This document shows, in pieces, positions 1-64,000 of a stretch of 64,000 bases of DNA. The stretch is from Meridianimarinicoccus sp. MJW13. GTDB lineage: Bacteria > Pseudomonadota > Alphaproteobacteria > Rhodobacterales > Rhodobacteraceae. The notes under the pieces were generated by a model. That model had not been told where the DNA came from. It saw only the letters and a program-made list of their open reading frames with translations, and made no database searches. The stretch lies in assembly GCF_014901205.1 (NCBI RefSeq), contig NZ_JACNMU010000001.1, forward strand, positions 248,001 to 312,000, read 5' to 3'. The translations under genes were made by a program, and so were the position numbers. Positions within the stretch are counted from its first letter, which is position 1, and each line of letters begins with the position of its first letter.

Positions 1-339
1 GTCGGCTGCTTCCAGTACGAAAACGTCGCCGGGGCCCGTGCCAACGCCCTGCCCGACCATGTGCCGGCCGAGATCAAGCAGGACCGCTGGGACCGCTTCA
101 TGGAGAAGGCTCAGGCAATTTCCGAGGCCCGTCTGGCCGCCAAGGTCGGCACCCGCCAGAAGGTCATCGTCGACCTGGTGGAAGATGACGCCGCCACCTG
201 CCGCACCATGGCCGATGCCCCCGAGATCGACGGCAACCTGTTCATCGACGAAGGTTTCGAAACCCTCAAACCCGGCGACATCGTCGAGGTCGAGGTGGAT
301 GAAGCCGGCGAATACGATCTGTGGGGCAAGCTCGTCTGA
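1..339 (+). CDS. rimO: Ribosomal protein S12 methylthiotransferase RimO, C-terminal part
   Basis: This is the last 112 residues of a radical-SAM methylthiotransferase that adds a methylthio group to an aspartate of ribosomal protein S12. The window cuts off the 5' part, including the iron-sulfur and SAM domains. The visible start, [18 protein letters not shown], matches the end of the RimO catalytic domain. It is followed by a TRAM domain containing the typical [12 protein letters not shown] segment (about residues 68-79 of the visible part). The stop TGA overlaps the ATG of cutA by one base, suggesting co-transcription. MiaB and MtaB are related, but the linker and the TRAM wording fit RimO best. 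Confidence 0.9.
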
Positions 340-668
340 TGGCCACGATCACCCTGCTCCGGGTCACCTGCCCCGACGACCAGAGCGCCCGCAGCATCGC
401 CGGCGCCGCCCTGACGGCGCGCCTGGCCGCCTGCGCCAACCTGGGTGCCATCACTGCGGAGTTTCACTGGGAGGATGCCCTGAACAGCGAGACCGAGGTC
501 GCCGCCCTGTTCAAGACCCGCCCGGACCTGGCCGCCCCGCTGGCCGAGCTGATCCGCAAGACGCATCCCTATGATCTGCCCGCGATCACCTGGTGGGAGG
601 TGCAGACCGACGCCGCCACCGCCGGTTGGGTGGCGCAAGAAACCCAGGCTCACAGCGCGTCGAGGTAG
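339..668 (+). CDS. cutA: Divalent-cation tolerance protein CutA
   Basis: A 109-residue protein of the CutA1 family: small, trimeric, ferredoxin-like-fold proteins linked to copper and divalent-metal tolerance. The family hallmarks are visible: an N-terminal beta strand followed by ARSIAGAALTARLAACANL, and near the end KTHPYDLPAITWWEV, which matches the KxxHPYxxPxI signature. The ATG at 339 overlaps the rimO stop (TGATG), so it is preferred over an ATG 18 bases upstream. The 3' end overlaps the convergent IMPACT-family gene by 19 bp. The biochemical role of the family is still loosely defined. Confidence 0.93.
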   Translation: MATITLLRVTCPDDQSARSIAGAALTARLAACANLGAITAEFHWEDALNSETEVAALFKTRPDLAAPLAELIRKTHPYDLPAITWWEVQTDAATAGWVAQETQAHSASR

Positions 669-997
669 ACCCGTACCGCTTCCTGCACATGGCGGAAACG
701 ATCCCCGCCCAGATGCTTGCCGCCGTACCAGCGTGTGACCACGATCACATGGTCGCGCAGATCGGCGCGCTCCAGCATCCGCAGGATCACCATCCCGGCC
801 CCGGATTCCCCGTCATCGGACTTGAGCGGCCCGTCCGCCAGCAGCACCCCCCATGTGTTGTGGGTGGCCTTGGCGTATTTCTTGGCCCGCTTCAGCTCTT
901 TCAGAAAGGCCTCTACCTCGGCGCGCGAGGCTGCCGGGCCGCCGGACACCGCGTATTTCGATCCGCGATCGGTGATGACATTTTCGATCTGTCGCAT
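650..997 (-). CDS. IMPACT/YigZ family protein (UPF0029 domain)
   Basis: A 115-residue protein consisting essentially of the N-terminal domain of the YigZ/IMPACT family. The diagnostic stretch is KSDDGESGAGMVILRMLER followed by HVIVVTRWYGGKHLGGDRF, equivalent to the family's DDGEPxGTAG and VVVVTRYFGGxKLG motifs. The protein is much shorter than E. coli YigZ (about 200 aa), as it lacks the C-terminal ferredoxin-like domain. I start it at the ATG at 997; an in-frame TTG lies 18 bases upstream. IMPACT proteins are linked to translation control in eukaryotes, but the bacterial role is not settled. It overlaps cutA tail to tail. Confidence 0.85.
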   Translation of the reverse strand: MRQIENVITDRGSKYAVSGGPAASRAEVEAFLKELKRAKKYAKATHNTWGVLLADGPLKSDDGESGAGMVILRMLERADLRDHVIVVTRWYGGKHLGGDRFRHVQEAVRVYLDAL

Positions 998-1039
998 GAC
1001 CCCGTCCTGCCGCAAGGCACCGCCAGGGTCCAGCCTTGA

Positions 1040-1333
1040 TCAGGCTTCGGGCGCGGTCGGCTCGGCCAGAGCGTCGAATTCCTGCTGGTTGAGACAGCTT
1101 CCCGGCACTTCGGCGCCGCCCGCATCCTGCATGGTCAGCCAGCGCGTGCACCCACCGTCGCGCTGCCAGTCGCAACCACGGCAGCGTTCCACCATTCCGG
1201 CCCACCCTTCGTGCGACAGGCGCCCTGCTTCCATGGCGTCCGCAAGGTCGACACCGGCAGCGCGCGCCATCTCCAGCACCAGCCAATAGTGGGTGATCGG
1301 ATCGCCAAGCGGCTTGGGGCTGTGCAGGGTCAT
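1040..1333 (-). CDS. DUF6455 family protein
   Basis: A 97-residue soluble protein of a family common in Rhodobacterales and without known function. It begins with a helical part (HYWLVLEMARAAGVDLADAM) and continues with four cysteines in the pattern CRGCDW, GGCTRW and GSCLNQQEF. That pattern could bind a metal or an iron-sulfur cluster, but this is inference only. It is read divergently from a small membrane protein at 1518. The shared intergenic region holds an FNR-like inverted repeat 58 bases upstream of this start, suggesting oxygen-responsive expression. The ATG at 1333 has an AAGGAC ribosome binding site. Confidence 0.8.
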   Translation of the reverse strand: MTLHSPKPLGDPITHYWLVLEMARAAGVDLADAMEAGRLSHEGWAGMVERCRGCDWQRDGGCTRWLTMQDAGGAEVPGSCLNQQEFDALAEPTAPEA

Positions 1334-1390
1334 GGCCGGGTCCTTCGTTTGGTTGCCCGACGATGAAGCGGCCCATTTTGCCCGTCTACC

Positions 1391-1404
1391 TTGATGCAGG
1401 TCAA
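1391..1404. promoter_or_regulatory. Putative FNR/Anr-type binding site
   Basis: The sequence TTGAT-GCAG-GTCAA is a dyad with five-base half-sites differing from the FNR consensus (TTGAT-N4-ATCAA) at one position. It lies between two divergent genes, 58 bases from the DUF6455 start and 114 bases from the membrane protein start. FnrL-type regulators recognise such sites in Rhodobacterales. Only the sequence match supports this call. Confidence 0.5.
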
Positions 1405-1411
1405 AATGATG

Positions 1412-1458
1412 CGGGAATCCCTGACCGATGCATCCGGTTTCATCGGGAATCCCTGACC
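1412..1458. repeat. 15-bp direct repeat, two copies 32 bp apart
   Basis: CGGGAATCCCTGACC occurs at 1412-1426 and again identically at 1444-1458, just downstream of the FNR-like site and in the leader of the gene starting at 1518. It could be a tandem operator for a second regulator or a local duplication. Confidence 0.6.
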
Positions 1459-1517
1459 ATGCCCATTATTCGGGATCTGTTAACTTTCATGAAGACAAAC
1501 GAGCAAGGATCACGACC

Positions 1518-1805
1518 ATGGAAATCGCCGGCATCATGCTGTCTTGGAAAGACCTTCCCGGCCTTCTGGGTTTTGCGCTTTATGCCTGCAACTACGTGTC
1601 CCTGTGCTCGGGCCGCCTGAACGGGACCGAACTGCGCTACTTTGCCCGCAACGGGGTGGCCGCCACCCTCGTGCTGATCGGTCTGCACCTTGATTTCAAC
1701 CTGGGCGCGGCGATGCTTCAGGTCTTCTACATCCTTGCCAGTGCTTCGGCGATCCTGACCCGCCTGCGCAAGCCCGCGCAGGCCGACGCCCCGGTGACCG
1801 GTTAG
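1518..1805 (+). CDS. Small integral membrane protein (CBU_0592-like)
   Basis: A 95-residue protein with three likely membrane segments: around residues 12-28 (LPGLLGFALYACNYVSL), 40-58 (NGVAATLVLIGLHLDFNLG) and 58-76 (AAMLQVFYILASASAIL). The pattern resembles the small CBU_0592-type membrane family found beside metabolic and transport genes. Its function is not known. The ATG at 1518 is preferred because upstream residues in the same frame look non-coding and carry the direct repeats. It is expressed divergently from the DUF6455 gene and may share its FNR-type control. The family assignment is from memory of the pattern and is moderately sure. Confidence 0.6.
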   Translation: MEIAGIMLSWKDLPGLLGFALYACNYVSLCSGRLNGTELRYFARNGVAATLVLIGLHLDFNLGAAMLQVFYILASASAILTRLRKPAQADAPVTG

Positions 1806-1813
1806 GGTCGGTG

Positions 1814-1831
1814 CGGCGCTCCCCCGCGCCG
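1814..1831. terminator. Hairpin between convergent genes
   Basis: CGGCGC and GCGCCG form a perfect 6-bp stem around a TCCCCC loop, between the stop codons of the convergent genes ending at 1805 and 1855. There is no T run, so termination activity is uncertain. Confidence 0.3.
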
Positions 1832-1854
1832 ATCCCAAAGCGTAACGAGTTCCC

Positions 1855-2568
1855 TTAGTTCAGCCCCGCCGCCACCTGCCGCACCACCCGCTGACGATCG
1901 GCGTTGGGCGGGTGCGTGCCCAGGAACTGGTTTCCAGGATCGGGGATGCGCGCAAAATAGGCCGACCCGCGCACCGGATCATATCCCGCCTGATAGGCGA
2001 TTACCGTGCCCAGGGCGTCGGCCTCCAGTTCATAGTTCTTGGAAAACGCCCGCGATCCTGCCAGCGCACCCAGATCCTGCGCCGCCTCGACCGAGGCCAG
2101 ATCCCCCCCGCCCGCAGCCACGATGGTACCGGCAAGAATGGCACCCAGCACGGCGGTGTTGCTGGTGCGGGTCAGATGTCCGCGAATGTGGTGCGCTGCT
2201 TCATGCCCCAGAATGAAGGCCACCTCATCGGCATTGCGGGTCTCCTCCAGCAGCGGCTGGGTCACGATCAGCAAGGGCCGTCCCGTCTTGTCGACGGTCT
2301 GGAAGGCATTGGCGGGAACGCCGGGCCGCGTGTCCACGACGATGCGATAGTCGCATTGGGCCACGGCGCCGCTGCGCCGGCAGGTTTCCTCGGCGACCGG
2401 TTCCACCCGCCGCACGATGGCCGCGAAATTCACCTCCTGCGAAGGGGCGCGGGCCGGGGCGACGGTCGCGGGCGTGCCGGCCGTGCGCGGCACCGGGGTT
2501 GTCGAGGACGCGCAGCCCGCCAGCATCAGGATCAGCCCAGCAAGGCCCAGCTTGTGCCAGTTGTTCAT
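1855..2568 (-). CDS. M48 family metalloprotease, lipoprotein
   Basis: A 237-residue predicted lipoprotein: the signal peptide NNWHKLGLAGLILMLAGC ends in the lipobox LAGC with Cys19 as the lipidated residue. The zinc-binding motif HEAAHH starts at His122 (H122, E123, H126). A downstream ELEAD at about 180 supplies the third ligand, as in M48 peptidases. Related proteins (BepA, LoiP) act in envelope protein quality control, so an envelope role on the periplasmic side is likely. The ATG at 2568 is preceded by AGGATGGG. Cysteines 63 and 72 in the linker could form a disulfide. Confidence 0.88.
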   Translation of the reverse strand: MNNWHKLGLAGLILMLAGCASSTTPVPRTAGTPATVAPARAPSQEVNFAAIVRRVEPVAEETCRRSGAVAQCDYRIVVDTRPGVPANAFQTVDKTGRPLLIVTQPLLEETRNADEVAFILGHEAAHHIRGHLTRTSNTAVLGAILAGTIVAAGGGDLASVEAAQDLGALAGSRAFSKNYELEADALGTVIAYQAGYDPVRGSAYFARIPDPGNQFLGTHPPNADRQRVVRQVAAGLN

Positions 2569-2725
2569 CCCATCCTCCGTCGCGGTCGATCACCGCGCCA
2601 TTGAAGCCTGAAACGCGCGGGCTTCACAATGGGGTCCCGGCCAACCCTGCGTCACCTGACAAACAGGGCTGGCCCCGCCGCCCGGCCCGGCCTAGCCTGT
2701 AAGGAAAACCAGCCGGAGCCTTGCC

Positions 2726-2971
2726 ATGTTCTCCATCGAGCACGAATTCGACGCCACCGTCATCACCCTTGTGGACGATCAGGCCGGGCCGACCTCCGAA
2801 GACATTTCGGTGCAGGCCTTCGAGGATTGCGTCACGGTCGAACAATTCGACCCCCGCCGCGACGATGTTGTCCGCATCACCTTCACGCTGCGCCAGATCC
2901 AGGATCTCGCCGCCGCTCTTGATCTGCCCGAAGGCGTCTACCGGCTGAAACCCCGCACCGCCCCGGATTGA
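2726..2971 (+). CDS. Conserved hypothetical protein, 81 aa
   Basis: A small acidic soluble protein (MFSIEHEFDATVITLVDDQA...) that I do not recognise as a named family. Codon use and the GGAG ribosome binding site before the ATG at 2726 look genuine. It has alternating beta-like segments, then an amphipathic helix around residues 53-67 (LRQIQDLAAALDLPEGV). It stands alone, divergent from the M48 protease. The 3' flank carries one copy of the intergenic motif gagtattt-N-cgccaagaag on the minus strand. Confidence 0.7.
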   Translation: MFSIEHEFDATVITLVDDQAGPTSEDISVQAFEDCVTVEQFDPRRDDVVRITFTLRQIQDLAAALDLPEGVYRLKPRTAPD

Positions 2972-2973
2972 GT

Positions 2974-2992
2974 CTTCTTGGCGTAAATACTC
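2974..2992 (-). repeat. Intergenic motif gagtattt-N-cgccaagaag, copy 1
   Basis: On the minus strand this reads GAGTATTTACGCCAAGAAG, 18 of 19 identical to the copy at 19477-19495. It lies between the convergent genes ending at 2971 and 3025. I have the impression that related sequences recur in Rhodobacterales intergenic regions, but that is recollection, not a search. Confidence 0.6.
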
Positions 2993-3024
2993 CCGCCGGA
3001 GGCTCCCGCCCCCGCCGCCCGCGC

Positions 3025-3255
3025 CTAGATCAGGCGAAAGAGCTTGTCGCGGGACTTGGCGCCGCGCACCAGCTCCAGCCGTCCCGGCGCCACGCCCAGA
3101 TGCTTGGCCAACAGCTTGCGCACGGCGGCATTGGCCTTGCCATTCTCGGGCGCCACGGTGACATAGACCCGCAGACCCGTCCCGGAGTCCTCGACCCGCG
3201 CCCGCGAGGCGCGCGGCGTCACCCGCACCTGCCATTGCTGCCCCGCTTGTGCCAT
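3025..3255 (-). CDS. DUF167 (YggU-like) family protein
   Basis: A 76-residue protein that fits the DUF167/YggU family: VRVTPRASRARV at the start, VAPENGKANAAVRKLLAKHLGV in the middle (family PPVDGKANxALxxxLA) and VRGAKSRDKLF at the end. The fold is a small alpha/beta domain of unknown function. The start is the ATG at 3255; the longer open frame upstream has no family similarity. It is divergent from the nitroreductase gene at 3371. Confidence 0.88.
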   Translation of the reverse strand: MAQAGQQWQVRVTPRASRARVEDSGTGLRVYVTVAPENGKANAAVRKLLAKHLGVAPGRLELVRGAKSRDKLFRLI

Positions 3256-3370
3256 TCTGCCCGCCCTTTGGCCCGATCTTTCCGCTTCCGGCCCGGCAAA
3301 CCGGACCCGCCCCTTGCAACTGCGGCAAGAATTGCACAGGTCAGGGACAGACAAAACGCCGGACCCCTTG

Positions 3371-3949
3371 ATGCCTGATCCAAATCCTCTCGTTCTCGAC
3401 TTTCTTCTCACGCGGCGCTCGCGCCCCGGCAAGCTGCTGGCGGCCCCCTTCCCGACGCCGCAAGACCTGACGCCGATCCTCACCGCCGCCGCCCGCACCC
3501 CCGACCATGGCGCGTTGGAGCCGTGGCGGTTCATTGTGCTCACGGGTGCTGCCCTGCCCCGCATCGCCGGGGTGATCGAGGCGCGCGGCCCAGACCTGGG
3601 CAAAACCCCCGAGGATATCGACAAGCTTGCCGCCGTCTATCGCAGTGCGGGCTGCGTGGTGGCGGTGATCGCCAGCCCCAAGCCCTCGCCAAAGATCCCC
3701 GAGATCGAACAGACCTATTCCGCCGGGGCCGTCTGCCTGGCGTTGGTCAATGCCGGGCTGGCCGCAGGTTGGGGCGCCAACTGGCTGTCGGGCTGGATCT
3801 CGCATGATGCCGAATTCCGCACCCGCGCCCTGAACCTGGCCACGCACGAGCGGATCGCCGGGTTCATCCATCTGGGCACTGAACCGGCCGCCCCGCCCGA
3901 ACGCCCGCGCCCGGACCTGTCTGCCATCACCAGTTGGGTGTCCGCATGA
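3371..3949 (+). CDS. Nitroreductase family protein
   Basis: A 192-residue flavin-dependent oxidoreductase of the YdjA-like nitroreductase group. Visible family features are the N-terminal LLTRRSRPGKLLAAP FMN-contacting segment, ARTPDHGALEPWRFIVL, and the later YSAGAVCLALVNAGLAAGWGANWLSGW dimer and flavin-site segment. Such enzymes use FMN and NAD(P)H; the natural substrate cannot be told. The ATG at 3371 is used because the upstream part of the frame is not conserved. Its stop overlaps the start of the EI24 gene (ATGA), so the two are probably translated together. Confidence 0.9.
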   Translation: MPDPNPLVLDFLLTRRSRPGKLLAAPFPTPQDLTPILTAAARTPDHGALEPWRFIVLTGAALPRIAGVIEARGPDLGKTPEDIDKLAAVYRSAGCVVAVIASPKPSPKIPEIEQTYSAGAVCLALVNAGLAAGWGANWLSGWISHDAEFRTRALNLATHERIAGFIHLGTEPAAPPERPRPDLSAITSWVSA

Positions 3950-4644
3950 TCTTCAGCGATTTTCTGAAGGCGCTTGGCCAATTGGGCGATCCGCGCTTCC
4001 GCCGGGTGCTGCTGTTGGGGCTGGGCCTGACCTTCGGGCTGCTGATTGCGGCCTATGTGGCGACGGTCTGGCTGGTGGGGGCATTGGTGCCCGAAACCCT
4101 GACCCTGCCCTTTGTCGGAGAGGTGGGCCACATCAGCGAGATCGCCTCGGGCTTCTCGCTGATCGCGGTCATGGGTCTGTCGGTGTTCCTGATGGTGCCC
4201 GTGGCCTCGGCATTCACCGGGTTGTTTCTGGACGACGTGGCAGACGCGGTCGAAGATCGCCACTATCCGCAACTGGCCACCGCACCACGGGCCGAGTTCC
4301 TCAAGGCGCTTGGCGATTCGCTGAAGTTTCTGGGCGTGATCGTGCTGGCCAACCTGCTGGCGCTGGTGCTTTACGCGGTATTTCCACCCTTCGCGCCCTT
4401 CATTTTCTGGAGCATGAACGGGTTCCTCCTGGGCCGGGAATACTTCCAGATGGTCGCCATGCGGCGGCTGTCACAGGCCGACGCCCGGCGGATGCGCCGC
4501 CGCCATTCGGTGCAGATCTGGCTGGCGGGCGCGCTGATGGCGGTGCCGCTGACCGTGCCGCTGGTCAACCTTCTGGTGCCGATCCTGGGTGCGGCCACCT
4601 TCACGCACTTGTATCATCGCCTGCGCGGCGAGGCCCGAAGCTGA
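3946..4644 (+). CDS. EI24 domain (CysZ-like) membrane protein
   Basis: A 232-residue integral membrane protein of the EI24/CysZ family. Hydrophobic segments are visible around residues 20-45, 65-95 (including FSLIAVMGLSVFLMVPVASA), 125-165 and 195-225. The FLDDVADAVEDRHYP stretch after the second hydrophobic block is typical of the family. E. coli CysZ supports sulfate uptake, but no sulfate genes are nearby, so a sulfate role here is not supported. The start overlaps the nitroreductase stop (ATGA), implying translational coupling. Confidence 0.85.
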   Translation: MIFSDFLKALGQLGDPRFRRVLLLGLGLTFGLLIAAYVATVWLVGALVPETLTLPFVGEVGHISEIASGFSLIAVMGLSVFLMVPVASAFTGLFLDDVADAVEDRHYPQLATAPRAEFLKALGDSLKFLGVIVLANLLALVLYAVFPPFAPFIFWSMNGFLLGREYFQMVAMRRLSQADARRMRRRHSVQIWLAGALMAVPLTVPLVNLLVPILGAATFTHLYHRLRGEARS

Positions 4645-5397
4645 TCAACTGCCTGTTCTGCGCCCACGCACCACGGATAGCCCCGCCAGCGCGGCCAGCA
4701 ACAGCAGGCCGGCTGCGGGCAGCGGCACGGCCTCAAGTTGCACTTCAAACGGTTTCGGCGGGTTCGAGAAATCGAACGGCCCCGGCCCGTGGAAGCCTTC
4801 CAGTTCGATCAGCCATCCCCGACGGGTGACGTTGTGGGAACTCCCCGGCGACAGACCAAACAGGGCGGTACCCTCGTCCAGCAGGAAATCGAGGAAATAG
4901 TCGTCTGAGACGGACTCGTGCGGCACCGATCCGCCGATGGCCCTGATCGTCTCGACCTGCGGATTGCCCGTGCCGCCCCCCGTCAGGCCCGAGAAATTGA
5001 ACCGCGGCGCGACCGACGGAACCAGGTGCTGCACCCAGCCCGAGGCATCCACCTGCCGGTTGTTGCCCGCATTGGTGCTTTGCGTCAGCTTCAGGTACCC
5101 CTGCCAGTATTGCCCCACCCAACCCAGGGCGATGGCCGTGCCCGGCTGGATCCGGTCCCCTACAAACAGCGCCTTGACGTGGTTTGGCTCCTCGCACAGG
5201 TGTATCTCAAGGTGGATCGTCGTGCGCTGCTTCTGCGGTGGAATGAACGGCGAATCCTGCGTAAAACACTGCGGCAGCGACGCGGCGTCGAACACGACCG
5301 CCTGGGCTGGCGTCGATTGCAGCGCAACGGCAATAACCCCGGTCGCAAGACCAAGGCACATTGTTCGGAAGAATCTGGGTTTCCCTGTCCGTTTCAT
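4645..5397 (-). CDS. VPLPA-CTERM sorting domain-containing exported protein
   Basis: A 250-residue secreted protein. It has an N-terminal signal peptide (residues 1-33, ending near TPAQA) and a C-terminal sorting signal: VPLPAAG at about residues 224-230, then the hydrophobic stretch LLLLAALAGLSVV and the basic tail RGRRTGS. Such VPLPA-CTERM tails are thought to be processed by exosortase-type enzymes. The central part (SLPQCFTQDSPF..., THLPQ-like beta-rich) has no domain I recognise. No exosortase or polysaccharide genes are in the window, so the sorting partner must be elsewhere. The stop abuts the end of the EI24 gene tail to tail. Confidence 0.88.
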   Translation of the reverse strand: MKRTGKPRFFRTMCLGLATGVIAVALQSTPAQAVVFDAASLPQCFTQDSPFIPPQKQRTTIHLEIHLCEEPNHVKALFVGDRIQPGTAIALGWVGQYWQGYLKLTQSTNAGNNRQVDASGWVQHLVPSVAPRFNFSGLTGGGTGNPQVETIRAIGGSVPHESVSDDYFLDFLLDEGTALFGLSPGSSHNVTRRGWLIELEGFHGPGPFDFSNPPKPFEVQLEAVPLPAAGLLLLAALAGLSVVRGRRTGS

Positions 5398-5452
5398 GAT
5401 CTGTTCCCCCTGCGGGAAGCATAGCAGAAAACGGTCAGATTGTCGCCGGGTG

Positions 5453-5737
5453 CTATTCGGCCCCGGCCACCGGCGGCATCCGTCCCATCACGTCGAAATC
5501 GCGCACGGTGATGGTTTCGGTGACGATGACCGTGAAGATCACGACCCACAGCCCCACCGCCCAGATCGTGGTGAGCCGCGCCTTGCGCCCGATGGCCGGG
5601 TTGGTGGGCGCCGACGAAGGGGTGCCCGGCACTACCTTGCCGCTTTCACCCTGCGTGGTCAGACGCAGGGGCAGCACGACGAAGAACACCATGAACCAGA
5701 TCACGGCAAACAGGACGATGGCAGAGGTGATGGACAT
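5453..5737 (-). CDS. DUF1467 family membrane protein
   Basis: A 94-residue protein with two membrane helices, residues 5-26 (SAIVLFAVIWFMVFFVVLPLRL) and 59-78 (IWAVGLWVVIFTVIVTETI), joined by a short loop with the family-typical LPLRLTTQGE and GTPSSAPTNP motifs. Its function is unknown. It starts 30 bases after the stop of methylmalonyl-CoA epimerase and is read in the same direction, an arrangement I associate with this order. A functional link to the epimerase is not shown. Confidence 0.88.
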   Translation of the reverse strand: MSITSAIVLFAVIWFMVFFVVLPLRLTTQGESGKVVPGTPSSAPTNPAIGRKARLTTIWAVGLWVVIFTVIVTETITVRDFDVMGRMPPVAGAE

Positions 5738-5767
5738 GTGTCCGCGCTCGCTTTCCTAGGGGTCCGG

Positions 5768-6172
5768 TCAGACCTGTTCCAGTTCGACCAGACAGCCGTT
5801 GAAATCCTTGGGATGCAGGAACAGCACCGGTTTGCCATGGGCGCCGATCTTGGGCTCTCCAGATCCCAGCACCCGCGCGCCCGAGGCTTTCAGATGATCC
5901 CGGGCGGCCAGGATGTCCTCGACCTCATAGCACACATGGTGGATGCCGCCCGAAGGGTTCTTTTCCAGGAAGCCGTTGATCGGGCTGTCCTCGCCCAGCG
6001 GGTACAGCAGTTCGATCTTGGTGTTGGGCAGTTCGATGAACACCACGGTCACGCCGTGATCGGGTTCGTCCTGCGGCGCGCCGACCTTGGCGCCCAGCGC
6101 ATCGCGGTACTGGGCCGAGGCCGCCTCCAGATCCGGAACGGCAATGGCAACATGGTTCAAGCGACCGATCAT
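5768..6172 (-). CDS. mce: Methylmalonyl-CoA epimerase
   Basis: A 134-residue glyoxalase-fold (VOC) protein. It interconverts (2R)- and (2S)-methylmalonyl-CoA in propionyl-CoA catabolism and the ethylmalonyl-CoA pathway. The family pattern is clear: GRLNHVAIAVPDL at the start (metal-binding His), then FIELPNTKIELLYPLGEDSPI, GGIHHVCYEVEDI (second metal His) and FLHPKDFNGCLVELEQ at the end. The longer open frame upstream is spurious; the ATG at 6172 matches the family start. It is followed by the DUF1467 gene. Confidence 0.95.
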   Translation of the reverse strand: MIGRLNHVAIAVPDLEAASAQYRDALGAKVGAPQDEPDHGVTVVFIELPNTKIELLYPLGEDSPINGFLEKNPSGGIHHVCYEVEDILAARDHLKASGARVLGSGEPKIGAHGKPVLFLHPKDFNGCLVELEQV

Positions 6173-6310
6173 GGCAGTATCCTCCAATGGGTTTTGCGGC
6201 TTATCCCGTGCCGGACCGGGGCAGGCAAGGCAACCGAGCGTCGCAGCCGCCTTAACCCAGCGTTCACCATGGCGGGTCTTTTCTGGGTGCAGCCAGAATG
6301 GAGAAGAAGG

Positions 6311-7009
6311 ATGACCCCAGCCCCTGCAAGACTGATCCCCACATCGGCCCGCCCCCTGTTGGGCCTGACCGTCATGGTGGTGGAAGACAGCCGTTTCGCC
6401 TCGGAAGCCCTGCGGCAGATGTGCCTGCACGGCGGCGCCCGGATCCGGCGCGCCGATTGCATTGCCTCGGCCCGCCGGCACCTGGCGGCCTATTTCCCCT
6501 CGGTCTCTATCGTGGACATGGGGCTGCCGGATGGCGACGGGGCCGAGCTGATCTCCGAAATTCGCCAACGCTGCGGCGACCTTGCCCCGGTGATCGCCAC
6601 GTCGGGCGACCCCGACCGGGAAATGCCGGCGCGGCGGGCCGGGGCGCATGACTTCCTGCCCAAGCCGGTCGCAAGTCTTGGCCTGTTCGAACAGGTGATC
6701 CTGCGCCATCTGCCCGACAGCGCCCGCCCCAAGGGGCCACGCATCCTGCGACGGGAGTTGCCGATGCCGGACCGGGCCGCCCTGCGCGACGACCTGGATC
6801 ACGCAGAACGGCTGTGCCGCGGCGAACCGGATACAGAAATGCGGACCTATCTGGGCGCCTTCGTGGCCGGGGTCGCCCGCTGTGCCGAGGATGAGTCGCT
6901 GGCCCGTGCCGCCGACGACCTGCCCGCCACTGCAGGTTCAGGCGCGCTGCGGCAGTTGCGGGCGCTGCTGCAGGACCGTTTGCGCAAGGAAACGCGCGCG
7001 CCGGTCTGA
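6311..7009 (+). CDS. Response regulator receiver domain protein
   Basis: A 232-residue protein with an N-terminal receiver domain (residues 20-130): acidic pair Glu25-Asp26, phospho-acceptor Asp69 in SIVDMGLPDGDGAEL, Ser98 and Lys118 in FLPKP. The C-terminal 100 residues are alpha-helical, rich in Arg and Asp, and contain no DNA-binding domain I recognise; they could serve protein contacts. No histidine kinase is adjacent, so this is an orphan regulator. The ATG at 6311 follows a strong GGAGAAGAAGG site. The very long open frame upstream on this strand is a shadow. Confidence 0.85.
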   Translation: MTPAPARLIPTSARPLLGLTVMVVEDSRFASEALRQMCLHGGARIRRADCIASARRHLAAYFPSVSIVDMGLPDGDGAELISEIRQRCGDLAPVIATSGDPDREMPARRAGAHDFLPKPVASLGLFEQVILRHLPDSARPKGPRILRRELPMPDRAALRDDLDHAERLCRGEPDTEMRTYLGAFVAGVARCAEDESLARAADDLPATAGSGALRQLRALLQDRLRKETRAPV

Positions 7010-7243
7010 CCCCTCACAGGCGGCAATCCGGGGTGCCAACGTGCCTCGACTGACGGAAACAGGCGCGGGGCCGCCCGGCGCGCATACCTCTGCCAGGGGT
7101 CGCAAACGGTCCTCACGGGCTGATTTGCGCCTCGCCCCTCTGGTCCTTGCCGTCTCGCAGCGGTATCGACACGGACAGAAGCCGGCTGCCATACTGCCGG
7201 ATGTCCGCGGCCCGCTGCCGCCCCGGCCAGAGGAAGACCGACC

Positions 7244-7939
7244 ATGTCATTCGACCGTTCGATCAAGATCGCTCCGTCGATCCTGTCAGCAGATTTCGCC
7301 AATTTCGGCGCCGAGATTCGTGCGATCGAGGATCAGGGCTGCGACTGGGTCCATGTGGATGTCATGGATGGCCATTTCGTGCCCAACCTGACCTTCGGCC
7401 CCCCCGCCGTCAAAGCCTTCCGTCCGCATGTGAAAACGGTGATGGACGTGCACCTGATGATCGCGCCGGTCGATCCCTATATTGACGCCTATGCCGAGGC
7501 CGGGGCCGACATCCTGACCGCGCATGTGGAAGCCGGCCCGCATATCCATCGCACCCTGCAGGCCATTCGCGGTGCCGGCATGAAGGCAGGCGTGGCCCTG
7601 AACCCCGGCACCCCGGCCGAGGCCGTCGCCCATGTGCTGGACCTGACCGACCTGATCTGCGTGATGACCGTGAACCCCGGCTTCGGCGGTCAGAAGTTCA
7701 TCGACATGACAGGCAAGGTGCGCCAGTTGCGCCAGATGATCGGCGACCGCCCGATCCATATCGAGATCGACGGCGGCGTGACCACCCAGACAGCCCCGCT
7801 GGTGGCCGCCGCCGGAGCCGATGTTCTGGTGGCCGGATCCGCCGTCTTCAAGGGCGGCTCGGTCGCGGCGCCTGAAGTCTACGGCACCAATATCGCCGCC
7901 ATCCGCGATGCAGCCAGCGCCTCGGCAGCTTCGGCCTGA
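7244..7939 (+). CDS. rpe: Ribulose-phosphate 3-epimerase
   Basis: A 231-residue TIM-barrel enzyme interconverting ribulose 5-phosphate and xylulose 5-phosphate in the pentose phosphate and Calvin cycles. Hallmarks are IKIAPSILSADFANFG, the metal and catalytic segment DWVHVDVMDGHFVPNLTFGP, DVHLMIAPVDPYI, MTVNPGFGGQKFI and EIDGGV. The ATG at 7244 follows AGAGGAAGA. It is followed at 26 bases by a thioredoxin-like gene and then gph; rpe-gph proximity is common in proteobacteria. The 234 bases upstream hold no gene that I can see and are the likely promoter region. Confidence 0.97.
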   Translation: MSFDRSIKIAPSILSADFANFGAEIRAIEDQGCDWVHVDVMDGHFVPNLTFGPPAVKAFRPHVKTVMDVHLMIAPVDPYIDAYAEAGADILTAHVEAGPHIHRTLQAIRGAGMKAGVALNPGTPAEAVAHVLDLTDLICVMTVNPGFGGQKFIDMTGKVRQLRQMIGDRPIHIEIDGGVTTQTAPLVAAAGADVLVAGSAVFKGGSVAAPEVYGTNIAAIRDAASASAASA

Positions 7940-7965
7940 CCCCCACCAGAAACTGGAGAAACGCC

Positions 7966-8523
7966 ATGGCCACTGAAACCCCGGTTTGCAACTTTGGCTG
8001 GCCCGCGCCGGATTTCTCCCTGACCGGCACCGACGGGCAGACCCACACCCTGACCGATATCGCCGGTCCGAACGGGACGCTGGTGATGTTCATCTGCAAC
8101 CACTGCCCCTTCGTGCTGGCGGTACTGGATCGCATCATCCGCGATGCCCGCGACCTGCAGGACCTTGGCGTCGGGGTTGTCGCGATCTGTTCCAACGATG
8201 CCACCTCCCACCCCGCTGACAGCTTCGAAAACATGCAGAAGATGGCCGTCGAAAAGGGATTTCCCTTCCCCTATCTGCACGACGCCGATCAGACCGTCGC
8301 CCGCGCCTTCGATGCCGCCTGCACGCCGGATTTCTTCGGCTTCAATGCTGATCTCAAATTGCAGTATCGCGGGCGGCTGGATGCCTCGCGCAACACGACC
8401 GGCCCCGCCGATCTGCGCCGCGATCTGTATGAGGCGATGAAACTGGTGGCTGAAACCGGTCAGGGGCCAAGCGATCAGATCCCGTCGATGGGATGTTCGA
8501 TCAAGTGGAAGTCCGAGACGTGA
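7966..8523 (+). CDS. Thioredoxin/peroxiredoxin-like family protein
   Basis: A 185-residue thioredoxin-fold protein of the AhpC/TSA-like group. The active-site motif is CNHCPF at Cys44 and Cys47 in the strand LVMFICNHCPFV. Downstream segments VVAICSNDATSHPADSFENM and FNADLKLQYRGRLD are typical of the cytoplasmic 'thioredoxin family protein' type found in many bacteria. No signal peptide is present, so it is cytosolic. The exact substrate is unknown. Its end overlaps gph by 4 or 31 bases, depending on the gph start. Confidence 0.88.
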   Translation: MATETPVCNFGWPAPDFSLTGTDGQTHTLTDIAGPNGTLVMFICNHCPFVLAVLDRIIRDARDLQDLGVGVVAICSNDATSHPADSFENMQKMAVEKGFPFPYLHDADQTVARAFDAACTPDFFGFNADLKLQYRGRLDASRNTTGPADLRRDLYEAMKLVAETGQGPSDQIPSMGCSIKWKSET

Positions 8524-9188
8524 CAGCGGTCGTTTTTGATCTGGACGGCACCCTCGTCGACAGCGCCCCGGATCTGCATGCCGCGGCCCTGGCGATGCTG
8601 GCCGCCGACGGCCTGTCGCCGATCACCTTTGCCCAGACCCGCAGCTTCATCGGCAACGGCGTTCCCACGCTGGTCGCGCGGATCATGGCAGCGGTCGGCC
8701 TGCCCGAGGATCCGGACCGGCACGCCGACATGGTGGCGGGTTTCCTGCGGTCCTACAACGCCGCGCCCGCCGAACTGACCACACTGTATCCCGGCGCCCT
8801 GCGCGCCTTGCAGCAGCTGGAAGCCCTCGGCTGCCCGATGGCGTTGTGCACCAACAAGCCCGAGGCCCCGGCGCGGGCGATTCTGGCCAGTTTCGGCTTG
8901 TCGCGCTTCCTGCCGGTCGTCATTGGCGGCGACACGCTGACGGTGAAAAAGCCCGACCCGGCACCGTTGCGCGCCGCATTGGACCGCTTGGGCGTCGAGG
9001 GCTGCCTTTACGTCGGCGACAGTGAAGTGGATGCGGCGACGGCGCAGGCAAGCGGCCAGCCCTTCGCGCTTTATTCAGGGGGCTATCGCAAATCGCCGGT
9101 GGCCCAGATCCCCCACCAGCATCTGTTCGATCATTTCAAGGCGCTGCCGGGCATCGTCGAAACCGCCCTGCGCCTGCCGGCTGCATGA
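8520..9188 (+). CDS. gph: Phosphoglycolate phosphatase (HAD family)
   Basis: A HAD-superfamily phosphatase that removes phosphate from 2-phosphoglycolate. Motif I is VVFDLDGTLVDSAPDL, motif II is in ALCTNKPEAPARAIL, and motifs III/IV are KKPDPAPLRAALDRLG and CLYVGDSEVDAATAQASG. I prefer the GTG at 8520, which forms a 4-base GTGA overlap with the previous stop and has GGAA 9 bases upstream; an in-frame ATG at 8493 would add nine residues. The 3' end runs into a hairpin. Other HAD phosphatases are possible, but motif spacing and the rpe neighbourhood fit gph. Confidence 0.9.
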   Translation: MTAVVFDLDGTLVDSAPDLHAAALAMLAADGLSPITFAQTRSFIGNGVPTLVARIMAAVGLPEDPDRHADMVAGFLRSYNAAPAELTTLYPGALRALQQLEALGCPMALCTNKPEAPARAILASFGLSRFLPVVIGGDTLTVKKPDPAPLRAALDRLGVEGCLYVGDSEVDAATAQASGQPFALYSGGYRKSPVAQIPHQHLFDHFKALPGIVETALRLPAA

Positions 9189-9212
9189 AAGGGGCTGCCA
9201 CCGGCCCCTTTC
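9187..9212. terminator. Probable bidirectional terminator hairpin
   Basis: GAAAGGGGC (9187-9195) pairs perfectly with GCCCCTTTC (9204-9212) around an 8-base loop. It overlaps the gph stop and lies 12 bases after the end of convergent cpdB. Confidence 0.55.
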
Positions 9213-9223
9213 CGCAGATCCTG

Positions 9224-11182
9224 TCACAAGGTGATGCGGAACCGCGCAAAGCCTGTGTCGGCCATGCCCGCTTCCTCGATGGTTACACCCGGCACTTCCG
9301 CGGCATAGGCGGCCCCGTTTGGCCCGGTCTCGAAGATCACCGTCGCGCCATCCACCGGCGCAAAGCGCCAGTTGCCATCGGCGCGCGGGCTGACGGTGCC
9401 CTTCTCGACGATATAGCGCACGATCACGTCCCGGTTGGTATCAGGGCCTTCAAACACCAGCGTGTCGTCATTGGCGCCGGGGAAGTTGCCGCCGCCACCA
9501 GCCCGGTAGTTGTTGGTCGCGACGATGAACTCCTGCGCCGGATCAATGGGCTGCCCGTCGAACATCAGGTTCACGATGCGGCTGGCCTCGGGATTGATCA
9601 GGTTGCCCTTGCTGTCGAACTTCGACGGCTGTGACAGGTCGATCTGGTATTCCACCCCGTCGATCACGTCGAAATTGTAGCTGGGGAAATCGGGATTCAG
9701 CAGCGGCGCATCCTGCGCCCCAACGTCGACCTGATTGAACATCCCGGCCGAGCGTTCCAGCCAGTCCTTGACCAGCGCCCCGGTGATCCGAACCGCACGC
9801 ACGGTGTTGGGATAGAGATACAGGTCGGCAACGTTCTTGATGGCGACATCGCCCGCCGCCACGTCGGTGTAATACTCCGGCCCGCCGCGCCCCCCGGCCT
9901 TGAATGGGGCTGCCGCCGACAGGATCGGCAGGCCCTCGTGTTCGGTGCCCGCCATCATCTGCGCGATGTACCAGATCTGGGCGTTCGACACGATCTGCAC
10001 CGAGGGATCATCGGCCACCAGCGCGAAATAGCTGTGCAGCGGCGCGTCGGTCTTGCCGACGGCCCGGCGCACATAGGCCAGGGTTTCATCATGCTCGATC
10101 TGCGCGGCGGCCAGAACCGCCGGCACATCCTCGGCCAGCGCGGTGGTCGAACGATCCTCGTTGCGTTTGTAGATCGGACGCGCTTCGGAGACATGCGACA
10201 GCACCCGCCAGCCAGCGCCGTCGCGCTCCAGCATCAGGTCGATCAGCCCCATGTGAGAGCCCCAGAACCCGCCCATGGTGGCCGGCTTGCCCATCAGCGT
10301 GCCCTTGTCGGCATCGACGCCGGCAAACTCGGCAAAGGTAGAGGACGGGAACACCAGGTGATTGTGCCCGGTCAGGATCGCGTCGATCCCTTCGACCGCC
10401 GCCAGCGGCACCGAGGCATTCTCCATCCCGTCCGACGCGTCTGCCGCTCCGATGCCCGAATGGCTGAGCGCGATGACGATGTCGGCCCCCTCCTCGCGCA
10501 TTTGCGGCACCCAGGCGCGGGCGGCTTCCAGAATGTCGCGGGCCGAGACATTGCCTTCCAGATGGCGACGATCCCAGGTCATCACCTGCGGCGGTACGAA
10601 GCCGATGAACCCGATCCGGATCGGATGGGTGTCGCCCGCGCCATCGACGACCTCGCGCTCGACGATCACATAGGGGGGCAGGAAGGTCTCGTCCTCGCGT
10701 GGGCTGGCGCCCAGCGACTTCGAGATATTGGCGCAGACCACCGGGAAATTCGCCCCGGCCAGCGATTTCACAAGGAAGTCGAGCCCGTAGTTGAACTCGT
10801 GATTGCCAAGGGTCGAGGCATCGTAGCCAAGGGTGTTCATGGCGGCGATGATCGGGTGCGTGTCGCCCTCCTTCATCCCGCGCTCATAGGCGATGTAGTC
10901 GCCCATCGGGTTGCCCTGCAGGAAATCTCCGTTGTCGAGCAGCAGCGCGTTGGTCGCCTCGGCCCGGATGCCGTTGATCAGATCCGCCGTCCGCGACAGC
11001 CCGACCTGGTCGGTGGGACGGTCGGAATAATAGTCATAGGGGAAGACATGCACATGCAGATCGGTGGTTTCCATGATGCGCAGATGCGCCTGGTTGGCAG
11101 CGGCCCGGACCGAGAAAGGATGCAAGGCAATCATGCCCGCCGTACCGGCCAGAAATCCGCGACGGGTGAGAGTCAGTGACAT
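9224..11182 (-). CDS. cpdB: Bifunctional 2',3'-cyclic-nucleotide 2'-phosphodiesterase/3'-nucleotidase
   Basis: A 652-residue periplasmic metallophosphoesterase that hydrolyses 2',3'-cyclic nucleotides and 3'-nucleotides. The N-terminus has a Tat signal (TRRGFLAG, residues 6-13). The metal-binding blocks of the calcineurin-like domain follow: TTDLHVHVFPYDYY, LLDNGDFLQGNPMGDY, TLGNHEFNYGLDF and LTGHNHLVF. The C-terminal 5'-nucleotidase domain follows, with TNNYRAGGGGNFPG near residue 550. The length is as expected. The ATG at 11182 follows an AGGGGCTCCCA leader. It is monocistronic and convergent with gph. Confidence 0.95.
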   Translation of the reverse strand: MSLTLTRRGFLAGTAGMIALHPFSVRAAANQAHLRIMETTDLHVHVFPYDYYSDRPTDQVGLSRTADLINGIRAEATNALLLDNGDFLQGNPMGDYIAYERGMKEGDTHPIIAAMNTLGYDASTLGNHEFNYGLDFLVKSLAGANFPVVCANISKSLGASPREDETFLPPYVIVEREVVDGAGDTHPIRIGFIGFVPPQVMTWDRRHLEGNVSARDILEAARAWVPQMREEGADIVIALSHSGIGAADASDGMENASVPLAAVEGIDAILTGHNHLVFPSSTFAEFAGVDADKGTLMGKPATMGGFWGSHMGLIDLMLERDGAGWRVLSHVSEARPIYKRNEDRSTTALAEDVPAVLAAAQIEHDETLAYVRRAVGKTDAPLHSYFALVADDPSVQIVSNAQIWYIAQMMAGTEHEGLPILSAAAPFKAGGRGGPEYYTDVAAGDVAIKNVADLYLYPNTVRAVRITGALVKDWLERSAGMFNQVDVGAQDAPLLNPDFPSYNFDVIDGVEYQIDLSQPSKFDSKGNLINPEASRIVNLMFDGQPIDPAQEFIVATNNYRAGGGGNFPGANDDTLVFEGPDTNRDVIVRYIVEKGTVSPRADGNWRFAPVDGATVIFETGPNGAAYAAEVPGVTIEEAGMADTGFARFRITL

Positions 11183-11383
11183 TGGGAGCCCCTATCTTTT
11201 GGAAAGTCGTGGGCCAGCCTAGCACTAAGAACGAGTCGTGACAGCCTTGAGTTCGAGCGGCATGTCGTTTGGCCGGACACGGGGGTCGGTCGTTGGCTGG
11301 CAAGGGTGTGCCCGGACCGCACACACCCAGCCCCGACAGCCCCTTTGGGTCAGTCTGGCCAGCGCGCGTTTCAACTTTGGCAG

Positions 11384-11422
11384 AAAAACCAAGGGCTCGG
11401 ACGTTTCCGTCCGAGCCCTTGG
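11384..11422 (-). terminator. Rho-independent terminator of tRNA-Lys
   Basis: On the minus strand a perfect 14-bp stem (CCAAGGGCTCGGAC with its complement, 6-base loop) is followed by TTTTTC. It starts 7 bases after the tRNA CCA end. Confidence 0.9.
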
Positions 11423-11428
11423 TGCAAG

Positions 11429-11504
11429 TGGTGAGCCGTGCAGGATTCGAACCTGCGACCCACTGATTAAAAGTCAGTTGCTCTACCAACTGAGCTAACG
11501 GCCC
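11429..11504 (-). tRNA. tRNA-Lys (anticodon UUU)
   Basis: A 76-base cloverleaf including an encoded CCA. The acceptor stem pairs GGGCCGT with ACGGCTC (one G-U). The D-loop is GCTCAGTTGGTAGAGC, and the anticodon loop is CTTTTAA, giving anticodon TTT. The T-arm GCAGGTTCGAATCCTGC is perfect. The gene is transcribed leftward and followed directly by a strong terminator. Of the roughly 416 bases between cpdB and dapF, this gene, its promoter and its terminator are the only content I can identify. Confidence 0.98.
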
Positions 11505-11517
11505 ACTTGAGGCTCCT

Positions 11518-11544
11518 CCTATAAATCCCCACCGGGGGGGTCAA
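11518..11544 (-). promoter_or_regulatory. Candidate promoter of tRNA-Lys
   Basis: Reading leftward: -35 TTGACC (11539-11544) and -10 TATAGG (11518-11523), spacer 15 bases, 13 bases before the tRNA 5' end. The spacer is short, so the assignment is tentative. Confidence 0.4.
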
Positions 11545-11599
11545 GCAGCTTTTCCGACTTTTTTCGCGGCATCTTTATTTTTTTCCGGGGCGGGTCTAT

Positions 11600-12454
11600 A
11601 TGCCCGCGATGATGAACAGTTCCCCTGAGTTTCCGGCCGCCCTGCCCTTCGTGAAGATGCACGGGCTGGGCAATGATTTCGTGGTCGTCGATACCGCGCA
11701 AAGCGGAATGCCGGTGACCCCGGCGCTGGCGCGGGCCGTGGGCGACCGCCATCGCGGCGTGGGGTTTGACCAACTGGCCGAGGTTCTGCCCAGCGCGCGG
11801 GCCGATCTGAAGCTGCTGTTCTGGAATTCCGACGGCTCGCGCTCGGGCGCCTGTGGCAATGCCACCCGCTGCGTGGCCGAGCGGGCCATGACGGCACGCG
11901 GCGCCGACAGCCTTGTCATTGAGACCGAACGCGGGCTGCTGTCGGCCAGACGCGGGGCCGAAGGCATGGTGTCGGTCAACATGGGCCAGCCACAACTGGA
12001 CTGGCGCGAGATCCCGCTGGCCCGCGACGTCGATATCATGGCGCTGCCCCTGCCCGGTCGCCCGGCCGCCGTGGGCATGGGCAATCCCCATTGCATCACC
12101 GTGGTGAGCGATGTCGCGGCCGTGGCGCTGGAAGAGATCGGCCCGAAGCTGGAACACGACCCGCTGTTTCCCGAACGCACCAACGTCGAATTCATCGAAC
12201 ACCGCGCCGACGGCACCCTGCGTATGCGGGTCTGGGAACGCGGCGCAGGCGTGACGCTGGCCTGCGGGTCCGGTGCCTGTGCGGCAGCGGTAGCCGCCCA
12301 CAAGCTGGGGCTGACCGAGCGCGAGGTTCGGATCGAGTTGGACGGCGGTTGGCTGATCATCGACTGGCGCGAGGATGGCGTCTGGATGACCGGCCCCACG
12401 GCCGAGGTATTTTCCGGCACCCTGTCGCCCAGCCTGCTGGCGGCGCTGTCATGA
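11600..12454 (+). CDS. dapF: Diaminopimelate epimerase
   Basis: A 284-residue enzyme converting LL- to meso-diaminopimelate, the lysine and peptidoglycan precursor. Both catalytic cysteines are visible: Cys85 in [10 protein letters not shown] and Cys222 in [14 protein letters not shown]. The N-terminal [13 protein letters not shown] and the GNPHCITVV segments are family-typical. Three in-frame ATGs (11600, 11609, 11612) could be the start; none has a strong ribosome site, so the first is listed. It overlaps mtaB by the ATGA quartet, so the two are translationally coupled. Confidence 0.97.
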
Positions 12455-13713
12455 CCGCCAAACCGCCGGTATTCTCGACCCACGGGTGCCGCCTGAACGC
12501 CTATGAAACCGAAGCCATGAAGGATCTGGCGGCACAGGCCGGGCTGGACGATGCGATCATCGTCAACACCTGCGCGGTCACCTCGGAAGCGGTGCGCAAG
12601 GCCCGGCAGGACATTCGCCGCCTGCATCGTGACAACCCGCACGCGAAGATCATCGTCACCGGCTGCGCGGCGCAGACCGATCCCGAAAGCTTTGCCGAAA
12701 TGGCCGAGGTCGCGCGCGTCATCGGCAACACCGAGAAGATGCAGCCCGAGACCTGGGCCGGGCTGGCCGGGGCCGACTGGATCGGCGAGACCGAGAAGGT
12801 TCAGGTCAACGACATCATGTCGGTGCGCGAAACCGCCGGCCACCTGATCGATGGTTTCGGCACCCGCTCCCGCGCCTATGTGCAGGTGCAGAACGGCTGC
12901 GATCATCGCTGCACCTTCTGCATCATCCCTTTCGGGCGCGGCAACTCGCGTTCGGTGCCCGCAGGCGTGGTGGTCGATCAGATCACCCGGCTGGTGGACA
13001 AGGGCTATAACGAGGTGGTGCTGACCGGGGTAGATCTGACCTCCTGGGGCGCCGATCTGCCGGGCGGGCCGCGTCTGGGCGATCTGGTGCGGCGCATCCT
13101 GAAGCTGGTGCCCGACCTGTCGCGGCTGCGCATCAGCTCCATCGATTCGATCGAAGCCGACCCGGCGCTGATGGAAGCCATCGCCAGCGAGCCGCGCCTG
13201 ATGCCGCATCTGCACCTGTCATTGCAGGCGGGCGACGACATGATCCTGAAACGGATGAAACGCCGCCACCTGCGCGACGACGCCATCGCCTTTTGTGAAG
13301 AGGCCCGCCGCCTGCGCCCCGACATCACCTTCGGCGCGGATCTGATCGCCGGTTTCCCGACCGAGACCGAGGCGATGTTCGAAAACTCGTTGAAACTGGT
13401 CGACGATTGCCACCTGACCTGGCTGCACGTCTTTCCCTATTCGCCGCGTCCGGGCACCCCGGCGGCGAAAATGCCCCCCGTGAACGGCCGGGCCATCAAG
13501 GAGCGCGCGGCGCGTCTGCGGGCGGCGGGCAGCAGCGCCGTGAACCGGCATCTTGAGGCGCAACTGGGCCGCGCCCATCCGGTACTGATGGAGGCGCCCG
13601 ATCTGGGCCGCACCCCGCAATTCGCCGAGGTGCGCTTTGCCACGGCCCAGCCCGTGGGCCAGATCGTGACCGCCCGGATTTCCGGCCATGACGGAAGCCG
13701 CCTCGCCGCCTGA
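12451..13713 (+). CDS. mtaB: tRNA t6A37 methylthiotransferase MtaB
   Basis: A 420-residue radical-SAM enzyme that converts t6A37 to ms2t6A37 in tRNAs reading ANN codons. The N-terminal UPF0004 domain binds the auxiliary iron-sulfur cluster through Cys13 (THGCRLN), Cys41 (VNTCAVT) and Cys72 (VTGCAAQ). The radical-SAM CxxxCxxC is Cys150, Cys154 and Cys157 ([17 protein letters not shown]). The MtaB-type signature GRGNSRSVP follows. The C-terminus is shortish and ends with a TRAM-like segment. It starts inside the dapF stop. The window also holds the RimO tail, a second methylthiotransferase. Confidence 0.95.
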
Positions 13714-13777
13714 CTTGAGGAACCGCTCATAGCGGCCTAGGGTTTGCGCGACTGCCCAACCAGAAGGAACGCGCCCC

Positions 13778-14389
13778 ATGCGTCTGCACGGCTCCCACAC
13801 TTCGCCCTTTGTTCGCAAATGCCTCGTGCTGCTGCACGAGACCGGCCAGATCGACAGCATCGAGCTGGTTCAGACCGGCGGCACCCCGCTCGACAGCTCG
13901 GCCATGCCGCTGGCCCAGAACCCGCTGGGCAAGATCCCGGTGCTGGAACGCCCCGAGGGTCCGGCGCTGTATGACAGCCGCGTCATCACCCAGTACCTCG
14001 ACCATCGCGCCGGGGCCCGGCTGTACCCCGAGGCCCCGCACCTCTGGGACGTGCTGACGCTGGAAGCCACCGCCGATGGCATGCTCGATGCCGCCGTCAC
14101 CATGGTCTACGAGGATCGCATCCGCCCCGAGGGCACCTCGGTCGCCGCCCTGAAGGATGCCTGGTGGGCCAAGATCGCCCGGTCGATCGACGCACTGGAA
14201 GCGCGCTGGATCGGCCATCTGGCCGGACCGATGACCATGGGGCAGATCGCCATGGGCTGTGCGCTCGGCTATCTGGACTTCCGCCACGATGCCCGCAACT
14301 GGCGCGCCGACGCTCCGGCGCTGTCCGACTGGTACGCCGGTTTCGCCGAACGACCGTCGATGCAGGCCACGGTGCCACCTGCGGGCTGA
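13778..14389 (+). CDS. Glutathione S-transferase family protein
   Basis: A 203-residue protein with an N-terminal thioredoxin-like GST domain (residues 1-78): HGSHTSPFVRKCLVLLHETG with the catalytic Ser/Cys region, NPLGKIPVLERPEGPALYDSRVITQYLD including the cis-proline and the glutathione-contacting DS. A helical C-terminal domain follows. It resembles the YibF-type group. The substrate is unknown. The ATG at 13778 follows GAAGGAACG. It is convergent with an outer-membrane protein gene, separated by a terminator hairpin. Confidence 0.9.
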   Translation: MRLHGSHTSPFVRKCLVLLHETGQIDSIELVQTGGTPLDSSAMPLAQNPLGKIPVLERPEGPALYDSRVITQYLDHRAGARLYPEAPHLWDVLTLEATADGMLDAAVTMVYEDRIRPEGTSVAALKDAWWAKIARSIDALEARWIGHLAGPMTMGQIAMGCALGYLDFRHDARNWRADAPALSDWYAGFAERPSMQATVPPAG

Positions 14390-14394
14390 CACGA

Positions 14395-14424
14395 AAAAGC
14401 CCCCGGCCCTGCGACCGGGGGCTT
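14395..14424 (-). terminator. Rho-independent terminator
   Basis: GCCCCCGG and CCGGGGGC form a GC stem around a short loop. On the minus strand it is followed by CTTTTTCG, suiting the outer-membrane gene ending at 14448; it may also stop the GST transcript. Confidence 0.75.
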
Positions 14425-14447
14425 GAAGCCTGCAAGGTGAAGAAGCC

Positions 14448-15116
14448 TCAGAACCGGAAACCGACCCCCAGGTTCAGCGCGTTGGTGACGATGTTGGTCT
14501 CCAGCTTGCCGCCGCCCTTCAGATCCGCCTTGTTCATCGAATAGGTGCCCTTGTATTCGCCGAAGACCGACCAGCTTTCGGCGAACGGATAGGACACGCC
14601 CGCCACCCATTGCACCGCGGGGCCGGTCACCTGGTAGCCAAAAGTCTTGCTGCCCGAGGATTCCACATCCACATGCGGGATCGCCACACCGGCGCCACCG
14701 CCCACATAGGGCGTCCACTTGCGCTCAAGGCTGGGAAAGCGGCGGAACACGTTGGCGGTCAGGATGTTCAACCCGTCGGTAAACTCCAGCCGTTCGAATC
14801 CGCTTTCGTCGAGGGTTTCGTCGTCGGCGTAAACCTTGGCGTGGTTGAAATCGACCCCGAAGCCCAGAACCTCGTCGCGCCACCAGATCCCGCGCACGCC
14901 CCAATAGGGCGGCGCCTCGAAGGACTTGCCGTCCCATCCGGCGGTAAAGTTGAAATCGCCGACGCCGTTCGGGTCGGACCCTTTGACGGTGCTGTGCGGG
15001 GACGTCTGGAACCCACCGTAGGCCTGCAATTCGAACTCGGCCGCCGCGGGCAACGCGGCCATCGACAGGGCGAAGCCCACGATCGGGGCGGCGAGAAGCG
15101 TAGAGATCTTGCGCAT
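14448..15116 (-). CDS. Outer membrane beta-barrel protein, LpxQ-like (lipid A oxidase family)
   Basis: A 222-residue protein with a cleavable signal peptide (residues 1-26, ending AALPAAAEF). Amphipathic beta strands follow, ending in the aromatic terminal strand NLGVGFRF typical of outer-membrane barrels. The blocks ELQAYGGFQTSPHS, AGWDGKSFEAPPYWGVRGIWW and FGVDFNHAKVYADDETL resemble proteins annotated as lipid A oxidase in Rhodobacterales. LpxQ of Rhizobium oxidises the proximal glucosamine of lipid A; that activity is not shown here. It is monocistronic, with the terminator at 14395-14424. Confidence 0.75.
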   Translation of the reverse strand: MRKISTLLAAPIVGFALSMAALPAAAEFELQAYGGFQTSPHSTVKGSDPNGVGDFNFTAGWDGKSFEAPPYWGVRGIWWRDEVLGFGVDFNHAKVYADDETLDESGFERLEFTDGLNILTANVFRRFPSLERKWTPYVGGGAGVAIPHVDVESSGSKTFGYQVTGPAVQWVAGVSYPFAESWSVFGEYKGTYSMNKADLKGGGKLETNIVTNALNLGVGFRF

Positions 15117-15369
15117 GTCTGGTTCTCCGACCCCCGATGTGTCGCGGCGCGACGATCCGGGAGCATGGGCGAGGCGTGAAATTGATCTTGGAATTGGCAG
15201 TCAACCGGCGCCGGTGCAATCCCCTTTCACGAAATGTGCTCTTTTGAGACCGCAAACATGGCATTTCTGCGGCATTTCGCCCGTCATGCGCTAGATTGTC
15301 CGCTGGACCCGTCCCGGGCAGAGGTCTACCTACCGGCGGTGAGGCTGCGTAATATGCGGCCAGGGTTTG

Positions 15370-15386
15370 CGTCGGTTATTCCGACG
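15370..15386. promoter_or_regulatory. Inverted repeat upstream of petA
   Basis: CGTCGG-TTATT-CCGACG is a perfect 6-bp inverted repeat with a 5-base spacer, ending 19 bases before the petA start. It may be an operator or a leader hairpin. In the 289-base gap before petA I see no other clear element. Confidence 0.4.
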
Positions 15387-15405
15387 AAAATGATGGAGAA
15401 TTTCC

Positions 15406-15969
15406 GTGTCCCACGCAGAAGATCACGAAGGCACCCGCCGGGATTTCCTTTACTACGCGACCGCCGGGGCCGGTGCGGTTGCAACCGGCGCGGCTGTCTG
15501 GCCGCTGGTCAACCAGATGAACCCCAGCGCCGACGTTCAGGCGCTGTCGTCGATCCGCGTCGACATCAGCGGTGTTGAAAGCGGCACCCAGATCACGGTT
15601 CAGTGGCTGGGCAAACCGGTGTTCCTGCGCCGTCGCACCGAAGAAGAAATTGCCGAGGCCCAGGGCGTCGAAATGAGCGAGCTCATCGACCCCTTCGCCC
15701 GCAACTTCAACCTCGACGCCTCGACCGATGCCGAAGATGCCAACCGCGCGCTGGACGAAAGCGGCGAATGGCTGGTGATGATGGGCGTCTGCACCCACCT
15801 GGGATGTGTCCCGCTGGGCGATGGCGCCGGTGACTACGGCGGCTGGTTCTGCCCCTGCCACGGGTCGCACTACGACACCTCGGGCCGGATCCGTCGCGGA
15901 CCCGCACCCGAAAACCTTCATGTTCCCGTCGCCGCCTTCGCCGACGAAACCACTATCAAACTCGGCTAA
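15406..15969 (+). CDS. petA: Ubiquinol-cytochrome c reductase iron-sulfur subunit (Rieske)
   Basis: A 187-residue Rieske protein of the cytochrome bc1 complex. The N-terminal anchor is Tat-like ([25 protein letters not shown], residues 9-33). The [2Fe-2S] ligands lie in CTHLGC (Cys129, His131; Cys134 disulfide) and CPCHGSH (Cys149, His152; Cys151 disulfide). It carries electrons from ubiquinol to cytochrome c1 on the periplasmic side. The start is GTG with GGAGAA upstream. It is the first gene of petABC; petB follows after 12 bases. Confidence 0.98.
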
Positions 15970-15981
15970 GGGAGAGCCCGC

Positions 15982-17325
15982 ATGTCCGGAATTCCTCACG
16001 ACCATTACGAGCCGTCGACCAAAGCTGAGAAGTGGGTGGAAAGCCGCCTGCCAATCATCGGCCTGCTCTATACCACCCTGATGATCCCCACTCCGAAGAA
16101 CCTCAACTGGATGTGGATCTGGGGCATCGTCCTGGCCTTCTGCCTGGTGCTGCAAATCGCCACCGGCATCGTGCTGGTGATGCACTATGTGCCGTCCGAA
16201 AGCGCGGCCTTTGCCAGCGTCGAGCATATCATGCGCAACGTGAACGGGGGCCACATGCTGCGCTACCTGCACGCCAACGGCGCATCGCTGTTCTTCGTCG
16301 CGGTCTATCTGCACATCTTCCGCGGCCTGTTCTACGGGTCGTACAAGGCCCCCCGCGAGATCACATGGATCATCGGGATGCTGATCTACCTGTGCATGAT
16401 GGGCACCGCCTTCATGGGCTACGTTCTGCCCTGGGGTCAGATGTCCTTCTGGGGCGCGACCGTGATCACCGGCCTGTTCGGCGCCATCCCCTTCATCGGC
16501 GAACCGATCCAGACCTGGCTGCTGGGCGGACCGGCGGTGGGCGGCTATACGCTGAACCGCTTCTTCTCGCTGCACTACCTGCTGCCCTTCGTGATTGCCG
16601 CCCTCGTGGTGGTGCACATCTGGGCCTTCCACACCACGGGAAACAACAACCCGTCGGGCGTGCCGGTGCGGACCGACAGCAAGGACTCGGTCAAGAAAGA
16701 CACCCTGCCCTTCTGGCCGTACTTCGTGATCAAGGATGTGTTCGCGCTGTCCTTCGTGCTGGTGATCTTCTTCGCCATCGTCGGCTTCATGCCGAACTAC
16801 CTGGGCCACCCGGACAACTACCTTGAAGCCAACCCGCTGGTGACGCCCGCGCACATCGTGCCCGAATGGTACTTCCTGCCGTTCTACGCCATCCTGCGCG
16901 CCTTCACCGCCGACGTCTGGGTCGTTCAGATCGCCAACTTCCTGTCCTTCGGCATCATCGATGCCAAGTTCTTCGGGGTTCTGGCCATGTTCGGCGCCAT
17001 CGCGGTGATGGCCCTGGTGCCCTGGCTCGACACCTCGTCGGTGCGCTCGGGTCGCTACCGCCCCATGTTCAAGTGGTGGTTCTACCTGCTGTGCTTCGAC
17101 TTCATGGCCCTGATGTGGCTGGGCGCCATGCCCGCCGAAGAGCCCTATTCGTCGCTGTCGCTGATCGCCTCGGCCTACTGGTTCGGCTACTTCCTGGTCA
17201 TCCTGCCGCTGCTGGGCGTGATCGAGAAGCCGGAGCCCCAGGTCGCCACCATCGAAGACGACTTCAAGGCCCATTACGGCAAAGCGAAATCGGCTGATGC
17301 CGCTGCCACGACCCCGGCCGAGTAA
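15982..17325 (+). CDS. petB: Cytochrome b of the bc1 complex
   Basis: A 447-residue polytopic membrane protein with the full-length bacterial cytochrome b pattern. It has eight membrane helices with the haem-ligand histidines in helices B and D ([17 protein letters not shown] and [26 protein letters not shown]). The Qo-site signature PEWY is in [15 protein letters not shown]. It forms the quinol oxidation and quinone reduction sites. It lies between the Rieske and cytochrome c1 genes and is clearly co-transcribed; a ribosome site GGGAGAG precedes the ATG. Confidence 0.98.
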
Positions 17326-17341
17326 GAGGACTAGAGAACCC

Positions 17342-18133
17342 ATGTTCAAGAAAACCGTTCTTGCATCGCTCGCTGCCCTGGCCGTTTCGGCCAGCGGTGC
17401 CCTGGCAGCCGGTGGCGGTGGCCATGTCCACGACTACAGCTTCTCGTTCGAAGGGCCGTTCGGTACCTACGACGAGCATCAGCTGCAGCGCGGCCTTCAG
17501 GTCTACACCGAGGTCTGCGCGGCCTGCCACGGCCTGAAATACGTCCCCCTGCGGACGCTGGGCGACGAAGGTGGTCCGGCCCTGCCGGAAGACCAGGTCC
17601 GGGCCTATGCCGCGCAGTGGGAGGTCTTCGATCCCGCGCTGGACGACTATCGCCCGGCCGCGCCGACCGATCACTTCCCCGGCAGCAACCTGGAAAACGC
17701 GCCCGACCTGAGCCTGATGGCCAAGGCCCGTGCCGGTTTCCACGGCCCGCTGGGCAGTGGTCTCAGCCAGCTGGTCAATGGCATCGGCGGTGCCGAATAC
17801 ATCGCCAGCCTGCTGGTCGGCTATACGGGCGAGGAAAAGGAACAGGCCGGAACGCTGTTCTATGAAAACGAGGTCTTCGCCGGCGGCTGGATCGCCATGG
17901 GCCCGCCGATCGAGGATGGTCTGGTGGAATACGCCGATGGCTCGCCCAACGATGCCGAATCCATCGCCCAGGACGTGTCCGCCTTCCTGATGTGGGCCGC
18001 CGAGCCCAAGATGATGGCGCGCAAGGATGCCGGCCTGACCGCCGTGCTGTTCCTGACCGTTCTGACGGTGCTGCTGTACCTGACCAACAAGCGCCTCTGG
18101 GCACCGGTCAAGAAAGCCGCCAAGGAAGACTGA
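17342..18133 (+). CDS. petC: Cytochrome c1
   Basis: A 263-residue c-type cytochrome, the third bc1 subunit. It has a signal peptide (residues 1-23, ASGALAA) and a haem attachment site CAACH at Cys59-Cys62-His63. The Met ligand region follows in the C-terminal half, with a C-terminal membrane anchor ([16 protein letters not shown]) and basic tail. The ATG at 17342 follows GAGGACTAGAGAACC. It passes electrons from the Rieske centre to soluble or membrane cytochrome c. A terminator follows at 18157-18185. Confidence 0.98.
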
Positions 18134-18156
18134 TCCGTCTTTCCCCCGCTCTTTCG

Positions 18157-18185
18157 AAACGCGCGTCCCTCGGGGCGCGCGTTTT
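18157..18185 (+). terminator. Rho-independent terminator of petABC
   Basis: AAACGCGCG and CGCGCGTTT form a 9-bp stem that can extend through TCC/GGG, followed by TTTT, 23 bases after the petC stop. Confidence 0.8.
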
Positions 18186-18286
18186 GCATTGGTGGCCCGG
18201 CATGGTGGTCGCGCCCCGGAAACTGCAGCTTCCGGCTTGAGCCCCGCCCCCGCCCCGGCTAATCCATCGGGCAAAGGAGCCTGCGC

Positions 18287-19393
18287 ATGTCCCTCAACAC
18301 CTTCGGTCACCTGTTCCGTGTCACCACCTGGGGCGAAAGCCACGGGCCTGCCCTGGGCGCCACCGTGGACGGCTGCCCGCCGGGCGTGCCGATCGAGGCC
18401 GAGGCGCTTCAGGTCTGGCTCGACAAGCGCAAGCCCGGCACCTCGAAGTTCACCACCCAGCGGCGCGAGGCCGACGCGGTCGAGATCCTGTCCGGCGTCT
18501 TCGAGGGCCAGAGCACCGGCACGCCGATCCAGCTGATGATCCGCAACACCGACCAGCGGTCGAAGGACTATGGCGACATCGCCGAGAAGTTCCGCCCCGG
18601 CCATGCGGATATCACTTATTGGCAGAAATACGGCATCCGCGACTACCGCGGCGGCGGACGCTCTTCGGCGCGCGAAACCGCGGCACGGGTGGCCGCCGGG
18701 GGGGTGGCACGGGCGGCCCTGGCCACGCTGGTGCCGGATCTGAAGATCACCGGCTACATGGTGCAGATGGGGCCGCACAGGATCGACCGCGACCGCTTCG
18801 ACTGGGACCAGATCGCGCAGAACCCGTTCTGGGTGCCCGACGCGCAGGCGGCGGAGGACTGGGCCGCCTATCTGGACGGGCTGCGCAAGGCCGGTGAAAG
18901 CGTCGGCGCGGTGATCGAACTGACCGCCAGCGGCCTGCCCGCCGGGCTGGGCGCGCCGGTCTATGGCAAGCTCGACACCGATCTGGCCGCCGCGATGATG
19001 TCGATCAACGCGGTCAAGGGTGTCGAGATCGGCGAGGGTATGGAGGCCGCCGCCCTGACCGGCAGCGCCAATGCCGACGAGATCTTCATGGGGCCGACCG
19101 GGCCGGAGTATTCCTCGAACCACGCTGGCGGCATCCTGGGCGGGATCTCGACCGGGCAGGACGTGGTGCTGCGCTTCTCGGTCAAGCCGACCTCCTCGAT
19201 CCTGACCACCCGGCGCACGATCACCCGCGACGGCGAAGAGACCGAGATCATCACCAAGGGGCGCCATGATCCCTGCGTCGGCATCCGCGCGGTGCCGGTG
19301 GGCGAAGCGATGATGGCCTGTGTGCTGCTGGATCACCTGCTGCTGCACCGGGGCCAGAACGGCGAAGGCCTGCGCGGCCGGATCGGAACATAA
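18287..19393 (+). CDS. aroC: Chorismate synthase
   Basis: A 368-residue enzyme forming chorismate from 5-enolpyruvylshikimate 3-phosphate, the last step of the shikimate pathway, with reduced FMN. Signatures are [54 protein letters not shown] and [28 protein letters not shown]. The ATG at 18287 follows a strong AAAGGAG. It is monocistronic, ending in a hairpin-T terminator that is followed by the intergenic motif. The length is normal. Confidence 0.98.
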
Positions 19394-19453
19394 CAGCCGG
19401 GGGGCCACTCCCGCCCGTCCTTGCTTCGTGCCGAAGCGCGTCCCGTTGGGCCG

Positions 19454-19476
19454 GGCGCCGCTGCGCGGCGCCTTTT
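19454..19476 (+). terminator. Rho-independent terminator of aroC
   Basis: GGCGCCGC and GCGGCGCC pair perfectly (8 bp) around TGC and are followed by TTTT. The intergenic motif copy 2 begins at the next base. Confidence 0.75.
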
Positions 19477-19495
19477 GAGTATTTTCGCCAAGAAG
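19477..19495 (+). repeat. Intergenic motif gagtattt-N-cgccaagaag, copy 2
   Basis: GAGTATTTTCGCCAAGAAG follows directly on the aroC terminator and matches the copy at 2974-2992 (minus strand) at 18 of 19 bases. Confidence 0.6.
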
Positions 19496-19529
19496 AATCA
19501 GGCTGGGTCGGCGACCGCCGCGGCGGAGA

Positions 19530-20408
19530 TCAGGCCGTCTGCGCGGGCCGTTGGCGCGACAGTTGCACCGCGAGGATTCCCATGGTCACGATCAGCACCC
19601 CGATGCCATCGGTCAGCCGGATCGGTTCGCCCAGCACCACCGCCGCGACCAGAACGCCGAATACCGGGTTGAGGAAGTGGAAGGTGGCGGCGCGGGTCGC
19701 CCCTACCCGATTGACCAGCCAGAACCAGACGATGGTGGCCAGCAGCCCCGGCACCACGGTGGTATAGGCAAAGGCCGCGCCGAGACGCCAGGTCACGATC
19801 ACCGGCTCGATCCCGGTGATCAGCACCGGCACCCAGAGCACCGCCGAGCCCACCAGCATCTGCAGCCCGACGATCATCAGCAGGTTGCCGCCCGACGTGG
19901 CACCGCGCACCATCAGCGTCGCCGTGGTCAGCGCCAGCATCCCCAGCACGCAAAGACCGATGCCGAAGGGATCGGCGCCGCCGCTGATCCGGGCGCTCAT
20001 GATCACCACGACGCCGATCAGCCCGGCCACCAGACCGGCGATGGCCTGCCGGCTGAGCCGTTCACCCATGGCGAGCCAGCCGAAGGCCGCCACCGCCAGC
20101 GGCATGGTCGAGGCGATGATCGAGCCCACCGAGGCCTCTACCGTCTGCATCGCCACGAAGTTGAGCCCGAGGTAGAGCGCGTTCTGGCAGACCCCGAAGA
20201 TCAGCGTCGCCTGCCACTGGCGCCGGGTCAGCCGCCACGTCTGGCCTAGCGCCAGCGCAATCGCCACCGCGATGCCGCCCGAGATCAGGAAGCGCAGGGC
20301 CAGGGCCGCGATCGGCGGCGCCTCGGCCACGATGATGCGGGCCGAGGTGAAGGCCGAGGACCACATCAGCCCGAAGGCCAGCCCCGCCAGAATTGCCTTG
20401 AGATCCAT
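19530..20408 (-). CDS. DMT superfamily (EamA) transporter
   Basis: A 292-residue membrane protein with ten hydrophobic segments in two EamA repeats. It begins at LAGLAFGLMWSSAFTSARIIV and includes ALALRFLISGGIAVAIALALG, the typical first half. The second half starts around LLMIVGLQMLVGSAVLW. The C-terminus is LIVTMGILAVQLSRQRP. Substrates of this family range from amino acids to metabolites and cannot be told. The ATG at 20408 with GGAG 7 bases upstream is preferred over the in-frame TTG at 20420. Confidence 0.9.
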   Translation of the reverse strand: MDLKAILAGLAFGLMWSSAFTSARIIVAEAPPIAALALRFLISGGIAVAIALALGQTWRLTRRQWQATLIFGVCQNALYLGLNFVAMQTVEASVGSIIASTMPLAVAAFGWLAMGERLSRQAIAGLVAGLIGVVVIMSARISGGADPFGIGLCVLGMLALTTATLMVRGATSGGNLLMIVGLQMLVGSAVLWVPVLITGIEPVIVTWRLGAAFAYTTVVPGLLATIVWFWLVNRVGATRAATFHFLNPVFGVLVAAVVLGEPIRLTDGIGVLIVTMGILAVQLSRQRPAQTA

Positions 20409-20491
20409 GTCGCGCTCCAACGAAAAAGGGCCGCACCGGGCGACCCTTGATCACGATGTGCCGGGACGGGCAAGCGCCCTGCCCCAAACGG

Positions 20492-20779
20492 TCAGTCGTT
20501 GACGCTGTCTTTCAGCGCCTTGGCGACGGTGATCTTGACCACCTTGTCGGCCTCTTTCTTGATCTGCTCGCCGGTGGCGGGGTTGCGCACCATACGCTCG
20601 GGACGCTCGCGGCAGTAGAACTTGCCGACACCCGGCAGGGTCACGGCACCGCCGCCCGAAACTTCGCGGGTGATCAGCCCGGTGATGGCGTCCAGCGCCG
20701 CGGTCGCGGTCTTCTTGTCTGCCCCCATTTCATCGGCGATTGCTGCCACCAGTTGTGCCTTGGTCATCGGTTTGCTCAT
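20492..20779 (-). CDS. HU family DNA-binding protein
   Basis: A 95-residue histone-like protein: MTKAQLVAAIADEMGADKKTATAALDAITGLITREVSGGGAVTLPGVGKF matches the dimerisation half. RPERMVRNPATGEQIKKEADKVVKITVAKALKD covers the beta arm and C-terminal helix. It bends DNA non-specifically and organises the nucleoid. The arm's RNPATG is typical of HU/IHF. Two starts are possible, 20779 and 20767; GGAGG sits before the first. It is monocistronic. Confidence 0.95.
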   Translation of the reverse strand: MSKPMTKAQLVAAIADEMGADKKTATAALDAITGLITREVSGGGAVTLPGVGKFYCRERPERMVRNPATGEQIKKEADKVVKITVAKALKDSVND

Positions 20780-20901
20780 TCTAGCCTCCAGAGCCTGCCT
20801 TTTGTCATTGGCCTCAGTCTAGCGGCAAGCGATTCAGCGGCACAATGGTTTTCGCCTGCTTTCCTTGGCGAAAAGGCAAGTTTTCAAGGGTTTTTTGGCT
20901 C

Positions 20902-22365
20902 TCAGAGGAAGGCCGTCTCCTCGAAAGAGCGCAGTTTGCGCGAATGGATGCGTTCCAGCGGCATGTCGCGCAGCAGCTCCATCGCCCGCACCCCGATTTC
21001 CAGATGCCGCGAAACCTGCGTCTTGTAGAAGTCGCTGGCCATGCCGGGCAGCTTCAGCTCGCCGTGCAGCGGCTTGTCGGAGACGCAGAGCAATGTGCCA
21101 TAGGGCACGCGGAAGCGGAAGCCGTTGGCGGCGATGGTGGCGCTTTCCATATCCAGCGCAATGGCCCGTGACTGGCTGAGGCGATGCACAGGGCCGGTAG
21201 GATCGCGCAGTTCCCAGTTGCGGTTGTCGATGGTCGCCACGGTGCCGGTGCGCATGATGCGTTTCAGCTCGTACCCTTCCAGCCGGGTGATTTCGGCCAC
21301 CGCCTGTTCCAGTGCCACCTGGATCTCGGCCAGCGGCGGGATCGGCACCCAGACCGGCAGATCGTCGTCCAGCACGTGATCCTCGCGCAGATAGGCATGG
21401 GCCAGCACGAAATCGCCCAACCGCTGCGAGTTCCGCAGCCCGGCGCAATGGCCCACCATCAGCCAAGCATGCGGGCGCAGCACGGCGATATGGTCGGTGG
21501 CGGTCTTGGCGTTCGACGGACCGACCCCGATGTTGACCAGCGTGATCCCCGAGCCGTCGGCGCGGGTCAGGTGATACGACGGCATCTGCGGCAGCTTGCC
21601 GGGATGCAGAAGGTCGTCCTTGGGACCGGTGATCGTGGCATTGCCCGGCCCCACGAAAGAGGTATAGCCGCTGTCCGGATCGCCCAGCACCTGCCGCGCG
21701 AAGGCTTCGAATTCATCCACGTAGAACTGGTAGTTGGTGAACAGCACGTGGTTCTGGAAGTGCTCGGGGTCGGTGGCGGTATAGTGGCTGAGACGGGCCA
21801 GAGAATAGTCGATGCGCTGCGCCGTGAAGGGCGCCAGCGGCGACACCGCGCCCGGCCCGGCTGGAACCATGCCGTTGACGATATCGTCGTTGGTCGAATT
21901 CAGGTCGGGCACGTCGAAGGCATCGCGCAGGGCGAAGGTCAGCGCGCCGTCATGGGGCACCGCCTTGCCGGCCATGGCGAAATGCAACGGCATCGGGGTG
22001 TCCGAGACCCCGATTCGCACTGCCGTGCCGTGGTTCTTTTGCAGCAGCCGGATCTGCTGCTTGAGATAGTTCTCGAACAGGTCGGGCCGGGTCACCGTGG
22101 CGGCGAATTCGCCCGGATGGCCCACATGGCCAAAGCTCAACCGGCTGTCCACAGGCGCGTACGAGCCCATGACCACCCGGATCTCGGGGTAATAGGCGCG
22201 ATAGCGGCCCGCAGGCTCGCCGGCTTTCAGCGCCGCCTCGAACCCATCGGCCAGATGCAGCCGTGCCACATCGTACAGCTCCTGCAGATAGGCCACGGCC
22301 AGCGCGGGATCGGTGAATTCGCGCGCCGGCATCTCGGGCGGCGTCAGAAGGGATACGTCGTTCAT
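20902..22365 (-). CDS. amn: AMP nucleosidase
   Basis: A 487-residue enzyme cleaving AMP to adenine and ribose 5-phosphate. The N-terminal regulatory domain is followed by the phosphorylase-like catalytic domain. Recognisable blocks are YYPEIRVVMGSYAPVDSRLSFGHV, LVNIGVGPSNAKTATDHIAVLRPHAWLMVGHCAGLR and ALDMESATIAANGFRFRVPYGTLLCVSDKPLHGELKLPG. The ATG at 22365 starts just after the ade stop (22373-22375), so ade and amn form a tight operon. Together they would route AMP to adenine and then hypoxanthine. The in-frame TTG at 22383 is a less likely start. Confidence 0.95.
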   Translation of the reverse strand: MNDVSLLTPPEMPAREFTDPALAVAYLQELYDVARLHLADGFEAALKAGEPAGRYRAYYPEIRVVMGSYAPVDSRLSFGHVGHPGEFAATVTRPDLFENYLKQQIRLLQKNHGTAVRIGVSDTPMPLHFAMAGKAVPHDGALTFALRDAFDVPDLNSTNDDIVNGMVPAGPGAVSPLAPFTAQRIDYSLARLSHYTATDPEHFQNHVLFTNYQFYVDEFEAFARQVLGDPDSGYTSFVGPGNATITGPKDDLLHPGKLPQMPSYHLTRADGSGITLVNIGVGPSNAKTATDHIAVLRPHAWLMVGHCAGLRNSQRLGDFVLAHAYLREDHVLDDDLPVWVPIPPLAEIQVALEQAVAEITRLEGYELKRIMRTGTVATIDNRNWELRDPTGPVHRLSQSRAIALDMESATIAANGFRFRVPYGTLLCVSDKPLHGELKLPGMASDFYKTQVSRHLEIGVRAMELLRDMPLERIHSRKLRSFEETAFL

Positions 22366-22372
22366 AAGGGGT

Positions 22373-24169
22373 TCAGCTTTCAATCAGATCGGTCAGTTCG
22401 AAGCGGGTGACATCCACCAGCCCCATGTCGGAAATGCGCAGTTCCGGGATCACCACCAGCGCCAGCAGCGAATGCTGCATGTAAGCGTTGTTCAGGGTGC
22501 AGCCGCAGGTTGCCATGGCCTCGACCATCGCCTGTGCCTGTGCGGCCACCTCGGCCGCCGGGCTGTCGGACATCAGCCCCGCCACCGGCAAGGGCACCGA
22601 AGCCAGCTCGACCCCGTCGCGAAACACCGTGATGCCGCCGCCCAGTTCGCCCAGATGATTCGCCGCCGCCGCCATATCCGCGCGCGCGGTGCCCACCACG
22701 ATCATGTGATGGCTGTCATGGGCCACGGTCGAGGCGATCGCCATGTTGCCCTGATACCCGAAACCCGACACGAAGGCATTCTGAACTTCGCCGGTGGCGC
22801 GGTGACGCTCGACCAGCGCGATCTGGCAGACATCCTGCGCGGGATCACCTTCGATCCGGCCATCGACCACCGGCAGTTCGCGCACCAGCGCCTTGGTCGG
22901 GGCCTGATTCTCGACCACGCCGATGACCTTGGCGGTGACGTGATTGGCACCTTCGGGGGCCGGGATCTCGAAATCGGGCGCGGCAAGGGTCTTGCCCAGA
23001 TGCACGGTGGCGCGGGCGTCCTCGGGCCAGTCCAGATGCGGGCACTCCACGGTGATCCGGCCGTTTTCGGCCACCACCTGCCCCCGCGCGATCACCGTCT
23101 CGATGGGCAGCGCGGTCAGGTCCGAGGTCAGGATCACATCCGCCCGCCGCCCCGGCGCGATGGACCCCAATTCACGCTCCAGCCCGAAATGGGTGGCGGT
23201 GTTGATCGTACACATCTGCAGGGCCACCAGCGGGTCGCAGCCGCAAGCGATGGCATGGCGCAGCACCCGATTCATATGGCCGTCATTGACCAGCGTGCCG
23301 GAATGGCAATCGTCGGTGCACAGGATGAAGTTGCGCGGGTCCAGCCCCTTTTCGGTGACCGCCGTGATCTGGCTTTCCACGTCGTACCAGGCCGAGCCCA
23401 GCCGCATCATCGACCGCATCCCGGCGCGCACGCGGGCAATGGCATCGCCCTCGCAGGTGCCTTCGTGATCATCCGCCGGGCCGCCCGCCGCATAGGCATG
23501 AAAGTCCGGGCCCAGATCGGGGCTGGCATAATGTCCGCCCACGGTCTTGCCCGCGGCTTGCGTCGCCGCAATCTCGGCCAGCATCTTGGGGTCGCCATTG
23601 ACCACGCCGGGGAAATTCATCATCTCGCCCAGCCCGATGATACCGGGCCAGACCATCGCCTCGGCCACATCCTCGGGGGTGATTTCATAGCCGGTGGTTT
23701 CCAGACCCGGTGCCGAGGGCGCGCAACTGGGCATCTGGGTGAAGATGTTGACCGGCTGCAGCAGCGCCTCGTCATGCATCAGCCGCACGCCGCGCAGGCC
23801 CAGCACATTGGCGATCTCATGGGGATCGGTGAACATGGTGGTGGTGCCATGGGGGATCACCGCGCGGGCGAATTCCGCCGGGGTCAGCATGCCGCTTTCG
23901 ATGTGCATATGCGCATCGCACATGCCGGGGATCATGAAGCGCCCGGCGACCTCGATCACCTGCGTCTCCGGTCCGATGCAATGGCTGGCGTCGGGCCCAC
24001 AATAGGCAAACCGGCCGTCGGCAATGGCCAGGTCGTGATTTTCAAGGCATTCGCGCGTGTGAACGTTGACCCAGGTGCCGCCTTTCAGAACAAGGTCGGC
24101 AGGCGCGCGACCGGCGGCGACGGCAATCAAACGGGGGGCACAGTCGGCCCAGGAGGAAATGGTCTGCAT
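22373..24169 (-). CDS. ade: Adenine deaminase
   Basis: A 598-residue amidohydrolase-superfamily enzyme deaminating adenine to hypoxanthine. Metal-binding features are GMCDAHMHIESGMLTPAEFARAVIPHGTTTMFTDPHEIANV and the later ILCTDDCHSGTLVNDGHMNRVLRHAI. The C-terminal domain contains VAHDSHHMIVVGTARADMA. The start is placed at the ATG at 24169 (QTISSWADCAPRLI...), where family similarity begins; the open frame extends 57 codons further without similarity. It is the first gene of the ade-amn operon. Confidence 0.95.
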   Translation of the reverse strand: MQTISSWADCAPRLIAVAAGRAPADLVLKGGTWVNVHTRECLENHDLAIADGRFAYCGPDASHCIGPETQVIEVAGRFMIPGMCDAHMHIESGMLTPAEFARAVIPHGTTTMFTDPHEIANVLGLRGVRLMHDEALLQPVNIFTQMPSCAPSAPGLETTGYEITPEDVAEAMVWPGIIGLGEMMNFPGVVNGDPKMLAEIAATQAAGKTVGGHYASPDLGPDFHAYAAGGPADDHEGTCEGDAIARVRAGMRSMMRLGSAWYDVESQITAVTEKGLDPRNFILCTDDCHSGTLVNDGHMNRVLRHAIACGCDPLVALQMCTINTATHFGLERELGSIAPGRRADVILTSDLTALPIETVIARGQVVAENGRITVECPHLDWPEDARATVHLGKTLAAPDFEIPAPEGANHVTAKVIGVVENQAPTKALVRELPVVDGRIEGDPAQDVCQIALVERHRATGEVQNAFVSGFGYQGNMAIASTVAHDSHHMIVVGTARADMAAAANHLGELGGGITVFRDGVELASVPLPVAGLMSDSPAAEVAAQAQAMVEAMATCGCTLNNAYMQHSLLALVVIPELRISDMGLVDVTRFELTDLIES

Positions 24170-24757
24170 GGCCAAGGCTGACACAAGCTGCGGGGGAACG
24201 GCAAGTGATATTGCGGTGACAATCCGGGGGGTTGCCGGGTCGTGCCGCAGCGTTGTGCAAGGCGACCCGCACGGTGATTTCCCGCGCCGGGTGGGAAATT
24301 CCATACCCTGATGGGACCCGCGCAGCTCCGGCGTCAACAATTTGATGAGATTCGGCTGCTAGACCAAGGGCTGCCGGAACTGGTGCCGGAAACGGCCGGT
24401 GCAAAATGCACTCACCATGGCATTCGGATGACCCGAGGGGAGACCTCCTTGCCCCCGCGGGTCCGGCGGCGGCGCGCGCAGGACGCCAGTGCAGGCGCGC
24501 GCCGCCCCGCTGACCGACTAGACCCGTCGCGCGCGGCCGGGGGTGCAACGCCGCCCGCCCGCGAAGTCTGTCCGGCTCTCTGTAGGTACACCACATCGCT
24601 GGGCCGTCCGGTTCGCGGCCCGGCAGGGGGCATCCCCCGGTTCGATCCGGCATCCCTTGGCCAGCGCCTAGCGCCGCCTGCCCGGCGGCAGCCCGCCCCC
24701 CCCCCGCGCCGATTTTCGCCCGTGACACGGCCGCGAGACTGTGGTTTACCCCCTGCC
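24170..24757. other. About 590-bp non-coding gap with a C10 homopolymer
   Basis: Between the divergent ade gene and the TPP aptamer I see no convincing gene. Open frames here are rich in Arg, Pro and Ala in every frame and lack ribosome sites. The only landmark is a run of ten C at 24696-24705. The region presumably holds the ade promoter and the thi operon promoter. Confidence 0.5.
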
Positions 24758-24832
24758 CGAGACAGGGGCGCCCGCTGGGCTGAGACGTACCCTTGGAACC
24801 TGATCCGGTTGATCCCGGCGTAGGAAGTCTTG
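24758..24832 (+). ncRNA. TPP riboswitch aptamer (THI element)
   Basis: The conserved aptamer blocks appear in order: ACAGGGGCGCCCGC, GGGCTGAGACGTACCC, TTGGAACCTGATCCGG and CCGGCGTAGGAAGTC. GAC (24761-24763) and GTC (24827-24829) can pair as part of P1. It binds thiamine pyrophosphate and sits 60 bases before thiM, the first gene of a seven-gene thiamine operon. The following bases to 24892 form the expression platform with two alternative hairpins around the ribosome site. Confidence 0.95.
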
Positions 24833-24860
24833 CGGACCCGCCCCGTTGCTGCCCCGCATT

Positions 24861-24892
24861 GCCTCCTGCGTCTTGATAGGAGGCGCAAGACG
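24861..24892 (+). promoter_or_regulatory. thiM Shine-Dalgarno switch: two mutually exclusive hairpins
   Basis: Hairpin A pairs GCCTCCT (24861-24867) with AGGAGGC (24878-24884), burying the Shine-Dalgarno sequence AGGAGG. Hairpin B pairs CGTCTTG (24869-24875) with CAAGACG (24886-24892), leaving AGGAGG in its loop but involving the first base of the GTG start. Both have perfect 7-bp stems and share bases, so they cannot form together. This fits translational control by the TPP aptamer upstream. Confidence 0.7.
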
Positions 24893-25683
24893 TGACCACC
24901 CCCCCTGCCGAGGCCCTGCGCACCCTGCGTGCCCAGACCCCGCTGGTGCAATGCATCACCAATTTCGTGGCCATGAATTTCTCGGCCAACGTGCTGCTGG
25001 CGGCGGGCGCTGCCCCGGCCATGATCCATTGCGCCGAGGAAAGCGGCGATTTCGCCGGGGTCGTGGGCGCGCTGTCAGTGAACATCGGCACCCTGTCGCC
25101 GCCATGGGTCGACGGCATGCGCGCCGCCATCGCCGGGGCACAGGCGGCGGGCACGCCGTGGGTGCTGGACCCGGTCGGCCATTTCGCCACCCCCTACCGC
25201 GCCCGCGTCGCGCAAGACCTCGTGGACCTGCGCCCGACCATCATTCGCGGCAACGCCTCGGAAATCCTGGCACTGGCCGGTGAAGCGTCAGAAGGGCGTG
25301 GCGTCGATGCCAGCGATCCGGTCGCCGCCGCCGAAGGCGCCGCCCGGGCGCTGGCCGTCCGCACCGGCGGCACCGTGGCCATCACCGGCGAGGTTGATTT
25401 CGTCACCGACGGCACCCGCGCCCTGCGGATCCACGGCGGCCACCCGCTGATGCCCCGCGTCACCGCCACCGGCTGCGCCCTGTCCAGCCTCGTTGCCGCC
25501 TTCGCCGCCGTCACCGAGGACCCGTTCGACGCCACCGCCGCCGCCCTGACGCTGTTTGCCGCCGCCGGTCAGCGCGCGGGCATCGGTGCCGCCGGACCGG
25601 GAAGTTTCGCGCCCGCCTTTCTGGATGCGCTCTACCTTGCCAAGCCCGAGGATCTGGACTGGATCGAAAGGCACGCCGCATGA
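24892..25683 (+). CDS. thiM: Hydroxyethylthiazole kinase
   Basis: A 263-residue kinase that phosphorylates 4-methyl-5-(2-hydroxyethyl)thiazole, the thiazole salvage step of thiamine biosynthesis. Family segments: PLVQCITNFVAMNFSANVLLAAGAAPAM, LDPVGHFATPYR, IRGNASEILAL and VTATGCALSSLVAAF (the anion-hole and catalytic Cys region). The start is GTG at 24892, with AGGAGG 8 bases upstream held in the riboswitch hairpin. The stop overlaps thiE by the ATGA quartet. Confidence 0.96.
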   Translation: MTTPPAEALRTLRAQTPLVQCITNFVAMNFSANVLLAAGAAPAMIHCAEESGDFAGVVGALSVNIGTLSPPWVDGMRAAIAGAQAAGTPWVLDPVGHFATPYRARVAQDLVDLRPTIIRGNASEILALAGEASEGRGVDASDPVAAAEGAARALAVRTGGTVAITGEVDFVTDGTRALRIHGGHPLMPRVTATGCALSSLVAAFAAVTEDPFDATAAALTLFAAAGQRAGIGAAGPGSFAPAFLDALYLAKPEDLDWIERHAA

Positions 25684-26327
25684 GCCGCCGCCCCCTGCCC
25701 GACCTCTCGGCCTATCTGGTGCTCGACCCCGGCCTGTGCGGCGGCCCCGAGGGCATGATCGCCACCACCCGCGCTGCGCTGGCGGGCGGGATCACCGTGG
25801 TGCAACTGCGCGACAAGACCCATGGCACCGAAGCCCTGATCGACACCGGTCGGACGTTGATGCGCCTGCTGGAGGGCACCAAGGTAGCCCTGATCGTCAA
25901 CGATGACATCGATGCTGCGCTGGCCATCGGCGCCCACGGGCTGCACATCGGCCAGGGCGACCTACCGGTGGCCGAGGCCCGCGCCCGGCTGGGTGAAACC
26001 CCGCTGCTTGGCCTGTCGGTGGAAACCCCTGAACTTGCCGCGCAAGTGGATCCGGCCCTTGTCGATTACGTCGGCTGTGGCCCGGTCTTCGCCACCCCCA
26101 CCAAGACCGACCACAAGACCCCCGTGGGATTCGACGGTCTGGCCCGGATCGTGGCCGCCGCCCCGGTGCCCGCCGTGGCCATCGGCGGGCTGAAGCCCGA
26201 ACATGCGCGAGACGCCCTGAGGGCCGGCGCACAGGGCCTTGCCGTGGTTTCGGCCATCTGCGGCCAGCCCGACGCGCAAGCCGCCACACACACCCTTGTC
26301 ACCGCGCTCTCGGAGGCCCGCTCATGA
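25680..26327 (+). CDS. thiE: Thiamine phosphate synthase
   Basis: A 215-residue TIM-barrel enzyme joining HMP pyrophosphate and thiazole phosphate into thiamine phosphate. Signatures are GGITVVQLRDKTHGTEALI, LIVNDDIDAALAIGAHGLHIGQGDLPV, DYVGCGPVFATPTKTDH and AIGGLKPEHARDALRAGAQGLAVVSAI. Cysteine and phosphate-site positions look intact. The gene overlaps both thiM and thiD by ATGA, so it is in the middle of a tightly coupled operon. Confidence 0.96.
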   Translation: MSRRPLPDLSAYLVLDPGLCGGPEGMIATTRAALAGGITVVQLRDKTHGTEALIDTGRTLMRLLEGTKVALIVNDDIDAALAIGAHGLHIGQGDLPVAEARARLGETPLLGLSVETPELAAQVDPALVDYVGCGPVFATPTKTDHKTPVGFDGLARIVAAAPVPAVAIGGLKPEHARDALRAGAQGLAVVSAICGQPDAQAATHTLVTALSEARS

Positions 26328-27157
26328 TCCCCAACGTGCTGTCCATCGCCGGCTCCGACCCCTCGGGCGGCGCCGGCATCCAGGCCGACCTCAAGGCAAT
26401 CTCGGCGCGCGGTTGCTACGCCATGGCCGCGCTGACGGCCCTGACCGCGCAGAACACCACCGGCGTCACCGGCGTGCACCTTGTGCCGCCGGCCTTCGTC
26501 GCCGACCAGATCGCCACCGTCTTTGCCGATGTGCGCGTCGATGCGGTGAAGATCGGCATGATCGCCACCGCCGAGATCGCCGAGGCGGTGTCCCGCGCCC
26601 TTGCCCCGCATCGCGGCATTCCGGTGGTGCTGGACCCGGTGATGATCGCCAAGGGCGGGGCGGCCCTGCTGGACCCCAATGCGGTCGAAGCGCTGACCCG
26701 CCACCTGCTGCCGCTGGCCACCCATCTGACACCCAACCTGCCCGAAGGCGCGGCCCTGCTGGGCGCGTCCCCCGCCACCACCCGCGCGGCGATGGAGGAC
26801 CAGGCCACCGCCCTGCGCGCCTTCGGCCCCCGCACGGTGCTGCTGAAGGGCGGCCACCTGCCCGGCGACCAAAGCCCGGACCTGCTGGTCTCGGACCACG
26901 GCCTGCGCTGGTTCGAAGCCGCCCGCATTCCCACCGCCAACACCCATGGCACCGGCTGCACCCTGTCCTCGGCGCTGGCGGCCGAACTGGCCATGGGCGC
27001 CTCGGATCCCGAAGCGGTGCGCACCGCCAAATCCTATGTCACCGGCGCGGTTGCCAGGGCGGGCGAGCTTTCCGTCGGCCACGGCCACGGCCCGACCCAT
27101 CATTTCCACGCCTATTGGCCGCCCGCGGCCACCTATCCCGAAAGGACCCAAGGATGA
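26324..27157 (+). CDS. thiD: Hydroxymethylpyrimidine/phosphomethylpyrimidine kinase
   Basis: A 277-residue ribokinase-fold enzyme that phosphorylates HMP and HMP phosphate. Motifs: SIAGSDPSGGAGIQADLKAISARGCYAMAALTALTAQNT at the start, LDPVMIAKGGAALLD in the middle and NTHGTGCTLSSALAAELA with the catalytic GTGC. It supplies the pyrimidine half that thiE joins. It overlaps thiE and thiY by ATGA quartets. Confidence 0.97.
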   Translation: MIPNVLSIAGSDPSGGAGIQADLKAISARGCYAMAALTALTAQNTTGVTGVHLVPPAFVADQIATVFADVRVDAVKIGMIATAEIAEAVSRALAPHRGIPVVLDPVMIAKGGAALLDPNAVEALTRHLLPLATHLTPNLPEGAALLGASPATTRAAMEDQATALRAFGPRTVLLKGGHLPGDQSPDLLVSDHGLRWFEAARIPTANTHGTGCTLSSALAAELAMGASDPEAVRTAKSYVTGAVARAGELSVGHGHGPTHHFHAYWPPAATYPERTQG

Positions 27158-28092
27158 GAACCCTTGCCGCCTCTGCCCTCGCCCTGATGCTTGCCCTGCC
27201 CGCGCAGGCCGCCGACGAGATGACCCTGATCCTCGACTGGTTCGTGAACCCCGATCACGGGCCGATCATCGTCGCGCAGGAATTGGGCTATTTCGCAGAA
27301 CAGGATCTTGAGGTCGAGATCATTGCCCCCGCCGATCCCTCGGACCCGCCCAAGATGGTGGCCGCGGGCCGCGCCGATCTGGGCGTCTCCTACCAGCCGC
27401 AACTGCATCTTCAGGTCGCCGAAGGGTTGCCGCTGATCCGCGTCGGCACGCTGGTCGCCACGCCGCTGAACTGCCTGCTGGTGCTGGAAGACGGCCCGGT
27501 CAAGACCCTCGCCGATCTGGACGGCCGCAAGGTCGGCTTCTCGGTCGCCGGTGTCGAAGAGGCGCTGCTGACCAAGATCCTGTCCAACGGCGGGCTGACC
27601 ATGGACGACATCAAACTGGTCAACGTCAACTGGTCTCTGTCGCCCGCGCTGATGGCCGGTCAGGTGGATGCGGTCATCGGCGCCTTTCGCAACTTCGAAC
27701 TCAACCAGATGGAGATCGAGGGCATCGCGGGCCGCTGCTTCTATCTGGAGGAAGAAGGCATCCCCGCCTATGACGAACTGATCTACGTCGCCAACCCGGA
27801 CACCATGGATGCCGACATGATCCGCCGCTTCCTGACCGCCACGGAACTGGCCACCCAATACATCATCAACAACCCCGAAGCCGCGTGGGAGGTGTTCTCG
27901 GGCACCGCCAAGGAGCTTCAGGACGAGTTGAACGCCAAGGCCTGGGTCGACACCTATCCGCGCTTCTCCCTGACGCCGGCCGGTCTGGACGCGGGCCGCT
28001 ACGCACGGTTCGAGGCTTTCCTTGCCGACAGCGGTCTGGTCGAAGGCACCCGCCCGGTGTCGCAACTGGCCGTGGATCTGGGCGCGCAATGA
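27154..28092 (+). CDS. thiY: Thiamine pyrimidine precursor-binding protein (ThiY, NMT1/THI5-like)
   Basis: A 312-residue periplasmic solute-binding protein. The signal peptide is residues 1-20 (ending PAQA). The NMT1/THI5-like domain starts at LILDWFVNPDHGPIIVAQELGYFAEQDLEVEIIAPADPSDPPKMV and includes VSYQPQLHLQVAEG. The family binds formylaminopyrimidine or related thiamine pyrimidine degradation products for the ThiXYZ ABC transporter. Permease and ATPase genes lie downstream, with tenA between, so uptake and hydrolysis of the product are linked. It overlaps thiD and tenA by ATGA. Confidence 0.93.
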   Translation: MRTLAASALALMLALPAQAADEMTLILDWFVNPDHGPIIVAQELGYFAEQDLEVEIIAPADPSDPPKMVAAGRADLGVSYQPQLHLQVAEGLPLIRVGTLVATPLNCLLVLEDGPVKTLADLDGRKVGFSVAGVEEALLTKILSNGGLTMDDIKLVNVNWSLSPALMAGQVDAVIGAFRNFELNQMEIEGIAGRCFYLEEEGIPAYDELIYVANPDTMDADMIRRFLTATELATQYIINNPEAAWEVFSGTAKELQDELNAKAWVDTYPRFSLTPAGLDAGRYARFEAFLADSGLVEGTRPVSQLAVDLGAQ

Positions 28093-28772
28093 GTGCGCCC
28101 GATTATGGCCGCGCCTTCGCCCTGTGGCGGGCTGGCGCGGCGGACCCTTGGCAGGCCTATACCCGGCACGCCTTCGTCGAAGGGCTGAAGGACGGCACCC
28201 TGCCACGCGAAAACTTCCTGCACTACCTGGTGCAGGACTATGTGTTCCTTGTGCATTTCTCGCGCGCCTGGGCGCTGGCGGTCACCAAGTCCCGCACGTT
28301 GGACGAGATGAAGGCCGCCGCCGCCACGGTGAACGCGCTGGTCAACCACGAGATGCAGTTGCATGTGACCACCTGCGCCGAGGCCGGCATCTCCGAGGAG
28401 GACCTGTTCACCGCCACCGAACGGCCCGAGAACCTCGCCTATACCCGCTATGTGCTGGATGCCGGCCATTCCGGCGATCTGGCCGACCTGTTGGCGACGC
28501 TGGCCCCTTGCGTGCTGGGCTATGGCGAGATCGGCGCGCGGCTTTCGGTCGAACGGGCCGCCGACACCCCTTACGGCGATTGGATCGAGACCTATGGCGG
28601 GGCCGAATATCAGGATCTCTGCCGCGACACTGGCGCGATGATCGACGCCGCCCTTGCCCGCCGCATCGGGCCGGAGTTCGATGCCGCCCCGCGCTGGCCC
28701 GAATTGCAGGCGCAGTTCACCCGCGCCACGGCGCTGGAAGTCGGCTTCTGGGACATGGGGATGACCCCGTGA
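28089..28772 (+). CDS. tenA: Aminopyrimidine aminohydrolase TenA (thiaminase II)
   Basis: A 227-residue all-helical protein of the TenA/THI-4 family. It hydrolyses aminopyrimidine (thiamine degradation) products to HMP. Catalytic and binding candidates are Cys141 in LAPCVLGYGEIG and Glu217 in TALEVGFWDMG, equivalent to the conserved Cys and Glu of TenA. It lies between the ThiY and ThiZ genes, an order that suits salvage of pyrimidine taken up by ThiXYZ and phosphorylation by ThiD. It starts inside the thiY stop (ATGA). Confidence 0.95.
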   Translation: MSAPDYGRAFALWRAGAADPWQAYTRHAFVEGLKDGTLPRENFLHYLVQDYVFLVHFSRAWALAVTKSRTLDEMKAAAATVNALVNHEMQLHVTTCAEAGISEEDLFTATERPENLAYTRYVLDAGHSGDLADLLATLAPCVLGYGEIGARLSVERAADTPYGDWIETYGGAEYQDLCRDTGAMIDAALARRIGPEFDAAPRWPELQAQFTRATALEVGFWDMGMTP

Positions 28773-28842
28773 CCCAGCCGCCCCGCAGCCATACGCCAGC
28801 CATACCTTTTCCGGACGTTTTCCAGACGCGGGTTTTGGCGCC

Positions 28843-29565
28843 ATGAGCGCCCCGGCGATCCGGGTTTCGGGTCAGGCCGAAATCGGCGGCGCGACGCTGT
28901 TCGGCCCGCTGGACCTGACACTGGAACCCGGCGGCTGGACCTGTCTGCTGGGACCGTCGGGCGTCGGCAAATCCACTATCCTGCGGCTGATCGCCGGGCT
29001 GGACACCGGCGCCCGCTTCACCGGCCAGATCACCGCCGACGGCGGCCCGCTCCCCCCTTCGCACCTGGCCTATATGGCCCAGGACGACCTGCTGCTGCCG
29101 TGGCGCAGCGTGCTGGGCAACGTGATGCTGGGGGCCGAGTTGCGCGGCCAGAAGGCGGAACGGGCGCGCGCCGAAAAACTCCTTTCAGATGTTGGACTTG
29201 CGGCCCATTCCGGCAAGCGGCCCGCGGCGCTTTCGGGCGGTCAGCGGCAACGCGTGGCGCTGGCCCGCACGCTGATGGAAGATCGCCCCGTGGTGCTGCT
29301 GGACGAGCCGTTTTCGGCGCTGGACGCCCGCACCCGCGCCGACATGCAGGATCTGGCCTTCGGCCTGCTGGCCGGGCGCAGCGTGCTGCTGGTCACCCAT
29401 GATCCGGCCGAGGCCGCGCGGCTGGGCCACCGCATCTTCGTGCTGGAATCCCATGGGCTTGCGCAGATGCCCACGCCCCCCGGTGCGCCGCTGCGCGCGG
29501 TGGACGACCCCGCCCTGCTGACGGCGCAGGCACAGCTTCTGCAACACCTGCGCGGGAAGGCGTAA
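28843..29565 (+). CDS. thiZ: Thiamine precursor ABC transporter, ATP-binding protein
   Basis: A 240-residue ABC ATPase: Walker A GPSGVGKST, Q-loop YMAQDDLLLPW, signature LSGGQRQRVALARTL, Walker B VVLLDEPFSALD and H-loop LLVTHDP are all intact. It energises import through ThiX with ThiY as the binding protein. The ATG at 28843 is 70 bases after tenA, the only sizeable gap in the operon, but no terminator is evident there. ThiX follows 1 base later. Confidence 0.92.
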   Translation: MSAPAIRVSGQAEIGGATLFGPLDLTLEPGGWTCLLGPSGVGKSTILRLIAGLDTGARFTGQITADGGPLPPSHLAYMAQDDLLLPWRSVLGNVMLGAELRGQKAERARAEKLLSDVGLAAHSGKRPAALSGGQRQRVALARTLMEDRPVVLLDEPFSALDARTRADMQDLAFGLLAGRSVLLVTHDPAEAARLGHRIFVLESHGLAQMPTPPGAPLRAVDDPALLTAQAQLLQHLRGKA

Positions 29566-29566
29566 C

Positions 29567-30307
29567 ATGGGCGCCCGGATCCTGAACGCGCTGTTCGTGA
29601 CCGCCGTGCTGCTGGGGCTGTGGCAGGCGCTGGTGACGCTGGCCGATCTGCCGCCCTTCATCCTGCCCGGCCCGGTCCGGGTGGCGCAGGCCCTGTGGAA
29701 CAATGCCGGGCTGATCGGCTGGCACGCGCTGGTGACCTTTTCCGAAGTGCTGGCGGGGCTGGTGCTGGGATCCCTGCTGGGGATCGTCACGGCGCTGCAA
29801 CTGGCCACCTCGGGGCTGGCGCGGCGGCTGATCCGCCCGGCGCTGGTGCTGACCCAGGCGCTGCCGGTCTTCGCGCTGGCGCCGATCCTGACCCTGTGGC
29901 TGGGTTACGGGCTGTGGTCGAAGGTGCTGATGGCGGTGCTGATCATCTATTTCCCCGTCACCTCGGCCTTTTTCGACGGGCTGATGCAGACCCCGCGCGG
30001 CTATCTGGATCTGGCCCAGACCATGCAGGCGACACCGCGTCAGAGGCTTTGGCGCATCCGCGTGCCCGCCGCGCTTCCGGGACTGGCCTCGGGCCTGCGG
30101 CTGGCCGCGGTCTATGCCCCCATCGGGGCAGTGATCGGGGAATGGGTCGGGGCCAGCAACGGGCTTGGCTACCTGATGCTGCTGGCCAATGGCCGCGCCA
30201 AGATCGACCTGATGTTCGCAGCGCTGGTTGTGCTGGCCTGCCTGACGCTGACCCTGCACGTGCTGGTCAGCCGGGCCTGTGACCGGCTGACCGCGCGGAT
30301 GGTCTAG
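29567..30307 (+). CDS. thiX: Thiamine precursor ABC transporter, permease
   Basis: A 246-residue inner-membrane permease with about six membrane segments. The coupling motif region is EWVGASNGLGYLMLLANGRAKIDLMFAALV, matching the EAA loop of binding-protein-dependent transporters. It is the last gene of the thi operon. Its TAG stop sits inside a palindromic CTAG that also serves as the stop codon of the convergent mscS gene. Confidence 0.92.
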   Translation: MGARILNALFVTAVLLGLWQALVTLADLPPFILPGPVRVAQALWNNAGLIGWHALVTFSEVLAGLVLGSLLGIVTALQLATSGLARRLIRPALVLTQALPVFALAPILTLWLGYGLWSKVLMAVLIIYFPVTSAFFDGLMQTPRGYLDLAQTMQATPRQRLWRIRVPAALPGLASGLRLAAVYAPIGAVIGEWVGASNGLGYLMLLANGRAKIDLMFAALVVLACLTLTLHVLVSRACDRLTARMV

Positions 30308-31794
30308 GTGTCGTCGGTGCTTTCGTCGGCACCTTCGTCGCCGGACTTGAAGTCCGGCGCACCCTTGGGCCGCCCGAGCCCGTGGTCACCGTCCACCGCA
30401 ACCGGGGCGACGCCCAGCAGCGGCGCCGGCGCCATCCCCGAGGCCACGTGCAGGTGCATGTCGGTCTGCGGGAAGGGGATCGAGATTCCGCCTTCGTCAA
30501 AGGCCTCTTTGACCTGGCGGGTCAGATCCCAATAGACGGTCCAGTAGTCCGTGCTGTTGACCCAGGGCCGGCAGATGAAGTCCACCGAGCTGGCTCCCAG
30601 CGCGCTGACCCGGATCACCGGGGCCGGATCGCTCAGCACCAGCGGATGCTCCTCTACCACCCGCTCAAGGATGGCCTGCGCATCAGAGATGCTGTCGTCA
30701 TAGCCAATGCCGAAGGTCAGATCGACCCGGCGCGTGGTCGAAGCGGTGGTGTTGGTGATCACGTCGCCCCAGACCTTCGAGTTCGGGATCACGATGACCT
30801 GGTTGTCGGGCGTGTTGATGGTGGTGGACACCACCGACACCGATTTCACCGTACCGCCCATGCCCGCGATGGTCACATAGTCGCCCTCGTCAAAGGGGCG
30901 GTTGAACATGATCATCAGACCGGCGGCAAGGTTGCCCAGCGTGTCCTGGAAGGCAAAGGCAATGATGAAGGAAGCACCACCGACCAGAGCGAACATCGGC
31001 GTAACGTCAATCCCGAGCGCCGACAGCACCACCATCAGACCGATCGCGATGGTCAGCCAGTAGACCACCATCGCAAGGAAAGCCTGCAACAGCCGCGACA
31101 GGTTCGGCACCCGGCCAAGCGCCCGGCGCACGAAGCCGCGCACGGTGCGGCTGACAATCAACAGAAGGATGAAGGCACCGACGATCGTCACGACCTGGAT
31201 TGCAAGGGCAATACCGCCTTCGCGATCCTGCGCCCACGACAGGGCCAGACTGACCAATGTCCGCCAGTCCGCGTTCTGCTTTTCATCGACAATGATCGCA
31301 TTTCGGTAGGCACGGAACGACGCCACCACGGCCTCGTCGCCGCCCTTCTTCTCGAAGGCGTCGACCACGGTGATATAACGGGCAAAGGCTTCGCCGCGCT
31401 GGTCGCTCATGGAAGTCAGCCGGTCCCGCATGTCCTCGGTGGCGTCGCCTTCGGCCTGCAGGATGACCACCTGCTGATCGACGACCGCCTGCGTCTGACG
31501 CTGGACGATCTCCAGCCAGGTTTCGGCCAGGGCCTGCAACTGGTCCGCCGTCAGCGGAATGACCAGCAGCTTCAACTCGTCCAGAGGAATTCCGGTGCTG
31601 TCCAGTCCTTCGGGATAGGACGGCCCTTCTTCGGCGGGCGCTTCCTCGGCGGCGGCGGCATCGCCCTCGGCCGGGGCTTCCGCCGATTCATCAGCGCCCG
31701 CGGCAGCGGGGGGGGTCTGGGCAAAAGCGGGCGCGGTCAGGACCTGACCTGAAACCGCGGCGAAAAATAGAATCAAGAGAAGGCGGCGAAGCAT
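30304..31794 (-). CDS. Mechanosensitive ion channel MscS family protein
   Basis: A 496-residue protein: signal peptide (residues 1-25, ending PAFA), an acidic Ala/Glu-rich low-complexity segment (about 30-60), a periplasmic helical part and membrane helices near 190-290. The MscS pore and beta domain follows: ASFIIAFAFQDTLGNLAAGLMIMFNRPFDEGDYV and VVSTTINTPDNQVIVIPNS. It likely gates on membrane tension and protects from osmotic downshock. The ATG at 31794 is preferred over a longer frame, as it starts the signal peptide. The C-terminus is Asp/Glu-rich. It converges on thiX with overlapping stops. Confidence 0.92.
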   Translation of the reverse strand: MLRRLLLILFFAAVSGQVLTAPAFAQTPPAAAGADESAEAPAEGDAAAAEEAPAEEGPSYPEGLDSTGIPLDELKLLVIPLTADQLQALAETWLEIVQRQTQAVVDQQVVILQAEGDATEDMRDRLTSMSDQRGEAFARYITVVDAFEKKGGDEAVVASFRAYRNAIIVDEKQNADWRTLVSLALSWAQDREGGIALAIQVVTIVGAFILLLIVSRTVRGFVRRALGRVPNLSRLLQAFLAMVVYWLTIAIGLMVVLSALGIDVTPMFALVGGASFIIAFAFQDTLGNLAAGLMIMFNRPFDEGDYVTIAGMGGTVKSVSVVSTTINTPDNQVIVIPNSKVWGDVITNTTASTTRRVDLTFGIGYDDSISDAQAILERVVEEHPLVLSDPAPVIRVSALGASSVDFICRPWVNSTDYWTVYWDLTRQVKEAFDEGGISIPFPQTDMHLHVASGMAPAPLLGVAPVAVDGDHGLGRPKGAPDFKSGDEGADESTDDT

Positions 31795-31888
31795 CTGTTG
31801 GGCAAGCTTTCCTGTTGAACACGGGGGGGACACGCCCCGAACCGGGACGCCATGGTGGTCAGAGGAATAGCGCATTCCGAACACAAGA

Positions 31889-31917
31889 AAACCCCCCGGA
31901 TGTGATCCGAGGGGTTC
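31889..31917 (-). terminator. Rho-independent terminator of the atp operon
   Basis: On the minus strand, AACCCCTCGGAT pairs with ATCCGGGGGGTT (one mismatch) and is followed by TTC. It begins 22 bases after the atpC stop. Confidence 0.8.
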
Positions 31918-31938
31918 AGAACACGCAATAAAACTGCG

Positions 31939-32334
31939 TTATTCCATGTCTTCCAGAAGCTTGACCAGATCGGCCACCAGTTTGGCAGCCACATCCTTGT
32001 GCTCGCCCGACGCATCCTCGTGGGTGCTGCGGGCGGCGACCAGGTGTTCCTCGACGGCCGGTCTGGAATCGGCGTGGCGGGGAAAGGCCCGCTCGGCCAG
32101 GACCGTGGTCGCATCTGCGGTGATCTCGGCAAACCCGCCGGTGACGGCGAATTCACTGGTGCCGTCCGGCCCGGTCACCTTGAGGATTCCGGGACGAAGG
32201 GTGGTGATCAACGGCGCATGGTTCGGCATGGCCGTCAGGTCACCTTCGGCGCCCGGGATCTGGACCGAGGTCGCGGTGAGCGAAGCCAGGCTCCGCTCGG
32301 GCGACACGAGGTCGAATTGTAGGGTATCAGCCAT
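31939..32334 (-). CDS. atpC: F1 ATP synthase epsilon subunit
   Basis: A 131-residue epsilon subunit: [50 protein letters not shown] is the N-terminal beta-sandwich, and a helical C-terminal hairpin follows (from about residue 90). It links the gamma shaft to the rotor and can inhibit ATP hydrolysis. It is the last gene of atpHAGDC, 12 bases after atpD, with the terminator following. Confidence 0.97.
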
Positions 32335-32346
32335 GCGCCTGTTCCC

Positions 32347-33783
<1,437 letters not shown>

Positions 33784-34653
33784 TTAGAGCGCCTCGGCGC
33801 CCGAGATGATTTCGATAAGCTCGTTGGTGATGACGGCCTGACGCGAGCGGTTGAACTCGATGGTCAGCTTGTCGATCATTTCGCCAGCGTTGCGGGTTGC
33901 GTTGTCCATTGCCGACATCCGCGCGCCCTGCTCCGAGGCGGCGTTTTCCAGCAGGGCCGCGAAGACCTGCGTGGCAACACCCCGAGGCAGAAGGTCGGCC
34001 AGGATGCCTTCCTCGCTGGGCTCGTAATCGTACAGCGTGCTCGCTTCCGCGGTTTCTTCAAAGCTCGCCGGGATGATCTGCTGTGCCGTCGGCACCTGGC
34101 TGACCACGCTTTCGAACTGGGCGTAGAAGATGGTGCAGACGTCGAATTCGCCGCCGTCGAAACGGGACAGCAGATCCTGGGCCACCGACAGGGCGTTGTC
34201 ATAACCGATACGCTTGACATGGCTCAGGTCAACATGGGCGACAAACAGATCCCCCAGATCGCGCTTCAACTGCTCGCGGCCCTTCTTGCCGACGGTCAGG
34301 ATCTTCACGGTCTTGCCCTGCCCGCGCAGCTTTTGCGCATGGATGCGGGCCAGCTTGGCGATCGACGAGTTGAAGCCGCCGCACAGGCCCCGTTCGGAGG
34401 TCATCACCACCAGAAGGTGGGTCTGATCCGCGCCGGTTCCGCTGAGCAGTTTCGGCGCACTCGGGGAGCCGCCGACCGACGCCGCCAGCCCACTCAGAAC
34501 GGCGTTGAACCGTTCTGTGTAGGGCCGGGAAGCCTCGGCACTCTCCTGGGCGCGGCGAAGTTTCGCCGCCGCGACCATCTGCATGGCTTTCGTGATCTTG
34601 CGAGTGCTTTTGACACTCTCGATCCGATTTTTGAGATCCTTAAGGTTAGGCAT
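33784..34653 (-). CDS. atpG: F1 ATP synthase gamma subunit
   Basis: A 289-residue central-stalk subunit. The N-terminal coiled-coil helix is [33 protein letters not shown], the middle contains [11 protein letters not shown], and the C-terminal helix ends [22 protein letters not shown]. It rotates within the hexamer. The ATG is 18 bases upstream of the family core. It lies between atpA and atpD as usual. Confidence 0.98.
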
Positions 34654-34674
34654 GTGCGCTCTCCCTCAAGGTGC

Positions 34675-36213
34675 TCAAGCGAAGCTAGCAGCGAATTCGT
34701 CGAGCGCAGCCTTGATCTTGTCTTCCAGCTCACCTTTGACCTTGCGGTCGTTCTCGGTGATGTCGACCAGCAGGTCCGACTTCTGGTTCCGCAGGAAGGC
34801 CAGCAGCCCCTGCTCGAAGCGGCCCACGTCGGACACCGGGATCTTGTCCAGGTAGCCCTTGGTGCCGGCAAAGATGACGCAAACGATTTCCGCGTTGGTC
34901 AGCGGCGAATACTGCGGCTGCTTCATCAGTTCGGTCAGGCGGGCGCCGCGGTTCAGCAGGCGCTGGGTCGCAGCGTCCAGGTCGGACCCGAACTGGGCGA
35001 AGGCCGCCATTTCGCGGTACTGCGCCAGTTCCAGCTTCACCGGGCCGGCAACCGATTTCATCGCGTCGGTCTGCGCCGAAGAGCCCACACGCGACACCGA
35101 CAGACCGGTGTTCACGGCCGGGCGGATGCCCTGGAAGAACAGTTCGGTTTCCAGGAAGATCTGGCCGTCGGTGATCGAGATCACGTTGGTCGGAATGAAG
35201 GCCGACACGTCGCCACCCTGGGTTTCGATGATCGGCAGTGCGGTCAGCGAGCCGGCACCGTGATCCTCGTTCAGCTTGGCAGACCGCTCCAGCAGGCGGG
35301 AGTGCAGGTAGAAAACGTCACCCGGATAGGCTTCACGTCCCGGCGGGCGGCGCAGCAGCAGCGACATCTGGCGGTAGGCAACGGCCTGTTTGGACAGGTC
35401 ATCGTAGATGATCAGCGCGTGGCGACCGTTGTCGCGGAAGTATTCCGCCATGGCGGTCGCGGCGTAGGGCGCCAGGAACTGCATCGGCGCGGGGTCCGAC
35501 GCGGTGGCGGCGACGACGATCGTGTAGTCGATGGCGCCGGTTTCTTCCAGCTTCTTCACCAGCTGTGCCACTGTCGAACGCTTCTGACCGACGGCAACAT
35601 AGATGCAGTACAGCTTCTTGCTTTCGTCGTCGCCAGCGGCGTCGTTGTAGACTTTCTGGTTCAGGATGGTGTCCAGCGCCACGGCGGTCTTGCCGGTCTG
35701 ACGGTCACCGATGATCAATTCCCGCTGGCCGCGGCCGATCGGGATCATGGCGTCGACCGATTTCAGGCCGGTGGCCATCGGTTCGTGGACCGATTTACGC
35801 GGGATGATGCCCGGCGCTTTCTGGTCGGCGACGCGACGCTCGGTGGTCTCGATCGCCCCCTTGCCGTCAATCGGGTTGCCCAGACCGTCGACAACGCGGC
35901 CCAGCAGGGCTTCGCCAGCAGGGACGTCCACGATGGCGTTGGTCCGCTTGACGGTGTCGCCTTCCTTGATGTCCTGGTCCGTCCCGAAGATCACGACGCC
36001 GACGTTGTCGCTTTCCAGGTTCAGGGCCATCCCGCGGATACCGCCCGGGAATTCGACCATCTCGCCGGCCTGGATATTGTCCAGACCGTAAACGCGCGCG
36101 ATGCCGTCCCCGACACTCAGCACACGGCCGACCTCGGCAACTTCTGCTTCCTGTCCGAAGTTCTTGATCTGCTCCTTAAGGATCGCAGAGATTTCGGCTG
36201 CCTGGATTCCCAT
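34675..36213 (-). CDS. atpA: F1 ATP synthase alpha subunit
   Basis: A 512-residue regulatory subunit. N-terminal [16 protein letters not shown]-loop [15 protein letters not shown], signature [14 protein letters not shown] and [17 protein letters not shown] are all present. It starts at an ATG that overlaps the atpH stop by one base (TAATG), so translation is coupled. The length equals that of alphaproteobacterial homologues. Confidence 0.99.
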
Positions 36214-36773
36214 TATCCGACCTCTTTCATTGCATTCTGGAGGTTTGCGAGCTTGGCCGCGATCGACGTGTCGATCATCCGCGAGCCCACCTTGACTACA
36301 AGACCGCCGATGAGGCTTTCATCCACGGTCGCCTTGATCTTGATATCCTTGCCGATCTTCGCCTTCAGCGTTTCCGCAAGGCGTGCGGCCTGCGCGTCGG
36401 TCAGCGCGGCTGCCGATTTCACATCGGCGGTTACTTCGCCTTTTTCCTCGGCGATCATCTCGTGCAGGGCCGCGATCAGCTGCGGCAGCACGAACAGACG
36501 GCGTTTCGAAGCCATCAGGGCCAGCGTGTTGCTGGTCAGCGCCGACAGGCCCATTTTCCCGGCAAGCGCCACGATGGCATCCTGCTGTTCCTGGCGCGCA
36601 TACAGCGGCGACCGCACCATGGCCTCGAACTCGGCGCTTTCGCCAAGGGCGGCGCCCAGGGCATCCGCATCGGATTCTAGGGCCGCAAGCTGGCCTTCTT
36701 CTTTTGCCAGATCAAACATGGCAGTGGCATAGCGCTCGGCGATGCCTGAGGAGATCGAAGCTGGTTCGGACAC
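36213..36773 (-). CDS. atpH: F1 ATP synthase delta subunit
   Basis: A 186-residue peripheral-stalk subunit: [30 protein letters not shown] at the start and [31 protein letters not shown] at the end fit the OSCP/delta family. The GTG at 36773 (preceded by AAAGGGTGGAC) gives the normal length; the open frame extends 16 codons further without similarity. It is the first gene of atpHAGDC. The F0 genes are not in the window, which is typical of Rhodobacterales. Confidence 0.96.
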
Positions 36774-37076
36774 GTCCACCCTTTCGATGTCGTTGGCCGG
36801 AACACACCCTGCGGGCGGCACCGGTCGGGGCCTGTGGCTCGTGTGCTCACGCAGCCGTCAAAATCAGCGCGGGTGTAGCAAAGCAGGTATTCACAGGCAA
36901 CAGCGCAACATGGCTCAGATTGCAGCAGAGCGCCAGAAAATAAGGGGGTTTGGGCGGGTGCGACGGTTTGTGCAATCCATGCAAACCAGACATGTCATTT
37001 CCCGGACAGCCCGATTGCCCGCTTCCGCCCCGTTTTCGAGACCTTGATTCTCATAATTATTTCTTCGAATACCGAG
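36774..37076. other. 303-bp gap upstream of atpH
   Basis: The gap between the atpH start and the end of the methyltransferase gene holds no gene I can support. It includes the presumed atp operon promoter near 36872-36900. Confidence 0.5.
36872..36900 (-). promoter_or_regulatory. Candidate atp operon promoter
   Basis: Reading leftward: -35 TTGCCT (36895-36900), 17-base spacer, -10 TACACC (36872-36877), about 99 bases before the atpH GTG. The match is moderate and purely sequence-based. Confidence 0.3.
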
Positions 37077-37838
37077 TCAGTCTTGCCCGGACCGTGTCGC
37101 CACCGGACGCGCCGGGGCCATGCCGCCCAGAACCCGGATCGGATCGGGCAGCGCGTCGCGCACCGCGTTGCCGGTGGGGCGGAAGACCTCCTTGCAGGCT
37201 TCCACCATCAGCACGCCGCCAGCATAGCGGTTGGACAGGCTTTGCCCGACACGCTCGCAGAACGGTCCGGCCTTCAGCCAGAACCGCTTGTGCGAGGGCG
37301 GCTGGAACAGGGCGACCTCGTGACGTTCGGCGGAAAACCCGTGGCGCTTCATCTGCGCTTCCAGCTGTCCCAGGCTGTAGGGCCGGCCATAGCCGAAGGG
37401 GGTCTGATCCGACCGCGCCCAGATCCCCGCCCGGTTCGGCACGATAAACAGGATGCGCCCGCCCGGCCCCAGCACCCGGCTGCATTCATCCAGCAACGCC
37501 GAGGGGTATTCCGAGGTTTCCAGCCCGTGCATCAGCACCAGCTTGTCGACCATGCCGGTGGGCAGCGGCCAGCGCGCGTCCTCGCACAGTACCGAGACAT
37601 TGGGCATCCCCGCCGGCCAGGGCATCACCCCCTGTGGCCCCGGCATCAGACCGACCACCCGCCGCGCATCCGCCAGATAAGGTCGCAAAAGCGGCACGGC
37701 AAAGCCGAAGCCCGCCACGGTCTGGCCCTTGGCCTCGGGCCACATTTCCAGAACCCGGTTGCGAATGGCGCGTTGGGCGGCCCGGCCCAGACGGGTCCGG
37801 TAGTAGAAGGTTTTCAGGTCCTGCACATCAAGATGCAT
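37077..37838 (-). CDS. Class I SAM-dependent methyltransferase
   Basis: A 253-residue protein with a Rossmann-like methyltransferase core. The SAM-binding region is degenerate ([15 protein letters not shown] in place of the usual GxGxG). Motifs II-III include [54 protein letters not shown]. It resembles the UbiE/type-11 family beside gloB in this order. The substrate is unknown. It is divergent from gloB with 63 bases between the starts, so they probably share a regulatory region. Confidence 0.82.
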
Positions 37839-37901
37839 TGCACAGCTCCATCCGCAGGGCGTAGCGTCGTGGAAACATTACCGCATCACTCCAGGAACAC
37901 C

Positions 37902-38669
37902 ATGCCCCTTGAACTCGTCACCGTGCCCTGTCTTTCCGACAACTATGCCTACATCCTTCACGATGCGGACAGCGGGGCTACGGCCGTGGCGGATGTGCCC
38001 GACGCCATGGCGGTCGAGGCCGCGCTGAAAAACCTCGGGTGGACTTTGAGCCATATCCTGGTGACCCACCACCATGATGACCATATTGGCGGGGTCGACG
38101 CCCTGCGCGCCGCCACGGGTGCCAAGGTCGTCGGCAACGCCGCCGATGCCAGCCGCCTGCCCCGACTCGACATCTCGGTCAGTCCCGGCGATCGGCTGGA
38201 ATTCGGCACCGATACACTTGAGATTCTGGATGTCTCCGGCCACACGATCGGGCATATCGCCTATTTCTTCGGCAACGCCCATGTTCTGCTGTCCGGCGAC
38301 AGCCTGATGGCCTTGGGCTGCGGGCGCCTGTTCGAAGGCACGCCGGCGCAGATGCACGCCAGCCTGACACGCATGGCCGCCCTGCCCGATGACACGAAAA
38401 TCTGTTCGGGGCATGAATATACACAAGCCAACGCCCGCTTTGCCCTGAGCGTCCATCCGGACAACGCCGCCCTGAAAGCCCGTGCCGAAAAGGTGAACCT
38501 GCTGCGAAAAGACGGTCACCCCACGGTTCCCACCACTTTGGCCGAAGAAAAAGCCACCAACCCGTTTCTGCGCACGGACGACCCGGCCATCCGCCGTCTG
38601 CTGGGGATGGAATCGGCAACAAACACTGAGGTTTTTGCCGAGATACGCGCCCGCAAGGATCGCTTCTGA
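37902..38669 (+). CDS. gloB: Hydroxyacylglutathione hydrolase (glyoxalase II)
   Basis: A 255-residue metallo-beta-lactamase-fold hydrolase converting S-lactoylglutathione to lactate and glutathione, the second glyoxalase step. The metal motif is ILVTHHHDDHIGG (THHHDDH). SGHTIGHIAYFF and LLSGDSLMALGCGRLFEGTP supply further ligands, and the C-terminal glutathione-binding region includes NPFLR. The ATG at 37902 follows CCAGGAACACC. The glyoxalase I gene is not in the window. Confidence 0.95.
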   Translation: MPLELVTVPCLSDNYAYILHDADSGATAVADVPDAMAVEAALKNLGWTLSHILVTHHHDDHIGGVDALRAATGAKVVGNAADASRLPRLDISVSPGDRLEFGTDTLEILDVSGHTIGHIAYFFGNAHVLLSGDSLMALGCGRLFEGTPAQMHASLTRMAALPDDTKICSGHEYTQANARFALSVHPDNAALKARAEKVNLLRKDGHPTVPTTLAEEKATNPFLRTDDPAIRRLLGMESATNTEVFAEIRARKDRF

Positions 38670-38783
38670 AGGGGCCGATTGCCCCCCGCTCACGCCCCGG
38701 AAACACGCCCCGGTGCCAAGAGGTTGAAGAAAAAACACTTGAAGACGCTGTCAGAAAACCAAAACTTAAACCTGTGAGCCCAC

Positions 38784-38809
38784 GGTCGAAGCGGGTTTAC
38801 CCTTCGACC
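38784..38809 (+). promoter_or_regulatory. Hairpin in the clpA leader
   Basis: GGTCGAAG (38784-38791) pairs perfectly with CTTCGACC (38802-38809) around a 10-base loop, ending 9 bases before the AAGGAG ribosome site of clpA. It could affect translation or be an operator. Confidence 0.4.
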
Positions 38810-38831
38810 CAATGTGAAAGGAGCACGCCAC

Positions 38832-41159
38832 GTGCCGTCGTTTTCCAACACACTAGAGCAGGCAATTCATGCGGCACTGGCCATGGCCAACACCCGCCGT
38901 CACGAGCTGGCGACCCTGGAGCATCTGCTGCTCGCCCTGATCGACGAACCCAATGCCGCCAAGGTCATGCAGGCCTGCGGTGTGGATCTGGACGTGCTGA
39001 AAGCCACCCTTGAAACCTTCATCGACGAGGAACTGACCTCGCTCGTGACCGAGGTGGAGGGGTCCGAAGCCGTGCCCACCGCCGCGTTCCAGCGGGTGAT
39101 CCAGCGCGCGGCGATCCATGTGCAGTCCTCGGGCCGCACCGAAGTGACCGGCGCCAACGTGCTGGTGGCGATCTTCGCCGAACGCGAAAGCAACGCCGCC
39201 TTCTTCCTGCAGGAACAGGACATGACCCGCTATGACGCGGTGAATTTCATCGCCCATGGCGTGGCCAAGGATCCCAGCTATGGCGAGGCGCGCCCGGTGA
39301 CCGGGGCCAGCGACTATGAAGAAGAGGTTGCGCAGGCCGCCCCGGAAGCCGAAGCCAAGGATTCCGCGCTGGCCAAATACTGCGTGGACCTGAACGCGAA
39401 ATCCGCCAAGGGCGATGTCGATCCGCTGATCGGCCGCGACCAGGAGGTCGAGCGTTGCATCCAGGTGCTTTGCCGCCGCCGCAAGAACAACCCGCTGCTG
39501 GTGGGCGACCCCGGTGTCGGCAAGACCGCCATCGCCGAGGGGCTGGCGCGCAAGATCGTGCAGGGCGAAACGCCTGAAGTGCTGTCCGGGGCCACCATCT
39601 ATTCGCTCGACATGGGGGCGCTGCTGGCCGGCACCCGCTATCGCGGCGATTTCGAGGAACGGCTCAAGGCGGTGGTGTCGGAACTGGAAGACCACCCCGA
39701 CGCGGTGCTGTTCATCGACGAGATTCACACGGTGATCGGCGCCGGGGCCACCTCGGGCGGGGCGATGGATGCCTCCAACCTGCTGAAGCCGGCGTTGCAG
39801 GGCGGCAAGCTGCGCTGCATGGGCTCCACCACCTACAAGGAATTCCGCCAGCATTTCGAAAAGGACCGCGCGTTGAGCCGCCGGTTCCAGAAAATCGACG
39901 TGTCGGAGCCTTCGGTGGAAGACACCGTGAAGATCCTCAAGGGCCTGAAACCCTATTTCGAGGAACATCACGAGATCAAATATACCAGCGATGCGATCCG
40001 CACTGCGGTGGAACTTTCGGCGCGCTACATCAACGATCGGAAACTGCCGGACAAGGCCATCGACGTGATTGACGAGGCCGGCGCGGCGCAGCATCTGGTC
40101 GCCGAAAGCCGCCGCCGCAAGACCATCGGCGCGAAAGAGATCGAGGCCGTCGTCGCCAAGATCGCCCGCATCCCGCCGAAGAACGTCTCGAAAGACGATG
40201 CCGAGGTGTTGCGCGATCTGGAAACCACGCTCAAGCGGGTGGTTTTCGGGCAGGACGAAGCCATCGTGGCGCTGTCCTCGGCGATCAAGCTGGCCCGCGC
40301 CGGTCTGCGTGAGCCCGAGAAGCCCATCGGCAACTACCTGTTTGCCGGCCCCACCGGCGTCGGCAAGACCGAAGTCGCACGGCAACTGGCCGACAGCCTG
40401 GGCGTCGAACTGCTGCGTTTCGACATGTCGGAATACATGGAGAAACACGCGGTCAGCCGTCTGATCGGTGCTCCTCCGGGGTACGTCGGCTTCGACCAGG
40501 GCGGCATGCTGACCGATGGCATCGACCAGCATCCGCATTGCGTGCTGCTGCTGGACGAGATCGAAAAGGCGCATCCGGATGTCTACAACATCCTGCTGCA
40601 GGTGATGGATCACGGCAAACTGACCGACCACAATGGCCGGCAGGTGGATTTCTCGAACGTGATCCTGATCATGACCTCGAACGCCGGGGCCGCCGAACAG
40701 GCCAAGGCCGCCATCGGTTTCGGCCGCGACCGCCGCGAGGGCGAGGATACCGCCGCCATCGAACGAACCTTCACGCCGGAATTCCGCAACCGGCTGGACG
40801 CGGTGATCAGCTTCCGTCCGCTGCCGCAGGAGGTCATCCTGCAGGTGGTCGAGAAGTTCGTGCTGCAGCTTGAAGCCCAGCTCATGGATCGCAACGTCAC
40901 CATCGAGCTGTCTCCGGCGGCGACCGCTTGGCTGGCCGAGAAGGGCTATGATGACAAGATGGGCGCCCGCCCGCTGGGCCGTGTGATCCAGGAATACATC
41001 AAGAAGCCGCTGGCCGAGGAACTGCTTTTCGGCAAGCTGGCCAAGGGCGGCGTGGTCCTTGTGACCGTGGAAGACGGCGCACTGAAACTGACCAGCGAGC
41101 CACCGGAAAAGGCGCGCCTGTCCAACGACAAGCGCCCGCCGCTGCTGACCGCGGATTGA
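38832..41159 (+). CDS. clpA: ATP-dependent Clp protease ATP-binding subunit ClpA
   Basis: A 775-residue AAA+ unfoldase feeding proteins to ClpP. The N-domain (residues 1-150: SFSNTLEQAIHAALAMANTRRHELATLEHLLLALIDEP) binds ClpS. The first AAA+ module has GDPGVGKTAIAEGLARKI, and the second has GPTGVGKTEVARQLADSLG. LIGAPPGYVGFDQGG and MDHGKLTDHNGRQVDF follow. The IGL/IGF-type ClpP loop region is near residue 620. The GTG at 38832 has AAGGAG 8 bases upstream and matches the family start. clpS lies about 20 kb away, so the usual clpSA pair is split. Confidence 0.97.
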   Translation: MPSFSNTLEQAIHAALAMANTRRHELATLEHLLLALIDEPNAAKVMQACGVDLDVLKATLETFIDEELTSLVTEVEGSEAVPTAAFQRVIQRAAIHVQSSGRTEVTGANVLVAIFAERESNAAFFLQEQDMTRYDAVNFIAHGVAKDPSYGEARPVTGASDYEEEVAQAAPEAEAKDSALAKYCVDLNAKSAKGDVDPLIGRDQEVERCIQVLCRRRKNNPLLVGDPGVGKTAIAEGLARKIVQGETPEVLSGATIYSLDMGALLAGTRYRGDFEERLKAVVSELEDHPDAVLFIDEIHTVIGAGATSGGAMDASNLLKPALQGGKLRCMGSTTYKEFRQHFEKDRALSRRFQKIDVSEPSVEDTVKILKGLKPYFEEHHEIKYTSDAIRTAVELSARYINDRKLPDKAIDVIDEAGAAQHLVAESRRRKTIGAKEIEAVVAKIARIPPKNVSKDDAEVLRDLETTLKRVVFGQDEAIVALSSAIKLARAGLREPEKPIGNYLFAGPTGVGKTEVARQLADSLGVELLRFDMSEYMEKHAVSRLIGAPPGYVGFDQGGMLTDGIDQHPHCVLLLDEIEKAHPDVYNILLQVMDHGKLTDHNGRQVDFSNVILIMTSNAGAAEQAKAAIGFGRDRREGEDTAAIERTFTPEFRNRLDAVISFRPLPQEVILQVVEKFVLQLEAQLMDRNVTIELSPAATAWLAEKGYDDKMGARPLGRVIQEYIKKPLAEELLFGKLAKGGVVLVTVEDGALKLTSEPPEKARLSNDKRPPLLTAD

Positions 41160-41180
41160 TCCCGCAGCCCTTCGACACAA

Positions 41181-41210
41181 AAAAACCCCCGCCATCGCGC
41201 GGGGGTTTTT
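41181..41210. terminator. Bidirectional Rho-independent terminator
   Basis: AAAAACCCCCGC and GCGGGGGTTTTT pair around a six-base loop, with A and T tracts on both sides. It serves clpA from the left and the MotB-like gene from the right. Confidence 0.9.
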
Positions 41211-41271
41211 CATTTTGGGAGGACCTTAACGTCATGCGCCTACGACCAAAGGCGGCCGGCGTCGCCCGGCC

Positions 41272-43122
41272 CTAGCGCTCCGTCAGTTTCAACTCGATCC
41301 GCCGGTTGCGCGCCCGCGCCTCGGGCGTGTCGCGCGGATCGACGGGCTGGTATTCACCAAATCCGGTGGCGGCCAGTCGCTGGGGCGGAAAGCCGAAGGC
41401 ATCGACCATGAAGCGCACCACCGACAGGGCCCGCGCCTGGCTGAGTTCCCAGTTGTCCTGATAGCTGCCGCCCGAAATCGGGATGTTGTCCGTGTGCCCA
41501 TCGACCCGGATCACCCAGTTGATCTCGGGCGGGATGATTGCGGCCACGTCCTGCAGCAGCTGGGCGATCTTGGCAATTTCGCCGCGCCCCTCGGTGGACA
41601 GAACCGCCGAGCCGGAAGCAAACAGCACTTCTGACGAGAACACGAAGCGATCCCCGACGACGCGGACGCCCTCCTGATCCCCCAGCAGATCCTTCAGCAG
41701 GCCGAAGAACTCGGACCGGTAGTTCTCAAGCTCTTTCTTCTCGGCCTCGACCCGCGCCCGCTCTGCCGCTTCCAGTTGCGCCGCACGCAGGGCCTCGGCC
41801 TCGGCGCGCCTGGCCTCGGACGCCGCCTGTGCCAGCGCCGCGTTCAGACGCCCGCCCAGATTCTCCAACTGGATCTGCGAAGCACTGTCACGTGCCTCGG
41901 CATCGTCCAGCAGCGCCTGCAGTTTGCCCAATTCATCCTGCAAGCCGGTCAATTGCGCGTTCAGCAAGGCCAACCGCCGCTGATCCGCGGTCGAGACCTC
42001 TTCCATCTCGGTGATCTGGCCGCGTGCCTGCGCCAGCAAGCGCGCCTGACGCTCGGTTTCGCTGAGCAGTGCCTCGGCTCCGGCTTCCGCCACGGCCCGC
42101 GCGGCCAAAGCAGCGGCCAGCTTGTCGCGTAGATCGTCCTGGCTTTCTCCGGCCCGGTCCAGTTCGGCGCGCAGCGCCTCCAATGCCGCCTCGGCAGTAT
42201 CCAGCGCGCCGACATTCTCCTGCCCCTGCAACAGGGCTGCGGCAAGCTGCGCCTCAAGATCGTCGCGGGCTTCCCGCGCCGCGGCCAGCAGGGTCAGGGT
42301 GTCTTCCGCTTCTTTCCGCTGCGCCTCCAGCGACAGGGTCATGGCGGTCAGTTCCGCATCCGAGTTGCGCAGCCGTTCGCGCAGCGCCTCCGCCGCCGCG
42401 ACCTCGGCCAGACGGGCGGCTTCTTCTTCGCTCAGGGCGGTTTGGGTTTCGGCCAGATTTTCAGCCAGGGCAGCCCGCTTTGCTTCGGTCAGCTCCAGTT
42501 GCGCCGCCGTGTCCTCGGTCTCGCGGCGCAGATCGGCAACCAGGGCCTCCAGGGCCTCGCGCCGGGCCGCTGCCAGCCGCGCGGCTTCGACCCCGGCGTC
42601 GACCTCCTGCCGAGCGGCGGCCAGCGCCAGTTCCAGCGCGCTGCGTTGGTCATCCAGCGCGTCAACCTCGCCTTCCAGATCGCCGATGCGCTGCTGATCG
42701 GTGGCGCGATCGGCCAGCAAGACGGCCACCTGCGCCTCGTAATCGGAAATCGCGGTGCGTGCCTGCGCGATGACATTGTTGCGCCGTTCGATTTCCGTGG
42801 ACAGCGTGTCGATCAGCCGAGCCTGGAATTCCTCGTTGGTCTCGGTCTCCTGCAACTCCAATCCCAGCTCGGCAAGGTCTTCTTCCAGCTCGAAACTGCG
42901 CTGCTGCTCGGTCCCCAATGCGACGGCCAGTTGATCCAGCTCTCGCGACAGCCGGTCAAGCTGGCTTTCCTGCCCGGTGATGGTTTCGGTCTGGATCGAC
43001 TGCACCACCATGAAGATGGTCAGCACGAAGATCAGCACCAGCAGCAGCGCCGTCATCGCATCGACGAAGCCGGGCCAGATGTTGGCCTCGAACCGACGTC
43101 CGCTGCGGCGGCTCAGCGCCAT
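41272..43122 (-). CDS. MotB/OmpA-domain protein with a very long coiled-coil stalk
   Basis: A 616-residue protein anchored by one N-terminal membrane helix (residues 22-40, TALLLVLIFVLTIFMVV). It is preceded by PGFVDAM, whose Asp21 is placed like the proton-accepting Asp of MotB and TolR-type stators. Residues 45-455 are almost purely coiled coil, rich in Ala, Glu, Leu, Arg and Gln. The C-terminal OmpA-like peptidoglycan-binding domain runs from about 480 (VIRVDGHTDNIPISGGSYQDNWELSQARALSVVRFM). Real MotB proteins are only about 300 residues with a short linker. It follows a MotA/ExbB-like gene three bases away and is surely its partner. The cargo is unknown. Confidence 0.85.
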   Translation of the reverse strand: MALSRRSGRRFEANIWPGFVDAMTALLLVLIFVLTIFMVVQSIQTETITGQESQLDRLSRELDQLAVALGTEQQRSFELEEDLAELGLELQETETNEEFQARLIDTLSTEIERRNNVIAQARTAISDYEAQVAVLLADRATDQQRIGDLEGEVDALDDQRSALELALAAARQEVDAGVEAARLAAARREALEALVADLRRETEDTAAQLELTEAKRAALAENLAETQTALSEEEAARLAEVAAAEALRERLRNSDAELTAMTLSLEAQRKEAEDTLTLLAAAREARDDLEAQLAAALLQGQENVGALDTAEAALEALRAELDRAGESQDDLRDKLAAALAARAVAEAGAEALLSETERQARLLAQARGQITEMEEVSTADQRRLALLNAQLTGLQDELGKLQALLDDAEARDSASQIQLENLGGRLNAALAQAASEARRAEAEALRAAQLEAAERARVEAEKKELENYRSEFFGLLKDLLGDQEGVRVVGDRFVFSSEVLFASGSAVLSTEGRGEIAKIAQLLQDVAAIIPPEINWVIRVDGHTDNIPISGGSYQDNWELSQARALSVVRFMVDAFGFPPQRLAATGFGEYQPVDPRDTPEARARNRRIELKLTER

Positions 43123-43125
43123 GGA

Positions 43126-44322
43126 TCAGCGCCCCGCCCCGTTGGGGTCGGCGGCAATCTCGATCACGCGGGTCAGCCGGGCCAGATCGCGGCGCAATTC
43201 GGTGGTGCTTTCCTGCCGCCCGGCGGTGAGTTCTTCTAGGATCTTCAGAAGCTGCACGTCGATGGACCGCAGCCGCGACCGGGTTTCAGCCTCCAGCGCG
43301 TCCTTTTCGCCAGCGGGCTTGGCGGTGACCGTGTTGATCGCCTCGATCAGGTTTTCCTGCCCCTGCGCGATGCGGTTCAGCGCCGTGGTCATATGCGCGT
43401 CTTCGGACACCCGCGTCGCCAACTTCTCGACCGAGGCCGCGATCTCGCCCAATCGCGCATCCACCGCCGCGCGGCTCTGGTCGCTTTCGATGAAGGTGGT
43501 GTTGAGCGCGTCGAACTGCTCGGTCATCTGATCCATCAGCGTGGCCAGCATCGAGTTTTCGGCGCTCATCTCGCCTTCGCTGTCACCGGCCGAGAATCCG
43601 ACGCGGGTGATGGTCGAAAGCCATTCCTCAAGCTCGCGGTAGAAGCGGTTCTGCCCGTGGCCCGCGAACAGCTCCAGCAGGCCCACCACCAGCGAGCCTG
43701 CAAGCCCCAGCAACGACGAGGCAAAGGCCGTGCCCATGCCGCCCAACTGCTGTTCCAGACCGCCGATCAGCCGCCCGAACACCTCGGTCGAGCTTTCGGT
43801 TTCCGACGGCGCCAGCGAGCGGATGGTGTCCACCACCGCCGGGATGGTCGTGGCCAGACCATAGAACGTGCCCAGAAGGCCCAGGAAAATCAGAAGGTTG
43901 ACGATATAGCGCGTGATGTCGCGCGCCTCGTCCAGCCGGGTGGCCACGGAATCGAGGATCGAACGCGCCGAGGACGCCCCAATCTGCATCCGCGCCCCGC
44001 GCGTCCGCAACAAGGCCGCCAGCGGCGCCAGCATGCGCGGCGGGCGCTGGATGTCGAAACCGGGACGGTCGCGGGCAAAATCCTGAATCCAGTTTGCCGC
44101 CGAGAACAATTGCGCCACCTGCCAGAAGCAGGCGGCAACGCCGACCACGAAGACCACGCCGATGGTGCCGTTCAGCCACGGGTTGGCGGCAAAGACCGGC
44201 GACACCCGTGGATAGGCCACGTAAACGCCGATGCCGAAGGCCGCCATCACGATCACCATCGACAGAATCTGGCGCACCGGCTGGGAAAACTGCGCCCTGA
44301 CCTCCCGCGTTGTGATCGCCAT
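43126..44322 (-). CDS. MotA/TolQ/ExbB-like proton channel family protein
   Basis: A 398-residue membrane protein with four predicted membrane helices, around residues 18-37, 49-70, 139-163 and 195-220. The signature segments YIVNLLIFLGLLGTFYGLATTIPAVVDTIRSL and GMGTAFASSLLGLAGSLVVGLLELFAG resemble the pore-lining helices of MotA/ZorA-type channel subunits. A cytoplasmic helical tail follows (TTALNRIAQGQENLIEAINTV). It sits directly upstream of the MotB-like stalk protein and is probably its ion-channel partner. The ATG at 44322 is preferred over a start 19 codons upstream, where the frame looks non-coding. Confidence 0.85.
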   Translation of the reverse strand: MAITTREVRAQFSQPVRQILSMVIVMAAFGIGVYVAYPRVSPVFAANPWLNGTIGVVFVVGVAACFWQVAQLFSAANWIQDFARDRPGFDIQRPPRMLAPLAALLRTRGARMQIGASSARSILDSVATRLDEARDITRYIVNLLIFLGLLGTFYGLATTIPAVVDTIRSLAPSETESSTEVFGRLIGGLEQQLGGMGTAFASSLLGLAGSLVVGLLELFAGHGQNRFYRELEEWLSTITRVGFSAGDSEGEMSAENSMLATLMDQMTEQFDALNTTFIESDQSRAAVDARLGEIAASVEKLATRVSEDAHMTTALNRIAQGQENLIEAINTVTAKPAGEKDALEAETRSRLRSIDVQLLKILEELTAGRQESTTELRRDLARLTRVIEIAADPNGAGR

Positions 44323-44385
44323 ATGCCCGCCTCTTTCCTTGGTGTTGTGCAGCATAGGAAGCCGCCGTCTGGCTGCCAACCGGTT

Positions 44386-44967
44386 TTAAGTGCCCGTGGT
44401 TGCGCGCAATTCCGCCACGCGCGCCTCAAGCCAGTCCAGTTCGGGGTCGCGCAGGCCCAATTCACGCAGATGGCTGGCGGTGTTGGTCAGATACTCGTGA
44501 TTGGGACCGCGCCCGCCGACGGCCCGGGCGATGACCTGCGCCTGTTCCTCAAGCGGCAGCGCACCGCAATACTGCACGTGGTCGGGGTCGATCACATAGG
44601 TCACGGCTTTTGCCACACGCCCGTCGCGCAGGCGGATCTCAAGGTACTTTTCCAGATAGGCCGACGAGATCAATTCCCGCGCGCGCAATTCGTCCAGGGT
44701 TTGCTCGGCATGATCGGGGTCCACGCGAAAGGCCACCCCGGCGCAGGTGGCCGCAGTCCCCTCATCCAGCGCCAGCACCAGCCCCGGTGCCGCCTCGGTG
44801 CCGCGATGATGGATCGACCGCATACAGAACGACCTGTGATAGCCGCTCAGATCCGCCAGCACCCGCTCGGCCACCGGAAAGCCGGGGTTCCACACCAGCG
44901 AGCCATAGCCGAAGACCCAGAACGGCGTCGGGGGTTCGGCAAGCAGGATGGCGGCGGTGTTGATCAT
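44386..44967 (-). CDS. Gamma-glutamylcyclotransferase (ChaC-like)
   Basis: A 193-residue protein with the glycine-rich glutathione-binding signature FWVFGYGSLVWNPGFP, followed by RSFCMRSIHHRGTEAAPGLVLALDEG and the catalytic acidic region DELRARELISSAYLEKYLEIRL. ChaC enzymes degrade glutathione to 5-oxoproline and Cys-Gly. The ATG at 44967 gives the usual N-terminus; the longer frame upstream has no similarity. It is divergent from a DUF2125 gene. Confidence 0.88.
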   Translation of the reverse strand: MINTAAILLAEPPTPFWVFGYGSLVWNPGFPVAERVLADLSGYHRSFCMRSIHHRGTEAAPGLVLALDEGTAATCAGVAFRVDPDHAEQTLDELRARELISSAYLEKYLEIRLRDGRVAKAVTYVIDPDHVQYCGALPLEEQAQVIARAVGGRGPNHEYLTNTASHLRELGLRDPELDWLEARVAELRATTGT

Positions 44968-45031
44968 GGTCTGGCCCTTCTGGTTCGCGTCGTTGTAAAC
45001 ACACAAGCAACTGTGCGGAAAAGGGCTGCCA

Positions 45032-46036
45032 ATGCGAATTCTGTTGATCGTGGTTATTTTGGCAGCCGCCGGCTGGGCGGGATACTGGGTCTTGGGCAGC
45101 CGATCCGTGGAACGGGGGTTGCAGGGCTGGTTTGCCGCGCGCGAGGCGGAAGGCTGGTCGGTGCATGTGGATGCCATCGACACCATCGGCTTTCCCAGCC
45201 GCTTCGACACCACCCTGACAGCACTGGACCTTGCCGATCCGGAAACCGGCGTGGCCTGGTCGGCGCCGTTCTTCCAGATCCTCGCGCTCAGCTACAAGCC
45301 GCACCACGTCATCGCCGTCTGGCCAGACCAACAGCGGCTGGCAACGCCGAACCAGAAGATCGACATCACCAGCGAGACCCTGCGCGGATCCGTGGTGTTC
45401 GAACCGGGGCCGTCGCTGGCGCTGGAGCGCAGCACGGTGGAGTTCTCGCGCATCGGGCTGGCCTCGACCGCGGACTGGCGCGCGGCGCTGGATGGCGGGC
45501 AACTGGCGCTGCGGCGCACGCCGCTGGCCGAAAACTCCTATGATCTGTCGTTCGAGGCCCGCGACCTGACCCTGCCCTCCCGCCTGACCGAGATGCTGGC
45601 CCGCACCGGGCTGGGCAGCGAAACGGCGCAAGGGGTGCGGCTGGAGGCCAGCGTCGTCTTCGACCGCCCGTGGGATCGCTTCGCCATCGAGGATCGCCGC
45701 CCGCAGCCGACCCGGATCGACCTCACGCTGGCCAGCGCCACATGGGGCGAGCTGGATCTGAAACTGGCCGGAGAGCTGGAGGTCGACGCGCGTGGCCTGC
45801 CCACCGGCGAGATCACGGTGAAGGCCACAAACTGGCGCGAGATGCTGGATCTGGCAGAGCATTCCGGCCTGCTGGCGCCGCAGATCCGCCCGCTGATGGA
45901 GCGCGGATTGCAAACCTTGGCGGGGCTTACGGGCAACAAGAAAACGCTGGATCTGCCGCTGACCTTCCGCGACGGACAGGTCGTGCTGGGCGGGTTCCTG
46001 CCCGTGGGTCCGGCCCCGGTGCTGCGCCTGCGCTAG
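45032..46036 (+). CDS. DUF2125 domain-containing protein
   Basis: A 334-residue protein anchored by an N-terminal membrane segment (RILLIVVILAAAGWAGYWVL). The rest is beta-rich and probably periplasmic. DUF2125 is characteristic of alphaproteobacteria and has no known function; segments such as GWSVHVDAIDTIGFPSRFDTTLTALDL fit the family. The ATG at 45032 is 64 bases from the divergent cyclotransferase start. The stop is one base from the end of the convergent extensin-like gene. Confidence 0.88.
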   Translation: MRILLIVVILAAAGWAGYWVLGSRSVERGLQGWFAAREAEGWSVHVDAIDTIGFPSRFDTTLTALDLADPETGVAWSAPFFQILALSYKPHHVIAVWPDQQRLATPNQKIDITSETLRGSVVFEPGPSLALERSTVEFSRIGLASTADWRAALDGGQLALRRTPLAENSYDLSFEARDLTLPSRLTEMLARTGLGSETAQGVRLEASVVFDRPWDRFAIEDRRPQPTRIDLTLASATWGELDLKLAGELEVDARGLPTGEITVKATNWREMLDLAEHSGLLAPQIRPLMERGLQTLAGLTGNKKTLDLPLTFRDGQVVLGGFLPVGPAPVLRLR

Positions 46037-46037
46037 G

Positions 46038-46745
46038 TTACTTGCAGTAGGGTCCGCTGCGGTAGCGCGCGGTGTCCAGATGAAAATGATCGCGGTGATG
46101 GCGGTTGGCGCGCGGCCCCAACACGGTGCCGAACGGACCGCAGGCGGCCTTGTGCGCGGCTTTCATGGCCGGACCGTGGGTCTTGCTGGGCCATCCCGAC
46201 AGCACCGGTATCCGCGTGCCATCGGCCAGGGTAAAGCCGCCGATGTCCACGGCGCGGCCCTTGCCATGTTCGGACACCTTGGCGCCCTTCTTGTTGTTGC
46301 GCGTGCGGCAGGCGTAATGACCGATGACCTGAACCTCGGCCAGGCCGCCCCCGGTGTCGCCGATCAGCGGCTTCACCGCCTGATCGACCCAGGCCGCCAG
46401 CGCCCGCGCCGTGGGGCAGTCGATCCGGGCCGGTTGCGACAGGCGCACGCCGTAGACCGCCGTGATCTCGACCCCGTCCTTCAGGCCGCAGCCCTTGCGG
46501 GTGCCCTTGATCGGCGCGATGGGCTTGCCCTGGATCCCTTTCACGCCGCACAGCTTCGGGCCCTTGCCAAACAGTTTCGTCAGGCCATTTGGCGTGGTCA
46601 CCCCGATGGCCTGCACCAGCACATCGCCAACCGGTGCCTTGGGACGCGGCTCTGGCGCCGGGCTGTTGCGCGGCGCATTGGCCAACGCCCCCTGGGTCGC
46701 GAGCAGGAGCAGCAGCCCCGCCAGTCCCGCGACCCGGCGGCTCAT
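46038..46745 (-). CDS. Extensin family protein
   Basis: A 235-residue secreted protein with a signal peptide (residues 1-22, ending GALA) and an extensin-like C-terminal domain. CPTARALAAWVDQAVKPLIG, IGHYACRTRNNKKGAKVSEHGKGRAVDIGGFTLADG and HRDHFHLDTARY give the zinc-ligand-like His/Asp pattern of the D-Ala-D-Ala carboxypeptidase-like fold. It probably acts on cell-wall peptides, though activity is unproven. The start overlaps the tyrA stop (ATGA), placing it last in the hisC-tyrA operon. Confidence 0.88.
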   Translation of the reverse strand: MSRRVAGLAGLLLLLATQGALANAPRNSPAPEPRPKAPVGDVLVQAIGVTTPNGLTKLFGKGPKLCGVKGIQGKPIAPIKGTRKGCGLKDGVEITAVYGVRLSQPARIDCPTARALAAWVDQAVKPLIGDTGGGLAEVQVIGHYACRTRNNKKGAKVSEHGKGRAVDIGGFTLADGTRIPVLSGWPSKTHGPAMKAAHKAACGPFGTVLGPRANRHHRDHFHLDTARYRSGPYCK

Positions 46746-47659
46746 TTGGTGCCCCCGCGGCCGAAATCCGGGGCCGCGGTGTCCTGACCGGCCTCGATAA
46801 TGCCGCGCCGAATGGCGCGCGTGCGGGAAAAATAGTCGAACAATTCATCCCCCTCGCCAGTGCGGATGGCGCGTTGCAGGGCGAACAGCTCTTCGGTGAA
46901 GCGGCCGAGGATTTCCAGCGTGGCATCCTTGTTGTTCAGGAACACGTCGCGCCACATGGTCGGGTCCGAGGCCGCGATGCGGGTGAAGTCCCGAAAACCG
47001 GCCGCCGAGTATTTCACCACCTCGCTGTCGGTCACCCGGCGCAGATCGTCGGCCACGCCGACCATCGTATAGGCGATCAGGTGCGGCACATGGCTGGTGA
47101 CGGCCAGCACCAGGTCATGGTGGTCAGCGTCCATTTCCTCGACGTTGGCACCTATGCCTTCCCACAGCGCCCGCAGCCGGGCGGTGGCGGCGGGATCGGT
47201 GCCCTCGACCGGCACCAGCAGGCACCAGCGGTTGTCGTAAAGCTCGGCAAAGCCGGATCGTGGCCCCGAATGCTCGGTCCCGGCGAGCGGATGCGCGGGG
47301 ATGAAATGCACGCCCTCGGGGATGTGCGGGGCCACCGCATCAATGACCGCGCGCTTGACCGAGCCGACGTCCGATACCGTGGCGCCGGGTTTCAGGTGCG
47401 GCGCAATCTCGGCCGCCACCGCGCCCATCGCCCCCACCGGCACGCAGAGCACCACCAGATCGGCATCCTTGACGGCCTCGGCGGCGGTGTCGGTGACGCG
47501 GTCGCACAATCCGTCCAGACGCGCGATCTGCCGGGTTTCGGGCGAGCGGGCGGTGCCCACGATCTCTCCGGCCAGACCGCGCCGCCGCATAGCATGCACC
47601 ATCGACGAGGCGATCAGCCCCAGCCCGATCAGGGCAACGCGGTTGTAGATGACGCTCAT
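46742..47659 (-). CDS. Prephenate/arogenate dehydrogenase family protein
   Basis: A 305-residue NAD(P)-dependent dehydrogenase of tyrosine synthesis. The nucleotide-binding motif is [21 protein letters not shown], the usual GxGxxG with Ala in place of the third Gly, and the substrate-site motif is [31 protein letters not shown] and the conserved [21 protein letters not shown] are intact. Whether it prefers prephenate or arogenate cannot be told. It starts inside the hisC stop and overlaps the extensin gene, so all three are co-translated. Such tyrC-hisC clusters recur in alphaproteobacteria. Confidence 0.9.
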
Positions 47660-48744
47660 GCCGAGCCGTCCTTGAAGGCCGCAACCGCAGCAACCACGCG
47701 CTGGCAGGCGGCCTCGTCCCCGATGGTGATGCGCAGGCATTCGGGCAGGCCATAGCCCGCCACCGCGCGCACGATCAGCCCGGCCGCCTGAAGCGCGGCA
47801 TTGCAGGCCAGCGCCTCATTGGCATCGGCGAAGCGGGCCAGGATGAAATTGCCGAATGACGGGTCCGACGGCACCCCCAGCTTGGCCAGCTCCGCCGCCA
47901 GCCAGGCCCGCAGGCGGGTGTTTTCCGACAGGCTGAACGCGGTGTGGTCGTCGTCGTCCAGCGCCGCCACGGCTGCCTTGATCTGCACCTGCGAGACGTT
48001 GAACGGCCCGCGCACCCGGTTGAGCGCGTCAATCACGTGATCCGGCCCGTAGCCCCAGCCGACGCGCAGCCCGCCCAGCCCGTAAAGCTTGGAAAAGGTG
48101 CGGGTCATCACCACGTTGTCGAACTGGTCCACCAGCGCGGCGCCACCATCGAACCCATCGACGAATTCGGCATAGGCCCCATCGATCACCAGCAGCACAT
48201 GCGCGGGCAGGCTTTCGGCCAGACGCCGCAACCCCTGCCCGCCGACCATGGTGCCGGTGGGGTTGTTGGGGTCGGCCACGAACAGGATGCGGGTGCGATC
48301 GGTCACCGCCGCCAAAAGCGCGTCCACATCGGTGGTGCGGTTGCGTTCGGGCGCGGCCACCGGCGATGCGCCCGCGGCCAGTGCCGAGATCTTGTACATG
48401 GCAAAGCCGTGTTCTGAATACAGAACCTCGTCGCCCGGCCCGGCGTAAGTCTGGCACAGGAACGAGATGATCTCGTCGCTGCCGGCCCCGCAGATGATGC
48501 GATCCGCCTCAAGCCCGAACTTGTCGGCAATCGCCCGGCGCAATTCGATGTGATCCCCCGGCGGATAGCGGTGCGCGGTCACGCAGGCCTCCTGCGCGGC
48601 TTTCACCGCGGCCGGGGACGGGCCGAAGGGATTCTCGTTGGACGAGAGTTTCACCACATCGGCCACCCCTTCCACCGTGTCGGCACCGCCCTTGTAGGGG
48701 GCGATTTCCAGAATGCCGGGCTGGGGGACGATCTGCTGGGTCAT
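47656..48744 (-). CDS. hisC: Histidinol-phosphate aminotransferase
   Basis: A 362-residue PLP enzyme catalysing the transamination of histidinol phosphate and, in this genomic setting, probably aromatic precursors as well. Conserved parts are [11 protein letters not shown], the [10 protein letters not shown] segment, [17 protein letters not shown] and [20 protein letters not shown] with the PLP-binding Lys. The ATG at 48744 follows GGAGAGCGCC. It overlaps tyrA by ATGA. Confidence 0.93.
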
Positions 48745-48830
48745 GGCGCTCTCCGTTTGCGCTGTTCTAACCACGGCTGCGGGCCAAGGCCAGCCGCCAA
48801 AATGACAGGGGCACGAGCCCCCGAAAAACG

Positions 48831-48861
48831 AAAAAGGCCGCCCCGGTTGCCCGGCGCGGCC
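48831..48861 (-). terminator. Rho-independent terminator of rpsD
   Basis: On the minus strand, AGGCCGC pairs with GCGGCCT, with an inner CCGG/CCGG stem and a GCAA loop, followed by TTTTTCG. Confidence 0.85.
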
Positions 48862-48884
48862 TGTCGAATGGATACGGTCGGAAC

Positions 48885-49505
48885 TTAGTTCTGAGCGTAG
48901 TATTCGATCACCAGGTTCGGTTCCATGTGGACCGGGTACGGCACGTCACCCAGACCGGGGGTGCGCACGAAGGTGGCGGTCATCTTCGAATGATCGGCTT
49001 CGACATAGTCAGGCACGTCACGTTCGGCCAGTTGAACGGCTTCCAGCACGACGGCCAGTTGCTTGGACTTCTGGCGCACCTCGACCACATCGCCTTCCTT
49101 GACGCGGTAGGACGGGATGTTGACGCGCTTGCCGTTCACGGTGACATGGCCGTGGTTCACGAACTGGCGGGCCGCGAAAACGGTCGGCACGAACTTGGCG
49201 CGGTAGACGACGGCGTCCAGACGGCGCTCCAGCAGACCGATTAGGTTTTCACCGGTGTCGCCCTTCACACGCTCGGCTTCGGCGTAGATGCGGCGGAATT
49301 GCTTTTCGGTCATGTCGCCGTAGTAGCCCTTGAGCTTCTGCTTGGCGCGCAGCTGCAGACCGAAGTCCGACATCTTGCCCTTGCGGCGCTGACCGTGCTG
49401 GCCCGGCCCGTATTCGCGGCGGTTCACCGGCGACTTGGGACGGCCCCAGATGTTTTCGCCCATGCGGCGGTCGATCTTGTACTTGGCAGACGTGCGTTTG
49501 GTCAC
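48885..49505 (-). CDS. rpsD: 30S ribosomal protein S4
   Basis: A 206-residue primary rRNA-binding protein of the small subunit. [47 protein letters not shown] is the characteristic N-terminus, and the S4 RNA-binding domain lies at [49 protein letters not shown]. The start is GTG with a strong AAGGAGA 7 bases upstream. It is alone, not with the alpha operon, as is usual in alphaproteobacteria. The terminator is at 48831-48861. Confidence 0.97.
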
Positions 49506-49674
49506 GGCTGATCTCCTTCTTTGGGCCCTTGCGGGCGTGAAGGGCGTTGTCCTATGCCTTGCGGCCGACAGGCATCCCCTTGCGGGGGCCACCAACACCA
49601 ATTGTTCCGCAGCAAGCGGAGAGCGCCGTTTAGGGCGGCTCGACCAGGGAGTCAAGCCGCACCCCGCGCGAAAC

Positions 49675-50526
49675 TCAGAAGGTCGACCGCAGCACGGTGA
49701 TCTCGACCCGGCTGTTGCGCAGATCCATGCGGTTGTCCAGCACCGGCTGGCTGTCGCCATAGCCGGTGACCCGCTGGATGCGCGCCGGATCCAGCCCCGC
49801 CCGTTCGATCAGCTTGCGCGCCGCCAGCGCCCGGTTGGTCGATCGATCCCAGACCGGGTTGTCGGCCAGCACCAAGGGGCGCGCGGCCAGATGCGCGGCC
49901 ACCGAGACATCGTTGGTCACCAACTGCATCAACGCCGTGATCTGACGAAGCAAGGCCTTGAGTTGCGGGGTCGGCGTATCGTCCTCGTCAAACAGGCGCG
50001 AGTCGGGCAGTTCCCAGACCTCGATCACCAGCCCCACGTCGGACAGCCGGGTCACCACGTGGCGTTGTTCCAGCAGCCGGGCCATGCTTTCGCCACCGCG
50101 CAGCTTGAGCGTTTCCAGCAGTTCCTCGGACTCGGGCGGCACCACATTGGTCTGATCCTGCACGCGGGTTGCCTGCGTGCCCAGCCCGGTTTCGCCCTTG
50201 GCCTGACGCTGATCGGTGGGATGCAGGTTGGCCGCACCATTGCCGTTCTGGGCAAGTTCCTCGGTCGAGAACACGCTGTCGCCGTAGAACGAGCCATCGC
50301 CGCCCCCCGAGACCCGGTTGATCGGAATGGTCGGCGAAAAGTAGTCCGCCAGACCCTTGCGCTGTTTCTCGGTCGTGGCATTCAGCAGCCACATCAGCAG
50401 GAAAAAGGCCATCATCGCGGTCACGAAATCCGCATAGGCCACTTTCCACGCGCCGCCGTGGTGGCCGCCCTCTACCACCACCTTCTTGCGCTTGATTACA
50501 ATCGGGGCCAGAGACTCATCTGACAT
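49675..50526 (-). CDS. motB: Flagellar motor protein MotB
   Basis: A 283-residue stator protein. The N-terminal membrane segment carries the proton-binding Asp33 in [23 protein letters not shown], followed by the plug region ([16 protein letters not shown]). The OmpA-like peptidoglycan-binding domain includes [43 protein letters not shown]. No motA or other flagellar gene is adjacent, so this motB is an orphan. The ATG at 50526 is preferred over a start 29 codons upstream. Confidence 0.9.
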
Positions 50527-50611
50527 CACACACCTCACATTCACCCGACGAAAGGGATAGCATCCCGGGGGTGAAGGCAGGCTTAATCGCGACGGGAGGC
50601 ACACGGGGCAC

Positions 50612-51178
50612 ATGCACCAGCAGTATTTCTTCGGCTACGGATCGCTGGTGAACCAGCGCACGCACAGCTATCCCGAAGCCCGGCCGGCGCGGCTGAAAGG
50701 CTGGCGGCGGTTGTGGTGCCATACCGAGGCTTCGGACCACGTGTTCCTGTCGGCGCATCCGGTGACCGGCGGCACCATTGACGGGCTGATCGCGCAGGTG
50801 CCGGGACAGGACTGGCGGGCGCTCGATCACCGCGAAACAGGGTACCAGCGGGAACCGGTGACCGATCACGTGGATCACGACCATCCCGCGCAGCCGCAGG
50901 TGCAGGTCTACGCCATCCCCCGCGACCGGCATCTGTCCGAAACCGGCGGGCATATCCTGCTGAGCTATCTCGACGTGGTGGTGCAGGGTTTCCTGAAAAC
51001 CTATGGCACTGTCGGCGTGGCCGGGTTCTTCGACAGCACCGACGGCTGGGACCGCGTGGTTCTGGATGATCGCGCAACCCCCCGCTATCCGCGTCACCAG
51101 CAGTTGACGTCGTCGGAAACCGCGTTGGTCAACGGGCATCTGGATCGGTTGCCGGTGCGGATCCAGCGGGCAGGGTAG
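50612..51178 (+). CDS. Gamma-glutamylcyclotransferase family protein (AIG2-like)
   Basis: A 188-residue protein with the cyclotransferase signature YFFGYGSLVNQRTHSYPEARPARLKGWRRLWCHT, then LDHRETGYQREPV, which carries the catalytic acidic position in the family. The substrate is uncertain. It is distinct from the ChaC-like gene at 44386, so the window has two members of the fold. It is divergent from motB and its start lies inside the upstream part of the motB frame. Confidence 0.85.
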   Translation: MHQQYFFGYGSLVNQRTHSYPEARPARLKGWRRLWCHTEASDHVFLSAHPVTGGTIDGLIAQVPGQDWRALDHRETGYQREPVTDHVDHDHPAQPQVQVYAIPRDRHLSETGGHILLSYLDVVVQGFLKTYGTVGVAGFFDSTDGWDRVVLDDRATPRYPRHQQLTSSETALVNGHLDRLPVRIQRAG

Positions 51179-51202
51179 CGTCGGGACGCGACGGGGCGTG
51201 CC

Positions 51203-52597
51203 CTAGCGCCGCCCGTAAAACAGCTGGATCAGGCGGCGTTGCTGGCGGAACCCGGTGTCATCCTTGGGCGGTGTGCCGGGGCGGTGCGAGATCAGCCGCA
51301 AGGCCAGCCAGATCGACAGACCGGCGAAAAACACGCCCCCTACCGCCTGCCCGATCAGCACACCCGGTGCGCCTGCAATCGCCGCCCCGGCGATCACGAA
51401 AGGAATGGTGCCCAGCGTGTGACGACCCCAGTTCATCGCCGTGGACAGGAACGGCCGCCCGGTGTTGTTGAAGGCGGCATTCGACACGAACAGCGCCCCG
51501 TTGAAGAAGAACGCCAGCGCCAGCGGGCCGCAGAACAGATAGATCAGGGCGCGGCTTTGGCCCTCGGCCCGGAACAGATCGGCGATGGGCGCCCGCAGGA
51601 CGAACAGCAGGGCGGTCATCCCCAGCACGAAAAGTGCCGTGAACAGCAACCCGTCCAGATAGGCCCGGCGCACGCGGGCCGGGTTGCCCGCGCCGAAGTT
51701 CTGCCCGATCACCGGGCCGACCGCGCCGGACAGGGCAAAGATGACGCCGAAGGCCACCGGGATCAGGCGGCTGACCACGGCCAGACCCGCCACCGCGTCT
51801 TCACCGAACTGCGCCATGGAGCGAGTGACATAGGCCTGCCCCACGGGGGTGGCCAGCTGGGTCAGGATCGCGGGCAGCGCGATGGCCAGGATGGCGCGAA
51901 AATCCTGACGCAGCCCCGCAGCACCGGGCCAGGCAAGCCCGCCGTGGTGCCGGAAGATCGGGCGCAGGGCAAAGTAGGCCATCGCGGCGCGGGCGGCGAC
52001 GCTGGCCAGCGCGGCCCCGGTCAGATCCAGCCCAAGCCCGAAGATCAGCAGCGGATCCAGTGCCGCGTTGACCGCGCCGCCGATCACCGTGGCCTGCATC
52101 GACCGGCGGGCGTCGCCATGGGCGCGCAGGATGGCGCCGCCGACCATGCCGATCAGCAGCAGCGGCAGGCTGGGAATGATGATGCGCAGATAGCCGACCG
52201 CCAGATCCTGCGTGGCGCCGCTGGCCCCCACCAGCCGCACCAGTGCGGGCAGGTTGACCCAGACCATGGCGGCGAACAGCGCCCCGAACAGCACGCCGTA
52301 GACCAGCGTCGTGGCGGCTTTCTGGCGGGCGGCCTCGATCGCGCCGGCACCCAGGGCACGGGCCACCAGCGCCCCGGCGGCAATCGCCATGCCGATGCCG
52401 AAAGAGGATGTGAAGAACAACAGTGCCCCGGCGTAGCCGATGGCAGCAGCTAGTTCATCGCGCCCCAGCATCGAGATGAAGATCATGTCGACGAAATCGA
52501 CGATGAACACCGCCATCAGCCCGACCGAGGCGGTCAGCGACATCACCGAGATGTGCCGGAACAGGTTGCCTGACAGGAATTTGGCTCTCTGGTTCAC
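51203..52597 (-). CDS. MATE family efflux transporter
   Basis: A 464-residue membrane protein with about twelve helices in two related halves. The first half begins SGNLFRHISVMSLTASVGLMAVFIVDFVDMIFISMLG, typical of the family. It probably exports cationic compounds using a sodium or proton gradient; substrates are unknown. The GTG at 52597, with GGAG 11 bases upstream, is preferred over a start 13 codons earlier. It follows gltX in the same direction with a terminator-like hairpin between. Confidence 0.92.
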   Translation of the reverse strand: MNQRAKFLSGNLFRHISVMSLTASVGLMAVFIVDFVDMIFISMLGRDELAAAIGYAGALLFFTSSFGIGMAIAAGALVARALGAGAIEAARQKAATTLVYGVLFGALFAAMVWVNLPALVRLVGASGATQDLAVGYLRIIIPSLPLLLIGMVGGAILRAHGDARRSMQATVIGGAVNAALDPLLIFGLGLDLTGAALASVAARAAMAYFALRPIFRHHGGLAWPGAAGLRQDFRAILAIALPAILTQLATPVGQAYVTRSMAQFGEDAVAGLAVVSRLIPVAFGVIFALSGAVGPVIGQNFGAGNPARVRRAYLDGLLFTALFVLGMTALLFVLRAPIADLFRAEGQSRALIYLFCGPLALAFFFNGALFVSNAAFNNTGRPFLSTAMNWGRHTLGTIPFVIAGAAIAGAPGVLIGQAVGGVFFAGLSIWLALRLISHRPGTPPKDDTGFRQQRRLIQLFYGRR

Positions 52598-52670
52598 ATG
52601 CGCTCTCCATACCGCCTGCGCGCCCCGTGTCCCCACGGATTGCGGCTTTCCCTTCCGGTGGTGTGTCGCG

Positions 52671-52697
52671 AAACCGGGACGGCGCTGCCGCCCCGGT
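52671..52697 (-). terminator. Hairpin after gltX
   Basis: On the minus strand, ACCGGGGCGGC pairs with GCCGTCCCGGT (one G-T) around AGC and is followed by TTTCG. It lies 12 bases after the gltX stop. Confidence 0.55.
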
Positions 52698-52708
52698 CCC
52701 CACCGGAT

Positions 52709-54028
52709 CTATTGCTTCGGCAGCGCCCGCATCAGCGGCAGGAAATCGGCCATCTCGGGCCCACGGGCGCGCCCCGTCAGCGCCTTGCGCAGCGGCATGA
52801 ACAGCCCCTTGCCCTTGCGCCCGGTCTCGGCCTTCACGGCGTCGGTCCAGCTTTTCCAGGTGGTGGCGTCAAAGGGCAACGGCGGCAGCAGGGCCATGGC
52901 CTGTGCCACGAATTCCGCGTCTTCCTCGGCCACATCCGGCGTCGCGCCTTCGGACAGGATCTGCCACCAACCGGCCAGATCGGCGCGGGTGGTGATGTTG
53001 TCGCGGATCACCTCCCAGAATTGCGGCGCCAGGTCGTCGGGCACGCCCGCGGCAGCCACATCGGCGGCGGCGGCCTCAAGGGGCAGCGCCCCCAGATAGC
53101 GGGCGGTCAGCGGGAACAGGTCGTCGACGTCGAACTTGGTGGGCGCCGCGCCGAAATGGGTGATGTCGAACCCTTCGATCAGCTCGTCCAGCGAGGTGCG
53201 AAGCTCTACCGGGTCCGACGACCCCAGCCGCGCCATCAGCGACAGCAACGCCATCGGCTCCACCCCCTGCTCGCGCAGGTCGCGCAGGGCCAGCGTGCCC
53301 AGACGTTTCGACAGCGCCTCGCCCTGCGGGCCGGTCAACAGCGAGTGGTGGGCAAAGCTGGGCACGGCGCCGCCAAGCGCCTCGATGATCTGGATCTGGG
53401 TGGCGGTGTTGGTCACATGGTCCGAACCGCGCACCACATGGGTCACGCCCATCTCGGTGTCATCCACCACCGAGGCCAGCGTATACAGCACCTGCCCGTC
53501 ACCCCGGATCAGCACCGGGTCCGAGACCGAAGCCGCGTCGATCGACAGGTCGCCGAGGATCTGGTCATCCCACGCGATCCGGGTCTGGTTCAGCAAGAAC
53601 CGCCAATGGCCGCCACGCTCCGCACGCAGTGCCTGTTTCTCGGCTTCCGACAGGTTCAGCGACGAGCGGTCATAGACCGGCGGCTTGCCCATGTTCAGCT
53701 GCTTCTTGCGCTTGAGGTCCAGTTCGGTGGGCGTCTCGAAGCACTCATAGAACCGCCCCATCTCGCGCAGCTTGTCGGCGGCCTCGGCATAGCGGTCCAG
53801 ACGCTGCGACTGGCGTTCCACCCGGTCCCACGTCAGGCCCAGCCATTCCAGGTCTTCCTTGATGGCATCGACATAGGCTTCCTTCGACCGCTCGGGATCG
53901 GTGTCGTCGATGCGCAGGATGAAGGTGCCGCCAGCCTTGCGGGCGATCATGTAGTTGAACAGCGCGGTGCGCAGGTTGCCAACGTGGATATAGCCCGTGG
54001 GCGAGGGCGCGAAACGGGTGGTGGTCAT
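52709..54028 (-). CDS. gltX: Glutamyl-tRNA synthetase
   Basis: A 439-residue class I aminoacyl-tRNA synthetase. The HIGH-like motif is APSPTGYIHVGNLRTALFN, and the KMSKS-like motif is GEALSKRLG. SDHVTNTATQIQIIEALGG and FDVDDLFPLT lie between catalytic and anticodon domains. In this group two GltX paralogues are common; this is one of them. Only one is in the window. The ATG at 54028 is preferred over a frame 11 codons longer. Confidence 0.95.
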   Translation of the reverse strand: MTTTRFAPSPTGYIHVGNLRTALFNYMIARKAGGTFILRIDDTDPERSKEAYVDAIKEDLEWLGLTWDRVERQSQRLDRYAEAADKLREMGRFYECFETPTELDLKRKKQLNMGKPPVYDRSSLNLSEAEKQALRAERGGHWRFLLNQTRIAWDDQILGDLSIDAASVSDPVLIRGDGQVLYTLASVVDDTEMGVTHVVRGSDHVTNTATQIQIIEALGGAVPSFAHHSLLTGPQGEALSKRLGTLALRDLREQGVEPMALLSLMARLGSSDPVELRTSLDELIEGFDITHFGAAPTKFDVDDLFPLTARYLGALPLEAAAADVAAAGVPDDLAPQFWEVIRDNITTRADLAGWWQILSEGATPDVAEEDAEFVAQAMALLPPLPFDATTWKSWTDAVKAETGRKGKGLFMPLRKALTGRARGPEMADFLPLMRALPKQ

Positions 54029-54089
54029 GTGAATCTCCTGTCGGCGTTTCGTGTTCCACACCGCAGGGATTTTGTCGAGAGGCGGCGCC

Positions 54090-54518
54090 TCAGGTCGGCT
54101 GGATTGGCCAGCGTGTCGCCAGATCCTCCAGCCCGGCGCGGATCAGGCGGCGCAGGGCATCCTCGTTCACGCCGCTCAACCGGCCCAGGTACAGGCAGGA
54201 CTTGCCCAACTTGTGACGGCCCAGATCGTTCAGGATATGGGCGAACTCGCCATAGCCCGGCATGATATAGACCACCATGTTGGCCTTGCGCGGGGCAAAC
54301 CCCGTGGCCAACGTCTGACCGCTGTGGCCGGTGGCATAGGTGTAGTCATAGCGCCCGTAGCCGATGATCGACGTTCCCCAGAGCACAGGTTCGAACCCGG
54401 TTTCCTCGCGAAAGATCCGGTCCAGCAGGATGGCATCCTCGCGTCGGCCCGCAGGTTCCACCTGCGCCAGATAGCTGGCCACATCGGCGTCGCTGGGCTG
54501 TGTCATGTTGGTTCCCAT
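54090..54518 (-). CDS. DUF1801 domain-containing protein
   Basis: A 142-residue protein with the DUF1801 core: ILLDRIFREETGFEPVLWGTSIIGYGRYDYTYATGHSGQTLATGFAPRKANMVVYIMPGYGEFAHILNDLGRHKLGKSCLYLGRL. The family is a small alpha/beta domain of unknown function, sometimes linked to stress responses. Two in-frame ATGs (54518, 54506) could be the start. It is divergent from a zincin gene, with 76 bases between the starts. Confidence 0.85.
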   Translation of the reverse strand: MGTNMTQPSDADVASYLAQVEPAGRREDAILLDRIFREETGFEPVLWGTSIIGYGRYDYTYATGHSGQTLATGFAPRKANMVVYIMPGYGEFAHILNDLGRHKLGKSCLYLGRLSGVNEDALRRLIRAGLEDLATRWPIQPT

Positions 54519-54594
54519 ACGGCCAATTATATCACGGGATTGCCAATGGGCCGAGGGGTTTCCCCCCGGCCCGCCAGCGGTCATACCTTGGCCC

Positions 54595-55005
54595 ATGACG
54601 CAGGATTGGACAGGGGCCATCGCGCCCAGCCTTGAGCAGTTCGAAACCATGGGCCGGGCGGCGCTGGAGGCCCTGCCCGCCGCCTATCGCGCAGCCGCCC
54701 GCGACGTGCTGCTGCGGGTCGAGGATTTCGCCGATGACGCCATGCTGGACGGGCTTGGCCTGCAAGACCCGTTCGAACTGACGGGCCTTTATGATGGCGT
54801 GCCCATGACCGAGAAATCGGTCAGCGATCAGCCCTATGGCCCGGACATGATCTGGCTGTTCCGGCGTCCGATCCTGGACGAATGGGTCACACGCGGCGAC
54901 GTGGCGCTGGATCATCTGGTGGCGCATGTGGTGGTGCACGAACTGGCCCACCATCTGGGCTGGTCGGATGCGGACATTGCCCGCGTCGATCGCTGGTGGG
55001 AGTAA
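54595..55005 (+). CDS. Metallopeptidase family protein (zincin fold)
   Basis: A 136-residue protein with the zinc-binding HELAHHLGWSD motif near residue 118 (VVHELAHH), as in the short Zincin_1-type family. It lacks a signal peptide. Peptidase activity of this family is not well documented. The ATG at 54595 is preferred; the frame extends 30 codons upstream without coding character. It is divergent from the DUF1801 gene. Confidence 0.88.
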   Translation: MTQDWTGAIAPSLEQFETMGRAALEALPAAYRAAARDVLLRVEDFADDAMLDGLGLQDPFELTGLYDGVPMTEKSVSDQPYGPDMIWLFRRPILDEWVTRGDVALDHLVAHVVVHELAHHLGWSDADIARVDRWWE

Positions 55006-55091
55006 CACGTCTCACGAGAGAGTGATCACGCTCGAAAGCAAATCCGGGGCATCTAGGTTATTGTGAGTGCTCATTCAACAGGGAGATTGAT

Positions 55092-56009
55092 ATGACCCGC
55101 TTCACCCGTCGCCAGGCCCTTTCCGCCGCCGCCGCCGTACCCCTCGCCGCCGGATTGGCGCGTCCGGCCCTTGCTGCCGCTGACAAGCAGGGCGCGGCAA
55201 CCCCTTCGTTCAACCGTGTCACGCTGGGAGATTTCGAAGTCACCACCATCGCAGCCGGGGCCGCGGTGCGCGAAGACCCGCAGAGCATCTTCGGCATGAA
55301 TGTCGATGCCGAAGCCTTTCAGGAGGTCTCGGACCAGAACTTTCTGCCCACTGACAAGCTGGTCATTCCCTTCACCCCGACGGTGGTGAACACCGGCGCC
55401 GAGTTGATCCTGTTCGACACCGGCCTGAACCCCGAAGGCACCACCGGGCTGCTGGAACAGGCCGGGATCTCGGCGGACCAGGTGGACACCGTGGTGTTGA
55501 CCCACATGCACGGCGATCACATCGGCGGCCTGTCCACCGACGGGGCGCCCACCTTCGCCAACGCCAAGATCATCACCGGCGCGGCCGAGCACAATTACTG
55601 GGCCGGGGCGGACAATGACAACTTCAAGGGCAAGGTCGCGCCGCTGAACGATCGGATATCGTTCCTCGACGACGGCGGCAGCGTCGCCTCGGGCATCACC
55701 GCAATGTCGGCCTTCGGTCATACGCCGGGACACATGACCTACATGATCGAAAGCGGCGGCAAGCAGCTGGTGATCTTTGCAGATACCGCCAACCACTATG
55801 TCTGGTCGCTGGGCTATCCCGACTGGGAAGTGCGGTTCGACATGGACAAGGCCGCCGCCGCTGCGACCCGGCGCAAGGTGCTGTCGATGCTGGCCACCGA
55901 CAAGATCCCTTTCATCGGCTACCACATGCCCTTCCCCGGCATGGGCTACGTGGAAACCCGTGGCGACGGCTTCCGCTATGTGCCGGTCAGCTACCAGATG
56001 ATGCTGTAA
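55092..56009 (+). CDS. MBL-fold metallo-hydrolase with Tat signal
   Basis: A 305-residue metallo-beta-lactamase superfamily enzyme. The signal is Tat-like (TRRQALSAAAAVPLAAGLARPALA, residues 5-28). The metal-binding motif is VVLTHMHGDHIGG, with further ligands in FGHTPGHMTYM and FADTANHYVW. This group includes AHL lactonase-like and other hydrolases; the substrate cannot be told. The ATG at 55092 follows AGGGAGATTGAT. An AT-rich palindromic element lies just upstream. Confidence 0.9.
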   Translation: MTRFTRRQALSAAAAVPLAAGLARPALAAADKQGAATPSFNRVTLGDFEVTTIAAGAAVREDPQSIFGMNVDAEAFQEVSDQNFLPTDKLVIPFTPTVVNTGAELILFDTGLNPEGTTGLLEQAGISADQVDTVVLTHMHGDHIGGLSTDGAPTFANAKIITGAAEHNYWAGADNDNFKGKVAPLNDRISFLDDGGSVASGITAMSAFGHTPGHMTYMIESGGKQLVIFADTANHYVWSLGYPDWEVRFDMDKAAAAATRRKVLSMLATDKIPFIGYHMPFPGMGYVETRGDGFRYVPVSYQMML

Positions 56010-56117
56010 CCCCCACGCGGCGCGGCGGGAACGCACCCGCCGCGTTGCCGCATCGCGGGGCTGTCCAAGCCGCGGGCGATTCACTAGGCTGCGCGCGTCC
56101 CGGTTGGATTGGTATTC

Positions 56118-57068
56118 ATGTCTCAAGTTCTGCGCGGCACCTTCATTGGTCTTTGCCTGCCTTTCGCCATCCCGCTGCCGATTCTGGCGGTGCTGTTTCA
56201 ATTCATGCCGAATGGCGATCCGCTGGGCAGCTTTGCCCGCATTCTTGAACATATGGCGCCGCAGATTCTGGCGATCTGCCTTGTCCCTGCCCTGTTGCTG
56301 TGGCTCTTGCGGGCCCGCCTCCTCAGCCTGCTCAGCCTGGTGCTGATCCTTGGCGGCAGTGGCCTGATCGCGGCGCAGCATATCCAGGCCTCGACACCGC
56401 TGCGGGCCGATCTTGAGCCGGATTTCTCGGTTGTCTGGTTCAACGCCCTGTTCGACAACCCGGTCCCGCCCGAAGCCATCGCCGACGAATTGCGCGCCAC
56501 CCTGCCCGATGTGGCCGTGCTGGCCGAAGCCACGCAACTGGAAGACATGATTGCCGACCTGTCGGATGTCTTCCCCTACCGCCTGGGCTGTCTGGAGGTT
56601 TGCGAGGTGGTGATCCTGTCGCGCCACCCTTTCCTTGTGCGCGCGGTCCGCAATCCCGGCCCGGTGTGGCGCGAAAGGATGCTGGTTGTCGATGTCATGC
56701 CGCCCGGTCAGGACAGGACCGTCAAGGTCGTGGCACTGCACATGGTCAAGCCGTGGTATTTCGGGATTACCGAGTTGGAGACCCAATTGGTCACCGCCCG
56801 CCTGCGCCGCTACACCGGGCCGACCGTGGTCGTGGGCGACTTCAACGCCGCACCATGGAGCGACCGGATGCGCTTCATCCGCAAGCGCAGCGGGCTGGAA
56901 GGCATCCGCTGGCCAATGGCGACCTGGCCTGCGGCCGCCGGCCGGGCCGGGGTGCCCATCGATCATGTGCTGGTCAAGAATGGCCCGCAGGTGGTGGCGG
57001 TGACGCCCTGGGGCCAAGAATTGGGGTCGGACCACCGCGGGCTGCTAGTGGACATCGCCCTGCCATGA
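56118..57068 (+). CDS. Endonuclease/exonuclease/phosphatase family membrane protein
   Basis: A 316-residue protein with two to three N-terminal membrane helices (residues 8-85) followed by an EEP domain. Conserved features are WFNALF, VALHMVKPWYF, the metal and catalytic segment VVGDFNAAPWSD, VPIDHVLVKNG and GSDHRGLLVDI. Such membrane-anchored EEP proteins are of unknown substrate. The ATG at 56118 is chosen; an in-frame TTG lies three codons upstream. Confidence 0.88.
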   Translation: MSQVLRGTFIGLCLPFAIPLPILAVLFQFMPNGDPLGSFARILEHMAPQILAICLVPALLLWLLRARLLSLLSLVLILGGSGLIAAQHIQASTPLRADLEPDFSVVWFNALFDNPVPPEAIADELRATLPDVAVLAEATQLEDMIADLSDVFPYRLGCLEVCEVVILSRHPFLVRAVRNPGPVWRERMLVVDVMPPGQDRTVKVVALHMVKPWYFGITELETQLVTARLRRYTGPTVVVGDFNAAPWSDRMRFIRKRSGLEGIRWPMATWPAAAGRAGVPIDHVLVKNGPQVVAVTPWGQELGSDHRGLLVDIALP

Positions 57069-57260
57069 CACGGCCTGTCGCTCCTATGCGAAAGGATAGG
57101 CCCCCTGCCCGGCTGCCACCGGCCTTATACCAAAGCAAACGGGCGTGAGGGCGGTCGGGTTCCTATATGTCTGGTGTATCGCCAAGGCCAGTTCCCAGCC
57201 GGATACCACAGTTTGCGCCGGTCTTCTGATCCCTCTCTCTTCCTCCCCCGGCGCGCAATC

Positions 57261-57292
57261 GAAAGACCCCCGTTCCCTCCCGGGGGTCTTTC
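57261..57292 (-). terminator. Rho-independent terminator of hemF
   Basis: GAAAGACCCCCG and CGGGGGTCTTTC form a perfect 12-bp stem around an 8-base loop, 8 bases after the hemF stop. The T tract is part of the stem. Confidence 0.75.
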
Positions 57293-57300
57293 CAATTCTG

Positions 57301-58191
57301 TCAGGCCCATTTGGCCAGTGGCGGCAGGCTCATCAACACGGCGTTGGCGTCATGGCCGGTGGCCAGCCCGAACTTGGTGCCCCGGTCGTAGACCAGGTTG
57401 TATTCCGCATAGAGCCCGCGATGGACCAACTGTGCGTCCTTGTCGGCCTCGGACCAGTCGGTATTCAGGCGGCTGCGGGTCACCGGCAGGAAAGCTGGCA
57501 GGAAGGCCCGACCCACGTCGCGGGTGAAGGCAAAATCCGCCTCCCAGTCGCCGGTGTTCAGATCGTCGAAGAAAATGCCACCTACCCCGCGCGCCCGGCC
57601 CCGGTGCGGAACGAAGAAATACTCGTCCGCCCAGGCCTTGAAACGCGGGTAATACTCCGGGTCATGCGGGGCGCAGGCGCCTTCCAGAACCTTGTGAAAG
57701 GCTGCCGTGTCTTCGCTGTATTCGATGCAGGGGTTCAGATCGGCACCGCCGCCGAACCACCAGGCGTTTGGCGTCCAGAACATGCGGGTGTTCATGTGCA
57801 CCGCCGGGGCATGCGGGTTCTGCATATGCGCCACGAGGCTGATCCCCGAGGCCCAGAACCGCGGATCGGCCTCGATCCCCGGCACGCCGCGCGCCGCCAT
57901 CGACGCCTGCGCCTGCTGGCCCAGGGTGCCATAGACGGTCGAGACATTGACCCCGACCTTTTCGAACACCCGCCCGCCGCGCATCACCGACATCAGACCG
58001 CCGCCGGCATCGGCGCCATTGTCCGCGGCGCGGGTGGTGGTCGTGACCTCGAATCGCCCGGATGGCAGGTGCGCCGTCGGCCCGTGCAGCGAACTGTCCT
58101 CCAGCCCTTCGAAAGCGGTGACGATCTGGTCACGCAGTTCTCGGAACCAGGCGCTGGCGCGGGCCTTTCGCGCGTCGAAACTGTCGGTCAT
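57301..58191 (-). CDS. hemF: Oxygen-dependent coproporphyrinogen III oxidase
   Basis: A 296-residue enzyme converting coproporphyrinogen III to protoporphyrinogen IX with oxygen. Hallmarks are GGGLMSVMRGGRVFEKVGVNVSTVYG, AVHMNTRMFWTPNAWWFGGGADLNPCI, FFVPHRGRARGVGGIFFDDLN and RRGLYAEYNLVYDRGTKFGL. The ATG at 58191 follows AGAAGGAGACCGCC. It is monocistronic. The anaerobic counterpart hemN is not in the window. Confidence 0.97.
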   Translation of the reverse strand: MTDSFDARKARASAWFRELRDQIVTAFEGLEDSSLHGPTAHLPSGRFEVTTTTRAADNGADAGGGLMSVMRGGRVFEKVGVNVSTVYGTLGQQAQASMAARGVPGIEADPRFWASGISLVAHMQNPHAPAVHMNTRMFWTPNAWWFGGGADLNPCIEYSEDTAAFHKVLEGACAPHDPEYYPRFKAWADEYFFVPHRGRARGVGGIFFDDLNTGDWEADFAFTRDVGRAFLPAFLPVTRSRLNTDWSEADKDAQLVHRGLYAEYNLVYDRGTKFGLATGHDANAVLMSLPPLAKWA

Positions 58192-58310
58192 GGCGGTCTC
58201 CTTCTGTCGATTACCGCCCTAGCAAGTCCCGGCCCGGTTCACCATTCCCTCGAACGCGTGAATTGCCATCTGTCGCATGGGGCTGCTATCCAGAAACAGA
58301 TGAGGCGCCC

Positions 58311-58685
58311 ATGCGATTTGTGATATTTCCGGTTCTCTTGCTTCTGGCGGCCTGTGGCACGCCCGAGCAGCGCTGCGTGCGCCAGTATACCGGCGAGGTC
58401 GCCACCGTGGAGCGGCTGATCGAGGAAACCGAGCTGAACCTGACGCGCGGCTATACCTACGTGCTGGAGCCTTCGCCGTTCAATTTCTATTGGGGGGGCT
58501 GCACCGGGGGCTGGGATGGCTTCAACTTCTGTGGTTACAGCCAGCCACAATACCGCAGGAAGGCCGTGGCCATAGACCCGGCGTCCGAGAACCGGAAGCT
58601 GCAGGATCTGCAACAGAAGCTGACACAACTGAAATCACAGGCCCGACCGGTGCTGGAAGCCTGCGGTGTGACCGTCGTCGACTGA
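58311..58685 (+). CDS. Small predicted lipoprotein, unknown function
   Basis: A 124-residue protein with signal RFVIFPVLLLLAACG, the lipobox LAAC with Cys15 lipidated. The mature part has an N-terminal helix (YTGEVATVERLIEETELNLTRG), a Trp/Gly/Phe-rich centre (FNFYWGGCTGGWDGFNFCG) and a C-terminal helix (RKLQDLQQKLTQLKSQARP). Its four further cysteines may form disulfides. I know no named family. It is divergent from hemF. Confidence 0.75.
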   Translation: MRFVIFPVLLLLAACGTPEQRCVRQYTGEVATVERLIEETELNLTRGYTYVLEPSPFNFYWGGCTGGWDGFNFCGYSQPQYRRKAVAIDPASENRKLQDLQQKLTQLKSQARPVLEACGVTVVD

Positions 58686-58687
58686 AC

Positions 58688-59503
58688 TCAGTGCGCGGGT
58701 GCTGTCACCGGATCAACCAGCGTGCGGCCGCCGTCCACGGTCAGGATCTGCCCGGTCATGAAGCCCGAGCCTTCGCTGGCAAGGAATTGCACGGTCTCGG
58801 CCACTTCCGACGGGTTGGCGATGCGGGACAATGGCGTGTGATCCACGATCTGGCTGCGGTAGTCGACATTGTCACGCAGCGAGTGCTTCAGGCTGGACGA
58901 CATGACCGACCCGAAGGCCACCGAATTCACCCGGATACGGTGCGGCGCCAGCGCCACCGCGTGCGAGCGCGTCAGCTGATCCAGCGCCGCCGTCGACACC
59001 GAGAACGCCAGAAGCTGCGGATGCGTCCGCCGCGCCGCGATCGACGACAGGTTGATGATCGATCCCACGGGCCGGTCATCATCGATGCCTTCGTTCGCCT
59101 CGGCCTGGGCGATCATCCGCTTGGCGGCGATCTGTGTCAGGCGCAGGCTGGTCATCAGGTTCTGCTGCAACTGCTGCTCGACCACGTCGTCCAGATCCAG
59201 AATGTCGGCATCGGTGGCATGCACCTGCCGCGAGGCATTCACCAGGATATCGAGCCGGTCGAAATGATCCAGCGTCGCCGACATCAGGTTGTTCAGCGTC
59301 AGCCTTTCGCGCAGATCCCCGGCAAAGTAGGCGATCTTTTCATTGTCCGCCTCGTCGGACAATTCTTCCTTCAGGCGGGCTTCGTCTATGTCTGCGAACA
59401 TCACGTTGGCCCCGGCGCGGGACAGGTGGCGCGCGATGGCAAAGCCGATGCCATGGGCGGCACCGGTGACGATGGCGGTCTTGCCTTCGACGGAAAAACT
59501 CAT
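58688..59503 (-). CDS. SDR family protein with degenerate catalytic site
   Basis: A 271-residue short-chain dehydrogenase/reductase fold. The cofactor motif TGAAHGIG (residues 13-20) and ILVNAS (86-91) are intact, but the catalytic Ser154 is not followed by YxxxK. At the expected positions are Phe167 and Thr171 (LAFSVSTAALDQL). The C-terminal SEVAETVQFLASEGSGFMTGQILTVDGG is standard. The protein may bind NAD(P) without classical activity. It starts where rsmC stops (TCAT), so the two are translationally coupled. Confidence 0.85.
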   Translation of the reverse strand: MSFSVEGKTAIVTGAAHGIGFAIARHLSRAGANVMFADIDEARLKEELSDEADNEKIAYFAGDLRERLTLNNLMSATLDHFDRLDILVNASRQVHATDADILDLDDVVEQQLQQNLMTSLRLTQIAAKRMIAQAEANEGIDDDRPVGSIINLSSIAARRTHPQLLAFSVSTAALDQLTRSHAVALAPHRIRVNSVAFGSVMSSSLKHSLRDNVDYRSQIVDHTPLSRIANPSEVAETVQFLASEGSGFMTGQILTVDGGRTLVDPVTAPAH

Positions 59504-60510
59504 GATCGGCCTTTCTTGCCAGTCCGCCGCGGTTTCTCGGCGCGCAGCAGCTTGAAGGAACGGGTTCCGTCCAACACATGCACCGCGGAAAACCGCAGAT
59601 CCAGTTCCGCTTCATAAGGCAAATGCCGGTTCGCAACCAGCCACAGCTTGCCGTGGGGCGCGAGGGCGCGGGCAGCCGCCGCGATGAACGCCCGGCCCAG
59701 TCCCGGATCGCCGCTGCGTCCGGTGTGGAACGGCGGGTTCATCACCACGGCATCCAGCGGTGCCTCGGGCTGCCAAGCGGTGGCATCAGCCCAATGGAAC
59801 GAGGCACGCGGGTCGGTGATGTTCTGACGGGCCGCGCTGAGTGCGATATGGTCGGCCTCGACCAGATCCAGATGGGTGACCCCGTCGTTCTGCAGGATCT
59901 GGCGGGCCAGATAGCCCCATCCCGCCCCAAGATCAGCCACGCGTCCCTTCAGAACCGGCAGCGCCTGCGCCAACAACTCCGAGGCCGGATCGATGCCATC
60001 TGCCGAAAATACCCCCGGCCCGGTCACGAAGTCCCCCGCCCGCAGATCCGGGGCGCGCCAGTCGTCAAAGCGGTCGGCACCAACCTGCCCCCAGAACAGG
60101 CGGCCATGCGCCTTGGTGAAACTGTCGGCGCTGTCCAGGCGTGCCCGGCAGGCCTTGAACAGCGAATCCACCCCGTCGGTCTTGGCGCCGTCCACCAGCA
60201 GCCATCCGCCGGTGGGCAGGCTGGCCGCGGCCTCGGCGATCCACATCTGGGCGCGGGCGCGTGCGCGCGGCAGGGTGACGATGGCCAGATCCGCTGTATG
60301 GCCCATGGACAGCACCGGATGCACGGCAATCCCAGCCTCGGCCAGATGGCCCGCCACGGGTTGCAGGGGTTGAATTGCGGTCACAGTCCCAAACGCCAGA
60401 TCCTGCGCCGACTCGGGCGTGGGCATCCCGAACCAGACCACGCGCGTGGTGTCGGCCCATTCGGGCAGCAGACCCTGCGTCAGGGCCAGCGAGAGGCGGG
60501 TGTCAGACAT
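59500..60510 (-). CDS. RsmC-like 16S rRNA guanine-N2 methyltransferase
   Basis: A 336-residue class I methyltransferase with an N-terminal degenerate repeat and a C-terminal catalytic domain. The SAM motif is VADLGAGWGYLARQIL, and the catalytic motif is MNPPFHTGRSGD (NPPF type). E. coli RsmC methylates G1207 of 16S rRNA. The layout and length fit that family; substrate identity is inferred. It overlaps the SDR gene. Confidence 0.85.
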   Translation of the reverse strand: MSDTRLSLALTQGLLPEWADTTRVVWFGMPTPESAQDLAFGTVTAIQPLQPVAGHLAEAGIAVHPVLSMGHTADLAIVTLPRARARAQMWIAEAAASLPTGGWLLVDGAKTDGVDSLFKACRARLDSADSFTKAHGRLFWGQVGADRFDDWRAPDLRAGDFVTGPGVFSADGIDPASELLAQALPVLKGRVADLGAGWGYLARQILQNDGVTHLDLVEADHIALSAARQNITDPRASFHWADATAWQPEAPLDAVVMNPPFHTGRSGDPGLGRAFIAAAARALAPHGKLWLVANRHLPYEAELDLRFSAVHVLDGTRSFKLLRAEKPRRTGKKGRS

Positions 60511-60528
60511 GGGGACCCGGCGCGCCGG

Positions 60529-60897
60529 TCATTCCCGTTCCATAGTGCATTGCAGCGGATGCTGGTGACGGCGCGCGAAATCCATGACCTGCCCGACCTT
60601 GGTCTCGGCAATCTCGAAGGAGAACACGCCGACCACGGCCAAACCCTTCTTGTGAACGGTCAGCATCAGTTCGAAGGCCTGACTGTGAGTCATGCCGAAA
60701 AACCGCTCAAGCACATGGACGACAAACTCCATCGGGGTGTAGTCGTCGTTCAGGATCAGCACCTTGTACAGCGGCGGCCGTTTCGTCCGGTTCCGGGTCT
60801 GGGTGATGATCCCGGTGTCCCCGTCGGTCCCGTCGTCGTCATCGGCTGAAAGGATCAACGGATAATCTTGCAATTCGAGACTCCAGCGGTTTCTCAT
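60529..60897 (-). CDS. clpS: ATP-dependent Clp protease adaptor ClpS
   Basis: A 122-residue adaptor that delivers N-end-rule substrates to ClpA. The core is [82 protein letters not shown]. The N-terminal 40 residues are acidic and disordered ([13 protein letters not shown]). The ATG at 60897 gives slightly more N-terminal sequence than usual; the true start could be further inside. clpA lies about 20 kb away. Confidence 0.95.
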
Positions 60898-61005
60898 CAA
60901 GCGCGTGCGGTCACCATATAATCGTGGTTGGGTCCATGAAAAGGGGGCGCCGCGGGGCGGTCGGTCTAGGTGACACCGAAACTGCGGCGAGACAAGGGGC
61001 TGAAG

Positions 61006-61701
61006 ATGCAAAAACTGACGGCGATCGGCTTTGATGCGGATGATACGCTTTGGCAGAACGAACAGTTCTTCCGTCTGACCGAAGAGCGATTCGCCGATCT
61101 GCTGCGCGATCACGCCGGCCCCGACCATCTGGCCGAACGCTTGCTGGAGGCCGAGCGGCGCAACCTTGGCCACTATGGCTTCGGCATCAAGGCCTTCATG
61201 CTGTCGATGATCGAAACCGCCATCGATGTGACCGACGGCAAGGTGCCCGCCGCGATCATCCGCGAGATCATCGACGCCGGACAGGAGATGCTGGCCCACC
61301 CCATCGAGCTTCTGCCCCATGCCCGCGCGGCGGTGGAACTGGCCTCGACTGCACACCGGGTGATTCTGATCACCAAGGGCGATCTGCTGGACCAGGAACG
61401 CAAGCTGGCGCAATCGGGACTGGGCGACATGTTCGACGGGGTCGAGATCGTCTCGGACAAGAAGCCCCAGACCTATATCGACATCTTCACCCGCCACGGC
61501 AGCGGCCCCGAATCGGCGATGATGGTGGGCAATTCGATGAAATCCGACGTGCGTCCGGCCATTGATGCGGGCGGTTGGGGCGTGTTTGTTCCCCATGGCA
61601 TGACCTGGGCGCTGGAACATGCCGACGCCCCCGAAGACCACCCGCGCTTTCGCGAACTGACCGATCTGGGAGAGTTTGCAGCCCTTCTGCAACAGTTCTA
61701 G
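61006..61701 (+). CDS. HAD family hydrolase
   Basis: A 231-residue HAD-superfamily phosphatase: motif [11 protein letters not shown] (Asp nucleophile), motif [14 protein letters not shown], motif III region [10 protein letters not shown] and motif [29 protein letters not shown]. The [10 protein letters not shown] start is seen in YfnB-type members. The substrate is unknown. The ATG at 61006 is preferred over an in-frame GTG at 60970. It is divergent from clpS. Confidence 0.88.
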
Positions 61702-61879
61702 GGAAAATCTAGCGCCCGGAAGCCCCGATGCCGCCACATCTGCCCTCGCGGCACCTGCGCGTCATTTCGGGTATAAAACCCTGCCGCATCAAAAATTTCC
61801 GTGCTAGTCTTAACCTGCAGGCAACCAAGCTAGCCGAAAAATCGGCAGCGGGCAGAGAAACATAAAGGCAGGTGACGTC

Positions 61880-63448
61880 ATGCAGCGTCTGAAGACTCTC
61901 GCCCTCGCGGGCGTGACCCTTCTATGCATCCTCTCTACTTCGGGACAGCTTTCGGCCGCACCCTATGCGGCGATGGTGATTGATGCCCGATCTGGCAAGG
62001 TGCTTCATTCCCGAAACGCCGACACGCGGCTTCATCCCGCGTCACTGACCAAGATGATGACCTTGTACGTCGTCTTCGATGCGGTCCGGCGGGGCGAAAT
62101 TTCCCTCGACACGCAGGTGCGCGTGTCCAAGAACGCGGCGGCCGAGCCGCCCTCGAAACTTTACCTGAAGGCCGGGCAGCGGATCCAGTTGCGCTATCTC
62201 ATCCGCGCCTCGGCGGTGAAGTCGGCCAATGACGCGGCGACCGCCATGGCCGAGGCGATCTCGGGCAGCGAAGCCGCTTTTGCAAACCGCATGACCCGTA
62301 CCGCCCGGGCGCTGGGGATGAAGGACACCACCTTCAAGAACGCGCACGGGCTGACCCAATCGGGCCACCTGTCCACCGCGCGGGACATGACCACACTGGG
62401 GCGGGCGCTGTTCTATCACTTCCCGGACTACTACAACCTGTTCTCGCGCCAGTCGGCGCAGGCCGCGGGCAAGACCGTCTACAACACCAACCGCAAGCTG
62501 CTGGCCGCCTATCGCGGCGCCGACGGGATCAAGACCGGCTATACCCGCGCGGCGGGCTTCAACCTTGTGGCCTCGGCACAGCGCGGCAACGAACGGATCA
62601 TCGCGACGATGTTCGGCGGCAGTTCGTCGGCCGCCCGCAACAAGCGCGTGGCCGAGTTGCTGGACATGGGCTTTTCGCGCGCCCCCAGCCGGGTGGCCGT
62701 GAACAAGCCGCGCCGCCCGAAGCTTGGGCAATTCGCCAGCGCGTCACCGTCACAGGCAGTGGCCGAAACCATGCTGGCCGTGGCAACCAGCATCCGTCCG
62801 CTGCAGCGCCCGATCACCGTGGCAAAGGTCGACCTTCCCGCCGAAACCCAGCTGGCCGCAGCCGATGGCAGCGTGACCCGTCCGGCCGAGGGCGAATCGG
62901 CGGTTCTGGCCGCCTCGACCGCCTCGCCACCGGATGTTGCCGTGCCCAAGCCCTTGATCGAGGATGCGGTGGCCGCCGCGGTGCTCGCTTCGGTTCCGAC
63001 CGACGAGGCGCTGTCCTCTTCCGTAGCCGCGGTCGTCGTGGCACCTGCCGCGGCAGAGGTGAAGGTCAGCGCCTTGGCCGCCGTGGCCAGCCCTGCGCCG
63101 CAGCCGCGCCCGGTCAAGATCACCTTCTCGACCAGCACCGCGCCTGCCAAGACCGCAGATCCGGCCCGCCCCGCCACCAAACCGGTCACCGTGGCCCGCC
63201 TGTCCACTTCGGGCGATCGTCACTGGGGCATCAACGTCGGCACCTACGCCAGCCGCTACGAGGCAGAGCGCGTGCTGCTGCGCACTGCCCTGATCGAGAT
63301 CGAGACGCTGGACAGCGCGCTTCGGAAAGTGGTGCGCAAGAATACCGGGTTCGAGGCCAATTTCGTCGGACTGGATGAACGCAGTGCCGCCCTGGCCTGC
63401 CAGCGGCTCAGCGCCCGCGAGCAGCGTTGCGAGCCGCTCAGCCCCTGA
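61880..63448 (+). CDS. D-alanyl-D-alanine carboxypeptidase with C-terminal SPOR domain
   Basis: A 522-residue penicillin-binding protein of the DacA/DacF group. A signal peptide (residues 1-26) is followed by the S11 peptidase domain with Ser55-Leu-Thr-Lys58 (SLTK), SAN in KSANDAATAMAE and KTG in GIKTGYTRAAGFN. A Pro/Ala/Val-rich linker (about 280-420) leads to a SPOR domain (HWGINVGTYASRYEAERVLLRTALIEIETLDSALR), which binds denuded septal glycan. It trims stem peptides, probably at the division site. A hairpin follows. Confidence 0.93.
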   Translation: MQRLKTLALAGVTLLCILSTSGQLSAAPYAAMVIDARSGKVLHSRNADTRLHPASLTKMMTLYVVFDAVRRGEISLDTQVRVSKNAAAEPPSKLYLKAGQRIQLRYLIRASAVKSANDAATAMAEAISGSEAAFANRMTRTARALGMKDTTFKNAHGLTQSGHLSTARDMTTLGRALFYHFPDYYNLFSRQSAQAAGKTVYNTNRKLLAAYRGADGIKTGYTRAAGFNLVASAQRGNERIIATMFGGSSSAARNKRVAELLDMGFSRAPSRVAVNKPRRPKLGQFASASPSQAVAETMLAVATSIRPLQRPITVAKVDLPAETQLAAADGSVTRPAEGESAVLAASTASPPDVAVPKPLIEDAVAAAVLASVPTDEALSSSVAAVVVAPAAAEVKVSALAAVASPAPQPRPVKITFSTSTAPAKTADPARPATKPVTVARLSTSGDRHWGINVGTYASRYEAERVLLRTALIEIETLDSALRKVVRKNTGFEANFVGLDERSAALACQRLSAREQRCEPLSP

Positions 63449-63470
63449 CCTGCGCCGCCTCTCTTGCCTA

Positions 63471-63501
63471 AAAAAAAGCAACGCCGCCCTCCGGGGCGGC
63501 G
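63471..63501 (-). terminator. Rho-independent terminator of the cco operon
   Basis: On the minus strand, CGCCGCC pairs with GGCGGCG around a short loop, followed by TTGCTTTTTTTT. It lies 38 bases after the ccoS stop; on the plus strand it may also stop the carboxypeptidase transcript. Confidence 0.8.
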
Positions 63502-63539
63502 CTTTGCGTGACGGTCATCGTTTGGCGTCGGTTTCCGGC

Positions 63540-63698
63540 TCAGCCCTTGGGCTTGTCGTCGTAGTCGTCGGTCAGAATACGGCGGCTGTCGCCGTCCGGG
63601 TCGTCATACTGGTTGCTGCGCAGCGTCCAGAAGAACGCGGCCAGACCAACGCCGCCCAGCAGCAGCGAGGCCGGGATCAGGTAGCGCAAGACATCCAT
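63540..63698 (-). CDS. ccoS: Cytochrome cbb3 oxidase maturation protein CcoS
   Basis: A 52-residue protein with one membrane helix (VLRYLIPASLLLGGVGLAAFFWTLRSNQYDD). The acidic tail (DPDGDSRRILTDDYDDKPKG) is typical of CcoS, needed for cofactor insertion into cbb3-type cytochrome c oxidase. It is read leftward from the ATG at 63698, with a strong AAAGGAGG ribosome site, one base after the ccoI stop. It closes the ccoGHIS operon, whose other genes are outside the window. Confidence 0.93.
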   Translation of the reverse strand: MDVLRYLIPASLLLGGVGLAAFFWTLRSNQYDDPDGDSRRILTDDYDDKPKG

Positions 63699-63699
63699 G

Positions 63700-64000
63700 T
63701 CAGACCTCCTTTGCCGAACGGGCCGGGCGCGGTTTGCGCGCGCCTACCCGCAGGGCATTCAGGGACACCGTGATCGACGAGGCCGACATGGCCAGCGCCG
63801 CGATCAGTGGCGTGGCAAGTCCGGCCACCGCCAGCGGCACCGCGATGACATTGTACACCGTGGCGATCCGGAAGTTCTCACGAATTCGCCGAATGGCCTG
63901 CTGCGCCGTGGCCCGCGCCGGGGCAAGTTCCGACAGGTCGGTGCCCAGCAGCACGATGTCCGAGGCCACACGCGCGGCATCCAGCGCCGAGGCGGGCGAA
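63700..64000 (-). CDS. ccoI: Cation-transporting P-type ATPase CcoI, C-terminal part
   Basis: The last 100 residues of a heavy-metal P1B-type ATPase; the rest lies beyond the right edge. Visible features are SALDAARVASDIVLLGTDLSELAPARATAQQAIRRIRENF followed by two membrane helices (VYNVIAVPLAVAGLATPLIAALAMSASSITVSLNALR), the usual CopA/FixI ending. With ccoS adjacent, it is the copper exporter CcoI/FixI serving cbb3 oxidase assembly. Confidence 0.9.
   Translation of the reverse strand, partial: SPASALDAARVASDIVLLGTDLSELAPARATAQQAIRRIRENFRIATVYNVIAVPLAVAGLATPLIAALAMSASSITVSLNALRVGARKPRPARSAKEV

Follow-up and report, generated by a model that had tools for sequence, protein, structure and literature searches.

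The window, a 64,000-nucleotide stretch of DNA from Meridianimarinicoccus sp. MJW13, very probably carries a standard translational OFF-type TPP riboswitch in front of thiM. It has a sequestor/anti-sequestor design, and a second hairpin that reaches the start codon (hairpin B) is most likely incidental to it. What is directly supported is the aptamer match, the pairings themselves, and comparative support for hairpin A, which buries the SD, and, more weakly, for the anti-sequestor; there is no comparative support for hairpin B. All features described here lie on the + strand, and positions are those of the window.

We infer TPP binding, the direction of switching and the effect on translation, in the following scheme. 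Without TPP, the 3' strand of the aptamer (24817-24825) would pair with the anti-SD arm (24864-24872). This anti-sequestor pairing would break the aptamer and free the SD from hairpin A, so that the thiM salvage operon could be translated, as we propose. With TPP, P1 and the aptamer core would hold 24817-24825 and the anti-SD arm would be released. The released arm would then form hairpin A with the SD (24861-24867 with 24878-24884), and initiation would be stopped.

The aptamer and the operon that it precedes

A cmscan search detected a TPP riboswitch aptamer (RF00059) at 24754-24843, with 66.2 bits against a gathering score of 54.3 and an E value of 8.8e-11. The match was full-length (model positions 1-105 of 105), and it was the single RF00059 match reported genome-wide. 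According to the Rfam alignment, P1 consists of the 5' strand CGAGAC (24758-24763) and the 3' strand GUCUUG (24827-24832). The aptamer ends 48 bases before the start of thiM and sits in the leader of a group of thiamine genes, thiM-thiE-thiD-thiY-tenA. A preliminary description, made from the letters of the window, had placed a TPP riboswitch ahead of thiM, and the Rfam match together with the downstream genes bears this out. We found no terminator-like site in 24400-25000, which ruled out an intrinsic terminator between the aptamer and the gene. The full leader and the platform folded no better than their shuffled versions (z -0.54 and -0.75, respectively).

The ThiM protein (hydroxyethylthiazole kinase) reads from the GTG at 24892, the gene extending to 25683 (NCBIfam TIGR00694, 269.5 bits, cut-off 256.4; PF02110). 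At the position of this start, close relatives have ATGACC or ATGACT. The next genes are thiE (25680-26327; TIGR00693, 189.4 bits, cut-off 145.1), thiD (26324-27157; TIGR00097, 310.4 bits, cut-off 204.95), a gene for a presumably thiY-like substrate-binding protein (27154-28092; PF09084 NMT1/THI5, 248.8 bits) and one for a tenA-like thiaminase II (28089-28772; TIGR04306, 138.3 bits, cut-off 130). They are followed by genes for an ABC ATPase (28843-29565; PF00005) and an ABC permease (29567-30307; PF00528), which by their position would be thiZ-like and thiX-like. Profile searches of the whole genome gave no match to ThiC (PF01964) or ThiG (PF05690); the same models matched in 13 of 14 and 14 of 14 control genomes, respectively. 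Because the genome has no ThiC or ThiG match, the switch appears to govern a salvage operon. Thiamine precursors are thus probably salvaged through the thiM operon, under one TPP switch.

In a genome of the same genus (G003), a TPP leader of the thiM type, with a stem that sequesters the SD (L033:1505-1830), is followed by a frame of 8 codons (ATG at 1648, by eye) and then by a gene at 1811 that, by eye, resembles the thiY of the window. No ThiM match was found in G003, a pattern suggestive of thiM loss with retention of the TPP leader. In another genome (G402), the ThiM match at locus L132 contains one internal TAG stop, with a TPP-like leader, judged by eye, upstream.

Leaders used for comparison

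Leaders were taken from 394 genomes of the family (59 with a ThiM match at an E value of 1e-20 or below), from 25 named loci and from members of the genus. From the 87 loci we obtained 65 distinct leaders in which both an aptamer pattern and a start were recognised, the duplicates L044 and L047 having been removed. In 20 of the 87 loci no aptamer was recognised by the pattern that we used, yet L054, L064, L082 and L025 match RF00059 and L008 shows an aptamer. Sixty-one of the 65 leaders were tested; L020, L050, L055 and L075 were left out for implausible starts. By their titles, two of the 61 come from outside the family of the window: L012 (Breoghania) and L013 (a deltaproteobacterial MAG). 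The family tests cover thiM leaders.

For each candidate helix, we compared the duplex energies of arms from the same leader with those of arms mispaired between leaders, in 2000 permutations that ignore relatedness. Tests with narrow windows were performed on 59 leaders for P1 and on 60 for the anti-sequestor. P1 served as a positive control, and none of the 2000 permutations was as good as its own arms (59 leaders). We also compared nine close leaders, namely that of the window, six from other members of the genus and two from another genus (G131 and G399). The platform arms were poorly aligned when these nine were submitted to MAFFT.

Hairpin A as the sequestor

Hairpin A is a perfect 7-bp stem between the anti-SD arm GCCUCCU (24861-24867) and the SD arm AGGAGGC (24878-24884), the latter containing the SD itself (AGGAGG, 24878-24883). 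Over the 61 thiM leaders, most of them from the family of the window, none of 2000 permutations was as good as the own arms, and the own pair fell within the best 10% of its row in 11 leaders, with about 6 expected. All nine close leaders, window included, had an A-type stem that covers the SD or reaches into it, although that of G004 reached only the last two bases of GGAGG. The pairs varied from leader to leader (GCCUCCU/AGGAGGC, CAGCUUCC/GGAGGCUG and GAAACC/GGUUUC), so that the relatives show an SD-burying helix with compensating changes, in G004 partially. Since the best stem was chosen in each close leader, these stems are partly fitted, and the permutation test is the fairer evidence for hairpin A. 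Judged from the sequences, hairpin A is the sequestor. The preliminary description was right in presenting it as a perfect 7-bp stem that buries the SD.

Helix C as the anti-sequestor

The strand GGCGUAGGA (24817-24825), in the conserved 3' part of the aptamer, can form nine pairs, two of them G-U, with UCCUGCGUC (24864-24872). This helix C is part of the minimum-energy fold, the predicted ligand-free one. Its 5' strand belongs to the aptamer, and its 3' strand partly overlaps both the anti-SD arm of hairpin A and the left arm of hairpin B. The preliminary description placed hairpins A and B correctly; it overlooked helix C and also an 8-bp complementarity between 24827-24834 and 24884-24891, which is considered below.

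With narrow windows, 11 of 2000 permutations were as good as the own arms of helix C (60 leaders), and the anti-SD arm was in the best 10% of the segments of its own platform in 22 of these 60 leaders. With wide windows, the result was weak: 107 of 2000 permutations were as good (61 leaders) and the own pair lay within the best 10% of its row in 5 leaders, about 6 being expected. Among the close leaders, that of G003 had just a 5-bp alternative elsewhere.

When each helix was forced and the leader left otherwise free, the energies were -55.6 kcal/mol for the anti-sequestor, -53.4 for hairpin A and -52.8 for hairpin B, within 3 kcal/mol of each other. At 37 °C, the probability of helix C was 0.45-0.77 without constraint on P1 and 0 with P1 enforced. 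In the free segment 24754-24910 the anti-sequestor had a probability of 0.76 and hairpin A of 0.21, 29% of the SD being unpaired; with P1 enforced, hairpin A rose to 0.975 and the unpaired SD fell to 1%. In the free segment 24740-24930, hairpin A (0.53) was slightly more probable than the anti-sequestor (0.45). The predicted TPP-free SD was still mostly paired (16-29% unpaired at 37 °C). The start codon was unpaired to 14-20% in the free whole leader versus 27% with P1 enforced, the opposite of the expected direction. In these models, the exchange of helix C for hairpin A on enforcement of P1 is what would be expected of an OFF switch.

By energies and ensembles, helix C represents an anti-sequestor that excludes both the aptamer and the sequestor, with comparative support in the narrow windows (11/2000) and less in the wide ones (107/2000). 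It is better supported than hairpin B as the alternative to hairpin A and corresponds to an ordinary anti-sequestor. The alternative pairing of the E. coli thiC type is said to involve the P1 5' strand, whereas that of the window uses the GGCGUAGGA strand of the aptamer. Such an anti-P1 pairing with the P1 5' strand gave no signal in our leaders, 1124 of 2000 permutations being as good (59 leaders), and was discarded.

Complementarity around the start codon

Hairpin B pairs CGUCUUG (24869-24875) with CAAGACG (24886-24892), the last base being the G of the GTG start. As the preliminary description had claimed, the stem is perfect over 7 bp and touches the start codon. The same text held that the two hairpins share bases. 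This is not the case: the 7-bp stems have no nucleotide in common, and their arms are interleaved in the order a-b-a'-b', so that mutual exclusion holds only if each forms as a nested hairpin. An overlap, at 24867-24868, arises only when both are extended by G-U pairs to 9 pairs, and B with this wobble extension would span all three bases of the GTG.

We estimated how often such a stem arises by chance. A perfect stem of at least 7 bp touching the start codon occurred in 0.28% of 5000 dinucleotide shuffles and in 1.3% of 20000 shuffles that kept the arms of A; given the real upstream sequence, shuffled spacers gave an equally long stem in 2.6% of cases and random spacers in 0.5%. Among the real leaders, 2 of 61 (the window and L061) had a perfect stem of 7 bp or more that touches the start codon, and 4 of 61 (L061, L090, L070 and the window) had one whose right arm places 5 or more bases in the SD-start spacer or the start codon. 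The start-touching stem of L061 is the sequestor itself, and L090 has an SD-covering stem of equal length. Hairpin B is therefore uncommon for one leader, yet it is not unique and was chosen after the fact, which makes it all the more compatible with an incidental match.

The preliminary description took A and B as two alternative switch hairpins, B looping out the SD while pairing the start codon, a reading that we consider extremely unlikely. It can call on the presence of both perfect 7-bp stems, on the low chance rate of B (0.28-2.6% per leader, depending on the null), on a duplex energy of -12.1 for B, which ranks 1-2 of 61 against mismatched arms, and on the finding that B forced in the free leader was only 0.6 kcal/mol worse than A forced. 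However, the covariation that the description had proposed as a check did not appear. None of the 8 other close leaders (6 of 6 other genus members, 2 of 2 of another genus) had a B-type stem of more than 4 pairs, and over the 61 leaders there was no signal, 1204 of 2000 permutations being as good; the own B-like pair was within the best 10% of its row in 7 leaders, with about 6 expected. The hairpin alone was also about 5 kcal/mol weaker than A (-6.9 versus -12.2 kcal/mol) and 6.2 kcal/mol worse than A with P1 formed, and its pairing probability did not exceed 0.006 in any computed ensemble. Furthermore, a 10-nt loop holding the SD next to a paired start codon would offer no obvious ON state, and by its pairings no part of B would respond to P1, as the anti-sequestor would. 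On energies, permutations, close relatives and ensembles, we reject hairpin B as a switch state, and it is most likely an incidental complementarity. We consider it equally unlikely that A and B coexist in a compact H-type pseudoknot (arm order a b a' b'), which in the OFF state would bury the SD as well as the start codon. The order of the arms, the connectors of 1, 2 and 1 nt and the lack of any base in common would suit this fold, but the arms of B were not found in the 8 other close leaders, and a single nucleotide, 24885, would be left to span a 7-bp stem; unless the outer pairs of A came apart, this is sterically implausible.

The other complementarity missed in the preliminary description concerns the 3' strand of P1. 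Its extended form GUCUUGCG (24827-24834) is perfectly complementary over 8 bp to the SD-start spacer CGCAAGAC (24884-24891), and the left arm of hairpin B repeats its GUCUUG (second copy at 24870-24875). The spacer is complementary to the P1 3' strand in the species of the window and partly in G006; to the copy at 24870-24875, it is so only in the window among the close leaders. This strand might pair with the spacer as an extra lock, in competition with P1, although we regard this as highly unlikely. In its favour, the 8 bp of the window rank 1-2 of 61 in energy, and a differing version with 8 pairs (GUCUUGGC/GCCAAGAU, 7 Watson-Crick pairs and one G-U) exists in G006, a member of the same genus; 11 of the 61 leaders had their own pair within the best 10% of its row, against about 6 expected, and the pairing reached a probability of 0.13-0.24 in free ensembles at 37 °C. 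Yet the mean over the 61 leaders gave no signal (683 of 2000 permutations did as well), stretches in the other 7 close leaders were at most 5 consecutive pairs long, and in a second genus the pairing was not maintained: of 8 leaders there in which an aptamer was recognised, L042 alone had it complete, judged by eye. Such a lock would also stop initiation in the absence of TPP, which is the wrong direction for repression by TPP. The pairing was rejected on the permutation mean and the second genus, its backing beyond the window and G006 being at most slight. More broadly, a lineage-specific third layer over an ordinary sequestor, with the start site locked by P1-strand exchange or by the A+B pseudoknot, seems very improbable to us; if true, P1-strand exchange would add a new layer to a well-studied class of riboswitches.

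Discussion

The preferred reading, a translational OFF-type switch built on hairpin A and helix C, describes an ordinary case, in which a single translational TPP switch controls the operon for vitamin B1 salvage of a genome that lacks any ThiC or ThiG match. Hairpin B illustrates that, in a GC-rich leader, a perfect local hairpin does not count as evidence of a switch state without agreement from relatives and ensemble energies.

Passages of the literature describe systems of the same kind. In Barrick and Breaker (2007, PMC2258182), sequestor/antisequestor switches are presented as OFF switches built from a simple RBS hairpin and an antisequestor that cannot form together with it. For the E. 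coli thiC TPP switch, the relevant part of PMC5234074 describes an OFF state in which RBS and start codon are both sequestered, and an anti-P1 ON state. Because the E. coli thiC switch is so described, pairing of the start codon is not new in a TPP switch, as opposed to the unusual design that the preliminary description saw in it. Excerpts on E. coli tbpA mention a GUG start and an anti-P1 ON state (PMC11487190), and those on E. coli thiM mention SD sequestration (PMC3280964). Among the titles and abstract openings listed by literature searches, none named the thiM leader of the window. As far as these passages go, E. coli thiM, thiC and tbpA share with the window, where these elements are predicted, a TPP aptamer, sequestration of the SD in the bound state and an alternative pairing in the free state, by anti-P1 or anti-SD exchange, and the GUG start is common to E. 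coli tbpA (PMC11487190) and the thiM of the window. Compared with the platforms covered by the passages from Barrick and Breaker (2007, PMC2258182), that of the window is the same in kind, the complementarity of hairpin B being peculiar to it among the nine close leaders.
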